NCBI GenBank assembly: GCA_024803745.1
Contig: JANJXV010000013.1
Span: 15,807,501-15,871,500, forward strand
Direction: 5' to 3'
Length of the DNA: 64,000 bases
Source: Megascapheus bottae
Taxonomy: Eukaryota > Chordata > Mammalia > Rodentia > Geomyidae
The notes below the pieces were generated by a model. That model saw only the letters and a list, made by a program, of their open reading frames with translations. It searched no databases and was not told the origin of the DNA. A program made the position numbers and the translations under genes. Below are positions 1-64,000 of the stretch, in pieces (positions within the stretch are counted from its first letter, which is position 1; every line of letters begins with the position of its first letter).

Positions 1-605
1 TAAAATTGGAATTAAGATGAATTGTGGATGTCATCAAGTTGGGATAGCAGAGAAAGAAATGGAAGGAAGGAAAGGAAACACTGCCCCAAAAGGAGATCAT
101 GCCCGGAGTGGTTAGAGATGCTTATATTTATCCCTGAAATTATCTCTGTTCTACTCCCCATCAGCTCACAGAAACAGTAAGGCCACAAGTCTTCAACACT
201 CATAGCATATTCTTGGGTATAATACACTGAGTTTTCCTCTGGCTAAGCAATCGCTCAAGACATTTGTGTTTCTCAAGCTTGTCAATGAGAAATCCTCCTT
301 TGTATCTAAATGAAAGTAAGTGCAACTTTCCCACATATTCTAGACTAATGTTCTATGTTAACGAGTCAGGATAAGTTGTTAAATCAAAACTCCTGGATCC
401 TGCTTCCCAGAAATTTGGGTACAAATGATTCGAGAAATGTTCCTAGAATTTGCAAAACTAACAAAATTCCAAGTGTTGACAGTACTGGTCTGAGAACCAA
501 AGATTGAGAACCACTTTTCCAAACTTTTTTGTCCATCTGTCTGTTACTCTTGTTGCAGAGCTCATGGATAAGCATCTAATACTCAAGAGGTGTTAGAAAA
601 GGGAA

Positions 606-840
606 GCATAGCTGGGCACCAGTAGCTCATGCCTCTAATCTTAGCTACTTAGGAGGCTGGGATCTGAGAATTGCTATTCAAAGCCAGCCAGGGCACAAAA
701 GTCCATGAGATTCTTATCTCCATTTAATCACCAGAAAATCAGAAGTGGTGCTGTGGTTCAAGTGGTAGAGTGCTAGACTTGAACCAAATAGCTCAGGGAC
801 AGGACCCAGGCTCAGAGTTCAAGCCCCACTACTAGGACCG
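606..840 (+). mobile_element. 7SL/ID-dimer SINE with purine tail
   Basis: The left half resembles B1/Alu (GGGCACCAGTAGCTCATGCC), the right half a tRNA-like ID unit (GGTGCTGTGGTTCAAGTGGT). A G/A-rich microsatellite at 841-890 forms the tail. Confidence 0.85.
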
Positions 841-1410
841 AGAGGGAGAGTGAGAGAGAGAGAGGGGGGGGGGAGAAAGAGAGAGTCATAATACTTCTCA
901 AAATGATAGTCTCTTGAGTTTTTAGTAAATGCAGTTCTCATTCAGTAGTGTGCCACCTAATAAAACTGTTTCCCTAGCAAGATACACAATGCTATTTATT
1001 GTTCAGTGTTAAGATAGTAAAAGCTTTGGTCTAAAGATTTGTTCTAAAGCAATTTCATCTATAGAGACTACTACCTCCTTTCTCCCTGCCATCCTGAACC
1101 AAGTATTATACTAATCCCTCTTATTCTTCACAGGCTATTTCAAAACCACCAAACCGAACTTGTTTTCATTTCTATGAACCAAATAGATCTTCCTCTTGCA
1201 TGAAAACAGCAAAACTTCATTTTGCCTCTCTTTAAATTCACCACCTTATTCTCAGTCAGAATTATTCTCAAGAACATCTGGGTTCCCCCCACACACACCT
1301 TTTTCACTTGTCATGTGTCTCTGGGAATTTAATATTGTATGTTCATCATTAAAACATTCTTAGCATAAGACTTTTCACACAGTCAATTTTCAATAAAGAT
1401 GCACATCATT

Positions 1411-1416
1411 TTTATT
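1411..1416 (-). terminator. Candidate poly(A) signal of OR51I1
   Basis: TTTATT on plus reads AATAAA on minus, about 530 bp past the OR51I1 stop and just beyond the long purine tract. No other AATAAA on minus is closer. Confidence 0.4.
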
Positions 1417-1585
1417 GCATTAGACATTGCTATAGAAATAACCTTTAATTTTAAATTCTTTTTACAGAGGAAGTAGATTTCATTATGATATTGTCTTACA
1501 TGCATAGAATGTACCTTGATCACCTTTACCCCTGTTGTAGATATTCTTGATTTGGTTTCAAACTCATAGCTCTCAAGGGTCTGGC

Positions 1586-1676
1586 TCCTCCTCCCCCTCC
1601 CCCTCCTCCTCCTCCTCCTCCACCTCCCCCTCCTCCACCTCCCCCTCCTCCTCCACCTCCCCTTCCTCCACCTCCC

Positions 1677-1707
<31 letters not shown>

Positions 1708-1866
1708 CTCGTTGTTGTTGTTGTTGTTATTGTTCTTCTTCTTCTTCTTCTTCTTCTTCTTCTTCTTCTTCTTCTTCTTCTTCTTCTTCTTCTTCTTCTT
1801 CTTCTTCTTCCCCTCCTCCTCCTCCTCCTCCTCCTCCTCCTTCTCCTTCTTCTTCTCCTTCTTCTT
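1586..1866. repeat. 280-bp polypyrimidine tract (TCC)n/(TTC)n
   Basis: Nearly pure pyrimidine on plus, apart from a short GTT/ATT run at 1711-1732. It mixes TCC, CCCTCC and about 25 TTC units. It lies 80 bp past the OR51I1 stop and would be (GAA/GGA)n in that transcript. Long frames through it encode only Arg or Ser runs and are not genes. Confidence 0.95.
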
Positions 1867-1943
1867 TTTTGTTTTAAAGCATGCCTGGAAAGTAAATCAT
1901 AGTCCTTCTTCCAAGGGCATTTCCTCCAGGCCTGCATCCTTCC

Positions 1944-2888
1944 TCAGGCCTGGGATTTATGGAAGACCTTGAGGATCCCTCTGCGGATCTCCTTGGTCTT
2001 CACGCTGTATATGATGGGGTTTAACACCGGGGGTACAAACAGGTAGACATTGGACATCATGACATGAACGACTGGTGGGGCACTTTTCCAGAAGCGGTGG
2101 ATCATAGAGACGGCAATGATGGGCACATAGAAGGCCAGCACTGCGCAGATGTGTGACATGCAGGTGTTCAGGGCCTTGAGGCGCTGCTCCTGAGCGGCGA
2201 TGGCCAGCACGGCTCTCAAGATCAACGCGTACGATAGCAGGATGAACCCCGAGTCCACACCATAGGTGAAGATGACCACAAAGAGCCCGTAGATGTTGTT
2301 GACACGAATGTCTCCACAGGCCACCTTCATGAGGTCAGGATGGAGGCAGTAGGAATGGTGCAGAACATTGCCCTTGCAGAACGGCAGCCTTTTCACCAGG
2401 AAGGGGAAAGGGAAGAGAGTGACGAAGCTCTTGGCAAGGATCCCCAAGCCCATAGCCAGGATGCGGCTGTTGGTGAGCACCGTGGCATAGCGCAGTGGGT
2501 CACAGATAGCCACGAAACGATCAAAGCTCATGGCCAGAAGGATGCCTGATTCCATGAAAGAAAACGTGTGAATGAAGAACATCTGCACCAGGCAGGCGTC
2601 AAAGCCCACGTGGCGGTGGTGGAAGCAGAAGGTAGCCAGCACCGTGGGAAGCGTGGAAAAGGACACACCCAGGTCGTTGAGAGAGAGCATGGACAGGAAG
2701 TAGTACATGGGCTGGTGAAGAGCAGGCTCCCTAACCACCAGAGCAAGGATACTGACGTTGCCTAAGATGGAGATCAGGTAGAGGATGCAGAAGATCAGGG
2801 CAACCCAAGCTTGCCCTGTCTGCATGCCAGGGATGCCTGTCAGTTGAAGTGTGGCTGGCTGGAAGGGCGTGCCATTGAGGTCCCCCAT
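1944..2888 (-). CDS. OR51I1: Olfactory receptor OR51I1, intact
   Basis: This intronless 314-codon reading frame encodes a class I odorant receptor, a seven-helix GPCR of olfactory cilia that signals through Golf. The N-terminus carries an N-glycosylation site (N5-G-T), followed by the LTGIPG motif before helix 1, the GN pair in helix 1, LHQPMYYFL at helix 2, a conserved Cys before helix 3, three extracellular-loop-2 cysteines around LPFC and HSYCLHPD, KALNTCMSH in helix 6 and PPVLNPIIYS in helix 7. The helix 3 motif is DRF rather than DRY, which I also recall in human OR51I1. Length and sequence match human OR51I1 closely as I remember it, and the divergently placed OR51I2 neighbour supports orthology. 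The ATG at the frame's 5' end gives the family length. A minus-strand poly(A) signal (TTTATT on plus, 1411-1416) lies about 530 bp downstream, so the 3' UTR would include the long purine tract at 1586-1866. Confidence 0.95.
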   Translation of the reverse strand: MGDLNGTPFQPATLQLTGIPGMQTGQAWVALIFCILYLISILGNVSILALVVREPALHQPMYYFLSMLSLNDLGVSFSTLPTVLATFCFHHRHVGFDACLVQMFFIHTFSFMESGILLAMSFDRFVAICDPLRYATVLTNSRILAMGLGILAKSFVTLFPFPFLVKRLPFCKGNVLHHSYCLHPDLMKVACGDIRVNNIYGLFVVIFTYGVDSGFILLSYALILRAVLAIAAQEQRLKALNTCMSHICAVLAFYVPIIAVSMIHRFWKSAPPVVHVMMSNVYLFVPPVLNPIIYSVKTKEIRRGILKVFHKSQA

Positions 2889-5591
<2,703 letters not shown>

Positions 5592-5699
5592 GCACACAAG
5601 GTCTATCCAATATGGCAGCATGAATATACCCACAGCTGTATCCCTAGTCACTGTAATCCCATAACATATAAAATATGAGGGTAAAATATGAGGGTTAGA

Positions 5700-6290
5700 G
5701 CTTACTTAGAGTTTCAGCAAGTGTTAGAACTTTGGATGAAGTCCTGAGAAGGACCAGGTGTTTTACGGGAGCAAGGGAGGACTCACCACATAGACAATGT
5801 CTCTTGTGCCCACAGCTAAGTTGATTGTACTGCGGGCCCAGCCAGCAGACTGGCATCAGCACATTCTCCTTGACATACATTTATAAATGATCAAAAATCC
5901 CAAGATGCATTTCTATGCGGTGGGAGGAGGGAAGATGTCACAGTGGGGGGGGTGGCATCACTGAGTGGAGTCCTGGGAGAATTGCTCCCCAGGGAATTAA
6001 TTCTATACTGAGGTTCACATTCTCGGTGTCACCATTTGTATCCACTAGCATATCAACCCTTCCTTGATCTGCATCACAAGCACTGCACACAGTTCCCCTA
6101 GACACACGACATCACAGATACTCTAAGAATCCCACATATTTGCTCTTATTTTCCTACTAATATTCATACTGCCTCTTTTGAATTTCTACCCATTCCAACA
6201 AACACAAATAGATTTCTTCAGCTGCCCGATGCTTTAGCCAGGTATTTTGAAACTTCAAATACACACAATAATCTGTATAGTTTTATGTTG
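5700..6290 (-). promoter_or_regulatory. Candidate promoter and first non-coding exon of OR51I1 (block 1)
   Basis: About 2.8 kb upstream of OR51I1 lies a block homologous to two others in this window (30000-30810 and 37330-38120), each upstream of a minus-strand OR51 gene. A splice donor (GTGAGT on minus) sits at about 5792 and the equivalent donor is kept in all three blocks. About 200 bp 5' of it, positions 5985-5996 match the Olf-1/EBF consensus YTCCCYRGGGAR at every position on both strands. AATTAATT at 5995-6002 is a homeodomain-type site touching it. EBF and homeodomain sites are the established signature of OR promoters. Transcription start and exon limits are inferred. Confidence 0.6.
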
Positions 6291-7504
6291 ATTATGTGTT
6301 CATTTAAAATGTTAAAATAATTTTACGTAGCAGACTCATACACATACCTGTAGAGTGTCTTAAATATATTCTCCCTCACATGAAATCTAAATTATGTTCC
6401 AACACTCACATTGTTATTCTTAGCAGATGAACAAATTGTCCAACAAATTCAGATGTCACATCTGTCTGTGGATTCATGTGTGTAATTTAAGTGCCCAATG
6501 CAATTTTTGTAAAATAGGGTTTTTGTGTCTAATCACAATATACCCCTGAAGTATTGCAATCACAATTAATGTAGTGATTAAAAACAAATAACAACAGCAA
6601 AAGAACCAAATATACATTATCTCATATACCAGTTTAAACCAAACCTAGGCTGCTTCTGTTTTAACTGTAGTAGGATATGTTATAGAATTCATGTGGCACA
6701 AGAGCACTATCCTGTACGACTAAAGGTAAGAATAGATTTTCTTTAGATGTAGCTTATGTTGAAGAAGCAATCATTCCCCTTCTAGGAACTGTATATTTCC
6801 CTGGAAGAACTCTCTCCAACAGAGGCCACATATAAGCCAGTGTGACCACTCCTCTCAAGGCAGAAAGAATTACAAAGCAAAGCCACCAACCCTACTTAAG
6901 TGGATAAAATTCTGGGCATAAAGTGGGCTTCAGTAAATCCCAGAGAAATGTGATTGTCTATCCTTGAGAGCATATTAACCCTCAGAATCTCTACTCAGAA
7001 CACAACTCATCATCTACACTGAGTTGACACTTTGCATAGTATGAACATGAAAGCCAACGGAAAAGCACTTATCTGATGATGTTAATGATACAATAAAAGC
7101 AACATGAACCATGCTTCTATTCTACCAAGGCTGTAGCTATTTAGCCAAAAAGTCCAATCTTTCACTATCCAATGGCTCTTCTCCATAGAACCAGGGTCCC
7201 CTTGTTACTGGAAGGAAATTCCAGTTTCCTAAATCAGCTGCCCTGACAGATAGACCCAGTTTGTGAGAAACACTCACAGAAGTAGTTTCTCCTGTTGACT
7301 GGTTTACCTGAGGAATCATTTCTAGCATGGATCGCATCTCCTCTACAACTCTGGGATCTCCTGCTTGGGCCTACCTTTGTGGCAGCTTTGGAAACCTTAT
7401 ATTCCACTCCAGTCTGTAGGTAAGAGTGTCTTGTGCCTTTATGAATCCCTAGCTATATTGGCATCTGCTGAAGGTTGTGTCAAGGTTAAAAAACATTGTG
7501 TTGG

Positions 7505-7685
7505 GCCTAGAGTTTGGCCTAGGTAGAATGCTTGCCTAGCGTACAAGAAGACAGGGGTTTGATTCCTCAGTACCACATACATATAAAAAGCCAGAATGGT
7601 GCTGTGGCTCAAATGGTAGAGTTTAGCCTTGAGAAAGCCCAAGGACAATTCTCAGGCCCTGAGTTCATGCCCCAAGACTGGCCCA
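7505..7685 (+). mobile_element. ID-ID dimer SINE
   Basis: Two tRNA-derived ID units: the first GTTTGGCCTAGGTAGAATGC, the second GTGCTGTGGCTCAAATGGTA, joined by CCACATACATATAAAAAGCC. Confidence 0.85.
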
Positions 7686-8910
7686 AAAATAATGCTAATG
7701 TGTATAAAAATTTCCAGCATTGCGTTTCAGTTCCATCTTCTATACCATTATTTGTAATGAGCACTTTGAAATGCATTTCTCACTTGGTACCCAGCTTCCC
7801 AAATTACAGCACTCTGAAAATGAGGGGCAGGAAGGAGGGACCTGTGTGATCTGTTTGTGTTGCTATGTTACTCCATCAGCATGTCTTTTCTGAACATCAG
7901 CAATCAACACCTGAAAAACTGTAGAGTCTTGCAGCTTTCCAGTATTTTGAGATCCAATTTACTATGCTCTCCTACTAACTGCAAAACAAGCTCCAAAAGC
8001 ACCTGTCTCAAGACAGTCTCAGTTACAGCTGGCCACCTTTTCCCTGACTATATCCTAACACTACCAAAAGCATGTCAACTTCTCAAAAGCATAGGTTTGA
8101 GTTCTTCAGCACCTTTCTTCAATCTTATAATTTACAGGCCCCAAATACCTGCCTTTGTTCCTCCAATGCTATGTGTAGAAGGTACTAGGAAGTATAGTAT
8201 ATACATGCATAAATAAAATAACATAATGAAACCCAGAAAAAATAGCACATTGCAACCCTTAAAATAAATAAAATTTTTATAGATTTCAACTAATTAAAAT
8301 GCATTGCATACATTCATAAACATAAAATGGAATGCCTTTGTACAGCTATTTAATGCTAATAAAAATTATACTAAGTGATTGTTAGGGTTAGGGCTCTGTG
8401 GTAAACTATTTGCCTAGCATTCTCTCTCTAAATACTGCAAAAAAAGTTCTATATACACACTGCACAAAAAGAGAGAAATTCACCCTGAATACTTAAGAGC
8501 CCCATTAAGTAGAATAGCAGCTACTTCTGGCATTGATTAATTGGAAGTCTCTTATTTTTCCTGTCTCTTATTCTCACTGGTCAGCAAGTGAGGGTTAAAC
8601 AAAAACAAAAAGCTAAATGCTGGATGATTTATCTATTATACAAGGCTGTGCATTTTGTTTGTACATGAAAAGACATTATATTATTTCTGATTTTATTATT
8701 ATGTGACTGAAAAGTGTAAGGAATGAAATTTTTATGTAGGATCAAGAAAAATGTGACCCACTCGATACATTTAAAGAAGGGAGAAAATTAAGAATAGTCA
8801 TTTTCAGATTATACTTTATTTGTTGGATTTAAAATTAAGTATTGATTGCATAAACCTGAGATCTCTTTGAAGGTACTGAACTTTTTCCTAGAGTTATTGC
8901 CCATCTTTTG

Positions 8911-8911
8911 C

Positions 8912-8950
<39 letters not shown>
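8911..8950. repeat. (CA)n microsatellite
   Basis: About 19 uninterrupted CA units. Confidence 0.95.
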
Positions 8951-8952
<2 letters not shown>

Positions 8953-8999
8953 CTTACGTGGAGTAGAGAATTGGTTTCTCCGCTAAAAGAGCATTATTA

Positions 9000-9190
9000 T
9001 TCATCCTCAGGAGTCATTAAAACACCTGGAGAGATTATAACCTCCCAGAAGAATTTCAGACACAAAGTCAGATTCAGACTTCTCTCTCCCGAGGGCTTAC
9101 AGCGAAACATAAAATGGCAAGTCAAGAATTCACTATAGCAGACATAAGAAAGTGCTGTTTTGAGGGTCTCTTCCATCTGCCTGTCTTCAG
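9000..9190 (+). promoter_or_regulatory. Possible non-coding first exon of OR51I2
   Basis: A strong donor (CTTCAG/GTGAGT at 9190/9191) on the plus strand sits 2.65 kb upstream of the OR51I2 start, within the usual distance for an OR first exon. The left limit is not visible. A (CA)n tract at 8914-8950 precedes it. Confidence 0.35.
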
Positions 9191-9674
9191 GTGAGTTGCA
9201 AAACCCTGGGAAGGCCAAGCTTGTTTCAGGAGAGTGTTGAACTGGGGTCAAGTTAGGTAGAAATAAAGTGTGAAGTCCTCGGTGGGGGGCATCTAACCCA
9301 GGGTTCCTAGCAGAGTAAAAGCTTCTGTGGGAAGACTGGGATGGGATGGTCTCAGATTCTTGTTCTGGCAATGGTATCAACAGATTCTGCAGACCTGAAT
9401 AATCTACCCTACCTCTAGATCAGTCACATGCCATATTCATTTTCCAGATTTCACAGGTCAAAGTTTCTGTGGCTCACTAATCTTGGTGCAAATTTAGGGA
9501 ATTCTAAGGAGGACTTAGAACTCAAAAACAGATTTCCCAAGTACTGATTACACAGGTTGTGATTTGATTCTTACCTTATGAGTCCTAAAACAAAAAGGCA
9601 CATAAAATTCACCAGGATTTTTTGTTTTTGCCAGATCACATAGGGGCTTCACACAGCCCTTGGACATTTTTTGC

Positions 9675-9815
9675 TCAAGGCTAGTGCACTGCCACTTGGT
9701 CCACAGCACCAGTTTTGGCTTTTTCTACGTATGTGGTATGGAGGAATCAAACCCAGGGCTTCATGCATGCTAGGTAAGCACTCAACACTAGGCAAAACTC
9801 CCTGCCTAGCATTTT
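9675..9815 (-). mobile_element. ID-ID dimer SINE, truncated
   Basis: A reverse-oriented copy recognised by CAAACCCAGGGCTTCATGCA and GCTAGGTAAGCACTCAACAC. Confidence 0.8.
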
Positions 9816-10036
9816 TTTTTAAACAGGAGAAATCAGGTAGTTATGATTTCAAATGAGCCACCCTTACCTATTTCTAACATTTTTTGCTTTTGATATAGAT
9901 TTAAACCTAGGTTGTATAGACAAGCTTTTTTACATATAATGCCTACCTTATTTCTAAATCCTACCAGCCATACCACCCCAATAACCATCATAATATTCAT
10001 TACAAAAAAATTTAAAGTAGCATTTTAAAAAAGGAA

Positions 10037-10262
10037 AGCCAGCTAGGCACCAGTGTCTCATGCCTGTAATCCTAGCTACTCAGGAGACTGAGGTTTGAGG
10101 ATTGCAGTTTGAAACCTGCCAGGGCAGAAGAGTCTGTGAGATACCTGTCTCCAGTAAAATATTCTTAAAAGCCATGAGTTAACTGGTAAAGCACTAGCTT
10201 TGAGCAAAAGAAGCTCAGGGACAGAGCCCAGACCCAGAGTTCAAGCCCCAAGCCTAGTTTGT
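10037..10262 (+). mobile_element. 7SL/ID-dimer SINE
   Basis: Near-complete copy: CTAGGCACCAGTGTCTCATG at the left, then AGAGTTCAAGCCCCAAGCC and a T/A run at the right. Confidence 0.85.
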
Positions 10263-10624
10263 TTTTTTTTTAAATCAAAGCTGTAAAAAATCTTAGACAT
10301 AGGTCAAAATTTATAAATAGATTACCCAGAATTTTACAACATACCAGAATCAGGAGAAAAATCCCCACCAGTCTGGAAGCCCCATTACTGAGCCCTATAT
10401 ATAAACAACCCAACCTTGGCTCTTTTGTGACTAGCAGAAAGGATATGGGTCCAGGCCAGGAACAGAAGAAAATTGAGCTCAACTTTGGAGTAAAGGACTT
10501 TCTGCATCATTTATTTTACTGTTATTATAAAGGTGATGTGATGAGTAGAGGAGTTACAGTTTCAAATGATGGGTAAAAAATACATTTTTTGAACAACCTT
10601 ACTCCTTCCCTTGCTCTGAATCTT

Positions 10625-10816
10625 TCTTTTTGCCAGTCCTGGGACTTGAACTGAGGGCCTTGGCACTATCCCTGAGTTTCTTTTGCTCAAGGGTAGCACT
10701 CTACCTCTTGAGACATAGCACCGCTTCCAGCCTTTTCTATTTATGTTGATCTGAGGAATTGAACTCAGGACTTCATTCATGCTAGATTAGAAGCGCACTA
10801 AGCCACATTCTCAGCC
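10625..10816 (-). mobile_element. ID-ID dimer SINE
   Basis: A reverse-oriented copy (CAGTCCTGGGACTTGAACTG; GAATTGAACTCAGGACTTCA; ATTCTCAGCCCC). Confidence 0.85.
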
Positions 10817-10917
10817 CCATAAATCATTTTCTTTACATGTGTTCTCCATACACCTGACTGTACTTATTCAAAGAAACTTGGAAAGTATTCATCTGGAAGT
10901 GTATGTATATATATTGA

Positions 10918-10935
10918 TGTGTGTGTTTGTGGGGG

Positions 10936-10967
<32 letters not shown>
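10918..10967. repeat. (GT)n microsatellite
   Basis: GT units interrupted by a G6 run and two TT steps. Confidence 0.9.
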
Positions 10968-10969
<2 letters not shown>

Positions 10970-11304
10970 TCCTTTTTACCTTCTCTTTCAATACTTTAAG
11001 GATTCCTCAAAGAAGTCTATAAATCTTTTATAAACTATAGTGTTTGTCATTCACCATGAGCTAAATCCAACTGAACTTCGGTTTCTGTATCTGTAACATT
11101 ACGTGAGCAAACATGTATATTCACCTCCACTGTTTCCTTAATGCTCAAACACTCATCATGGCTCCAACTGTCTCTTGATATGTGTCTCATTAAATTTAGG
11201 CATCAACTCATGCTTCCAATAAAATGTTTAAGCACATACAAAACATACTGATGACTGTATCTTCTAATCCTTTTGTATCCGAACAATCGATGCATTTTTG
11301 TTTG

Positions 11305-11470
11305 GGCCAGTCCTGGGGCTTGAACTCAAGGCCTGGATACTGTCCTTGGGCTTTCTCAAGGCTAGTGCTCTACCACTTGAGCCACAGCTCCATTTCTGGC
11401 ACCAAGGAATCGAATCCAGGGCTTTGTGCATGTTAGGCAAGCACTGTACTGCTAGGTCAAACTCTTGGAG
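11305..11470 (-). mobile_element. ID-ID dimer SINE upstream of OR51I2
   Basis: A reverse-oriented copy (CCAGTCCTGGGGCTTGAACT; GAATCGAATCCAGGGCTTTG) about 370 bp before the OR51I2 start, inside its probable intron. Confidence 0.85.
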
Positions 11471-11839
11471 GCACTCTTAACACGTTTCTACTCAATCATA
11501 TTTTTTATGCATGGATGATGTGGATAATTCGGAGGAGGCAATTCTCTCATAATTAGTTGTTATTTCTGATGAATTGAAAATGTATTCCTCTTCATCTGTA
11601 AAGCAGAGAGAAATATCATTCCAGCCTGTCGTCTGGTGATAATAGAATATGAATAAAAGACGTTGGCCTGCTTTATCCCCACACCAGTAGATTTCCTGCC
11701 TGGATCAGTTTCTAATTTCGGAGCCACCATTTGTCCGGATCTGTTAACTTGTGATTTCCTGCTCTCCGGGTTTGGTATAACTCTTAGAATTCTCCAGAGC
11801 ACACGATCTGGCCGGCAAGTACTCTGGACCCCTCCTATC

Positions 11840-12778
11840 ATGGGGCTCTTCAATGTCACTCACCCTGCTTTTTTCCTCCTAACTGGTATCCCCGGCCTGG
11901 AGAGCCTTCATTCGTGGCTGGCAGGGCCCCTCTGTGCCATGTACGCCGTGGCCCTTGGGGGAAACGCAGTGATCCTGCAGGCCGTGCGAAGACAGCCCAG
12001 CCTCCACGCGCCCATGTACTCCTTCCTGTCCATGCTGTCCTTCAGCGACGTGGCCATGGCCCTGGCGACCCTGCCCACGGTGTTCAGGACCTTCTGCCTC
12101 CATGCTCACAGCATTGCTTTTGACGCCTGCCTGACGCAGATGGTTCTCATTCACGCCTTCTCCATGATGGAGTCGGGGATACTGCTGGCCATGAGCTTCG
12201 ATCGCTACGTGGCCATCTGCCATCCGCTGCGCTACGCCGCTGTGCTCACCGGGGCTGTCATCGCCGGCACAGGTTTGGCTGTGACAGCCCGGAGCTTCCT
12301 CACCCTCTTCCCTCTGCCTTTCCTCCTCTGGAGGCTGCCCCTGTGCAGGTCCAACGTGCTCTCCCACTCCTACTGCCTGCACCCCGACCTGATGAGGCTG
12401 GCCTGTGCCGACGTCACGGTCAACAGCATCTACGGGCTCTTCGTTCTGGTCTCCACCTTCGGCATGGACCTGCTGTTTGTCTTCCTCTCCTACGTGCTCA
12501 TTCTGCGTTCGGTCCTGGCCATTGCATCCCACGAAGCGCGCCTCAAAGCTCTCAACACGTGCGTGTCGCATATCTTGGCTGTGCTGGCATTTTACGTGCC
12601 CATGATTGGCGTGTCCACGGTGCACCGCTTTGGGAAGCAGGCCCCCCGCTACGTGCACGTCCTCCTGTCCAACGTCTACCTCTTCGTGCCCCCAGTGCTC
12701 AACCCTCTCATCTACAGCGCCAAGACCAAGGAGATCCGCCGAGCCGTCCTCGGCATGTTTCCACGCATCAGAATGTGA
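11840..12778 (+). CDS. OR51I2: Olfactory receptor OR51I2, intact
   Basis: This is a 312-codon class I odorant receptor. The frame stays open upstream to 11663, but the ATG at 11840 starts MGLFNVTHPAFFLLTGIPG, the conserved N-terminus with glycosylation site N5-V-T, and gives the 312-residue length I recall for human OR51I2. Visible motifs are GN in helix 1, MSFDRYVAICHPLRY at helix 3, the loop-2 cysteines in LPLC and HSYCLHPD, KALNTCVSH in helix 6 and PPVLNPLIYS in helix 7. A candidate splice acceptor (AG at 11796-11797) sits 42 bp before the ATG. A strong donor (CAG/GTGAGT) at 9190/9191 could end its non-coding first exon. The coding sequence is strikingly richer in G+C, especially at third codon positions, than the other receptors here. 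A 259-codon antisense frame is a by-product of that composition. Confidence 0.95.
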   Translation: MGLFNVTHPAFFLLTGIPGLESLHSWLAGPLCAMYAVALGGNAVILQAVRRQPSLHAPMYSFLSMLSFSDVAMALATLPTVFRTFCLHAHSIAFDACLTQMVLIHAFSMMESGILLAMSFDRYVAICHPLRYAAVLTGAVIAGTGLAVTARSFLTLFPLPFLLWRLPLCRSNVLSHSYCLHPDLMRLACADVTVNSIYGLFVLVSTFGMDLLFVFLSYVLILRSVLAIASHEARLKALNTCVSHILAVLAFYVPMIGVSTVHRFGKQAPRYVHVLLSNVYLFVPPVLNPLIYSAKTKEIRRAVLGMFPRIRM

Positions 12779-15414
12779 CTTTTCAGTTGGGTGATTGTGG
12801 TGATTCCTGAGTTATTTCATCTCCACACAGTTAAATCTTACACACTGTCCATCTTTTTTTATTTAACAGTGAATATATATGACAACATAGGAAACTAATA
12901 GTTCCTGGCATGGCAAATAATGTCCACCGTTTATTTCTGTTTCTTTCTACTTCTTCTGTCTTCACGCAGTCCTCCTCTAAGAAAAATAATGTGATATTTC
13001 TGGTTCATAGACTTGTGGGAAGGCATTGTATTGAGAGCTATGATTTTTCTTTTTCTTTTCTTTCTTGGGATTATAACTTTCTCCCGCAGGATGGGAGAAA
13101 TTACAAAATGTCATAAGTTACGTCCTCCGATTTTCAGCTCTGACCTTCCTGGGATGATCAGAATACATCGGATGCAGAAGATAGTTCTTTTCCTTCTGTT
13201 AGACTGATTTTTCTGATGTACTTTCTTTAACATCCCAGAGGTAAACACAGTCTTGAATCCTTCCGCCTACTTTTGAAAAATCTCATACTGTTTAGATTTA
13301 CTGAAAGATGAAAAATATTTAAGATGGAGGTGTACTGTTACAGTCTAGGAAACTTGTCCTGGAGAATGCATAGAAATAGAACATATATATTAGATAGAGA
13401 GATTTTCTCTGTGTCAGAAACACTACTGAGAACATACCAAAGACAAGTGATAGGTGTGAGGAAGTGGTAGGAGAGAAGCTGTTTTTAATGGAGAGTGTAA
13501 GTATTAGGAAGCCACTTTCTCCAAAATATTCTCTGCTACAGTAAGAGACACATGTGTTTCCTGGACCACTAAATGAATTATATTAGGGAAATGATTGAAT
13601 AACATAATTTAATTACTTCAAGTAGAAAATAATTAGGCTATTTAGTGGCTTACAATAAGATATGCTCTTCCTCTACTGAAATATACAACTTTTCTAATTC
13701 ATAAATTCAGTTCCTTACTAATTGATCATTTTAATTCCATAAGATTCCAGGTAAGTAGAGAAAACTGAGGCCACCTGGTAGGGAGGGAGGGAGATGCTGA
13801 TTTTTACCATAGACCTGATTTTGAAACATGATAGCACGCAAAACAAGAGAAAGAAGAAGCAGTAAGGGAACAGGAGACTCTCACTGGGGCATCAGACTCC
13901 ATTCCACTTTATCCTTTCTCCATCATTAATGAGAAAGTTTATTGCTTTGCAAAACATAAGGGAAAATATTCTCTTCTTATTCATTCTCTCATGGTGCAGG
14001 TATCACAAAAAACAATGCCACACCAGTACCTCTAATCCTCAGAAAGCCAAGGCCAACTGATCTTTTATGAAATTGAGTTGGAATTCTCACATCATTTTAT
14101 GTACTTAGCTTTCTTTGAACTCAATAGTTCCCTGTTATAATGACAAAAATACAAAGAAACAAATAAGTGATGAAAATATTCTTTACATTTTTTGACACCT
14201 TAGACTCATTTCTAACTTAAATAAAATGTTGGCTATAGTTCAGTAAGGTTGTGAGCAGTTTATTTTGAAGTTTGTGGGGGTGGGGGGAATCTAAATGGTA
14301 GAAGTGCTTTAATCTTGCTTTTTCTTGGGCAAATTGCTTATCATCTAAGGCCATCTAAGTTGAGAGGGAGGGAGAGGGAGAAAGAAGGAGAGGGAGAAAG
14401 AGAGAGAGAAAAAAATAGGAGGAAATGTATGCTGGCACAGAATCGTTTACCTCTCAGCCTTGTAGTTTTGACTCATAAAAGGGATAACTGGAATCCAACA
14501 CTATGGAATAGGAAAAACTACAAAACTTGTTTGAGGTACCAAGAAATTAATTTGTGTGAAACCAGGGAATGAGAGAATCTTCAAAATGAGGAGAGAAATG
14601 ACCAGGCCTCTAGGTATGGCTGACCATCTGCCACGAATTTGTCCTTCCCCACTTCAATGACATGATATCTCTATATAACCAGCTCTGCCAAGATAGGGGG
14701 CTTTGCTGTTGCAGAGACAGTTCAGATAGGCAGGAAGTGCTCTTCTCCGAGACATGATGAATACACTCTAATAAATAAAAACAGGACCCAGAACATTCAT
14801 CTTTGGAGCCAGGTGAAGTACAACAAGGGCAGTTCTTCTGCAGGAGCTGTTTCATATGCTACTATGAACTGGGACATCATGTAAGCATGCTGATCCAATG
14901 TGGACTCAGGACCTCTGTTCTATTTCACTCTCAGATAAGAAATCTCCTGTCTTCTTCTTGTACATCTGAGTACAGGCAACAAGGATCTTACAAATAAAAG
15001 AGCATTTGCTCCCACATATTTCAGTTTTCTTAGATTGAAAGAGATTCATGAAATAGGCAGGTACTTTGGCCATTTCAATTGTCTCAATCTTGGGCAACTA
15101 TCTAAGAATTACTGCCAATCACCTTTGATAAAACAAAACAAAACAAAACAAAAAAACAAAAAAAAACAAAAGCAAGGGGCCTGGTGAGACAACAGGAGCT
15201 GCTGTCAGAAGCCAAGATTGTTTTCTCATACTGCACACTGCTAGTTTTCATATTTTAATTTTGTTCATATTTGCAGCAAAATCATTTTTATTCTTCCATT
15301 TCATTATGTATGGACTAGTTTATCAAAAGCACTTGAAAAAATAGAGGGAATAAATTATTTATTGAGTTATTATTTGTAATTCAATGAATTGATTTCCACA
15401 TCTGTACATTTTTG
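12779..15414. other. Intergenic, no gene seen
   Basis: Between OR51I2 and the SINE at 15415 there is AT-rich sequence with a purine tract at 14361-14413 and no supported frame. No AATAAA or ATTAAA was found within about 600 bp of the OR51I2 stop. Confidence 0.5.
15130..15172. repeat. (AAAAC)n microsatellite
   Basis: About four AAAAC units, then a worn A-rich continuation. Confidence 0.85.
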
Positions 15415-15645
15415 TGTGTGTCCTCAGCTTGATCTCAGAGCCTAAGCTCTGTCCCTGAGCATTTTTGCTCAAGGGTAGCCATCTACCACTTGAAAGTACA
15501 GCTCTACTTCTGGCTTTTTACTGGATAATTGACAATAAGAGTTCCATAGACTTTTCTTTTCTGGCTGGTTTTGAACTGTTATGCTCAGATATCAGCCTCC
15601 TGAGCAGACAGGATTTCACCAGCAGCATCTGGTTATATGTATGAC
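15415..15645 (-). mobile_element. 7SL/ID-dimer SINE, diverged
   Basis: Reverse orientation: GAGCATTTTTGCTCAAGGGT and CAGATATCAGCCTCCTGAGC mark the two halves. Confidence 0.7.
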
Positions 15646-17337
15646 TTTCACATCAATTTCTAACACCTGAACACTTGATATTTCACTACAATTTGTATAT
15701 GCCTCCACTGCTCTTCTAGTGTAGAGTGTAACTCACAGCTAAGATTTCCATAAACCTCTATAGCCTTGTACCACTTACCAGGTTGATGTGGGCAAGCATA
15801 AGAAAAAACAAGTTTCAATTAAGAGACACACAAAAAGCAGAGGTGAAAAGCACCCAGCTCCTATCTTACATCATTTATAAAAATCCATGTTGCTCAGGAA
15901 ATTCTCCTTGCCTTTATTCCTTATCAGAAAGGATTCTGATCATTATTTAACCACACTTCTAAGAAAAAAGTTGAGTCTATTTTGAGTGGGCTAGTAATAA
16001 CTCTTCAGTATAGCATATTTCTTTTCAGGTTTGTTTTTTCAGTATTTGCTTGTAAGAAAAAACCCAGCTCATTCTTTTATTTATTCACCCAAAAATGCTT
16101 ACTGAGGTCATTTGTAATATGAAAATATTTTGGTCAGGACTTGTGACTATCTGACTTATTCTTTATGGTTTATGAGAAACTACCCAAAGACCTATGGCAA
16201 AGATATGTCATATCAATAGCAAACAGGAATTGTTATTGCCTACATGCTTCTGTATTCTTTCCCTAGGTTCTTTCTTTTGTTAAAATATATTAATTTTATA
16301 ATAGCAGTATGTATATTTCCAAATACAGTCTGGACTGGATTGCTTGTCCAAACTTTAGTAATGACGGTTCTAAATTTGTATTTCTTCCTTTCTTTCTTTT
16401 ATTTTATTAACTTTAAGTATTTGTACAGAGTGCTTTCAGTTCAACATGCCAGTTAGTGAGTAAACACATCTCAATAAATGTCATCACTTTCATTCTACTG
16501 CTTTTTCGCCTTAATTCCACAGTGGAGCTATTACATGTAACACTTGTCTATTCTGAATGGCTATAATGCATCTTAGGTGTTCTTGTGTGATAAGTGAATG
16601 AGCCTGAGGACCACAAGACTATGTATGGATATAAGGCAAAGGCAAGCTGGTAGATAAAGTTGCCTGGGGTTGCAATTAGCATTTTATTTTCTTTTCTTCC
16701 CTGTTCCCCACTCCTTTCCATCATGGGGCTTTAACTCAGGATCTAATTTCTATTCCTGAGTTCTTTTACTCAACAATATAGACTAGGAAAGTAAAATAAG
16801 TCTAAGACATAAATAAGGATATATCTGTTAAACAGACATAAAGCATTACTTAACTGCGTTACAGACACAAGATCAGAAGCAACTCATGCATCAATTACTC
16901 AATGAAGAACTGAGATAAATAATCAGCCCCAACAGGAAATATAGCTCAAAATTTAAATTACAAAGATCAGTAAGAAATGTTCACAAAAATTCATTCAAAA
17001 CCTTTATGTCAGTAAGGGAAAAAATTTATTGGAAATGAGTCTGATGTAAATCAAACAACTTGGCTATGATTTTAACAATATAGATTCATTTACAAAATAA
17101 TTGATTAATTTAAACTGCTAGCATTTGGTCCTTACAAAAATAGTATCAACAGATTTAAAATGTTTAATTTACAGCCTCTAGCGGGGCCACATCCTGTAAT
17201 AAATTTCAGACACCCAAAGCACATCCATGTAGAGAAGGAGAGCTAAAGTCTCCATCACACCAGCCAGGAACACCCAAACACCAACAATAACAAAACTGAA
17301 AAGGGAACCTGGTATTTCAGAAAACGTTCTTTCCTGA

Positions 17338-18282
17338 TCAGAACTTAGGTCTCGTTAGCATCTTGTGCATCTTCCTACGGATCTCCTTTGTCTTGATGGA
17401 ATAGATAATTGGGTTGAGCATGGGAGGCACAAAGAGATAGACCAGGGATGTGAACTGGTGCACATACTCGGGGGCCTGCTTTGCAAATCGGTGCACCATG
17501 GACACGCTGAGCATGGGCACGTAGAAGATGAGCACAGCGCAGAGGTGAGACACGCAGGTGTTGAGAGTCTTCAGCCTCTCCCCCCGGGAGGCGATGGCCA
17601 GCACAGAGCGCAGAATGAGCACATAGGAGAGGAGGATGAGCACTGAATCCACCCCAAAGGCTGAGATGACAATGAACAGACCGTACATGCTGTTGATGGT
17701 GGTGACACCGCAGGGCAGGCGGATCAGGTCTGGGTGCAGGCAGTAGGAATGAGCCAGCACGTTGTCCCCACAGAAGGGCAGCCTCTTCAGGAGAAAGGAC
17801 AGTGGGAAGACCATGCAGAAACTGCGGACAATGATTGATATGCCCATGTGGACCACACGGGCATCCGTGAGCACTGAGGAATAGCGCAGGGGTCTGCAGA
17901 TGGCCACATACCGGTCAAAACTCATAGCCAACAAGATCCCGGACTCCATCCAAGAGAAAAAGTGAATGAAAAACATCTGGGCAAAGCAAGCATCAAAAGC
18001 AATCTCTGTGGCATGAAAACACACAGAAGCCAGCACGGTGGGCAGTGTGGAAAGAGACACCCCCAGGTCATTGACAGATAGAAGAGACAGGAAATAGTAC
18101 ATTGGCTGGTGCAAGCTCTGCTCCTCCTTTATGATGAAGAGAATGAGAGTGTTGCCCAAGATAGAGATGGCATAAAGCAACAGGAGGAGGGCAGCCAGCC
18201 AGTGCTCCAGGTTTTCCATCTCTGGAAAGGCTGTCAATGTGAAGCCGGTGGTACTGGAGACATTCCTCCTAAAGCTCTTCAT
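17338..18282 (-). CDS. OR51-family olfactory receptor 'A'
   Basis: This intact class I odorant receptor has 314 codons from the ATG at 18282. The frame is open to an earlier ATG at 18408, but starting at MKSFRRNVSS gives exactly the length of its paralogues B and C and puts the N-glycosylation site N7-V-S in the usual place. The earlier ATG would add 42 residues without OR similarity. Motifs include LGN in helix 1, LHQPMYYFLSLLSVNDLG at helix 2, MSFDRYVAICRPLRY at helix 3, loop-2 cysteines, KTLNTCVSHLCAV in helix 6 and PPMLNPIIYS in helix 7. The N-terminal pre-helix reads AFPEME instead of the usual GxPGLE. Codons from about 164 to the stop are nearly identical to receptor C. A candidate acceptor (boundary 18290) lies just before the ATG, and a TTTATT (17025-17030) is a possible minus-strand poly(A) signal. 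I cannot name the one-to-one orthologue. Confidence 0.9.
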   Translation of the reverse strand: MKSFRRNVSSTTGFTLTAFPEMENLEHWLAALLLLLYAISILGNTLILFIIKEEQSLHQPMYYFLSLLSVNDLGVSLSTLPTVLASVCFHATEIAFDACFAQMFFIHFFSWMESGILLAMSFDRYVAICRPLRYSSVLTDARVVHMGISIIVRSFCMVFPLSFLLKRLPFCGDNVLAHSYCLHPDLIRLPCGVTTINSMYGLFIVISAFGVDSVLILLSYVLILRSVLAIASRGERLKTLNTCVSHLCAVLIFYVPMLSVSMVHRFAKQAPEYVHQFTSLVYLFVPPMLNPIIYSIKTKEIRRKMHKMLTRPKF

Positions 18283-19069
18283 AAGGCTCTCTGAATGGCT
18301 TTTGGAGAAATAAAAATGGGGTGAGATCAGACCGTGGAAGTTATGAACAGTAGGAGCCATCAGTGTCTTGGTATAGAATGGACAACAATTTCTGGATACC
18401 AATTCCAAAGAACATGGAAAGACAAAGACAATTAAAGTTATATTTCAGATTACCTGCTGTCTGCCCATATGTACACATCTGCCATACACTCCAACACCAC
18501 TCTCAGAAAACTCTTTCTTTGATTTCCTTTTTGGATATGATTCTTGATTCTTCCATGATTGTTTTTTTTAACATATATAGAGGTTTAAGTCATTTTTATA
18601 AGGATGGGAAACTATTCTATCTTTCTACAACATCCCAGCCACCACCTTCTTCATTAAGTGAGGTAAAATCATCCTCAATGAATTAGTTTTTAGCACTCTC
18701 TTCCTACCAATTTATTGTCTTCTATTCATCTGGTGGCACTTTTTGACTTTACTTTAAGTGGTCTCTCTTTACTTTCATACAAATATTATTCCAGTGTCTC
18801 ATCTTCTCTTTGTTTCCTGATCCCCTCACTTATTCTCTAGGAGCTTATGTCTTTATGTTTGTACAATTTTGGTTATTTCCACCCCTTAGTATGATTGCAT
18901 GAAAGTTCTTCTCTTTTCTTTAGATGTAAGATTCTAAAAATCTAAATGTGCGACAGACTCATTTGAGAAACTTTTCAAAAAGGCTTTTCCCAAGTCATAC
19001 CCATAGCAATGAAATCTGTACCTCTGCAGATAAAACTTAGAAAATCAGCATTTGTCCCTGTTTTGTTTC

Positions 19070-20140
19070 TTCGTTTTTTTTGTTTTTTTATATATATTTT
19101 TGTTGTAATTAATAGAAGGGTTACATTACATTCACCAGATGGAAGTTGCATTACTTCACATACACTGATACCCTTTCTCATGTCTTGGTCCCCATTTCCC
19201 TCCCCCCACCCCCACTCTCCTCTTGTTTTCTCCCCTTTCCTATCCAATTTCAAATAACCAAATACACATAGATCCAATATGTCAGATAGCAAAGTGAAAT
19301 ACTGTAACAATATGAGATAACCAAGGGACAGCAAAAGAGATGAGAGATAACATTGTATATTAAGGACAACAATCACTCATTATATGGCTTTTGTTTCTAT
19401 ATCCTGGAGGTCCTTTCATTTAGTGTCCTACTGTATGGCCTTATATATCTAGGTTTTGTTCTATTGCAAATCTCTGCTAGAAGAGTCCAAGGTTTCTACT
19501 GATTATGGCAAATAAGGGAAACCATTGAGCCTATGATCCTTTGTGTCTGGCTTACCTCACTTAATATGATTTTTTCTAAGTCTTTCCATTTCCTTACAAA
19601 TGGGGAGATGTCGTTCTTTCTGACAGCAGCATAGAATTCCATTGTGTATAAATACCACATCTTGTTGATCCACTCATCAACTGAGGGACATCTGGGTTGG
19701 TTCCATATCTTTGCTATGGTAAATAGTGCTGCAATGAACATCATTGTGCTAGTGGATTTAGTATGCCCTAGATTCTGGATGATTGAGTAAATGCCAAGTA
19801 GTGGAATTGCTGGGTCATGGGGAGCTCTATGTTTAGTCTTTTGAGGAACTGGCATACTGCTTTCCATAGTGGTTGAATGAGTTTGCACTCCCACCAGCAG
19901 TGTAGTAGTGATCTCTCCTGGCCACATCCCCTCCAGCATCTGTTGTTATTAGTTTTCTTGATCCTGGCCATTCTAACTGGAGTGAGGTAGAATCTTAGAG
20001 TTGTTTTGATTTGCCTTTCTTTTATGCCCAGAGATGTCACGCATTTCTTCATGTGTCTATAGGCCATTCTTATTTCTTCTTCAGAGAAAACTCTCTTTAA
20101 GTCTTTGGCCCATCTTTTGATGGGATTTTTTTTTTTTTAG
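19070..20140 (-). mobile_element. 5'-truncated LINE-1, ORF2 C-terminus and 3' end
   Basis: On minus, the sequence encodes the C-terminal part of L1 ORF2 ([17 protein letters not shown], then [13 protein letters not shown], then [10 protein letters not shown], then YTMEFYAAVRKNDI). The two parts lie in different frames that switch near 19815-19850, so the frame is broken. The L1 3' UTR follows and ends in an A-rich tail (T-rich on plus, 19070-19105). Everything 5' of the last portion of ORF2 is missing. It is a dead copy. Confidence 0.9.
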
Positions 20141-21076
20141 TTTTCTCAGGAAGTTCCAATAGACAGCAACGTTTAGGAATCACAGTCTTATGTTAATGCA
20201 ATCCACAATCAAATATGCCTGCACTGACTAAACTCTTCCGCATGGAAAATCAAATCCAGAAGCTAAATCATTGGGAATAATGTCAAATAATATCAAGGTA
20301 ATAATATCAAGATATCACTGCTCACTTTTACAACTAAGTTTTTCCAAGTTATTTTTGATGCTTGATATTCTCCTAATTTCTCCCATGTACACCAAATTCA
20401 GGTAGCAAATTCACATCTCTAGCCCAGACTTCACACTATTTTACATCAATTTCTAATTATTTGTAATAGATACTTCAAACATAATGTAGGCAATGTTACT
20501 GTTTTGTCCATTATTATGCATCAGCATCCCATAAAAATCCTTTTTCATCTATCCAAATGCGCATGTGACAACAGAAAAGAAGACACTCTTCCTTCTCCTC
20601 TGCTCGTAGATCAAATTAAACTGTTGTGAGTTCTTTGATAGAGTCTTAATGCTAACTTCTCTATCTCCTTTCCAATGGTCGCTTACCTCTCATCATGTGT
20701 AACCAGATGCAGGTAGACTCTTCCTTGCTGACCACTCACTGTCTCCATGTCCTGCCTCTCTCGAATCCATTCCACATTGTTTGCAAATAATTTAAGTACA
20801 GTGATGCTGCACTCTTACTTTAAAATATTCCAGTTCATTTGGAAAGAAAGAAAAGCAATTAAGACTACAAAATGAATACAAATGCAAAACCATACAGCAA
20901 GGGCTGTCCACACAGGTCCCGTTGCTGTACAGTGTGTAGGGATAGAGTAAGTGAAGAAAAAGATTAAGATGTCTAAACTTAAATCACATACAGCTTCTTA
21001 CATTACTATGAGATTTTGAAGCAAGGGATGAGATTCTGACTGTCTCTCTGAGGGGAGAGACAAAGTCTAAACTTAC

Positions 21077-21260
21077 CTCCTTCTGGGAACTCTGTTGGAT
21101 GAGAACAGAAACACATGAGAGATACTAAAGGGAAAAAGACCAAGGATCCTACAGACTCTGAACAGAGTTTTACAGACTTCCCTACTGCCAGCTTCCATCC
21201 ATTCCCCACTCCAAGTTCTATAAAACCATTGCTTCAGGTTCCCCTGGGTCTAGTAAGTAG
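21077..21260 (-). promoter_or_regulatory. Possible first exon and promoter of receptor A
   Basis: A minus-strand donor (GAG/GTAAGT, exon end at 21077) lies about 2.8 kb upstream of receptor A. A TCCC-NN-GGG core (21239-21250) sits about 160 bp 5' of it, the same layout as block 1. I see no clear homology to blocks 1-3, so this assignment rests on position and motifs only. Confidence 0.3.
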
Positions 21261-22085
21261 AGCTCAAAGAGAAAGGAGGCAGGGTAATATGTAGTGGAAA
21301 CATCTTGATTAGGTGACTTCTCTGTGTCCTCTAGTTTCTCTCTTTGGGGGTTTCAAAGGATTGATGAGAAATTTGACGTGCCATGGAGTGACAGATATCT
21401 TTAGCTTTTCATTTTGTAAACCACAGAGCTGGGTAGAATCTCACATAAACAGATGCTCATTGGTTTCTAGACTAAGAATCTTTTCATTGGCCATGCCACA
21501 GCCCAAATAGGTTTCAAGGAATAAAATAGGGTAGATGAAAACCTACTTATTTTCAATCCACAAATAGGGTGACCATCTCAATTTGCTTCAAATTGTACAT
21601 GTTTTAACCCTGAAAATTATGCACCCAGAAATTTCATCAATCTCTCCACATCAAGACACTGTGTTGCTTTATGAACAGATCCAGATTCAAGTCCTACTCC
21701 CCTGTCACCGGGAACATCATTAAATAGGTTATTGGATTATTTCTGATTCAAATTTCTACCTTGCAGAATGAAGAATTAATTTATAACTGTGATATAATAT
21801 TCTTTGGCAAAACCTCATGACACAAAATATTTAGAGTGTCCTTAAGTACTGCCTAATGATAAAGCAGATTTTAAGCTGGAAACTACAAGAAAGAAATGGT
21901 TTAGCTCTGAAGAATTTAGTAGACTCTTAGATTAGGGCAGCCTTTCAGAATGACAACTGCAGAAGACATGTCACTCACTGTCAGTGTGGACTGGGCTTTT
22001 ATTTATTTAAATACCTTCATTTGCAAAGTATGCCTCACTTGAAATTGCTTTGTATATGTTTTGTTAAAAAAATATATAACTAGAG

Positions 22086-22140
22086 GGGCCAGGAGTTTGG
22101 CCTAGTGGTACAGTGTTGCCTAGCATGCACAAAGACTCAA
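22086..22140 (+). mobile_element. ID SINE fragment
   Basis: Only the first ID unit remains (GGAGTTTGGCCTAGTGGTAC, then GCCTAGCATGCACAAAGAC). Confidence 0.65.
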
Positions 22141-22569
22141 GTTGGAGAAACTGAGACTTGAAAGAATCAACAGCTCACTGATGTGCACACAGAAAGGATT
22201 TACAGACATAATTTCAGCACAGACATCCTGCTTTAGACCCAAATATCACCACTTCTGTGTCTGAGTGACATGGATAAAAAAAGTGGATAAAAACAGATAA
22301 ATACTAAGCACCCAGAAACTGTCTGAGTAGAAGAAACCCATATAAATTAATTTTTCTATGCTTCACTTCAGGACTGAATTATCCAGCAGTCAAAATAAAT
22401 GCATACATTTTAGAGCAAGAGTGAAATAACGTATGTAAGATAGTCTTCCATAAGTATGTATCTAAATTATAATACATTTGTTTAAAACTTTAATCTTCTT
22501 CATTAGAAAGCTAAAACCAAATTGAACTTTCTTTGACCCATTTGGGATTTAATTTTTAAGCACAGATCA

Positions 22570-22612
22570 GGGGAAAGAAAGAAAGGAAGGAAGAAAAGAA
22601 AGGAAGAAAGGT
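22570..22612. repeat. (GAAA/GGAA)n purine tract
   Basis: Short purine-only run of GAAA and GGAA steps. Confidence 0.8.
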
Positions 22613-23014
22613 TGCACTGCAATGCTGCTCAAGATTTAGTCCCTCTCAAGACCTTTGTTAGTGTTTAATGTAGTGTCTGTGTTTGTGTGTATGTGAGCCT
22701 ATGAAGAGTGGGAGTGGGCATGATACGGGAAATAGCTCTCACTACTTCCACGTAAATAAGTGTGTGTTCTCTGAATTAACTAGTATATATCACAAGAAAT
22801 CACAAGAAAGGCATTAAAAGAAAACGTTAAAATAATTATTCCTAATAATTACGATTACATTCAATATTTGATTTTTAACTGTATTTCTAATACAGAAACC
22901 AGGCAAGGTTTCTCAAACTGCAATTGCAATTCCAGCTACTTCAGACACAGAGCATGAGAGTCATAACTTTGAGGCCCATGGGAATAAGTTAATGGAATCT
23001 GGTATCAAAACAGA

Positions 23015-23265
23015 TTCACTCAGCTGGACACTGGTGGCTCACTCACACCTGTAATTCTAGCTACCCAGGAGCCTGAGATATGAGGACTAGGGTTCAAAGC
23101 TAGCTCAGGCAGGAAAGTCTGTGAGACTCTCATCTCCAATAAACTACTCAGAAAAGGCCAGAAGTAATGTTGTGTCTTAAGTGGGCAGAAGAAGTTCAGA
23201 TCTCAGCCTCCTCATTAGCTAGGATTACAGGCGGGAGCCACCACACCAAGCTCAGATACTGTGTT
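23015..23265 (+). mobile_element. SINE pair: plus-oriented 7SL/ID copy abutting a reversed fragment
   Basis: A plus copy (CTGGACACTGGTGGCTCACT, to about 23195) runs into a minus-oriented 7SL fragment (TCAGATCTCAGCCTCCTCAT, then ACAGGCGGGAGCCACC, to about 23265). Confidence 0.7.
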
Positions 23266-23627
23266 TATCTTGTGGAAAGGTGTATCACATCACAAATACA
23301 AAACCTGAAAAAACAAACCACCATTCTTCCACAATTTGAACAAATATATAATGCTCAGTTACATACATAATGTGCAAAGGATAAGCTAAGTAACATTATA
23401 AAGGATGGACAATAAGTGGTTGTGTGCGTTCCATTATATAAACTTGATTGAATCTTTAGCACTAAGAATCAGAGCACTTTTTAATACATCATTTGCATAT
23501 ATTATAAATATGCTTTCTGTGAAGAGAATAGAACCACTAGCATTTAAAACTCAGCTTTGTCAACTAGGTAATGAAATACTCATCCATCTCTATCCATCTG
23601 TGTCATGCACTGAACACCACAGTAGCA

Positions 23628-24081
23628 TGTAGAGAGCCGAGTGCAGGGTCAGGCTGGCCCATGAATCTGCAGCACTGAGTAAGATAACCACACAAAGAAA
23701 TGAGCTGTCATGTACGAACACCATGCCTAACTTTGAGCTATATCGTTGGTATTGTGAATCACTTTCTGCTGAGACTTGAATACCATTGGGTACGAATGTG
23801 TTATTGCTTTATCACTCTCGGCTGAGACCTATAGTGAGAATAAACACGTGGACTTCCCCACCTTGTCCACCTTTGTGCTGATAGGCTCCTGCACCCTATA
23901 TTAGCTGAATGTCCTGTCTAGCTGGACGGGTCTCCCTGACCCGTCTGATTGTCCTCTGGCAAGGGAGGGCTGGGTGCAGGCGGTCAGTTGGTCCTCTCCT
24001 TTCTCGGCTCATCCTGGTCGGGGCCTGTATTCTCTATCCCTCCTGCAGGTCCGGAGGGACCAAGGACTAAAAATCCCGACA
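23628..24081 (+). mobile_element. Solo LTR of an ERVK-like endogenous retrovirus
   Basis: A 454-bp element begins TGTAGAGAGC and ends AATCCCGACA. It is flanked by perfect 6-bp direct repeats GTAGCA (23622-23627 and 24082-24087). A poly(A) signal AATAAA is at 23839-23844, so the orientation is plus. No gag, pol or env sequence is next to it, so it is a solo LTR left by recombination. A 6-bp target duplication is typical of class II (ERVK) elements. Confidence 0.85.
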
Positions 24082-24110
24082 GTAGCAACCTTAAAAAGAA
24101 AGGCACAGCA

Positions 24111-24368
24111 GCCAGCCACATGCTGGTGGCTCATGTCTGTAATCCTAGCTGTCCAGGAGGCTGAGCTTTGAGGATCACAATTCAAAGCCAGCCCAGGCAC
24201 CAAAGTCCATGAATTCTCATCTCCAATTAACCACCAGAAAACTGGAAATGGCACTGTGTCTTAAGTCGTGAAGCGGTAGCCTTGAGCTAAAGGGCCCAGA
24301 TACAGGGCCCAAGCCCAGAGTTAAAGCCCCATGACTGACAAAGAAAAGAAAAAGAAAGAAAAGAAAAG
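24111..24368 (+). mobile_element. 7SL/ID-dimer SINE with 13-bp target duplication
   Basis: A full copy flanked by perfect GAAAGGCACAGCA direct repeats (24098-24110 and 24369-24381). It landed 30 bp from the right end of the solo LTR. Confidence 0.88.
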
Positions 24369-24384
24369 GAAAGGCACAGCAATA

Positions 24385-25785
24385 ACAAATGAAGCTGTTG
24401 ACCCCCTCTTACATTTTCTGTTTAGGATCAAACAGAAAATAGGAATCATAACTGTAATTCAATAAAAAAAATCATTTCTATCATTTCTAGAAGTGAGGAT
24501 TCGGAACAAAAATATGTTTACAGAGATGCAGACAGTTTTCCAATGGGACCCAGGAACAAACCACTACATGATCACAGACATTCAATGCAGTTGCAGAATT
24601 CTTTGCTTCATGCTTTAGTAAATGATGATGGTGACTGAAAGTTGCTGCATTTCCTTTCTCACGGGGAGATGTACAAGCCAACATCACTCCTGTTGTACCA
24701 CAGTCCACGTCTAAGTGGTACACCGTGGTGAGGATTTTAGCATAGGGATCTCTCATGTTTGTAGATTCACTGAGCATTCAACAGCACGTTGGAGCATTCT
24801 TTGATGCCTGTCACAACTTCCTCAAAAGCATGCTCCTGTGATCTGCATTTTCTGGGATTTATTATAGATTGCATACTCCTCTAGATTTCATTCTTCTTAG
24901 CAGAAAGATAGAAAAACTGCTTTGTCTACTAAGTCCTAATCATCAATAGTTATCCACTTTTCTTCACAAACAAGAGGCCATGAAAACATAGCACTGGCTC
25001 CCCCTTCTGAAATTTAGAGTTCAAGTCTAGATTGAGCACAGTTCACAAGTAACTTTTCATCTCAGGTCTCTCTACCTCCTGCTTCATCCAACTCCCAGTT
25101 ATCAATTCTGCCAGGCACAGTCTACGACACAAGACATTTTAAGTTTTCCAATCACCGAATTAAGCGCCTTTGTTCATTTTCATTCTTGCCCCAAATATCA
25201 CTATGTCTCTCATCATTACTAGACAGAATGTGCTAGCCCACTAGTCATTTAAATCCATAAAATAATTTTACTTCTCACTATAGGTAATAACATTGCACAG
25301 CACCATTGTTGTCTCAGTCAGTGTAAATTCATCCTTGAGACATGGATTATACCAAATTCAGTGCTCAGATGCAACAATGAAAGTCCTCCTTTCCTCCACT
25401 CCCTCCACAATCAGGACAACTGGCTATACGAATAATCACATGTATTGGTTTCCCTCTGAGAAGTGCTAAACACTGCTTGAAGCAGGAAACACTTTAAATG
25501 TGGAGATCTAAAATAACTAGGAAGTTGTCTTTAGGTGGAAGCCTAAACCATCGCACAGAAATGGCTAACTATAGAAAATGAGAGCTCCATAAATGATTAT
25601 TCAAGTAGAAAATACAACTTCCCAACTTTCATTAACAGGATGCTAACAATAAATGTTCTGTTAAACCTCCTAGATATTTCTTCTACAGAAATGCATATAA
25701 TGTTTTCAAATATCCTGAGATATTAGTGCTTTGACTCCCAAAAAGTCAGCATTGAAAACACTGTCTGATAGTAACAACAGAGGGC
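24385..25785. other. Intergenic with an unidentified 96-codon frame
   Basis: A minus-strand frame at 24487-24777 encodes a 96-residue protein containing RDPYAKILTTVYHLDV and SHHHHLLKHEAKNSATALN. It has mixed composition and no repeat, but I recognise no family. It could be part of an old processed pseudogene. Nothing else is seen here. Confidence 0.3.
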
Positions 25786-26018
25786 AGCTGGATGGGGTGG
25801 CTCATGCCTGTAATCCTAGCTAATCAGGAGGGTAAGATCTGAGGATCAAGGTTCAAAGCCACCCCAGGCACAAAAGGACCTGAGACTCTTACCTCCAATT
25901 AATCCCTAGAAAACAGGACGTGGGACTTAGCTCAAGACTAGAGCCCTATCCTTTAGCTGAAGAGCTCAGAGATAGCGCCCAGGCCAAGTTCAAGACCCAT
26001 GACCCCTCCCCCCCAGAA
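25786..26018 (+). mobile_element. 7SL/ID-dimer SINE
   Basis: GGCTCATGCCTGTAATCCTA at the left and TGAAGAGCTCAGAGATAGCG at the right identify both halves. Confidence 0.8.
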
Positions 26019-26179
26019 AAAAGTAACAGAGGGGATGCTGTGAGGAGGAATAAGTAAAATAATTAAAGTCATTTTATTTAGTATTTAGTCACAAACAGGA
26101 ATTTGCAAAGTAACAATACTCTCAGGTTACAACATTAGCCAATGATTCTTTTGAAAAGCAATGAAAATGGTTGGCTAAA

Positions 26180-26420
26180 AAATGGAGAAGTTTAAATGTT
26201 GAAGGGATTAATATAGATCAAGATGCATAGTATTCATAAACTGCCTTCTTAAATGGCAAATATTCAAAACTTAGCCTACAAAATTAAGAAAAGTGAGGGA
26301 AGAGGTAAGTTGGAGGGATGTGTGATAATGTTGAAAGGGGTGATGATTGATCAAGACCACTGTATTTATGAACTACTATATTGAGTGGCAATTCCTTTGT
26401 ACAACTGCTGAAAGAATAAT
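26180..26420 (+). mobile_element. Old LINE-1 3'-end-like sequence
   Basis: Two imperfect copies of a motif (TTGAAGGGATTAATATAGATC; TTGAAAGGGGTGATGATTGATC) with GCAT-AGTATTCATAAACT-like continuations also occur at about 39945-40010 and 63080-63165. I read them as an older L1 3' end. Confidence 0.4.
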
Positions 26421-27035
26421 ACAAATATTTTATTGGAGAAGATGTTTGCTTCTGCTTTTAATTATAAACCATCTAATCCAACAATGGAAAAAATTTACCT
26501 TACTTTTATAAATATTTTTTACTTTATATTTTTAAATCGATGGTAGCTTTTAAACACAGCTCATTATTTAAAATGCATTATGAGTTATATTGGGCTCTGA
26601 AAGAGAAGCAATTTAATTCTAAATGTGGATGTCACTTCTCTATCTATTGTTCCCCTGTATTTACAATTTACAAGATTCATTTTCGGTGCTTATTGGTATG
26701 TAATGTCTAATGGAAATTTTTGATGAAAGGATTCTTTTTCCTTATAGTTTTATATGACACGAACCATCTCTTTTGATACTTGCACTATTATCACTGAAAT
26801 GTGGCTGAATGTACAATTGGTAACTCTTCGCTCTTCCTCATTATCCCCTAAATTTTTCAAATACTCACACTATTGTTTCCCCGAAGCATCCAAATAACAA
26901 AGACTTATATTGGCTTGCGTAAATATCATCTTACTGAAATCTTAATATCTCTCCAACTCAATGTCTTGACCACATTTTTGGTTGGATGGAAGCTTCAGAA
27001 ATGGGAGGCTCTTGACTTTACCACTGTGCATTCAC

Positions 27036-27980
27036 TCAACACTTTTTCCCCAGCAGTATTTTACACAGCCTTCGACGAATCTCTTTGGTTTTGATGGAAT
27101 AAATGACAGGGTTGAGCATTGGAGGGACAAACAGATAAACAAGGGACAAGAGTGTGTGCACATATTGTGGGGCGTGCCTTCCGTAGCGAGCAGCCATGGA
27201 CACACCGACCATGGGCACGTAGAAAATGAGCACAGCACACAGGTGTGACACACACGTGTTGAGGGCCTTTAACCTCTCTTCCCTGGAGGCGATGGCAAGG
27301 ACGGAATGCAGTATGAACACGTAAGAAAGGAGAATGAGGGCAGAATCTAGACCAAACGTAGAGACAACGATGAAAAGACCAAAGATATTATTAATAGTGA
27401 TGTCCCCACAGGGCAGGCGGATGAGGTCTGGGTGCAGGCAGTAGGAGTGGGTCAGCACGTTGGCCTTGCAGAAGGGCAGCCTCTTCAGGAGGAAAGGTAG
27501 AGGGAAGACCATGCAGAAGCTGCGGATCAAAACAGCCACGCACATCTGCAGCACACGGGCATCGGTGAGAACTGTGGCATAGCGCAGTGGATTACAGATG
27601 GCTACATAGCGGTCAAAGCTCATGACCAGCAGGATCCCAGACTCCATGAAGGAGAAGAGATGAATAAAGAACATTTGGGCCATGCAAGAATTAAAACTGA
27701 TCTGTTTTAAATGGAAGCAGAACGTGGGTAGCACAGTGGGCAGGGTGGACAGAGACACACCTAGGTCATTAATTGAGAGCAGGGACAGGAAGTAGTACAT
27801 GGGCTGGTGCAAGCTCTGCTCCTCCTTGATAATAAAGAGAATCAGAGCATTGCCCAAAATGGCGACCACATACAGGGCTCCCAGAAGCAAGAACATCCAG
27901 TGCTGGGAGGTCTCCAATCCCGGGAGTCCTGACAGGGTGAAAGGAGGCAGTCCTGAGCTATTGTGAGGTTCACCTGCCAT
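27036..27980 (-). CDS. OR51-family olfactory receptor 'B'
   Basis: This is an intact 314-codon class I odorant receptor. Landmarks are N7-S-S glycosylation, SGLPGLETSQHW before helix 1, N44 in helix 1, C99, the D123-R124-Y125 motif, loop-2 cysteines C171, C181 and C191, KALNTCVSHLCAV near 238-250, and N290-P291-xx-Y294 in helix 7. It is closely related to receptor C over the first half of the protein and clearly different in the second. A splice acceptor fits 35 bp before the ATG (minus strand CTCTTTACAG, exon boundary 28015), at the same place and with the same sequence as in receptor C. The homologous upstream block at 30000-30810 probably holds its promoter and first exon. It belongs to the OR51 family, but I cannot assign a symbol. 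Confidence 0.93.
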   Translation of the reverse strand: MAGEPHNSSGLPPFTLSGLPGLETSQHWMFLLLGALYVVAILGNALILFIIKEEQSLHQPMYYFLSLLSINDLGVSLSTLPTVLPTFCFHLKQISFNSCMAQMFFIHLFSFMESGILLVMSFDRYVAICNPLRYATVLTDARVLQMCVAVLIRSFCMVFPLPFLLKRLPFCKANVLTHSYCLHPDLIRLPCGDITINNIFGLFIVVSTFGLDSALILLSYVFILHSVLAIASREERLKALNTCVSHLCAVLIFYVPMVGVSMAARYGRHAPQYVHTLLSLVYLFVPPMLNPVIYSIKTKEIRRRLCKILLGKKC

Positions 27981-28689
27981 TCTGGCACTCTGGCTCAGAT
28001 ACTCCAGCCACAGCCCTGTAAAGAGGATAAATACAGTGTTGAGTATGCCCTTGCCCTGATTTAATTTTAAGCCTCTTCTAAACTGTCAACTCCCTACTCT
28101 GAAGCAGAAATCAGCTATCATTCATCCTTGCTTCTCTTTGTTGCAAGGATTCTTGTCTTTTGAAATCTTTAAGTAGTTAAAAGGTGTTTCCATTTAAGAA
28201 CTCAGGCTTTGAGTATGGTGTATCTTGATCAGTACAAACCCTTTAATCATTCTCTCCCATCTCTACCAACCTCAGCCATCCTCTCTAGTTACCTAGCTCC
28301 AATTTATATATGTATGTAGAATATTATGACTTCATTCAACCAACTGATCTCTTTCTATTTGTCTCCCCCTTCTTGACCTCCTCCCTTCAGGCCACTCATG
28401 TTTCACGTTGAGTTATATGTTTGAAGAACTTACACCATGCAAGGATTCTCCAAATCCCAATTTCTCAATGTATCCAACTGGTTAGTTTGGCCTCTTGCTT
28501 TCTTTTTTAATCTTATCTGTCACTTCTTCTGTGTCCAAGGCCATGCATTCTTTTACCCAATTTATGATTATTACTTTAATCCCTAGCCTACTTGTGAATT
28601 AAGTGAAATTTGTTGGTGACAAGGAGCTGAATAATTCCAAAGTATGAATCAGCCAAAATCTTGAAAGTATATTGACTATAAGAAGAAAT

Positions 28690-28922
28690 AACTAGTCGGG
28701 TGCCAGTGGTTCATGCCTGTAATCCTAGCTATTCAGGAGGCTGAAATCTGAAGATCATGGTTCAAAACCAGCCCAGGAATGAAAGTCCCTGAGACTCTTA
28801 TTTCTAATTAATCACTAGAAAATCAGAAGTGTTGCTGTAGCTGAAATGGTAGAGCCCTAACCTTGAGCAGAAGAGCTCAGGGACAGTTCCCAGGCCTAGA
28901 ATTCAAGCCCCATCCCATGACA
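28690..28922 (+). mobile_element. 7SL/ID-dimer SINE whose tail became the GAA tract
   Basis: A full copy (GTGCCAGTGGTTCATGCCTG to TTCAAGCCCCATCCCATGAC) runs directly into the (GAA)n tract at 28923, where its A-rich tail should be. Confidence 0.85.
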
Positions 28923-29081
28923 GAAGAAGAAGAAGAAGAAGAAGAAGAAGAAGAAGAAGAAGAAGAAGAAGAAGAAGAAGAAGAAGAAGAAGAAGAAGAA
29001 GAAGAAGAAGAAGAAGAAGAAGAAGAAAAAGAAGAAGAAGAAGAAGAAGAAGAAGAAGAAGAAGAAGAAGAAGAAGAAGAA

Positions 29082-29113
<32 letters not shown>

Positions 29114-29243
29114 AGAGGAAGAAGAAGAAGAGGAGGAGGAGGAGGAGGAAGAGGAGGAGGAGGAGGAGGAGGAGGAAGAAGAAGAAGAAGAAGAAGAAGA
29201 AGAAGAAGAAGAAGAAGAAGAAGAAGAAGAAGAAGAAGAAGGG
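28921..29243. repeat. 320-bp (GAA)n tract
   Basis: About 105 triplets, mostly GAA, with one AAA near 29030 and a GAG-rich interior at 29103-29175. It is purine-only for its full length and begins at the 3' end of a SINE. The long frames through it encode only Glu or Ser runs. Confidence 0.97.
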
Positions 29244-29627
29244 GAGGAAATGGAAAGGTGGAAAATTAAAGCAGTAAGTTTCATTGTCCTTTTTTCCTCT
29301 ATAAACTTTTCTTTCTAACCAAGGTTTAAAGTCATTGTCACTAAGATGCCTTTGGGGATCCAGTCTCTCCGGATCTATTTTGCCATTTTTACTCCAAAAC
29401 TGACCCAGAGTCCAGAAAATGGAAAGATTCTAGTAGAACCAACATCTACTAAGAACTCTTCCAGAAGATGGGTTCACTTCAATGTTCCTGGCCCCTAGTA
29501 TACAAACTGAGGTTGACTTGAGCAGTAATATATCATCTATGCTCCACTTCCTGATAGGAAAGCAGCTCCAAAAATTTTCTCCGTCACAGAGAATAATTCC
29601 TAAGGCCATTCACTAGCCTGCCTGCTT

Positions 29628-29697
29628 TCCTCCCTTCCTCCTTCCCTGGCTCCCTCCCTCCTTCTCTTCTTCCTTCCTTCCTTCCTTCCTTCCTTTG
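29628..29697. repeat. (CCTT)n pyrimidine tract
   Basis: Six CCTT units preceded by worn CCTCC/CTTCC steps. Confidence 0.85.
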
Positions 29698-29999
29698 TGT
29701 CTTCCATGACTACTCATTGATAATAGCAGTTTCCAGAATTCCTCCAGGTTTACACCCTCTTAAACACTTTTATTTTTAAAAATTGAAAACGTACATTCAC
29801 ACATACATACAGTATAACAAATGTGTCAGCATTGACAGACCCACAATAATTGCTCCACAAATTACATTTACATACTCACAGTCCCATTGAAATTGGGCAC
29901 CGTTTAGTCAAATTACATCAGTATATTTGCTTCTGTAATTTTTCCCAGCAACACATCTAAGAGCCAAATATATGATCATATTTCATATTGTAGGCCCTT

Positions 30000-30810
30000 A
30001 AAATCAGAAGTATGAAATAGCCTCAGAACAATGCCAAAATCTGATGTAGAAGCCCCTTAAGTCTAGTGATAATTAGCTTAGTATTGAGGGGTTTTGATTC
30101 AGGCAGGAACATAGAACCATTTCTTTCCCTGGGCTTTGGAAGGAGAGGGATTTGATCGTGTTTGGAGGGAGATTGGAGGTTAGGATTTGCCTACACTTTT
30201 AGTAAAAATGTTAAACCCTGGGAGGATCTTGCATTCCTGAGAAGGACCAGGTGGGTAATGTGAGAGGAACGCTCACTGCATGGAAGATGCTTCTCTTACC
30301 TGGAGCTCTGCATTGTGGGTCCAGTCAGCAGAGGGGCATCACACCTTCTCCTAGGACATAAATTTATGAATGACCCCAAATCCCAAGGCTCATTTGTTTG
30401 TGATGGGGAGAGAGGAGTTGAAATAATTGGGATGATGGCATCAGTATATGGGGAAGCTGGGCCATAGGAGAATTGTTCCCAGGAGAATCTCACTCTTGAG
30501 CTCATATTCTTGTTGTGACCTTGTTTATCCACTCGTGTGTTAACACATCCTTGATCAGGATTGCAAGTACAGTACACACAATACCCCAGAAGAGGCATAG
30601 TCACTGACACCCTGAGGACCTCCAAAATACCCCACCAGACAGAGTCAGCTATTTAGTGTTTCATATTCCCATTGGACCTTCCAAATTTACCCCCATTTCA
30701 ACAACCACAACTGTGTTTCTTCACTTACCCAGTGCTCCATGTCATTAAGCACATAGCACTACACATCACATTCACAGTCCAATCTGTGTATTGCTACTCT
30801 GACTAGAAAG
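30000..30810 (-). promoter_or_regulatory. Candidate promoter and first exon of receptor B (block 2)
   Basis: This block is homologous to 5700-6290 and even more to 37330-38120. It lies about 2.0 kb upstream of the receptor B coding exon. The donor-like GTGAGC on the minus strand is near 30269-30274. The position aligned with the perfect EBF site of block 1 is a degenerate dyad (TTCCCAGGAGAA, about 30475-30490). The intron would end at the acceptor by 28015. Confidence 0.55.
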
Positions 30811-32429
30811 ACTAATTGGACTGAGCATAGGGACTCATATCTAATCCTAGAGACTTGGTTGCTTATTTGGGGGGAAAATATAAAAAGAATCACAATCTAA
30901 TTAGATTAAAAGAGCAGTTTTATCAGGATGGCTGTGATGTCTGTATGTCTTATGGGTTTAACTAATATGTATGTTGCTCATCATTAGCATTCTTGACTCT
31001 ATGAGAGCTCAAAATCTGAAAGCAGGAAAAAGGCCAAATTTAATGCAAATTCATTGTCTGCATTCCTTAGACAGCTCAAGCTATTTTATATCTCTTTGTA
31101 GTTATGTAGGTGTTTATTTACTAGTATTGTGAAGTCATTCTACAACAGAGTTTCAATTCAGCATGTTGATTTGTGAGTACAATGTATCTTAGTCACAGTC
31201 AGTTTTTGTGTCATTCTCCTTCACGTCTCCCTATTCCAAATGTCCCTTCAATTTACTCAGTTCCATCTTCATATCGGTACATTGAATATTATGACTGTAT
31301 TCACCCATCTTTCCTCTCTCCTTTCCTTTTCCTTCCTTACCTTGACCTCCCTCACTTCAACCCGGTAACACATATTTTAATTTTCTTTTAGTAAATCATA
31401 CACCGTGGAGGTCAACAGTACTACTATCTTTGGGAGAAATATCTATCTTCAAATTGCAAATTTCATAAATCTCTCTTGCATATGTGTTTCATAATGTTCT
31501 CAGAGCCACAGACTTTTCTCATACAATAAAATTGTGATTATTCTACCATTTATCCCATACCATTTTATTTTCTAACTACTGCCTTGCCAGTTAGCCATAA
31601 GACTGACTTAACTATATCTTCATCCATTAAACATTGAAAACTGAAAGAAATGAGGCAATAACAGAAAAAATTACTAATGTCCACGTGTGAAATATGAATG
31701 TGTTGCTACACATATGAAACAGAATTTTTCAGTATTTGGGGGAAGTTATGTATATGAGGCAGGAGGCCTTGACTAAGTCCACACACGAAATGAGTTAAAT
31801 ATGTTAAACTAGGGTTACAATGGATGGAATGTCTGCTTACAGAGGATTCCCAATATATTGTGTAGTATTTATGCAAATATCTTATATTTAAATATATTGG
31901 ATCAGTCACAGTTACAAAAGTGCTCTCTGTCTCTGTCTCTCTCTTGTTCTGTGTGTGTGTTCTCTCTTTCTCCCTCTTGTGCAGGCTTTGGTCTTTCTTT
32001 GTGTGTCTCCTGTGTGTGTGTGTGTGTGTGTCCCCAGATTCCCTCAGTTGCAAAATCTAACTTGATCACATTGGTTACCATTATTGGGATTTGTAAGGTC
32101 CACGTTTGTTTTATTAGTTTATGCATGACTTTTCATCCACACTTTCATTTATATTCCCATTCCAGTGAAAATTCTGCCCGTGTTCGTGGAATGTATATAC
32201 TTTTGGGTGTGTGCAGCAAAGCACTTCTGAATTACACGACCAGCCTGACAGATGACAAATAGACACTTCCACTAAAACCAGACAAATGTGGGGGGAAATA
32301 CACTATTGAGTAAATCTGTTATTCTAATGCTTGTTTAACAATTTTGCACATCAATTTCTCTCAATGGTTGGAATTGTTTATGATTTGTATAGCTTGATTA
32401 GACTGTAACTAAACCTTGACTTATAGTTT

Positions 32430-32655
32430 GAACCCATGTCATCATGGATGGTATGCAGTCCATGCTATACCTAACTGAGTGGTGTCTAAAACTGTCAAAA
32501 AAACATCTAGGGACCCTGTTGGTATCCACCTTTGGTCTGGACCTTTGTTCACCTTCCTGTCCTGTGCGCTCATTCTGCATTCCCTTATGGCATCAGTTCC
32601 CATGAAGAACGCCTCTGAGCTCTTAGTACATGACTCTGATTGCTTTCTTTAGCTA
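32430..32655 (+). pseudogene. OR51-type olfactory receptor pseudogene fragment
   Basis: A short stretch resembles the region from extracellular loop 2 to helix 6 of an OR51 receptor. About 32505-32645 aligns base by base with OR51I2 12427-12560: VSTFGLDL, then FLSCALILHS, then SHEERL and ALST. I count two single-base deletions, one near 32546-32560 and one at 32596-32597, and an in-frame TGA at 32616-32618 where the family has a Lys/Lys-Ala codon. Similarity fades to the left around the loop-2 HSYC region and is cut on the right by an old SINE-like sequence at about 32650. Only about a quarter of a gene remains. The rest of the receptor was not found on either side. Confidence 0.72.
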
Positions 32656-32880
32656 AATACCAGTGCCTCACAACTATAACCCTACCTATAAGGCTGCCAA
32701 GATTCACAAGACCACTATTTAGAGTTAGCTTTGAGTTAAAAAGTTCATAAGATTCCATCTTCAAAATCTCAGAAAAGGCTGCACTGAAGGCAAATGGTAG
32801 AGCACCAGCCCAGCAAGTCAAAACAAGTAAGCATAGAGTCATTTCAATACCAGTACTACAAAGTATACACATTTAAAATG
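32650..32880 (+). mobile_element. Old SINE-like sequence
   Basis: A heavily diverged 7SL/ID-like copy (ATACCAGTGCCTCACAACTA; TGGTAGAGCACCAGCCCAGC) that truncates the OR pseudogene fragment on its right. Confidence 0.5.
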
Positions 32881-32902
32881 ATAACTATGTCCCCAAGGAA
32901 AA

Positions 32903-33053
32903 CAAGATGAGGGGTGGGGTGGGGGGAGGGAAATGGGGACCAAGACATGTGAAAGGGTATCAATGTATGGGAATTAATGCACCATCTATCTGGCAAATAT
33001 CATGTAACCCTTCTATTAATTACAATAAAAAATATATGAAAAAAAGAAGAAAA
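32903..33053 (+). mobile_element. LINE-1 3'-end fragment
   Basis: This matches the 3' UTR end of the L1 at 19070-20140 in reverse orientation (GGTATCAATGTATGG, ATCTGGCAAATATCATGTAA, ATTACAATAAAA) and ends in an A-rich tail. Confidence 0.8.
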
Positions 33054-33454
33054 ACTATGTCCCCAAGTTTCTACTTTCTCCAGATGATTCCTTAAAGACA
33101 AATTATGCCATGACCTCTCCATCATGCAGAGATAGTGTCCACACAATTGCACTTAGCTCTGCCTGCATCCACATCCATGCTTGTGCAGCCTGGGTTTCAT
33201 TTACTTTTCAAGCATTCCAGAGAACTACTCTCAGTTCTCAGACTGTGGCAATTTTGTGGCTTTTCCTGACATCCTTCTACAAACTTCTGTGCTCTGCTCT
33301 AGACTGTGATCCCCATGGTAAGATGGAAGTGCATAAGAATGGACCACATTAACATTGCCACTGAAATGCACTTGCTCCTGTATCCATCACCAACTTCCCC
33401 CGATGGTTTGTGTGTGCATTAGCTTTCTAGGAGATATTTTATATATGTATTTAT

Positions 33455-33645
33455 TTGGGGCCAGTCCTGGGGCTTGAACTCAGGGCCTGGGCACTGTCCT
33501 TGGGAACTTTCTCAAGGCTAGTGCTCTACCACTTGAGCCACAGTGCCACTTCCATTTTTTTCTGTGTATATGATACCAAGGAATCGAACCCAGGACTTTA
33601 TGCATGCTAGGCAAGCATTCTACCACTAGGCCATGCTTCTAGGCC
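33455..33645 (-). mobile_element. ID-ID dimer SINE
   Basis: A reverse-oriented full copy (CCAGTCCTGGGGCTTGAACT; GAATCGAACCCAGGACTTTA; GCAAGCATTCTACCACTAGG). Confidence 0.88.
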
Positions 33646-34784
33646 ACCTTAGAGATGTTTAAAATGTCATCAGCATATCTGCAAATGGATTTCATGATGA
33701 TATATCAATTTATGCATGTAATGTGCTTCAATTTAGCTCAACTCTTTTACTCATTCATATTCACTTTCTTCTACTCCCCACACTTTTACAATTTTTATTG
33801 GATCTTACTATTCTATTTTTATAGGCATAATGTATTTCAATCATATTGACTGACCAGCACCTGTCCTTTCCTCCACACTCTTCCCCCTGGTCACTTCCTC
33901 AATAACACACCTTTCACCTTCATACCGTATTAATATTAGTATTAGTATTATTAATGATTACATATGGATTTCTCAGATAATTTAAAACATGATATATGAG
34001 CTTGATTTATCTCACTTGAGAAGTTAATGTTTAGAAAACTTGAGGTCTTCTCTCTGGTCATGCCTGCTGATTGGCAGCAGGTAATGTTGCAGTTTTTCCA
34101 TATAGAAACTTCTAGAAAACATATAGCTCATGTTATGTAATTCATAATATGCTGTTAATATTAAATAAGTAGTCAGATACAAATACAATTCCATATTTTA
34201 GGAAAAAGGAGTTCTAGTATTTCAAAGGTATTAATTTGGTCAAACAACTACGGTATGTGTTTAGATCTCAAAGTTTGAAGATATTTCACAATTGTAATTC
34301 CTTTAATAATTTAGAGTGATAGCTATGATGTCAAGTAACATAATCTCCAACTATAAAATGGTATAGTAGGTTATACACTTGTAATTATTTTTATTATCCT
34401 TTGCTAGTTGTACGAAGAAGTTGTCTTTAATAAAGAGTTTATGGCACAATATATCTTGACCAGTATCGTCCTTTGAGACATAGTTGGAAGTATATGTGTG
34501 ATAGATAGAGGCTAAGTTCATTTTCATTGATGGCTGTGTTTGGGGTACATGTTGTAGCAACCTGTACAATGAATAATTACAACTTATAGTAGTGGATGAT
34601 TTGAGTCATACCTTGTAGCCAAGCTATAACATATCAAACATCTAGACCCAATAATGCATCCACACTTATCCACTTATAAGAAAAGTGCGGAGCTCCAAGA
34701 GAACACTTTGGAATTCCCAAATACCATCTATAATAAAACCCAGAGAGGTATCTGGCATGCCACAGAAAATTGATTGCTTCCTGT

Positions 34785-35729
34785 TCAGAACTTAGGTCTC
34801 CTTAGCATCTTGTGCATCTTCCTGCGGATCTCCTTTGTCTTGATGGAATAGATAATTGGGTTGAGCATGGGAGGCACAAAGAGATAGACCAGGGACGTGA
34901 ACTGGTGCACATACTCGGGGGCCTGCTTTGCAAATCGGTGCACCATGGACACGCTGAGCATGGGCACGTAGAAGATGAGCACAGCGCAGAGGTGAGACAC
35001 GCAGGTGTTGAGAGTCTTCAGCCTCTCCCCCCGGGAGGCGATGGCCAGCACAGAGCGCAGAATGAGCACATAGGAGAGGAGGATGAACACTGAATCCACC
35101 CCGAAGGCTGAGATGACAATGAACAGACCGTACATGCTGTTGATGGTGGTGTCGCCGCAGGGCAGGCGGATCAGGTCTGGGTGCAGGCAGTAGGAATGAG
35201 CCAGCACGTTGTCCCCACAGAAGGGCAGCCTCTTCAGGAGGAAAGGCATTGGGAACACCAGGCAGAAACTTCGGATGATAACCGATAAGCCCATTTGAAG
35301 CACGCGGGCCTCTGTAAGTATTGTGGCATAGCGCAGTGGATTACAGATAGCCACGTAGCGGTCAAAGCTCATGAACAGCAAGATCCCAGACTCCATGAAG
35401 GAGAAGAAGTGGATAAAAAACATTTGGGCCATGCAAAAATTAAAACTGATCTGTTTTAAATGGAAGCAACAGATGGCAAGTACTGTGGGCAGGGTGGACA
35501 GAGACACACCTACATCATTAACTGAGAGAAAGGACAGAAAGTAGTACATGGGCTGGTGCAAGCTCTGCTCCTCCTTGATAATAAAGAGAATCAGGGCATT
35601 TCCCACTATAGAAATGAAGTAAAGGGTTCCCAGAAGCAAGAACATCCAGTGCTGGGAGGTCTCCAATCCTGGGAGTCCTGACAGGGTGAAAGGAGGCAGT
35701 CCTGAACTGTTGGAGAATTCGCCTTCCAT
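34785..35729 (-). CDS. OR51-family olfactory receptor 'C', mosaic of B-like and A-like halves
   Basis: This intact 314-codon class I odorant receptor has N7-S-S glycosylation, LETSQHWMFLLLG before helix 1, MSFDRYVAICNPLRY at helix 3, loop-2 cysteines, KTLNTCVSHLCAV and PPMLNPIIYS. Codons 1 to about 163 follow receptor B closely (for example HLKQISFN and VLQM). From about codon 164 (LLKRLPFC) to the stop, the protein is almost identical to receptor A, with about seven nucleotide differences in 456 bp by hand count. The switch falls in a stretch shared by all three genes (35221-35240). The upstream region, including the acceptor (TTCTTTACAG, boundary 35764) and promoter block at 37330-38120, is B-like. 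This pattern indicates gene conversion of the 3' half from A. A TTTATT at 34390-34395 could be its poly(A) signal. Confidence 0.93.
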   Translation of the reverse strand: MEGEFSNSSGLPPFTLSGLPGLETSQHWMFLLLGTLYFISIVGNALILFIIKEEQSLHQPMYYFLSFLSVNDVGVSLSTLPTVLAICCFHLKQISFNFCMAQMFFIHFFSFMESGILLFMSFDRYVAICNPLRYATILTEARVLQMGLSVIIRSFCLVFPMPFLLKRLPFCGDNVLAHSYCLHPDLIRLPCGDTTINSMYGLFIVISAFGVDSVFILLSYVLILRSVLAIASRGERLKTLNTCVSHLCAVLIFYVPMLSVSMVHRFAKQAPEYVHQFTSLVYLFVPPMLNPIIYSIKTKEIRRKMHKMLRRPKF

Positions 35730-36332
35730 TTTGGGATGCCTGCTCAGGTTTTCCAGCCAGTCCCCTGTAAAGAAGACAATAGACAGTGTTGAATATGCTC
35801 TGGCCCCAATATAAGTTTACATCTTTCTTATGTAGTTTACTCCTTGCTCTTCAACACTGATCTCTTTGGGGTGACTACATCCTTGACCTTGCCTCTCATT
35901 ATGACAAAGATTTCCAAAACCTCTTAGTTGTTCCTATGTGTTCAGTTGGTAGTACTTGTATTTCCCTCCTTTTCACCTGTCTGTCACTTTTTTTTTACTT
36001 TTATTGCCACAACTATTTTCTCTTTCAAGCTTTTGATTATTCTTGGCACTCCTGGTAAACACAGTGAAATTTCTATTAGTGGCAAGAGTCTAAATCATGC
36101 CAAGTATCAAACAGTCATGATCCTGAGAGTATACATGCAACAAGAACAAATATATCTACTCCTTTGCTTTTTCTATTTCTCTGTTGTGAATCAAAACACC
36201 TCTCATATCAACAGGATTTTATTTCATCTCATGGGCTTCATAAATGTTTCTTCTTGTAACTGAGATTGAAATAAATATCTCTAAGAAGTCTTTTTTAATC
36301 CAGCCTGTCTAAGTCTGCTTAAAAGAAATATT

Positions 36333-36525
36333 GAGCCCGAGAGTTCTGCCTAGTGTTAGAGTGCTTGCCTATCATGAGCACAGCCCCGGGTTCGATTCCT
36401 CAGTACCACATACACAGAAAAGGCCAGGAATTGTTCTGTGGCTCAAGTCGTAGAGCTCTAACCTTGAGAAAGCCCAAGGACAGTGCCCAGGCCCTTAGTT
36501 TAAGCCCTGGGACTGGCAAAAAAAT
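36333..36525 (+). mobile_element. ID-ID dimer SINE
   Basis: Full plus copy (GAGTTCTGCCTAGTGTTAGA; GGTTCGATTCCTCAGTACCA; CCTGGGACTGGCAAAAAAA). Confidence 0.87.
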
Positions 36526-37097
36526 CATATTGATTCCAAGGATGTCTCTTAGCTGAAAAATAGTAAGACTCTTGATACCACTATGAGGTAATAAGGATAT
36601 TGCTAATTGACCAACTCACCTCACTGTCCTTGGTTCTTAAATTGCAAACTCAGTCAGTCTGGAAGGGGAGCATTTCAGCTATACTTTAGTTGTTTCTGTC
36701 TGGAAAACAACTTTGAAAATTCCTCCTTCCAAGAAAGCAAAGTCACATTATCAAAAATAAACTTTTTTATTTGCCTTGTCTGTGAGTATGTGTGTCCACA
36801 TTTCCTACATGGAAACCCTCTCATCAGAAACACAAGAAAAATGAAGAGCATAGCACATGTATGATTATGTACTACTCATGGTCCCTCTAAGGTTCCAGAA
36901 TTTTCTAGTTCTGCATACACACACCCAAATATTCATGGACCCTTCCTCACATTGCAGATACACAAAAACTATTACACATGCCCTTGCTTCCACATAACAC
37001 TATAAGAACACAGAACTTAGAAAGACTTATGGTGGATCGCTGGTATAAGAGACTATTGAAGTATCTTCCTTATTTATATTGTCATTAACACTCACTC

Positions 37098-37100
37098 ATG

Positions 37101-37147
<47 letters not shown>
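37098..37147. repeat. (CA)n microsatellite
   Basis: About 24 CA units next to receptor C block 3, in a similar place to the CA run beside block 1. Confidence 0.95.
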
Positions 37148-37149
<2 letters not shown>

Positions 37150-37329
37150 TGATGTAAATTCATCAGTATTAACATACTCAAAAACTATGGCCCAACTAGT
37201 TCTATATCCATAACACACTATACTGAAAACACAATTAAGATGGAAGAATAACTTCATCTATTTGCATTAATGACTTGTGTGTATACACAAGAGCTGTGTA
37301 ATGGTGACTGTGATTTAATTGTGGGCTTT

Positions 37330-38120
37330 TAAAATAACAAATATGAAACATTTTTTTAAAATCTAACTCTGATGTATGAACCTCTTGCTGTGATGATAGC
37401 TGATCTGATATTGCAGTTTGGATCTAGATAAAATCTTAGAATCATTTCTCTGTTACCCTGGACATTGATAGGAGACAAATTTGCTCATGTTTGGAGAGGA
37501 GATAGGAGGCTTAAATTTTGCCTGGAATTTCAGGGAAGAAAATGTAAAAGCTTGGGGAGAAGGGAGGGAGCACTCACTGAATAGAAGATGCTTCTCTTCT
37601 CTGTAGCTCGATTGACTTTACTGTAGTTCCAGCCAACAGACCAGCATCCTCAAGCACATCTCCTATGACATAAGCTTCTGAATAACCCCCAGATCCTAAG
37701 ACTCATTTGTTTGTATTGAGAGGAGAGGGGGTGAAATAATTAAGAGGATGACATCAGTTTTTCGGTGAGCTGGGCCAAGGAGAATGGTTTCCATGGGAAT
37801 AACACTCTTGGGCTCATATCCTTGATGTCACCATCCCTATCCATTAGAACATTAACACTTTCTTGATCAGGATCCCAAGCATACTGTACATAGTGCCCAT
37901 CCACAGTCATGGCCATAGACCTCTGAAAAATCTACAGACACTTGCTAGACTCAGTCAGTCATTCACTTACTGATACTTCCATTGAATCTTTTGAAGTTAA
38001 ACCCATCCCACCAAACACAAATACATTTCTACAACTGCCTGGAACTCTAGTCGTTAAACTTGCATCACCACTCATCAAGCATACGCTAAAATCCGTTAAT
38101 TAATACACTGATGATCATAG
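37330..38120 (-). promoter_or_regulatory. Candidate promoter and first exon of receptor C (block 3)
   Basis: This is the third member of the OR51 upstream block family, 1.6-2.4 kb upstream of receptor C. It keeps the GTGAGT donor on minus (near 37572-37578). A palindrome-like ATTCCCATGGAAA stands where block 1 has its EBF site. Similarity to block 2 runs over the whole block, so B and C look like a tandem duplication that included the promoter. Confidence 0.55.
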
Positions 38121-38944
38121 TTACTTGAGATGATGGGTATAATTTTGGAAAATATTTAGGCGGCTAGAGTAAACAGTCCATTTAAATATAACTTTTCTTA
38201 TTTATATGTTTCTACTTTACCATGAAACAATAATATATTGTCTTGACATGTTAGTTTCAAATGAATACCTAAGATGCAAAGGAAAGGAATACAGAAACTA
38301 CTTAATGTAAGTAGACAGTAAGAGAGATCATGGTTATCACAGTCATTGTTGAAACCCAAAAATGTAATCAAAGAAAAAGAGCAAGACAATATGAGCCTTC
38401 ACAACAAGCCTTTGGCTGAGATTCACTTTATTCCTCTCTTCCTTCCTTCATCATCAATTACAAAAATGACTGGCTTTCAGGACCTCAGGAAAAAAAGCAT
38501 TCTTTCTATTTTGTATTCTCACATAAGGCAGGTGCTATAAGGAAAAGTTAGGGTCACTCCCATAGTGCTAATCCTAAAAAGTCCTCAACCAAACACTGAC
38601 TTCCAAGTTTCATTTGGAACTCTTCCATATATTTTTATTTAATGTTGTTTTCTTCAAATGCAGTATTTTCTCTTATTTAAAAATGGCATGATACATAGTT
38701 CTCAGAAGCAAAACTAATGACCAAAAAAGTCCTTGCTTTGTTTATTCCTGTGTACTGTAGACCTGCCCCTAACTCTGAATTGTAATTCAGCAGACCTCAT
38801 GAATTGACTAGTTTTATGTTTGGGAGGGGGGTGGAAAACTTAGTAGTAATTTCTTGCTTCTGTCTTACCTACTGTGCACTTCCACCCCAGTGCTGAATGT
38901 TAATGAGGGGAGACACAGAATAGAAACTAAAGCCAGAACCTTGA

Positions 38945-39112
38945 TTTCTGTAGGGAAGGGAAGGGGATAAACAAGATGATTGGGAGGAGGTACAGTGAGG
39001 GAAAGTGGGAGCAAAACATGGGAAGGGGTATCAATGTTCAAGAAGTAATGTACCCACTACCTGATGAATGTAACTGTAACCCCTCTATACATCACCCCAA
39101 CAATAAATCTTC
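38945..39112 (+). mobile_element. LINE-1 3'-end fragment, diverged
   Basis: GGGGTATCAATGTTCAAGAA and a trailing CAATAAAT match the same L1 3' end as at 32903, with more substitutions. Confidence 0.65.
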
Positions 39113-39189
39113 ATTTCTGAGCCTTGTAGATCAGGCCTGTATGCCAGAAATAACTAAAGATCCAAAATACATTTGAAAAAAATACAAAT

Positions 39190-39385
39190 TCGGGCCAGGG
39201 TTTGGCCTAGTGGTAGAAAGCTTTCCTAGCATGCACGAAGACCCGGGTTCGATTCCTCAGTACCACATATATAGAAAAAAAGCTGAAAGTGGTGCTGTGG
39301 CTCAAGTGGTAGAGTTTTAGCCTTGAGAAAGTCCAAGGACAGTGTTCAGGTCCTGAGCTTAAGCCCAGGACTGGCAAAAAAATAC
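39190..39385 (+). mobile_element. ID-ID dimer SINE
   Basis: Full plus copy (GGGTTTGGCCTAGTGGTAGA; GGTTCGATTCCTCAGTACCA) with the A tail. ATACAAATTC flanks both ends (39180s and 39382-39391), a probable target duplication. Confidence 0.87.
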
Positions 39386-39539
39386 AAATTCATATCAATT
39401 GAGGTTCCAAGGAATTAATGTTGGGAATCCAGGGACTAAACAAGTGGTCAGAAGTGAGTCTTTGTGAGAGAAGGAGCAAGTCAAATGCTCAGGCATGTCT
39501 GACTGCCAGGCTCCTTTTCTTGAGAGGTCGTATAGATAC

Positions 39540-39755
39540 TTAGTGTGAGTCCCATGGCTTCAACTCAGGGCCTGGATATTGTCGGTGTTTGTGGCTCAAT
39601 GCCAGCACTTGACCACTTAATCCATCATTACCCTTCCAGCTTTTTGGAGATACGAGTCTCATGGACTTTCCAGCCCAGGATAACTTGGAGCCCTGATCCT
39701 AAAATCTCAAACTCTTGACTGGTCCAATTTACAAACATAAGCCACTGATGCCACG
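39540..39755 (-). mobile_element. 7SL/ID-dimer SINE, diverged
   Basis: Reverse copy: GGCTTCAACTCAGGGCCTGG at the ID side and CATAAGCCACTGATGCCACG at the 7SL side. Confidence 0.65.
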
Positions 39756-40014
39756 TTAAAGCATCTTTATTAGTGTCATGCTTTCCATCATTCACCCCAT
39801 CTTTCCCAACCTCATCCATCCCCTAAAGTTTACCTACTTGCATTCTCACATATTCAGATATATATAGATAGATATGCATTATATTTATAAATTGACATGT
39901 TGAATAGAAACCCATTGATGCAACTACTCAAAAAGAATGAAAGAAATTGAAAAGATGCACTGTACTCATAAATTGATATGTTGAATTAAAATCTGTGTTA
40001 AAGATAATAACCAG

Positions 40015-40180
40015 GGGCCAGGAGTTTGGTCTAGTGGAAGTGTGCTTGCCTAGCATGCACAAAGACCTTGGTTCAATTTCTCGGTACACAGAAAAGGCTG
40101 AAAGTGGTGGTATGGCTCAAGTGGTAGAGCTCTAGCCTTGAGAAAGCTCAGGCCTTGAGTTCAACCCCAGCACTGGCATT
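40015..40180 (+). mobile_element. ID-ID dimer SINE
   Basis: Plus copy (GGAGTTTGGTCTAGTGGAAG; GGCTCAAGTGGTAGAGCTCT) with a small internal deletion. Confidence 0.83.
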
Positions 40181-40633
40181 GATACTCTGGCCCGATGTTC
40201 AGATGCCTGATATCATGCTCATAAAAGCAGCATCTGGCTCTCTTAAGTTTCATAAATCATGAAACTCATTATTAGAAGGGGCAGGATATATTACTTCATA
40301 AGATTTGATCTGTTTATATATCCCCAAATCTATAGTAATGGAATAGGATATGATTAATCTTCAATTGCTTTAACTTATTATTTAAATTATATTTACTAAA
40401 GGGGTTTGGTTATTATCTTTTTCCTGGGGTAAAACCCATGGCAGCAGCACAGGAGCCCTCCCACAGTGGGGCCTTGCATTTAGTCAATGCTCAGCTGACA
40501 GGTTTTTAAAGCTGTTAATAATGCTGTATGTTTTATGAAATGTAGACTAATGGACAACACAGCACACAGGTGTTTTGGTCATTCCTAAGCACCATATTTG
40601 TATATGTAATGTTTACTATCACTCATATATATA

Positions 40634-40668
40634 TAATGTATATATGCATATATATATATATATATATG
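40634..40668. repeat. (TA)n microsatellite beside solo LTR
   Basis: Imperfect TA repeats that stop 4 bp before the LTR target duplication. Confidence 0.85.
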
Positions 40669-40677
40669 ATGTGACCC

Positions 40678-41188
40678 TGTTGCTTCTCTGGGGAGCAACT
40701 CAGGAACGGGGAGGTTCCTGAGATGCCCCGAAGCCGAGCAAGATGGTATCGGTGACCCAGCCCTCCCCCAATTACCGGGGAAGGAAAAACCACACTGAGT
40801 CAGGAGCAGTGTTAACCATGAAAGCGCATCAGATCTCTCCACTGTTCTCTGCTGCTCTGATCTGATCTCTCTTTATTGTGTCAGGCAATTAGTTATATAC
40901 TGTTGGGGTAAGAGAAGGTGGGCACTGGGAAGCTAGCCAATAGGAAGAGGGACACCATGCTACCATTAAGGGTCTGGGTGAGGCTCTCAGGTACTGGGCG
41001 GGACAAGGGCAGGAAAGCACAGGAGACTTGCGCTGCTGTGAGACCCACGAAGCTGCGGGGGGGCTCAATGGAGTCAAGTACACAGAGATGCCTTAAGAGA
41101 GATATGCAAGGACTGAATGACTGGCCAAAGCCCTTTAATTGCCGCTGAGCCAGAATCAGGCCTCAGAGATGGAGGTCAGGCCTCAACA
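40678..41188 (-). mobile_element. Solo LTR of a second ERVK-like family
   Basis: A 511-bp element is bounded by TGTTG and CAACA inverted ends with perfect 6-bp duplications TGACCC (40672-40677 and 41189-41194). Read on minus, it has an inverted CCAAT box (40937-40941), a TATA-like GTATATAA (about 40893-40900) and AATAAA (40872-40877), in promoter-to-poly(A) order. No internal retroviral sequence is present. It inserted beside a (TA)n tract. Its sequence is unlike the LTR at 23628. Confidence 0.87.
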
Positions 41189-41459
41189 TGACCCCTGTTG
41201 CATGGAAATTCAGTGGCATGTATAGTGTTAAAGAGAGAAGGACATGGAAAGAGCATATATAGTAAGAGAAAAAAAATAACCATGGAATTGTCTAGGTGCA
41301 TATTTCAACTTCCCTTGAAAATTCCTTATGGAAAATTTTCCTTAGCCTTTCCTTTCTTCTTTTTTAACCCATTCTTCTTAATTTTTCCTTGAAAGAAAAC
41401 ACACGAGCACTGTGGATGAAATCCCTAGAGCAGGCCTTCTGGGCTTTAGAGCTGAATAT

Positions 41460-41618
41460 CTTCATCAATAAATAGCCTCATTCTCCTTGGCAACAAAGGA
41501 AGCTAGAATGCCAAGCTGTACTTAGAATACGCACTGAGTCTAGGAAACTGAGAGAGGATAAATACTTTTTCTTATAGATAACACACTAAGACCTCATTCA
41601 TTCTTCAACATACATTCA

Positions 41619-41667
<49 letters not shown>

Positions 41668-41815
41668 CTTAAAAGATACAGATTTCATATCCCTAAGCAA
41701 ACCATTGCATTTGAAGTCACATGACCCATAAACTGCACTTCCATCACACTCACACCCACTAGCCTCACATTCAACCCACACATGGCCATCCTGTGAATAT
41801 ATGCCACTCACACAG
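41460..41815 (+). promoter_or_regulatory. Possible promoter and first exon of OR52D1-like copy 1
   Basis: The segment starts with a motif (ATCAATAAATAGCCTCATT, about 41465) that recurs at about 48883 upstream of copy 2, and ends in the same donor context (CACTCACACAG/GTATGT at 41815/41816). The two segments look like duplicated promoters with first exons. A (CA)n tract interrupts this one at 41613-41667. Confidence 0.4.
41613..41667. repeat. (CA)n microsatellite
   Basis: About 22 CA units inside the candidate first exon region of OR52D1-like copy 1. Confidence 0.95.
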
Positions 41816-41849
41816 GTATGTTCTCAAAATGAATTCTCACTTTGTTCTG

Positions 41850-42075
41850 TTTTGGTGACCATCCTGGGACTTGAAATTAGGGCCTGGGAACTGTCCTGAG
41901 ATTTTGTGCTTAACGCTGGAGCTTGATCATTGGAGCCACAGCTGCACTGCTGCCTTTTTTATTTTAACTTTTTATTTGGAGTTTTCTGCCTGGGCTGGCT
42001 TTGAAACCTTGATACTCAGATTTAAGCCTTCTGAGAAGCTAGGATTGTAGGTGTAGGCCACTGGTAGGTGCATGG
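41850..42075 (-). mobile_element. 7SL/ID-dimer SINE, diverged
   Basis: Reverse copy (CTGGGACTTGAAATTAGGGC; GGAGCCACAGCTGCACTGCT; GTAGGTGTAGGCCACTGG) just inside the proposed first intron of OR52D1-like copy 1. Confidence 0.68.
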
Positions 42076-42079
42076 TTCA

Positions 42080-43920
42080 AAATTAGTCTTAAAAATGGGT
42101 TCAGAGAAAGAACTTAGGATTCAAATATTTGATCCAGGAAGTTCTTAGGGACCAAACTGAAAACTCGAGCTTGTATAAGGACTTAGAGAGGGTGAGTGGG
42201 ACAAAAGAAAATTTTCATTCACACCATGATAGTATTTGAGCTCTGTGGCTCTCTTTGGATCTTTTCTCTGGAATACAAACTTGTTCACACCTCTCCCATC
42301 CAGTACCCACTTGTCAGTGCTCACAGAGGAAGAGCCTCCTTGCAACAACCATTTGAAATATTCTTTGCAGGATAAGAATAGGGTGGGAAGAAAATAACTC
42401 CAGCCCCTCCATTTTCCATCATGCATGTTTATTTCCTTCTAGGAACTGGAAACATCAGAGAAAATCTTGAGGCAAATAAAAGGTCATCTCTACTTTTACC
42501 GTCCTCGTTGGAAGGTAAAATGATTATAGGATTAGGTACCAGCATTGTTCAAAGTGCCTTGCAAAAGCGAGGTAGGAATTTACGTAATGGCAGTAGAACT
42601 TGAGTTAAGTGAGCTGAAAATACTAAGTTTGAATTAGGACACCTGAGAGCTGATTTGTGGGTGCCATTGTAGCAGTTTACACTCAGAACTTGAACTTCCC
42701 TAATGGGTAAGACGGACATGAGAATGGTTTTAAAATTATGTATTACTCTATGCATGGACTATTCTGCATTATTCTAATGCTTTGTTATGGGGCAAAGAGT
42801 TTGTGTTGTAAATTTTAATCCAGTGTACTTTACCCTTTCCTCAAGCACAAAAAAAAATGTGCAAAACAAAACAAAAAAGATTAAAAAGTTGCCACTTTCT
42901 AAGTTAGAAGTGAGGAACTGAAACTCAGGTCATAGAAATACATCAAAGCTCAGAGTGGAATCTCAGAGGCTCTTTGAAAATGTTGGAGGTTTAATCCCAG
43001 CATTTGTAGATGTCTAAACAAGTGCCAATGTCCTGTCATCCATACAACATTTTCCTACGTGTACAATAATGTATTGAAGGAGAATAGGTAGAAGGTACCT
43101 CTGTACAGAAAAGCAACACCTTTCACTCTTCCAGGATATCTTCATTGTTGGCAACACCAGGATCCTCTTCCCTCCCTATTATCCAACCTGGGTCTGCTGA
43201 TCAAGGCAGCACTTGCTCTGATGAGTAACAGGATGAAAAGCTGGCTTTGCAGGAGCTGGGAGTACTGTCTCCACAGATGGCATGCCTGACAGCTCATGTC
43301 CTACTCCACACTACAATTTCCAGATGGGTCCAAATTACTCTAGACATTCAATTAATGTTGCCTTGAATATACTTAGACCTACCTAACGTTTAGTATATTC
43401 AGATGACCTTTGATAAGATGTAAAAAGAAGCTATTTAATATATAATGTAAAAATATTTTACAAATATAGACTAAAAGTGAAAAGAATCTAGGAATCCTAA
43501 GCCAGAATGTTTAATTTTTGTTTACTAGAAATTTCAGAGTTTTTTCTTTCGGTGATGCTGAATAAAATCTTTAAGGACATAGTCATGGACAAAAGATAGA
43601 GGGTATAACTGCATAAAAATAGCCTTAGCATCCTATGATTTTGCAAAGTACTAAATACAATCAGTTAAAAAATAGCTAAGAGCTAAATTAGAAAGAAAAG
43701 ATATCTGGGAAGTAGGGAAACTTGCCCTGAAATTTAAAAACTAAAGAAGGAAAACACAAAGAACTGGCATTAACTGCCACCAGAAGTAATAAGTTCTTTT
43801 GGCTATTTGGACAGGAACAAATAATGGTAGATGTGTCAGGCTGAGGGTTAAATGTCCTGTAATGTTTATAAAGCCCATGATTAAATATGTGCAGAAGGAT
43901 GTGGAGAGAAAAAAGATAAA
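42080..43920. other. Probable OR52D1-like copy 1 intron; no gene seen
   Basis: AT-rich sequence without recognisable repeats or supported frames, inside the proposed first intron. Confidence 0.45.
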
Positions 43921-43924
43921 ACAA

Positions 43925-44006
43925 GAAGGGCAAGCTGGGTACCAATATACACCTGTCATTCTAGCTACTCAAGAGGCCAAGAGCTGAGGAGGGAGGAGAA
44001 GAGACA

Positions 44007-44078
<72 letters not shown>
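43925..44078 (+). repeat. SINE fragment followed by (GA)n microsatellite
   Basis: A short 7SL-like piece (CTGGGTACCAATATACACCT) leads into about 34 GA repeats (44010-44078). Confidence 0.75.
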
Positions 44079-44080
<2 letters not shown>

Positions 44081-44345
44081 TTCCCATAGGGCCTTGGAAG
44101 TGGCGGGAATGGTAACAAGCCCTGAGCATCTGCCTGAGGGCTCAGGTAGGCCTTGTGGGGGCTCCACGGTGGTGAGTGGCAGGTTCTGTGAGACGGAGTC
44201 CCAGCCGGCTGCTGGCTGGTTAGGCATGATGTGGATCCTCTGGGCATGTGGAGACGCTCTGAGGGATCTGGGGACATCTGGAGCTGAGCTGTGTACTGGC
44301 TGTGGGAGACGCCTGTGCTCACCTCACCTCTCAGTTTCATGTACT
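44079..44345. other. GC-rich patch of unknown origin
   Basis: A 265-bp stretch after the (GA)n array is far richer in G+C and CpG than its surroundings. It resembles no SINE, LTR or gene I know. It may be a worn LTR or a transduced segment. Confidence 0.35.
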
Positions 44346-45165
44346 TTCCAAAATGGTTTTCATCTACCTTGAGTATTTATCCCAAGAAACCTATGACTTC
44401 CTCAAGTACTTTCTCAAGTATTTAGAGCTCAGAACCCAGATGTGAAAAATAAAGAACTAATTCAACAAATTGTAGCGGCATGACAGGACTTACTGAGTCA
44501 AAAAACAAAACAAAAATATGAAGATGCTTATAAGACAGATGGAAAATATGCAAAGAAGAAATACACAGATTTCAAGAACAGCTTTCTGCAACTGAGTTGC
44601 TATCTTTAGAAAAAAGAAATCAAAGGAAAGCATAAAAAAAAGAGGGAGTTAACATGTCTTGGAAACCCCCCCCCAAAAAATTCGTTGAGCCTACAACATT
44701 TTTATAGCTGAAAACTTTCAACAAGCCGCAGGTGTTCCACCTAAGGAAAAACTGAGGACTTTAAATGATATGTGGGAAAATATGCCTGATTCTCAAAAGC
44801 AGGTGTTTTCAGCTTTCTGAAGACAATAGCATTGGTTATGATAATGAAATGAAATCTTGGGAAGGACGAATGATAGAAGTTGGAAGAAGTGATCTTGTAC
44901 GTCAAGGCAGGAAACAGTCCTCCACATTTGCTACTGAGAAAGAAAACTTCAAGGAAGACTGAGTTGTGTTCATGATGGTGAGGCACAAGAAGCCATAGGT
45001 CTCAATGCCTGATGTAACCTTAGAATAGATAAAGGTAGTAAGCATTTTGTATTCAGCTTCTTTTTCTTTAGCCCATGGATTTCAGCCAGTTGAACGTACT
45101 TTGTGTTAGTATTTGTAAAACCCAAACAGATGAAGGTCATGAAAAATTTTGTGTTTATAAGAGCC

Positions 45166-45415
45166 ATAGCCTGGCACAGTGGCTCATGCCTATTTTCCTA
45201 GTTTCTCAGGAGGCTGAGATCTGAGGATCACAGTTGAAAGCCAGCCCAGGGAACTAAAAAGTCCATTGAGAATCTTATCTCCAATTAATCACCAGAAAAC
45301 CAGAAGTGGTACTGTGGCTCAATGGGGTAGGACGTTAGCCTTGTGCTGAAGAGCTCAGGGACAATGCATAGTCCCTGAGTTCAAGTCCCACAACCAACCA
45401 AAAAAAAAAAAAACA
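45166..45415 (+). mobile_element. 7SL/ID-dimer SINE
   Basis: Full copy (CTGGCACAGTGGCTCATGCC to GAGTTCAAGTCCCACAACC) with an A13 tail. Confidence 0.86.
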
Positions 45416-46214
45416 GAGTCAAAATTCTTCCTGCAAATTTAGCAGGTAATTATTTTAGCTTGATAAAGGTAAATCAGACTGTGAAGAGTTTTTTTTTTTA
45501 ACACGGATGCTGATCATGTACAGGATAATCTCGCCTGTGCACCTCCCCACCATGGAGTCAGAGGCTTGTTTTCAAATTTCTCAATACTGTAGAAGCTAAG
45601 TGTTCTCTGATATAATTGTGCCGTTAAAAACAAATGCCAGAACTTATATCTGGGTAACTTCTAGTTCCTAGGTATAATCTGTATGTATTCAGAGTTGGCT
45701 ATACATTCAAGCACTGTCTAGTTTCAGTAACAATCTTTTATAAAAGGGACTGAGAGATTTATAAACCATTTTCTCATTGTCTTTTTCTTTTATTAAAGTG
45801 GAAACGAATTATGTATTCGATCTATGCATATTTTATATAGCATAGAATAAAACTTCTAATATTTCAAAAAGGAAAGAGAGAAAGGAAGAACGAAGGAAGG
45901 AAGAAAGAAGGAGAAGGGCAATATTAGAAAGATAAATATTAGCTTGATTTTTAATATACAGATAATTATATGCTTTAGACATAGACTGAAAGCCTCACTG
46001 CCCAATTGTACAGAAAGTATAAAGTGGGGGAAACATGGACTGTAGGTGATAGTTGAACCAGATGTTTGAAAGAGTTACTGACGCTGAAACAAAAACCTTT
46101 CTATTCACCATTGTATAATATTGTTTAACAGTGAGGTGAATGCAGTCATCCGACTGGGTAGATGGTGCTCCTTGGATAGACATCCTTGGATAGACACCTG
46201 ATTCGCCAAGAAGG

Positions 46215-47171
46215 ATGTCAGACTTGAACAGCAGTGACAACGGCCTCCCCACCACAGTCTTCCTGACAGGGATCCCAGGCCTGGAGTCTGCCCACTTCTG
46301 GATTGCCATCCCATTCTGTGCCATGTATATCGTAGCACTTGTGGGCAACGCTGCCCTCGTGCTGGTCATCAGAACTGCCAGCACTCTCCACACCCCCATG
46401 TACCTCTTCCTTTGCCTCCTCTCACTCGCTGACTTGGCTCTCAGCTCCACCACTGTGCCCAAGACACTGGCAATCCTGTGGTTCCATGCCAGTGAGATTT
46501 CCTTCGGGGGGTGTCTGGCCCAGATGTTTTGTGTGCATGCAATCTATGCTCTAGAGTCCTCGATTCTTCTGGCCATGGCCTTTGATCGCTATGTGGCTAT
46601 CTGCAACCCGCTGAGATACACGACCATTCTCAACCACACTGTCATAGGCCAGATTGTCTCCGTGGGGCTATTCCGTAGTATAGCTGTTGTCTCTCCCCTC
46701 ATCTTTTTGCTGAGGCGACTGCCCTACTGTGGCCACCGTGTCATGGCTCACACATACTGTGAGCATATGGGCATTGCCCGGCTGGCCTGTGCCAATCTCA
46801 CTGTCAATATTATCTATGGGCTGACCATGGCTCTGCTGGTCGTGGGTGTGGACTCCATCCTCATTGCCATTTCCTATGGCTTTATCCTTCGTGCCATCTT
46901 CAGTCTCCCATCCCATGATGCCCGACACAAGGCCTTAAGTACATGTGGCTCTCACCTAGGTGTCATCCTTGTCTTCTATTTCCCTGCCTTCTTCTCCTTC
47001 CTCACCCACCGCTTTGGCCACCAGCGAGTCCCCAAGCATGTGCACATCTTCCTGGCTAACCTCTATGTGCTGGTGCCTCCTGTACTCAACCCTGTCATCT
47101 ATGGGGTGAGAACCAAAGAGATTCGGGGTCGACTTCTGAGGCTGCTTCGTTTAGGAAAGACTTTAAGATGA
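46215..47171 (+). CDS. OR52D1: OR52D1-like olfactory receptor, copy 1
   Basis: This is an intact 318-codon class I odorant receptor, the same length I recall for human OR52D1. It begins MSDLNSSDNGLPTTVFLTGIPGLE with glycosylation at N5-S-S. It has LVGNAALVLVI in helix 1, LHTPMYLFLCLLSLADLALSS at helix 2, MAFDRYVAICNPLRY at helix 3, loop-2 cysteines in LPYC and HTYCEHMGIARLAC, KALSTCGSHLGV in helix 6 and PPVLNPVIYG in helix 7. By hand comparison it is about 96% identical in nucleotides (94% in protein) to the copy at 50109-51065. A candidate acceptor is the AG at 46130-46131, and a candidate first-exon donor is at 41815/41816. AATAAA at 47616-47621 may be its poly(A) signal. Both copies are equally plausible OR52D1 orthologues. 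Confidence 0.93.
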   Translation: MSDLNSSDNGLPTTVFLTGIPGLESAHFWIAIPFCAMYIVALVGNAALVLVIRTASTLHTPMYLFLCLLSLADLALSSTTVPKTLAILWFHASEISFGGCLAQMFCVHAIYALESSILLAMAFDRYVAICNPLRYTTILNHTVIGQIVSVGLFRSIAVVSPLIFLLRRLPYCGHRVMAHTYCEHMGIARLACANLTVNIIYGLTMALLVVGVDSILIAISYGFILRAIFSLPSHDARHKALSTCGSHLGVILVFYFPAFFSFLTHRFGHQRVPKHVHIFLANLYVLVPPVLNPVIYGVRTKEIRGRLLRLLRLGKTLR

Positions 47172-48879
47172 ACTCTGAACAAGAGTATGAGACACCCTCC
47201 CTGCCCCATAAAAATAGAACTGAAGATCTTGGCAAGGTAGTCATTACATAAAGTTAAACAGAGACCTCTGACAGGAGGTAGATGGCATCAGGTGAAAAAA
47301 AAAATGCTGGACATTGTCATTTACATTTTATTTTTCATGTTACTCAAAACCTATTTCTTTTTGCCTACCAATAACAGTGGATTTTAGAGGGACTTGGCTT
47401 TAGTTTGTAGCTTTAATTTATTTATTATGTTCAACCAATCTTTTCAAAACCCTCAGATTTACCAACAGCACTTGGCTGAGACGTCTGCCGAAGGTCGGTG
47501 CTGCTTTATGTCAGTAGCCTCTTGGAGCCTTGCTCAATCTTAGTTATGGACTAAATTCTTCACTGTAAAAACAAAGGTTATTCTGAAAGAAGTTATTCAT
47601 GGAGCAAAGGAAGAAAATAAAGGTCCTATTTGTTTCATTAGAAAAATTATTTCTAAACATATTAAAATTATTTATGAAATGTATAGATTTTTCGCTTGCT
47701 CATTATTTGTGTGTCCTTACAAAAATTGTATTATTCTAGGATAGTAAGTCTTTCTAGGATATAAAATGGTTATATTGAAAATATAAGAATGTTTAAATTT
47801 TCAATGTCAGTAGTTACAATATCAGGAAAATAATATCCATATTTCCCTGTTAAAAATTTTCTATTATGGTTTTTAGATGTCAAAATTTTTGAAGTCTTAT
47901 ATAACATTTTTAAATTATTTTAGGAAAACATACTTTTTTATATAGTATTGAAGTTTGACTTTGGGCTCTGTGCTTGCTTGACTGATGATCTACCATTTAG
48001 ACGTATTACTCATACTTCCAATCCTGGTTTGTGTTTTTCCATTTTATTTTGAGGTTTACTTGTCATTGTTGTTATTGTTTGGGGTTTTTTTGTTTTATTT
48101 TGTTTTTGAGACCAAGTATCACAGACTTTCTACCTTTCAAACAAATATACCCTATGTCTCAGCCCACTGAGCAGCCAAGATTACAAGTGTGAGCCACTGG
48201 TGCCAAGGTCTTAAACATTTTTAAATGTCACTAGCTCACATTACTTTGAGAAGCTAAAATGTATTCCAACCTAACAAAATGCATTGTTCTGAAGTGAAAG
48301 ATATGGAATTAGTTGATCCTCAAGGTATGCTTTAATGAAAATAAATCTTGAAACAATGACCTGATGGTTGACTGATGTCAAGGGAAACCAAAAATCAGGA
48401 CCACGTATTGCCTTATGAACCTGGAAGATAAATGAGCCATGATTAGAAACACCCTGGGCTTTGCTTAATACCTGGTATCAGTATCATGAAACCCTGCATT
48501 TATCCTTGAACATGCACTTTATAAGTAAAGTCTAATTCTTTATATCCATGCCCCATACCATAATTTTTACTACCACTCACACAGAATGCTAATGCATCTA
48601 GAACGGGTAAGCAGTCATGAAGACTCATAAAAGGGAAGAAATCAGAAGGAAACAGGGAAAGAAGACAGAAAGTACCAGACCAGAATAGAGAACAAAACAA
48701 CTACACTAGACATATATATATATATATATATAATGTTTGAAAAGTTACTGAAAATATTTCCTTATTCATTTCTTCCTCATTCATGCATTAATCATTTTCT
48801 TTGTCTTCTATGACAGATACACTGCAAGTCAAATCCTTAGGGAAAGACACTTATGTTTTCACACCTGACCTTTACATAC
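47172..48879. other. Intergenic, no gene seen
   Basis: The 3' flank of OR52D1-like copy 1: AT-rich, one 7SL fragment (48105-48215), a (TA)n run at 48712-48732, and no supported frame. Confidence 0.5.
48105..48215 (-). mobile_element. 7SL-half SINE fragment
   Basis: Reverse fragment recognised by CAGCCCACTGAGCAGCCAAG and GTGTGAGCCACTGGTGCCA. Confidence 0.6.
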
Positions 48880-49215
48880 AGTCAATAAATAACCTCATTG
48901 CCCAAGTCCCTTGACCAAAGGAGGAAGGAATACAGAGAGCTGAGCTGAAGGCATTCAGTGAACTCAGAAAACTGGGAAAGGAGCAGATGACTTAATACAA
49001 TTGACACAGTACATTCGTGATCTTCTCTGCAAGGATACAACAGCATTTGTTCTCTTTCCTAAACTAGGCTCTGTGTTTAGACACAGAGTTGCTGCTATCG
49101 CACCAGCACACTCTTCCCCTAGACAGCTCTGTGCCACACAATACAGCTTCTCTCAGAGCACCCTTGCATCTCCTAACTCAGAAAACACCACAGAAAATAC
49201 ACGCCTTTCACACAG
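48880..49215 (+). promoter_or_regulatory. Possible promoter and first exon of OR52D1-like copy 2
   Basis: This is the counterpart of 41460-41815: a shared GTCAATAAATAACCTCATT start and a matching donor (TTCACACAG/GTAAGT at 49215/49216). The intron to the coding exon would be under 0.9 kb. The right part is CpG-poor and has no long frame. Confidence 0.42.
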
Positions 49216-50108
49216 GTAAGTTCTTAAAATCGTGTTCCCTATGGTCTGAGTTCAAAAAGTCAGAGTTCGGTTATGTATTAAATTGGAGGTTGACAGCTGA
49301 ACCTTAAAAAGCCATCATTGTGACTAACAGGCAAGAGGAGAGAGTAAGACAAGTTTGGGAGAGTGCAGCCAGTGTGAAATGGCAGTAGCCAATACTCTTT
49401 TGCCACTGTTCCCAAAGTGAACATTTAAAAATTAAACGTGCTCTGACACCAATCATTCTGCTGTTTCCAGCTAAATAGATGCTGTCAGCATAGCAGGTAT
49501 CTGGTGTTATCTGAAAATCTCCAAGCAAATAGGAAGGGGCTTCCTAGCTCTGTTTATCTCCTTGGAGTTCCAGTAATGTTGTATGTAGCATTAGAAACAG
49601 ATACTAAATAAAAATGGTTGGTTTGGAAGAGATAGAAGTTCAGATATTGGGATGAGATGAAACACTGAAACCTGAATCTGAGCATATGAGACCCAGTTTT
49701 AGGTCTGCCAGTAACAAGCCTGAGGAGTTGCAATGGCATAAAGACATGGAGTCCACAGAGAAGGATTGCCTAAAGTATAGAAAAAATAGTTAAAGATCTC
49801 TGTAGAAAGGGACAAGAAGAATGCCTACCCTTAAAGAGAAAGACTAAATAATCAAGCAGGGGGAACCAAACAAAACAGAGTCCAAATCACAGGGGTCCAT
49901 TCACATTGTTGTTGAATGATGAAAGAAATGGAAGATTCGTTTGATTAGATACAATAAAACTCTTCCCAGGTGCTTGAACAAGGTGCAGATATTTGTGTCC
50001 ATCTACAAAAATTATTTCCTGGAATGTTATTCTGATAAATCAGTCAGATGCCTAATGTCACAGGCAAGCATGCCCTCACCTGCTAGAGACCTTCATCTGT
50101 CAAGACAG

Positions 50109-51065
50109 ATGTCAGCCGCTAACAGCAGTGACAACGGCCTCCCAGTCACAGTCTTCCTGACAGGGATCCCAGGCCTGGAGTCTGCCCACTTCTGGATTGC
50201 CATCCCATTCTGTGCCATGTATATCGTAGCACTTGTGGGCAACGCTGCCCTCGTGCTGGTCATCAGAACTGCCAGCACTCTCCACACCCCCATGTACCTC
50301 TTCCTTTGCCTCCTCTCACTCGCTGACTTGGCTCTCAGCTCCACCACCGTGCCCAAGACACTGGCAATCCTGTGGTTCCATGCCAGTGAGATTTCCTTCG
50401 GGGGGTGTCTGGCCCAGATGTTTTGTGTGCACGCAGTCTATGCTCTAGAGTCCTCGATTCTTCTGGCCATGGCCTTTGATCGCTATGTGGCTATCTGCAA
50501 CCCGCTGAGATACATGACCATTCTCAACCACACTGTCATAGGCCAGATTGTCTCCATGGGGCTATTCCGTAGTATAGCTATTGTCTCTCCCTTCATCTTT
50601 TTGCTGAGGCGACTGCCCTACTGTGGCCACCGTGTCATGGCTCACACATATTGTGAACATATGGGCATTGCCCGGCTGGCCTGTGCCAATCTCACTGTCA
50701 ATATTATCTATGGGCTGACCGTGGCTCTGCTGGCTATGGGCATGGACTCCATCCTCATTGTCATTTCCTATGGCTTTATCCTCCGAGCCATCTTCAGTCT
50801 CCCATCCCATGATGCCCGCCACAAGGCCCTAAGTACTTGTGGCTCTCACCTAGGTGTCATCCTTGTCTTCTATATCCCTGCCTTCTTCTCCTTCCTCACC
50901 CACCGCTTTGGCCACCAGCGAGTCCCCAAGCATGTGCACATCTTCCTGGCTAACCTCTATGTGCTGGTGCCTCCTGTACTCAACCCTGTCATCTATGGGG
51001 CGAGAACCAAAGAGATTCGGGGTCGACTTCTGAGGCTGCTTCATTTCGGGAAGCCTTCCGTGTAA
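50109..51065 (+). CDS. OR52D1: OR52D1-like olfactory receptor, copy 2
   Basis: This intact 318-codon class I odorant receptor starts MSAANSSDNGLPVTVFLTG. The frame remains open to 49941, but that extension has no receptor similarity, and the ATG at 50109 matches the paralogue's start and length. It carries the same set of motifs as copy 1: MAFDRYVAICNPLRY, the HTYCEHMG loop, KALSTCGSHLGV and PPVLNPVIYG. The protein differs at about 20 positions, clustered at the first few codons, in helices 4-5 and at the last seven residues. Homology stops abruptly around both the start and stop codons. A donor (CAG/GTAAGT) at 49215/49216 could end its first exon, and AATAAA at 51662-51667 could end the transcript. 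It could instead be called a second OR52D subfamily member. Confidence 0.93.
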   Translation: MSAANSSDNGLPVTVFLTGIPGLESAHFWIAIPFCAMYIVALVGNAALVLVIRTASTLHTPMYLFLCLLSLADLALSSTTVPKTLAILWFHASEISFGGCLAQMFCVHAVYALESSILLAMAFDRYVAICNPLRYMTILNHTVIGQIVSMGLFRSIAIVSPFIFLLRRLPYCGHRVMAHTYCEHMGIARLACANLTVNIIYGLTVALLAMGMDSILIVISYGFILRAIFSLPSHDARHKALSTCGSHLGVILVFYIPAFFSFLTHRFGHQRVPKHVHIFLANLYVLVPPVLNPVIYGARTKEIRGRLLRLLHFGKPSV

Positions 51066-52297
51066 ACTGGGAGAAGTTGAAGAGAAGAAACCTAAAGGGT
51101 AAGATTACAACCATCTACATTTACCTGCATGGAAACCTACAATAGGAAAAGGCTAAAGCTCTAGGAGAAAGAGGAGTGGCCAGATTGTATAGAGAAAGGA
51201 ATCATCTTAACATTATTTTGTTCTGAGACATGATTTACTAAGGACCCAGTTAGTTGCCAATCAAGAGAAGACTGAATATCATTATGTAACTGCTTTGCTG
51301 AGGGTCCAATGGGAAGAAAAATGAGTTGGGAGGGAATTTGATCCTGACTTACACAAATTCAGGTAACAGTTAAGAATACAAGCCATGGATGGTGTCAGAG
51401 TACCTAGACTTGAGTCTTACTTCTTTCACCAGTACATCTTTAATCTTGAGCATATTGCTAATATTTTTATACCTCCTTTTGGCCAAACTGTTAAATGAGG
51501 ATCAGAGTCCTGTCCATCTCTTTTTAAAAATTATATCTTTGTTATCTTTAAGTAGCTGTATAAGGGGATACTGAACTCTTAATGTTATAGTATGGAATGC
51601 AAATGTTGATTAGTGCAGAAAACTTAACACAGAGCTTTAGATATAAATTGTTCAACAAAGAAATAAAATGAGAGGTCAAGGTAACATCTCTAAGCATTAT
51701 GCATTATTATGCAAGTTATTTAACTTCCATAAAACTCTTAAAATACTATCTTGTATCACAGGGTTATTGTGATGAGTACCTTACTTAATGAAACTGTGTA
51801 ATTAGTGTTCAGTGGAAATGTATTTTCTTCCATTCTTCTTCCAGACATGCATTTAGAGTTCTTTCTCTTTTGAACAAATAAAGTCATAATATTCAATGTA
51901 CGTATGTATAAAAGGAAGTGGAAAACGATGGGACTGGTAGGGAAGCGGCATTTACGAAGGGAAAGGAGGGTGATGGAAGGGCTAAGTCTGATCAAAGGGC
52001 ATTGTATATGTACATATATACATATATACACGCGTATATATGTAACTTTATTTTTATTTTAAGAGCCCGTAATTCAGAGAAACTGATTGTCTGAAGTGAT
52101 AAAAGTCTACAAAAGAAGAAAAGATGCTACTAGTCTAAGGTTATACCCTTTAATAGACATTATTCTGCACAAATACCCTGCCTTTTAGATTGGAAATGAT
52201 AGAAGATCTGAATCTAAATAGCCTTGAACTTAAGTATCATTTTTCTTTTTTCCTTCTTTCCTTCCTTTCTGCCTTCCTTCCTGTTTTGGGGGAGGGG

Positions 52298-52490
52298 GGG
52301 TTGCCAGTCCTGGGGCTTGAACTCAGGGTCTGAGCATTGTCCTTGGGCTTTCTCAAGGCTAGAACTTTACCACTTGAGCCACAGCACCACTTCCAGTTTT
52401 TACTATATATATGGTACCAAGAAATGGAACCTGGGTCTTTGTGCAGGCTAGGCAAGCACTCTACCATTAGGCCACACTCCTGGCCCCATT
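52298..52490 (-). mobile_element. ID-ID dimer SINE
   Basis: Full reverse copy (GCCAGTCCTGGGGCTTGAAC to ACTCCTGGCCCC). A CTTT/CCTT pyrimidine tract (52230-52285) sits at its tail end. Confidence 0.88.
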
Positions 52491-52981
52491 ATCATCTTTC
52501 TTATCTACTATATTCATGAATTAGGTCATCCCACTTAACTATCTCCAGACTTGACAAAGTGTTTATTATAAGTAGCTGAAACAAAGTCAGTTCTCAGTGT
52601 TGGCAACATATAGGTAGTAAATCTTTAATTCATAAAGTATATATGTCTCATTGTGTCTATATAACTTGGTATATATTATTTGTTTTCTGATTAGCTCATT
52701 CTTACTCTAAAACTATCACAGCAGACATTTCATCTGGGCCTTATACATAATTAGTAAACACATAAATATTGATAAAAATTATGGGTCAAAATGGTATGTA
52801 TCATACTGTTTATTGAATTAAGAGTATCACTATTATGCTATTTTAATGAGTAATGAAAATGTATGCTCGGCATAGTGTCTGTTACTTAGTAACTTGTTTT
52901 GTGCTTGTTTGTATTACCCGGAGAGAGTTCATATAGAAGCATATCCATAAACTTGGGATAGAGGTTTGCCTGAGTTTTAAT

Positions 52982-53092
52982 AAAAGGGTATCAATGTATG
53001 TGAATTAATGCACCTTCTATCTGGCAAGTATCATGTAACCCTTTTATTAATTACAATAAATTTTTTTTAAAAAAAAAGAAAAAAAAACAGGA
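52982..53092 (+). mobile_element. LINE-1 3'-end fragment
   Basis: A short severely truncated copy of the L1 3' end (GGGTATCAATGTATGTGAAT, then ATTACAATAAA) with an A-rich tail. Confidence 0.8.
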
Positions 53093-53139
53093 AAGCAATT
53101 ATAAGAAATCTGATACCAAAAGCCACAAGTGACTCAGGA

Positions 53140-53335
53140 AGTATCAGCTTTGGCTTTGCCAGTTCAAACTTATGCTGGGCTTTCTCCTTTGAGCTCTTTT
53201 GTGTGAAAACTCCTAGCTCTTGATGGATTCTTGTCATGAATCTGCCCCTCCAGCTGACTTTGAACCACAATCCTCAGATCTCAGCCTCCTGAATAGCTAG
53301 AATTACAGAATTATGACATTGGCACCTGGCAGAAT
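53140..53335 (-). mobile_element. 7SL/ID-dimer SINE, partial
   Basis: The 7SL half is clear (CTCAGATCTCAGCCTCCTGA; CATTGGCACCTGGC). The ID half is worn. Confidence 0.65.
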
Positions 53336-53921
53336 AAAGTGTTTTGTGGGATAAAGGAAACTTGAATAGAAGGAGAGAATGGTGTTCAGAGGACTAGCAG
53401 TTAACCAGGATTCTTAAACAAATACCAAAGAAAAACTCTAGTTCAGTGGGAGGTTACATGTATTTTCAATCCTATCAAGAGACTGGTCTTATAACCAGAG
53501 AAATACAAATGCAAAACTGTGCCACAAAGAGGCCTTTTGGGGTGATCAACAACTAGGATTCCTTCCTGGCTACTCTGGAGGACAGTAGGAATGGCATTGC
53601 TGATTGAGCATGAGTAATAAAAACAAGAAACTTTAACTTTACCTGTGATTAAAACTTCAAGAAGATTCTGTTGTTAGAGATAGGATAATAGGCAGAGCCC
53701 ATTTTTGAAACCACATAACATGATCAATACCTCTCCATGTAATGTTCCCTTTGTCTACTCACCCCCCCAAAATGACGACACACGTGAGGATCCAAGCAAT
53801 CTTTTTTTTTTTTTAATTTAGAACAGTCTTGGGCGATGTAGAGGGAGGAATTCCTAAAAGTGAATTCCCCCTCCTCCCTTTCCTCTCTGTCTTCACAGAT
53901 TGGTGCACTGTGAGCACAGCC

Positions 53922-55481
53922 CTAGGCCAGTGGCACCCCTAGAAGCCTCTCAATGGCAGCATGGATGTCTCCATCTGTGGCTATGAGGGCCTGCAAGTTT
54001 GCGTCATGATCAGCAAAACCTAGGGCCTTCAGCTGCTCCAGTTCTTGTTGGTAGCGACTTTCAGTAAAGAGGAATGAAGGGACTGTAGATTGGGTAGACT
54101 GGGAACAGGCATTGGCCAGTGCATGGAGGAGCTGGAGAACAGCCAGTGTGGGTTGTATGGGGTCTTCTCTAAGACCTTGCTTTCTAGCCCTGGCTTCTGG
54201 GACTCCTCTAGCCACACGTGGTCTAGCTGGATCTCTAAAGAATGGTCCCAGTCCAGGCACCTCCTTGGACAGTATCTGGAGGCCTTGTTCAATCTGGATC
54301 AATGCCTGCAGTGCACGTGGGTTGGTGAGAATGGGAAGAAGTGGAATATGATGTAGCAGGGGGCTGCTGGTGGCCAGCTGGTGTAACAGAGATGGATTCT
54401 GCTGCAGGACATGCAAGGCTCGGCGCAGAACAGGGGGTGAAAGTGTCTGCTGACTGGCTAGGTAGCCTTTCTCTATGTGTTGCTGGCTGTCCTGGGAGGG
54501 AAAATCTTGCCCTGGGTATAAGTCTGGTATACCAATTTTGTACCCCGAACTGACCTGATTTGGGGCCAGGCCCCTGGCATGGGCGCCTCCTCCTGAACTA
54601 ACCTCTTGTACCAGTGGCCTGGTAGGTGCAGAGGTGGTAGGGATGCTTGTGGTGGTGGTGGTGATAGTATCAGAATTGCTTTCAGCATTGGCTTCTCCTC
54701 TGAAAGAGTCAGAACTTGAAACGTAGCCTTTGGAGGCAACCAGTAGAGCCAGAGGAGAGAACATGAGCTGTTGTATATCAGAGTAGACAGGGTGCATAGC
54801 ATTATCACCACCTGGTACTGCATTTAAAGAGTCCAGGCTCCGCTTTTTTTCCAGCAGTAGTACATGTTGCCGGATTGGCTTCTGAAAGGTTTCCAAAGTC
54901 TTGAGGGCCGGGTCACGTCTCTGGACCTGTCTTGAAGCTTCAGGAACATTGGCTTGTTTCTCACTTGCCAGGCCTTGAATTAAAGGGTCTTCCAAGAACT
55001 GCACCAAAGATTCTGGTGCCATCATCAGCAAGGGAGCCAGCTGGCAGAAGATATCAACCAGTTCGGGTAAATTCCGGGCCAGCCGGCCCAGCCTAGTTGG
55101 AATGCCTGCACTCTCAGAAGCTGGTGGTTCAGAACGATGGGTGCCGTGGCCTGTGGGACCTGGCAGAGTTCCTGGACAGGTTGGCCCTTTCAAACGAGTC
55201 CTCACCACCAGGTGAACTGTCGATCCATCCAGGATGCCACGCTGGCTCAGGATGTCTTGATCACGAAGGATCTTTCCAGTGAAGATGAGAACCAGTCGGT
55301 CAGGGTCACAGTGAAGGCGTTTGGCAATCTGCTTCTTAAAGTGGCAAACATTGCTATTTTCTGCCAGCAAAAAATCCTGATAGTCCTGTGGGGTCTTGAC
55401 AGACACGCGAATGGTCTGTGATGATGTCTCCCGACCAGATACCAGCTGACTGTCTCCTGCTTCTTCTCTAGCCCGTGCCAT
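53922..55481 (-). CDS. UBQLN5: Ubiquilin-5-like protein (UBL-UBA shuttle factor)
   Basis: This 519-codon intronless frame encodes a ubiquilin, a cytosolic adaptor whose UBL binds the proteasome and whose UBA binds ubiquitin. The UBL spans about residues 23-95 (from IRVSVKTP to HLVVRT). A degenerate STI1-like region covers 145-245 (FLEDPLIQG, then AVPGGDN), shorter than in UBQLN3 by roughly 16 residues. A second STI1-like segment carries NPRALQALIQIEQGLQ. The UBA occupies about 478-519 ([31 protein letters not shown]). The open frame extends 17 codons upstream, but the ATG at 55481 gives the family-like N-terminus MARAREE. A splice acceptor at 55535 (CTTCTACAG on minus) is plausible. Position between OR52D1 and UBQLN3 and the divergent sequence fit mouse Ubqln5, which I recall as adjacent to Ubqln3. 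UBQLNL is the main alternative. Confidence 0.8.
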   Translation of the reverse strand: MARAREEAGDSQLVSGRETSSQTIRVSVKTPQDYQDFLLAENSNVCHFKKQIAKRLHCDPDRLVLIFTGKILRDQDILSQRGILDGSTVHLVVRTRLKGPTCPGTLPGPTGHGTHRSEPPASESAGIPTRLGRLARNLPELVDIFCQLAPLLMMAPESLVQFLEDPLIQGLASEKQANVPEASRQVQRRDPALKTLETFQKPIRQHVLLLEKKRSLDSLNAVPGGDNAMHPVYSDIQQLMFSPLALLVASKGYVSSSDSFRGEANAESNSDTITTTTTSIPTTSAPTRPLVQEVSSGGGAHARGLAPNQVSSGYKIGIPDLYPGQDFPSQDSQQHIEKGYLASQQTLSPPVLRRALHVLQQNPSLLHQLATSSPLLHHIPLLPILTNPRALQALIQIEQGLQILSKEVPGLGPFFRDPARPRVARGVPEARARKQGLREDPIQPTLAVLQLLHALANACSQSTQSTVPSFLFTESRYQQELEQLKALGFADHDANLQALIATDGDIHAAIERLLGVPLA

Positions 55482-55706
55482 CCTTCCTTGCAAACAGAAT
55501 GCTGGGTTAGTTGAGGGTACTATGGAGCACAAACCTGTAGAAGCCTAGGTCTGGCACTGAGCACACCTGGGTGCAGGGACCAGTGGGTGTCCAGCGATGT
55601 CCTTTCACCCACGTCCCGCAGATGCCACCTCCCAGTGTAGCCCTGCAGCCACCTGGTTCCATAAGAGGGGCAGCTTGCTCCTGCCTTAGACCAGCCTTTG
55701 GGGGTA

Positions 55707-55726
55707 TGATGTCAGTGATGAGGTCA
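55707..55726. promoter_or_regulatory. Paired CRE-like sites upstream of UBQLN5
   Basis: TGATGTCA (55707-55714) and TGAGGTCA (55719-55726) are separated by 4 bp. Each differs from the palindromic CRE (TGACGTCA) by one base. They lie about 230 bp upstream of the UBQLN5 start codon. CREM/CREB sites drive many haploid germ-cell genes. Function here is inferred. Confidence 0.45.
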
Positions 55727-55771
55727 TAGTTAGAAGTCAGGCTTGAATGGGGGAAAGGTAGAGAGCTTACC

Positions 55772-56934
55772 ACCAGCTTAGGGCTAGGCTCTCTTCATGG
55801 TTTGGTTTAAGCAGCAGGAGAAAAATGTCTCCACTGTCTAGAAACCTTTTGCCCAGAACTTTGTTCCACCATTGACAAGCCTAACATTTGTGTTTGATAA
55901 ATGTTTGAACATGGTAGAATTGAAAAGGTACTAATCTGAGCATTCGGGAGCATGGATGCCAGTCATTAAGCCTTCAATAAATTACTGAAGACTGAACCGT
56001 GGTCAAGCCAAGTCCTCAAGTCCCTGTGCCGTCAGAGCAGTATGGAGATATGTATAATTAGTCCATACAGACTTAAAGGGGTCTATAGTTATCTTTCCTC
56101 TGAGGTCCTGTAGGCTGAAGACCTCTGTAGTTTTAAAGACATCAGTATATTCCCCAAAATTTGTCAGCCAGGTTGCTCTCAAAGGGAGCCGATAACCTTG
56201 ACTCAGAGGAAGAGGACTCCAACAAGAGAAATCAGAAGAACTTAACAGATGAAATCTAGGCCAGTATGATTTAATGACTGCTATAGGTGGTAACATCTTT
56301 AGAAAGAAGACACATCACTTGGGAGGTTGTAAAAGATAGTCTCTAAAGTCCATTAGGCAGCTGGAGCCCTAGAATAAATTCTAATCCCTGGAGCAATTAT
56401 TTGTCACTGTGAGAATGGATACATTTCAGGCTATCTTAGTTTTGTATCCATTTATAATTGCTGTTAGGTACTTGATCCTCTTTTTTTCGGGTTCGGAAAG
56501 TTTCAAAGACAATAAAAATAATCTGAATTTGGCTGCCTAGAATGTCACCTTATAGAAAACACCTAGAATTCATGAGTGTCATGAGCATCTAGATCTTTCT
56601 GTGCTATCACACATTGATACATGCTCCTAAACATTGTTTGCATGAGGATCTCGTGTCCAACCTACATCAAGACCTGCAAACTTGTCATTTCTCAGACTGA
56701 AAGAAGTTCCCACTCCCAGGAGCTTTTAAGGCAGCTGGGCCTCTCCTCGTGGGCATACCTCAATGCAGCATCGACATGTAAGTATTCCTGCATGGCCAAT
56801 TCCTTTGGAGATTCTCTTTGGATGGCCCTCCAAAGAATCAGATACTCTTAGTGTCTGGCTTTCTCTCAGGAGATACAATAGGAACAAGAATTAAGAAATA
56901 GTCCAGGTAATTGATCACAAACTACCTTTGCAGT
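55772..56934. other. UBQLN5 upstream region; no gene seen
   Basis: It begins with a donor-like minus-strand GTAAGC at 55769-55770, a possible end of a UBQLN5 first exon. The remainder is unique sequence with no supported frame. Confidence 0.4.
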
Positions 56935-57140
56935 CAGATGTTGGTAGCTCATAGTTGTAACTCTAGCTTAGGAGGCTTATATCAGACAATGGTGGTTTGA
57001 GTTTTCATTCCATGCAGAAAAGTCCCTGAAGCGTTGTCTCCAAAATAACCATCACAAAGCCAGCCTGAAGGTATGGCTCAAGTGATAGAGTTCCAGGCAA
57101 ATAAGCAATAAGGACACATGCTCACTTCAAATCCTGAAAC
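56935..57140 (+). mobile_element. Old 7SL/ID-dimer SINE
   Basis: Diverged copy (GTTGGTAGCTCATAGTTGTA; GGTATGGCTCAAGTGATAGA). Confidence 0.6.
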
Positions 57141-57461
57141 TGTCCAAAATATATTCATTAGCTCTTTAATTAATAAAAGCTTGGTTTATTGAATGTGAAA
57201 TGACAAGAAACTTGACTTATATGTAAACATTGTATTACATGATATATATGAATATAAAATTATTCTATGCTTTTCATAAACCTTTTGAAACTCTGATAAA
57301 GATTCTTTGTTCATGACATGTGTCTTTGTTTATGATGTATATAGTTTTACAATTTTCTTTCTGGAAACATTTTTTACCAATTTTATTAAATTTATTCTCA
57401 TAAAATGAAAACAAAAGATTTTTTTACCTTGCTAATTGTTCTTAAAGGCAAAATTGTTCTT

Positions 57462-57712
57462 AAAAGGCAGGTGCGGTGGCTCATGCCTGTAATCCTACCT
57501 ACTCAAGAGGCTGAGATCTGAGGATGGGGTTCAAAACCAACCCGGGCACTAAAGTCCGTGAGACTCTTACCTCCAGATAACCACTACAAAACCGGAAGTG
57601 GCGCTGTGGCTGAAGGGATAGGGTGGTAGCCTTGAGCTGAAGACCTCAGGGACAGCTCCCAGGCCCACCTAGAATCCAAGTCCCCATGACTGACAAAAAA
57701 AAAAGGCAAAAC
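57462..57712 (+). mobile_element. 7SL/ID-dimer SINE
   Basis: A full, young-looking copy (GGTGCGGTGGCTCATGCCTG to CCATGACTGAC) with an A10 tail. It retains CpGs. Confidence 0.88.
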
Positions 57713-58727
57713 AAACAAAATAGAATCACTTTTTTATTTTTGCAGGTATTATTTTCCCTCTTATAGATTCTAAGGTGAACCATCTGTCAGGTACCTTTTC
57801 TAAAAGGTTGCATTGGCAGAGCCTGAATAATTAAAAAGCAGGTGATCTGACAGAAATGAATAATACCATCATGGCCATATTTAATTTGGGGTCTATTTTA
57901 GATTTCATGAATGCCTGTTCAAGCTAGAGATGCAGACCTGCTATTCCTTAGTATGCACAGGCCTTGAAAACCACAGAGTTACAGCAACTAAGCCAGAGCC
58001 AAACCAAATTTGTTATTAATCTTTTACCTCAATGTGCACTACAGAATTGTTCTTGTGCAAGTCTTTCCCGCTTCAAAGCTTACTGCTGACACTCTTCAAG
58101 TCTTATCCCTGCAAATACTCTGAGAAGACTTTTCTATCTCCCTGGGCTGGGCTAGCAACAACCTGTTTATACTGTTTGTGGCTTTTCATATTTTTCTTCA
58201 TAGCACTTATAGTTGGTCATGGCGCATAATGAGTGTCATCATGCATTCAATTTGAGCAATTCATGTTACCCTATCATAAATTGCTGAAGTAGGGTTGTCT
58301 CTATCTCATTAACATTAAATTCCTAATAGCTAGCAGATGCTGAGCACAAGAAAGGCATAGGATTTTGAACAGGAAGTTGCAAGAAATCAAATCTCTAAAT
58401 CCTGCTACCAGGGCTATTATGAACTAAGAGGTTTGGAAAATTAGAAGGCAGCTGTGTATCTATATACATAGAACTCGGCATGGAAGTTTGAAAATGACAG
58501 CCTTTGGAGGAAATAACTATAAGAAACTGTGTCAGTCATTCATTAAGGGAACCCCAAATTAAGAAAAACTAAACACAGACTACAAAAGCACTATTTCTAC
58601 AGTATGCAAGGTCTGGAAGACTTCTAGAAAGAAGACCAAGAATTGCAGCAAAACACCTTCCTCCTCATCTCTGTTTGTCTCTTTCTCACTCCGTGTGTGA
58701 ATTTTTGTGTCTCACTCAGCTATCTGA

Positions 58728-58730
<3 letters not shown>

Positions 58731-58769
<39 letters not shown>

Positions 58770-58850
58770 ATGTGTATGTGTGCGCATGTGTATGTGTGCT
58801 TCTTTCTGGTTTCTCTCTCTCACTCGGCTGTCTGACTTTGTGTGCATGTG

Positions 58851-58897
<47 letters not shown>
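58731..58897. repeat. Two (GT)n arrays within a tandem duplication
   Basis: GT arrays at 58731-58768 and 58852-58897 are each preceded by a similar unit (CTCACTCAGCTATCTGATTC and CTCACTCGGCTGTCTGACTT), about 120 bp apart. Confidence 0.85.
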
Positions 58898-58898
<1 letters not shown>

Positions 58899-59039
58899 CC
58901 CTCTGTGTTTCTCTCTGTGTCTCACTTGGTTCCATCTTTGTCTCTGTGTCTTTGTCTTCAGACTAAACATTTTACTAGAAATAGCCCTTATCACTAACTC
59001 TTCTCCCATATTCTCTTTTTCCTGTGTGCACACCAGTAT

Positions 59040-59260
59040 TGGGGCTTAAACAAATTATCTGGACGCTGTCCTTTAACTGTTTTGCTCAAGGCTAGTGCTC
59101 TGTCACTTGAGCCACAGCTCTACTTCCAAATTTTTTGCTGATTAACTATAGTCAAGGGACTCTTGGACTTTGCTGCCAAGGCTGGCTTCTAGCTGCCATC
59201 CTCAGATCTCAGCCTCCTGAGTAGCTAGGATTACGGATAGGAGCCACCATCACTCAGTAC
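59040..59260 (-). mobile_element. 7SL/ID-dimer SINE downstream of UBQLN3
   Basis: Reverse copy (TTTTGCTCAAGGCTAGTGCT; CTCAGATCTCAGCCTCCTGA), about 350 bp beyond the UBQLN3 stop codon. Confidence 0.85.
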
Positions 59261-59615
59261 TCTCCCCTTTTTTGTAATCCCCCCCCTTTTTTTTTAAGAA
59301 TCAGACTCAGGCAGCAGGTGACACTGGAGAATGGATGTAATTGCATCTCAAGGTAAACACACACAGAGCTCAGACAGGGGCCCTATGGCAGGAAAGTGGA
59401 AGGAATGATTGGGTCACAAACAGTACCCCTACCCTATATTTCTGGCTCTTTAGTCTTCCTCAATGACTCTGGACCAACATTGTCTCCTCAGTAAAGAGCA
59501 TTATAGTAAATTTGGTTTATAGTACAGCTGTATTCAAGAGCAGGAGAGCTAGGTAATCGGATGAGGGATGGGGCAAGGCACAGAGGAAAAGATGTGGTCT
59601 GAGTAGCTAGGACTC

Positions 59616-61580
59616 CTATGACTGCCTCAGTTTCTCCACAGCAGCATCAATGTCACCCCCTGTAGCAATGAGGGCCTGGAGATTGGCTTCAGAATTCAGA
59701 AAGCCCATGGCCCTCAGCTGTTCAAGTTGTACCCGGAAGTGAGTTTCAGGTTGCAGCTGCTGAGGACTGGTGGTAGATAAGGCTTGGAACATCTGGAGGA
59801 AGGGAGAGGAATGAAGACCTTGCTCTGCAGACCCCTGTGCTGGGGACACCTGAGGATCTGGGGCTGGGTGGGGATCCTGAGATATAAGGATATCTTCTCT
59901 AGACTCTGTACCTCCTGCTGCACCACCAAGTCCTACGAGCCAAGGCATGAACCAGAGTAAGAGGCGAGGTGATTCGGTAGCCAGGACCTGCAGACCCTGC
60001 TCGATCTGCAGCAGGGCTTGCATGGCCCGAGGGTTTTCCATGGCTGCCTGAAGGTGCAGTAGTAATGGAAGCTGTTGGTGAATCTCATCCTGCAACTGTG
60101 GGACCTGATTCATGCCAGCTGTCCTCAGAGATCTTGGGTAACCCGATGAAGACAGCCAGGGAGATTCAGGGACTCTAGGAATGGCAGTCATAGGGGAAGA
60201 TGGTGAAGGAACAAACGGGGACCTATTGGCAGAGTCTCCAGACACCAGATCTGGCAAGCTAGGGCTGTGGCCAGGACAGTCCTCCCCTATGCCATTTTGG
60301 CCTCCACCCTGTCCTGCATTGCTCTCTGGGGGGTACCTCCGGAAAGATGGGCAGGTGGACTTGCCCTTGACCGCTACTGACTCTGTGGGAAGAGGCTGTC
60401 CTGAGCCAGGTTCCTGGGGTGACGGTGACACTGGGGGACCTCTGGTAACTGGTGGTGGTAGTTGTCTTTGGATGGGGTTGGAGGAAGATGCAGATCCCTG
60501 AAGATAGGACCCCAGGGATGGGCCTGTCTCATGTAATTGCTGGAAATAATCAAACAGCCCTATATTACCCAGAAAGTTTGGAACCCTATTTCTAATTTCA
60601 GATGTCTCTTGGTCCTCAGGCTGCCTTCCTTGCCTACCACCTGAACCTCCTCTGTACATGGAAGTCCAGGGGTTGGGGAGAGGATCACAGTTCTCTGTCC
60701 TTGAAGGTTGACTGCTACTGGGGGTGGCAGCTGCACTGGCGGTAGCAAAAGGGTTGCCACCAAACTGCTCCTGGACTGCATTCAGCATTGGGTCCATAAT
60801 ATCTGTGTACATGGTGCGAAGCACATTGTAGCCACCTGGGATGCTCTCCAGGTTACTGAGTGCCCGATCCTGGCTACGCATCATCTCTTGCATCATGGCC
60901 GGGTTACGTAGAAACTCCAGCGTCTGGCGCATGATTTCAGGGTTGTTGAGAATATGCCCAATCTCAGGGTTGTGCTGAATCAGCTGCTGTATATGAGGGT
61001 TGTCCAGAACCAACTGGCGCACCAGGCCCGTGTTGGAGAGCAGGCCTTGGATGAAGGGGTCATCAATGAGCTGAGCCACAAACTCGGGCACTGATACATG
61101 CTGCCACATCAGTGAGTTCGGCTGGTCAGGAAAGCTACCAGAGGTCAGGCCCAGCCCATTGAGGCCTGTGAGGACACCTAAGCTGAAGGTGGGTGGCCCA
61201 TCTGTTGGGTAAATAGAGGTTGGCTGAGCGAGTGACCCAGGACTTGGGCCTGGGGCAGGGACTACAGCTGGTGGGCATTCTGTGCCAATGGTACGGCGCT
61301 GCATCTTGATGACCAGGTGAACGGTGAGACCATCTTGTACTCCACACTGTGCCAGTGAGTCCGAGTCCTTGAGGATTTTTCCAGCAAAGATTAGGACCAG
61401 CTGATCGGGATGGGCCTTAAAGCGCTGTGAGATCTCTTGCTTCAGCTGCCAGATGGTGCATGTGTCAGTAACTGAGAAATCTTCCTTGTCCTTGGGTGTC
61501 TTCACTGTCACCTTGATGAGGTGAGGATCCTGGGCTGGCGCTGAGCTGTCCTGTGGCAGAGCCTCTCCACTTTTGGCCAT
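59616..61580 (-). CDS. UBQLN3: Ubiquilin-3
   Basis: This is a 654-codon intronless frame; human UBQLN3 is 655 residues as I recall. The UBL domain is at about 21-92 (from [15 protein letters not shown] to HLVIK). The STI1 region is at about 165-280 ([54 protein letters not shown]). A long Pro/Ser-rich linker follows. A second STI1-like helix set contains [21 protein letters not shown], and the C-terminal UBA is at about 613-654 ([30 protein letters not shown]). The start at 61580 ([10 protein letters not shown]) is chosen over the earlier in-frame ATG at 61658. A strong splice acceptor (TGTCCCCACAG, boundary 61603) lies between them, so the upstream codons would be intronic. Ubiquilin 3 is known as testis-specific in human and mouse. 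A candidate first-exon donor is at 61902/61901. Confidence 0.97.
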
Positions 61581-62017
61581 GATGGGCAACAGAAGGCCCA
61601 GATCTGTGGGGACACAGCTGGGGAGGGGGGGGTGGGGATGGAAGACTGATGAGATCAACCCTTGGGGCAGTGGTTAAGAGCAGGGAAAATTGAGCACGAA
61701 GAGCGTCTTGACTCTTGGGGCTGGGAAAGCTGTCAGGCTCACATGGAGGAGGCCACGCAGGTCCTAGGACAGGTTGTTTAGAGGTGTATGATGGGATTCA
61801 GAGATGTGGGGATCATGGGAGGAAAACCTGGGGCTAGGGACTTCAGTTGATGAATGAGGAGGCAAAGGTACAAAGAATGGTCTAATCCTGGGGATACATA
61901 CCAGTCAGCTGTGGCCCCGTCCTTCCTCTTATGCAGGGCTCCAAACCGCCCTCATCTTGCTGCACAGCCACCCCTTAGGCCTTCTGGGCCGGAATCCCCT
62001 CCATCAAGTCGCCTCTG

Positions 62018-62037
62018 TGACCTCAGGCCTGACATCA
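62018..62037. promoter_or_regulatory. Paired CRE-like sites upstream of UBQLN3
   Basis: TGACCTCA (62018-62025) and TGACATCA (62030-62037) are 4 bp apart: the same two octamers and spacing as at UBQLN5, in opposite orientation. They lie about 115-135 bp 5' of the candidate first-exon donor (61902/61901), where a core promoter would be expected. Confidence 0.5.
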
Positions 62038-62384
62038 CAGCCTCCTTCAATGGATTCTGGAAATGCCTGCAAGGTGTTCTGGATCCCTGGGAACTCCTAC
62101 CCCTATTCCATTCCCTGTTCCTCAACTGTCTTCTTTACAGAAGACAATTGGGCTGAACATTCCTCAGGCTAAGAGGCCTGACCCAGCTCCGGTGGTATAT
62201 GGAAAGAGATACTGGGGTTGGATAGCTACACAAAGCTGCTTGAGGTTCGTGTCTCCATTAATAACTGAGTTCAGCTCCTTCTTGTTTTAGAGTTTTCTTC
62301 TGACATCCTGTGTTCCTAGTTTCTGCTTTGCCTTGGGGATTTGTTATTGTTGTTGTCATTTGTTATTGTTGTCATTGTCATCGT

Positions 62385-62572
62385 CGGTCCTGAGGCTTGA
62401 ACTCACAGCCTGGGTGCTGTCCCTGAGCTTTTGTGCTCAGGCCTATCACTCTAGCACTTTGAGCCACAGCTCCACTTGATTTCTAGTGGGGAATTAGAGA
62501 AAAGAGTCTCAAGGACTTTCCTGTCCAGGCTACCTTTGAACTAGGAGCCTCAAATCTCAGCTTCCTGTGTCC
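62385..62572 (-). mobile_element. 7SL/ID-dimer SINE, partial
   Basis: Reverse copy (GGTCCTGAGGCTTGAACTCA; TTTGTGCTCAGGCCTATCAC) that ends within the 7SL half. It lies about 350 bp 5' of the UBQLN3 CRE-like pair. Confidence 0.78.
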
Positions 62573-63329
62573 CTATTTTCTGCCTCAGTCAACATTAACC
62601 ATAGATCTCTTTCTATAAGCACAGGGAAACAGGCTTTTATGATATGGAAATATTTGTGCTTACAAAAGAGGGGGTGGTAGGTACGGGGCTGGCCCAACCC
62701 AATTCCTGAAGTGAGAAACTGGTTTTCACAATCTTTACAAAGCCACCTTCTGTGATTTCTCATTAACATGGTACCTTATGATCCTTCTTTTTTTAATTAA
62801 CAAAAAAAAACCATGAAAAAGCAGTTTAGGAATACAATGCATTTTGATCAGTGAAGTAAAACAGATCCAGAGTTACACAGGTTACCTGGATTCCTTCATT
62901 TGTGTCCAACGTATCCATAAATGCAGAGTAAACACTTGGGATGGAGTGAATTGCCTTTAGTTTAATATACCAGGAGGTGATACATTTATTCTGGGTGGGG
63001 CCAATAGGGTAAACAAAGAGGAAGAGGGCAAAATACAGTCAAGAATTCATTGCATATACCACAAATTCAAAAACAAATTTAAAAAGGAAGGGAAGGAGTG
63101 GGTGGAAAGAGGTGAGAATGTTGAAGGAGGTGACATAGGTAAAGATGTATGAATCTTTATATGTTTTCAAAATATTGATTTGCTGATGAATAGAATTTGG
63201 GGGATCAGAGAGGGGTCAAGGATGACAATATGTTTGGCTTTCAAAAAATACTATTCCTGCTTGTATATCACCTTCATAATAACAATAAAAAACTAAAACA
63301 TAAATTTTCCAATTAAAAAAACTATGCCC

Positions 63330-63494
63330 ATGGGCTGGGAGTTTGGCCTAGTGGTAGAGTGCTTGCCTAGCATGCACGAAGACCCAGGTTCAATTCCTTG
63401 GTACCACATATATAGAAAAAAGTCAGAAGTGGTGCTGAGGCTCAAGTGGTAGAGCTCTAGCCTTGAGAAAGTCCAGGGATATGGCTCAGGGAAT
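63330..63494 (+). mobile_element. ID-ID dimer SINE
   Basis: Plus copy (GGGAGTTTGGCCTAGTGGTA; GGCTCAAGTGGTAGAGCTCT). Its 3' end is replaced by an L1 3'-end fragment. Confidence 0.86.
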
Positions 63495-63645
63495 ATGATG
63501 AGGGGTGGAGGTGGGGGCAAGGGAAATGGGGACCAAGACCTGAGAAAGGATATCAATGTATGCGAATTAATGCACCTTCTATCTGGCAAATATAATGTAA
63601 CTCTTCTATTAATTACAATAAAAATATATGAAAAAACTATAATGC
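63495..63645 (+). mobile_element. LINE-1 3'-end fragment
   Basis: The same L1 3' end as at 32903, starting ATGATGAGGGGTGGAGG and ending ATTACAATAAAA plus A-rich tail. It interrupts the end of an ID-type SINE at 63330-63494. Confidence 0.8.
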
Positions 63646-63688
63646 CAGAAAATAAGCAAGTTGCTAAGCAGAAAATTAAATGTTCTCG

Positions 63689-63689
<1 letters not shown>

Positions 63690-63732
<43 letters not shown>
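63690..63732. repeat. (CA)n microsatellite
   Basis: About 21 CA units between an L1 3' end and the window edge. Confidence 0.95.
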
Positions 63733-63734
<2 letters not shown>

Positions 63735-64000
63735 GTCTGCTTTATATAAAGAGACATGGGAAACAATGCAAAAAACAGAAAAGAAGAATGAATTGAATTT
63801 GACAAAGGAGAGAGTAAACAACTGCATCAATTTATGCTGATGGGAAGGTAGAATGAGGACTGAGAATTAACCATGGCATTAAATGAGAGAGTAAAAGAAT
63901 CCGTTAAGACCAGCTTTGGAACACAATGGCTGAGAGAGAGAACCTAACTGGAACATGTTTAAGAGCAAGTGAGCTGAAAAACAAGTAGCTAAAATAGTAT

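What the first reader, a model, noticed from the sequence alone, without database searches (positions are those of the whole stretch)
34785..35240. Half-gene conversion: receptor C has a B-like front and an A-derived back
Positions 34785-35240 differ from 17338-17793 at only about seven bases in 456 (hand count), while the rest of C (codons 1-163) and its upstream acceptor and promoter block follow receptor B. The switch falls in a 20-bp stretch (35221-35240) shared by all three genes, at the same codon (about 164) in A and C. The tract covers extracellular loop 2 through the C-terminus and stops near the stop codon. Donor and recipient are 17 kb apart on the same strand. The result is a receptor that combines one paralogue's helices 1-4 with another's helices 5-7.
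Basis: seen in the sequence. Interest (0 to 1): 0.82.

Follow-up and report, generated by a model that had tools for sequence, protein, structure and literature searches.

The report
Twice-mixed olfactory receptor gene
A gopher-like rodent's smell-receptor gene joins the front half of one neighbour to the back half of another; the hybrid is old and shared with related rodents, and its back half was later copied again between neighbours, a known kind of gene conversion seen here in good detail.

Summary
Receptor C (34785-35729, minus) differs from A at exactly 7 of 456 bases from codon 164 to the stop, but follows B in front; 0 of 20000 site shuffles match the pattern. The junction lies in 35217-35241.

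A single recent A-to-C conversion is not enough. C-type B-front/A-back hybrids also occur in Thomomys, Perognathus and Dipodomys (heteromyids alone), so the hybrid predates the gopher/heteromyid split and is very unlikely to be an assembly artefact. C's 5' flank matches only B and its 3' flank only A, at about 70% each. B-C front dS is 0.47 and A-C 3' flank distance 0.44, against A-C back dS 0.037. A and C also share gopher-only residues and group together in the back tree (100/98.6). So at least two exchanges: an old one that made C, and a young one limited to the coding back half. The young one's direction is open.

New World monkeys have the reciprocal A-front/B-back hybrid. Gene conversion among olfactory receptors is known; this is a new, well-resolved case.

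The parts
34785..35729 (-). Receptor C, intact 314-aa class I (OR51) olfactory receptor, B/A hybrid
   Evidence: ORF; 7tm_4 401 bits; end-to-end ungapped match to consOR51 and OR51E2 over residues 8-309 and 13-309
35241..35729 (-). B-type front of C, codons 1-163
   Evidence: 69 of 489 differences from B against 155 from A
35218..35240 (-). 23 bp identical in A, B and C; the junction falls here or at its edges
   Evidence: informative sites 489 and 513
34785..35240 (-). A-type back of C, codons 164 to stop; young tract shared with A
   Evidence: 7 of 456 differences from A; dS 0.037
34657..34783 (-). 3' flank of C, related to A's 3' flank only
   Evidence: 82/123 aligned bases, score 50.5, 0 of 2000 shuffles; B-C 172 of 2000
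35742..35942 (-). 5' flank of C, related to B's 5' flank only
   Evidence: 137/187 aligned bases, score 104.5, 0 of 2000 shuffles; A-C 572 of 2000
17338..18282 (-). Receptor A; its last 456 bases (17338-17793) are the partner of the young exchange
17211..17336 (-). 3' flank of A matching C's 3' flank
27036..27980 (-). Receptor B, closest window relative of C's front
27993..28188 (-). 5' flank of B matching C's 5' flank

Best explanation
C is an old hybrid olfactory receptor gene whose back half was later homogenised again with A. Step 1 (hybrid state shown, route inferred): before gophers and heteromyids split, a duplicate of B with its 5' flank came to carry the back half and 3' flank of A, by a long gene conversion or by a two-step unequal crossing-over. 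Step 2 (shared tract shown, process inferred): later, in the gopher lineage, a second exchange between A and C copied at most 456 bp. Its upstream limit is the old junction, where A and C stop being alike, and its downstream limit the end of the coding sequence, beyond which the flanks had drifted to 67%. Interlocus gene conversion by homology-directed repair is the likely process; its direction is not known. The product has helices 1-4 of B type and extracellular loop 2 to the C-terminus of A type, behind a B-type 5' flank.
For: Sharp step, 0 of 20000 shuffles. Heteromyid C alone: front held with window A rejected (p-AU 1.7e-8), back held with window B rejected (p-AU 0.001). Four geomyoid C: front with window A rejected (4.7e-7), back with window B rejected (2.9e-7); C front lies on the B side of a 100/100 branch, C back on the A side of a 100/99.8 branch. 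Flanks: 5' only B, 3' only A. Two age classes: 0.47, 0.33 and 0.44 against 0.037. Shared gopher residues GD at codons 172-173 (KA in heteromyid C), and window A + window C + Thomomys C 100/98.6 in the back. The own assembly has no other close copy in a search that scored 40 of 51 candidates.
Against: Comparative data are proteins only, so heteromyid gene models could in principle be mis-spliced. The test against a C clade without A in the back is marginal (p-AU 0.042). B's 3' flank might have been rearranged, which would weaken the flank argument. Whether C's front arose inside the B group or at its base is unresolved (88/89; C outside B not rejected, p-AU 0.157); likewise C's back at the base of A cannot be told from a place just outside it when window A is left out (p-AU 0.363).
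Confidence: 0.8

Rival explanations
1. One recent conversion from A into a wholly B-like C.
For: 98.5% A-C identity over the back half with a sharp step.
Against: C's 3' flank is A-like, not B-like; heteromyid C proteins are already hybrid.
Confidence: 0.1
2. One old exchange only; strong constraint on both genes kept the backs alike.
For: The hybrid is old.
Against: A-C synonymous divergence in the back is 0.037 against 0.47 for the B-C front; gopher A and C share residues absent from heteromyid C.
Confidence: 0.05
3. Assembly artefact joining B-like and A-like reads.
For: 456 nearly identical bases are a usual cause of misjoins.
Against: A separate genome, Thomomys bottae, has the same hybrid; C carries L215F and T310R, found in neither A nor Thomomys C.
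Confidence: 0.02

Closest known systems
Mosaic olfactory receptors made by gene conversion (Sharon et al. 1999, seen only as cited in the review PMC1995454)
   Same: Paralogues in one tandem cluster exchange part of the coding exon and give mosaic receptors; the review says so in general terms (passages).
   Different: Here two successive layers, a junction reused as tract border and a reciprocal hybrid in another order of mammals can be told apart. I did not see Sharon et al. itself.
Lepore and anti-Lepore globin hybrids (recalled)
   Same: Front of one tandem gene joined to the back of its neighbour; C is B-front/A-back in an order B then A along transcription, the monkey gene the reverse.
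   Different: C stands upstream of intact B and A, so a single unequal crossing-over does not give it; conversion or two steps are needed.
Consensus OR51 and OR51E2 structures (8uxv, 8f76)
   Same: C aligns without gaps over nearly its whole length.
   Different: At the position equivalent to OR51E2 L158 (4.60) geomyoid C has Met where A and B have Leu.

Membership tests
Interlocus gene conversion | Tract of unusually high identity between paralogues with a sharp border inside homologous sequence | tested here: met
   7 of 456 against 155 of 489; 0 of 20000 shuffles
Interlocus gene conversion | Conflicting trees for the two parts | tested here: met
   front with window A and back with window B both rejected
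Interlocus gene conversion | Tract length in the usual range (50 to several hundred bp in the review PMC3924818, passages) | tested here: met
   at most 456 bp for the young tract
Interlocus gene conversion | Non-reciprocal transfer with a known donor | tested here: inconclusive
   no other geomyoid A among the listed hits
Simple unequal crossing-over (Lepore type) | Hybrid in place of both parents, flanks switching once | tested here: not met
   flanks do switch from B to A across C, but B and A are both still present downstream of C
OR51 class I olfactory receptor | Full-length olfactory receptor domain, closest to OR51 proteins | tested here: met
OR51 class I olfactory receptor | Expression in olfactory neurons and response to odorants | not testable with these tools
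   no expression or assay data

The most novel reading that the evidence does not exclude
The A and B receptor lineages act as a two-cassette system in mammals: the conserved stretch at the end of helix 4 and start of extracellular loop 2 is a recurrent junction, used in geomyoid rodents (B/A) and in New World monkeys (A/B), and the back half evolves in concert between A and C while the fronts diverge, so front and back have separate histories and perhaps separate selection.
Probability: 0.2. Interest if true: 0.6.

Novelty: new member of a known kind. Interest (0 to 1): 0.4.

Why it matters
It gives a natural set of three neighbouring receptors in which a hybrid has the front type of one and nearly the whole back of another; comparing their odour responses would separate what helices 1-4 and what loop 2 to helix 7 contribute. 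It also suggests how a hybrid junction can set the border of later conversion, so that half a gene evolves in concert. And it warns that whole-gene trees and orthology calls can mislead here: the database names 51I1-like and 51I2-like are mixed among these proteins.

Tried and rejected
Lemmus lemmus proteins P0006, P0008, P0085 and P0100 first looked like further B/A hybrids. They are identical in blocks (1-90 and 159-314, 1-176, 1-186) and one has an OR51I1-type back; this looks like mis-spliced gene models, so I do not count them. Rangifer P0070 and Spermophilus P0073 also look mosaic, each from one gene model; not counted.

First AU tests that held all C with all A or B, or the monkeys with all A or B, were badly posed: in each the other hybrid group was left on its wrong side, and this drove the very low p. 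Repeated without it none of the four is rejected (p 0.157, 0.363, 0.205, 0.251), because the hybrids may then sit at the base of the group. Tests with named partners, free of this fault, do reject (winA+C and winB+C) and are the ones I use.

Junction hot spot: by the same 40 diagnostic sites the geomyoid junction lies between codons 150 and 179 and the monkey one between 150 and 177, but that gap is about 9% of the protein, so the coincidence is weak and I claim no hot spot.

GC-biased conversion: third-position GC is higher in back than front of C (122/152, 99/163) and A (118/152, 107/163), not in B; of seven genes tried only these two are significant. Suggestive only.

Pocket effect: at 9 positions matched to OR51E2 contacts (F155, L158, S258 and R6.59 seen in passages of PMC10703812; the other five recalled) A, B and C agree at 8, so no new specificity is predicted.

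Direction of the young exchange: no sequence at hand decides it.

Full report
Setting. The window holds a class I olfactory receptor cluster: D (1944-2888, minus), an OR51I2-like gene (11840-12778, plus), A, B and C (minus), two near-identical receptor genes at 46215 and 50055 (plus), and two ORFs that look like ubiquilins (names by recall). C's best full-length protein match is Thomomys bottae at 98%, then Perognathus at 92% and Dipodomys at 91%, so the source is probably a pocket gopher or close kin. The assembly is 2.84 Gb and the window lies at C13:15807501-15871500.

The identity step is real. A and C differ at 7 of 456 positions from codon 164 through the stop (C 576, 578, 627, 643, 834, 906, 929) and at 155 of 489 in front; B and C differ at 69 of 489 in front and 114 of 456 behind. 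Of 243 informative sites C matches A:B 23:109 in front and 109:2 behind, and none of 20000 shuffles reaches the observed excursion. The junction lies between C 489 and 513. After the stop A and C differ almost at once.

The hybrid is old. Forty positions separate A-type from B-type receptors. Of 165 rows (160 of 170 proteins found, plus five window genes) 91 class as B/B, 44 as A/A and 30 as other: hybrid, divergent, doubtful or outgroup. Thomomys P0002, Perognathus P0004 and Dipodomys P0005 have B-type fronts and A-type backs, like C. In careful trees of 43 rows the four geomyoid C fronts form a clade (99/97), nearest window B (88/89, not strong); C's front lies on the B side of a branch of 100/100 and C's back on the A side of one of 100/99.8. 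With heteromyid C alone, holding the front with window A is rejected (p-AU 1.7e-8) and so is holding the back with window B (p-AU 0.001). Looser tests that only ask for C beside the A or B group as a whole do not reject (p 0.157 front, 0.363 back), because C may then sit at the group's base; so the exact point of attachment is open.

The flanks agree. Upstream C matches B (137 of 187 aligned bases, score 104.5, 0 of 2000 shuffles) and not A (572 of 2000 shuffles do as well). Downstream C matches A (82 of 123, score 50.5, 0 of 2000) and not B (172 of 2000 do as well). A recent coding-only conversion into a B duplicate would have left a B-like 3' flank. Divergences fall in two classes: B-C front dS 0.47, B-C 5' flank 0.33 and A-C 3' flank 0.44 on one side, A-C back dS 0.037 on the other. 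A further B-C block about 1.8-2.8 kb upstream (1041 bp, 64%) fits a B-type duplication, but D shares part of it, so it is weak evidence.

The back was exchanged again. Window A, window C and Thomomys C have GD at codons 172-173 where heteromyid C has KA, and they form a clade of 100/98.6 within the geomyoid group (100/98.5). One clade of all C without A is disfavoured, marginally (p-AU 0.042). One old event alone would leave A and C near 0.4; one young event alone would leave heteromyid C with B-type backs. So at least two exchanges are needed. The old junction explains the border of the young tract: upstream of it A and C had no recent kinship (front dS 1.9, near saturation), and past the stop they had drifted apart.

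A parallel. Aotus, Saimiri, Callithrix and Sapajus (P0139-P0142) have the reverse make-up, A-type front and B-type back. Their front groups with a normal Sapajus A gene (100/98.2), and holding it with three primate B proteins is rejected (p-AU 4.1e-5); holding their back with that Sapajus A is rejected (p-AU 7.2e-5). Groups were named after first trees, so these are not blind tests.

What the protein would do. C is an intact receptor. By alignment to OR51E2 and consOR51 and recalled topology the junction falls at the outer end of helix 4, before extracellular loop 2. In the related OR52cs the odorant pocket is formed by helices 3, 4, 5 and 6, and the OR51E2 site lies similarly (PMC10703812, passages), so C's pocket would draw on both parents. 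Yet A, B and C agree at eight of nine pocket-equivalent positions; only 4.60 differs, Met in C. A change of specificity is possible but not predicted.

Known or new. A 2007 review says that gene conversion and recombination generate mosaic receptors (PMC1995454, passages); papers on dog receptors and on cluster evolution mention conversion (PMC2635374, PMC1794568, passages). The search for pocket gopher with olfactory receptor gave one unrelated paper. Searches for gene conversion with olfactory receptor and chimeric (25 of 32 listed), for OR51 with gene conversion (10 listed), to 2012 without chimeric (30 of 66 listed), for mosaic receptors (15 of 25) and for partial conversion (10 of 29) listed no title or opening abstract describing this case. 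The library lacks most subscription journals. The kind is known; this member I did not find described.

Limits. Comparative data are proteins only, so single mis-spliced models cannot be excluded; agreement across three genera and the single open frame in the window's DNA argue against it. Direction and date of the young exchange, and any effect on smell, remain open.

Noticed in passing
46207-47163 and 50101-51057 (+): Two receptor genes (OR52D1-like by recall) share 921 of 957 bases, yet no similarity was found in 2 kb of either flank: perhaps another, whole-coding-region conversion.
   Followed up: partly
protein records P0006, P0008, P0085, P0100 (Lemmus lemmus): Four olfactory receptor models share identical blocks with different backs; they look like mis-spliced models that could pass for hybrids.
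   Followed up: partly
17338-17793 and 34785-35240: Third-position GC is raised in the back of A and C but not of B, as GC-biased conversion would give.
   Followed up: partly
1594-1869 and 28922-29133: Many overlapping inverted matches between two stretches, probably simple repeats.
   Followed up: no
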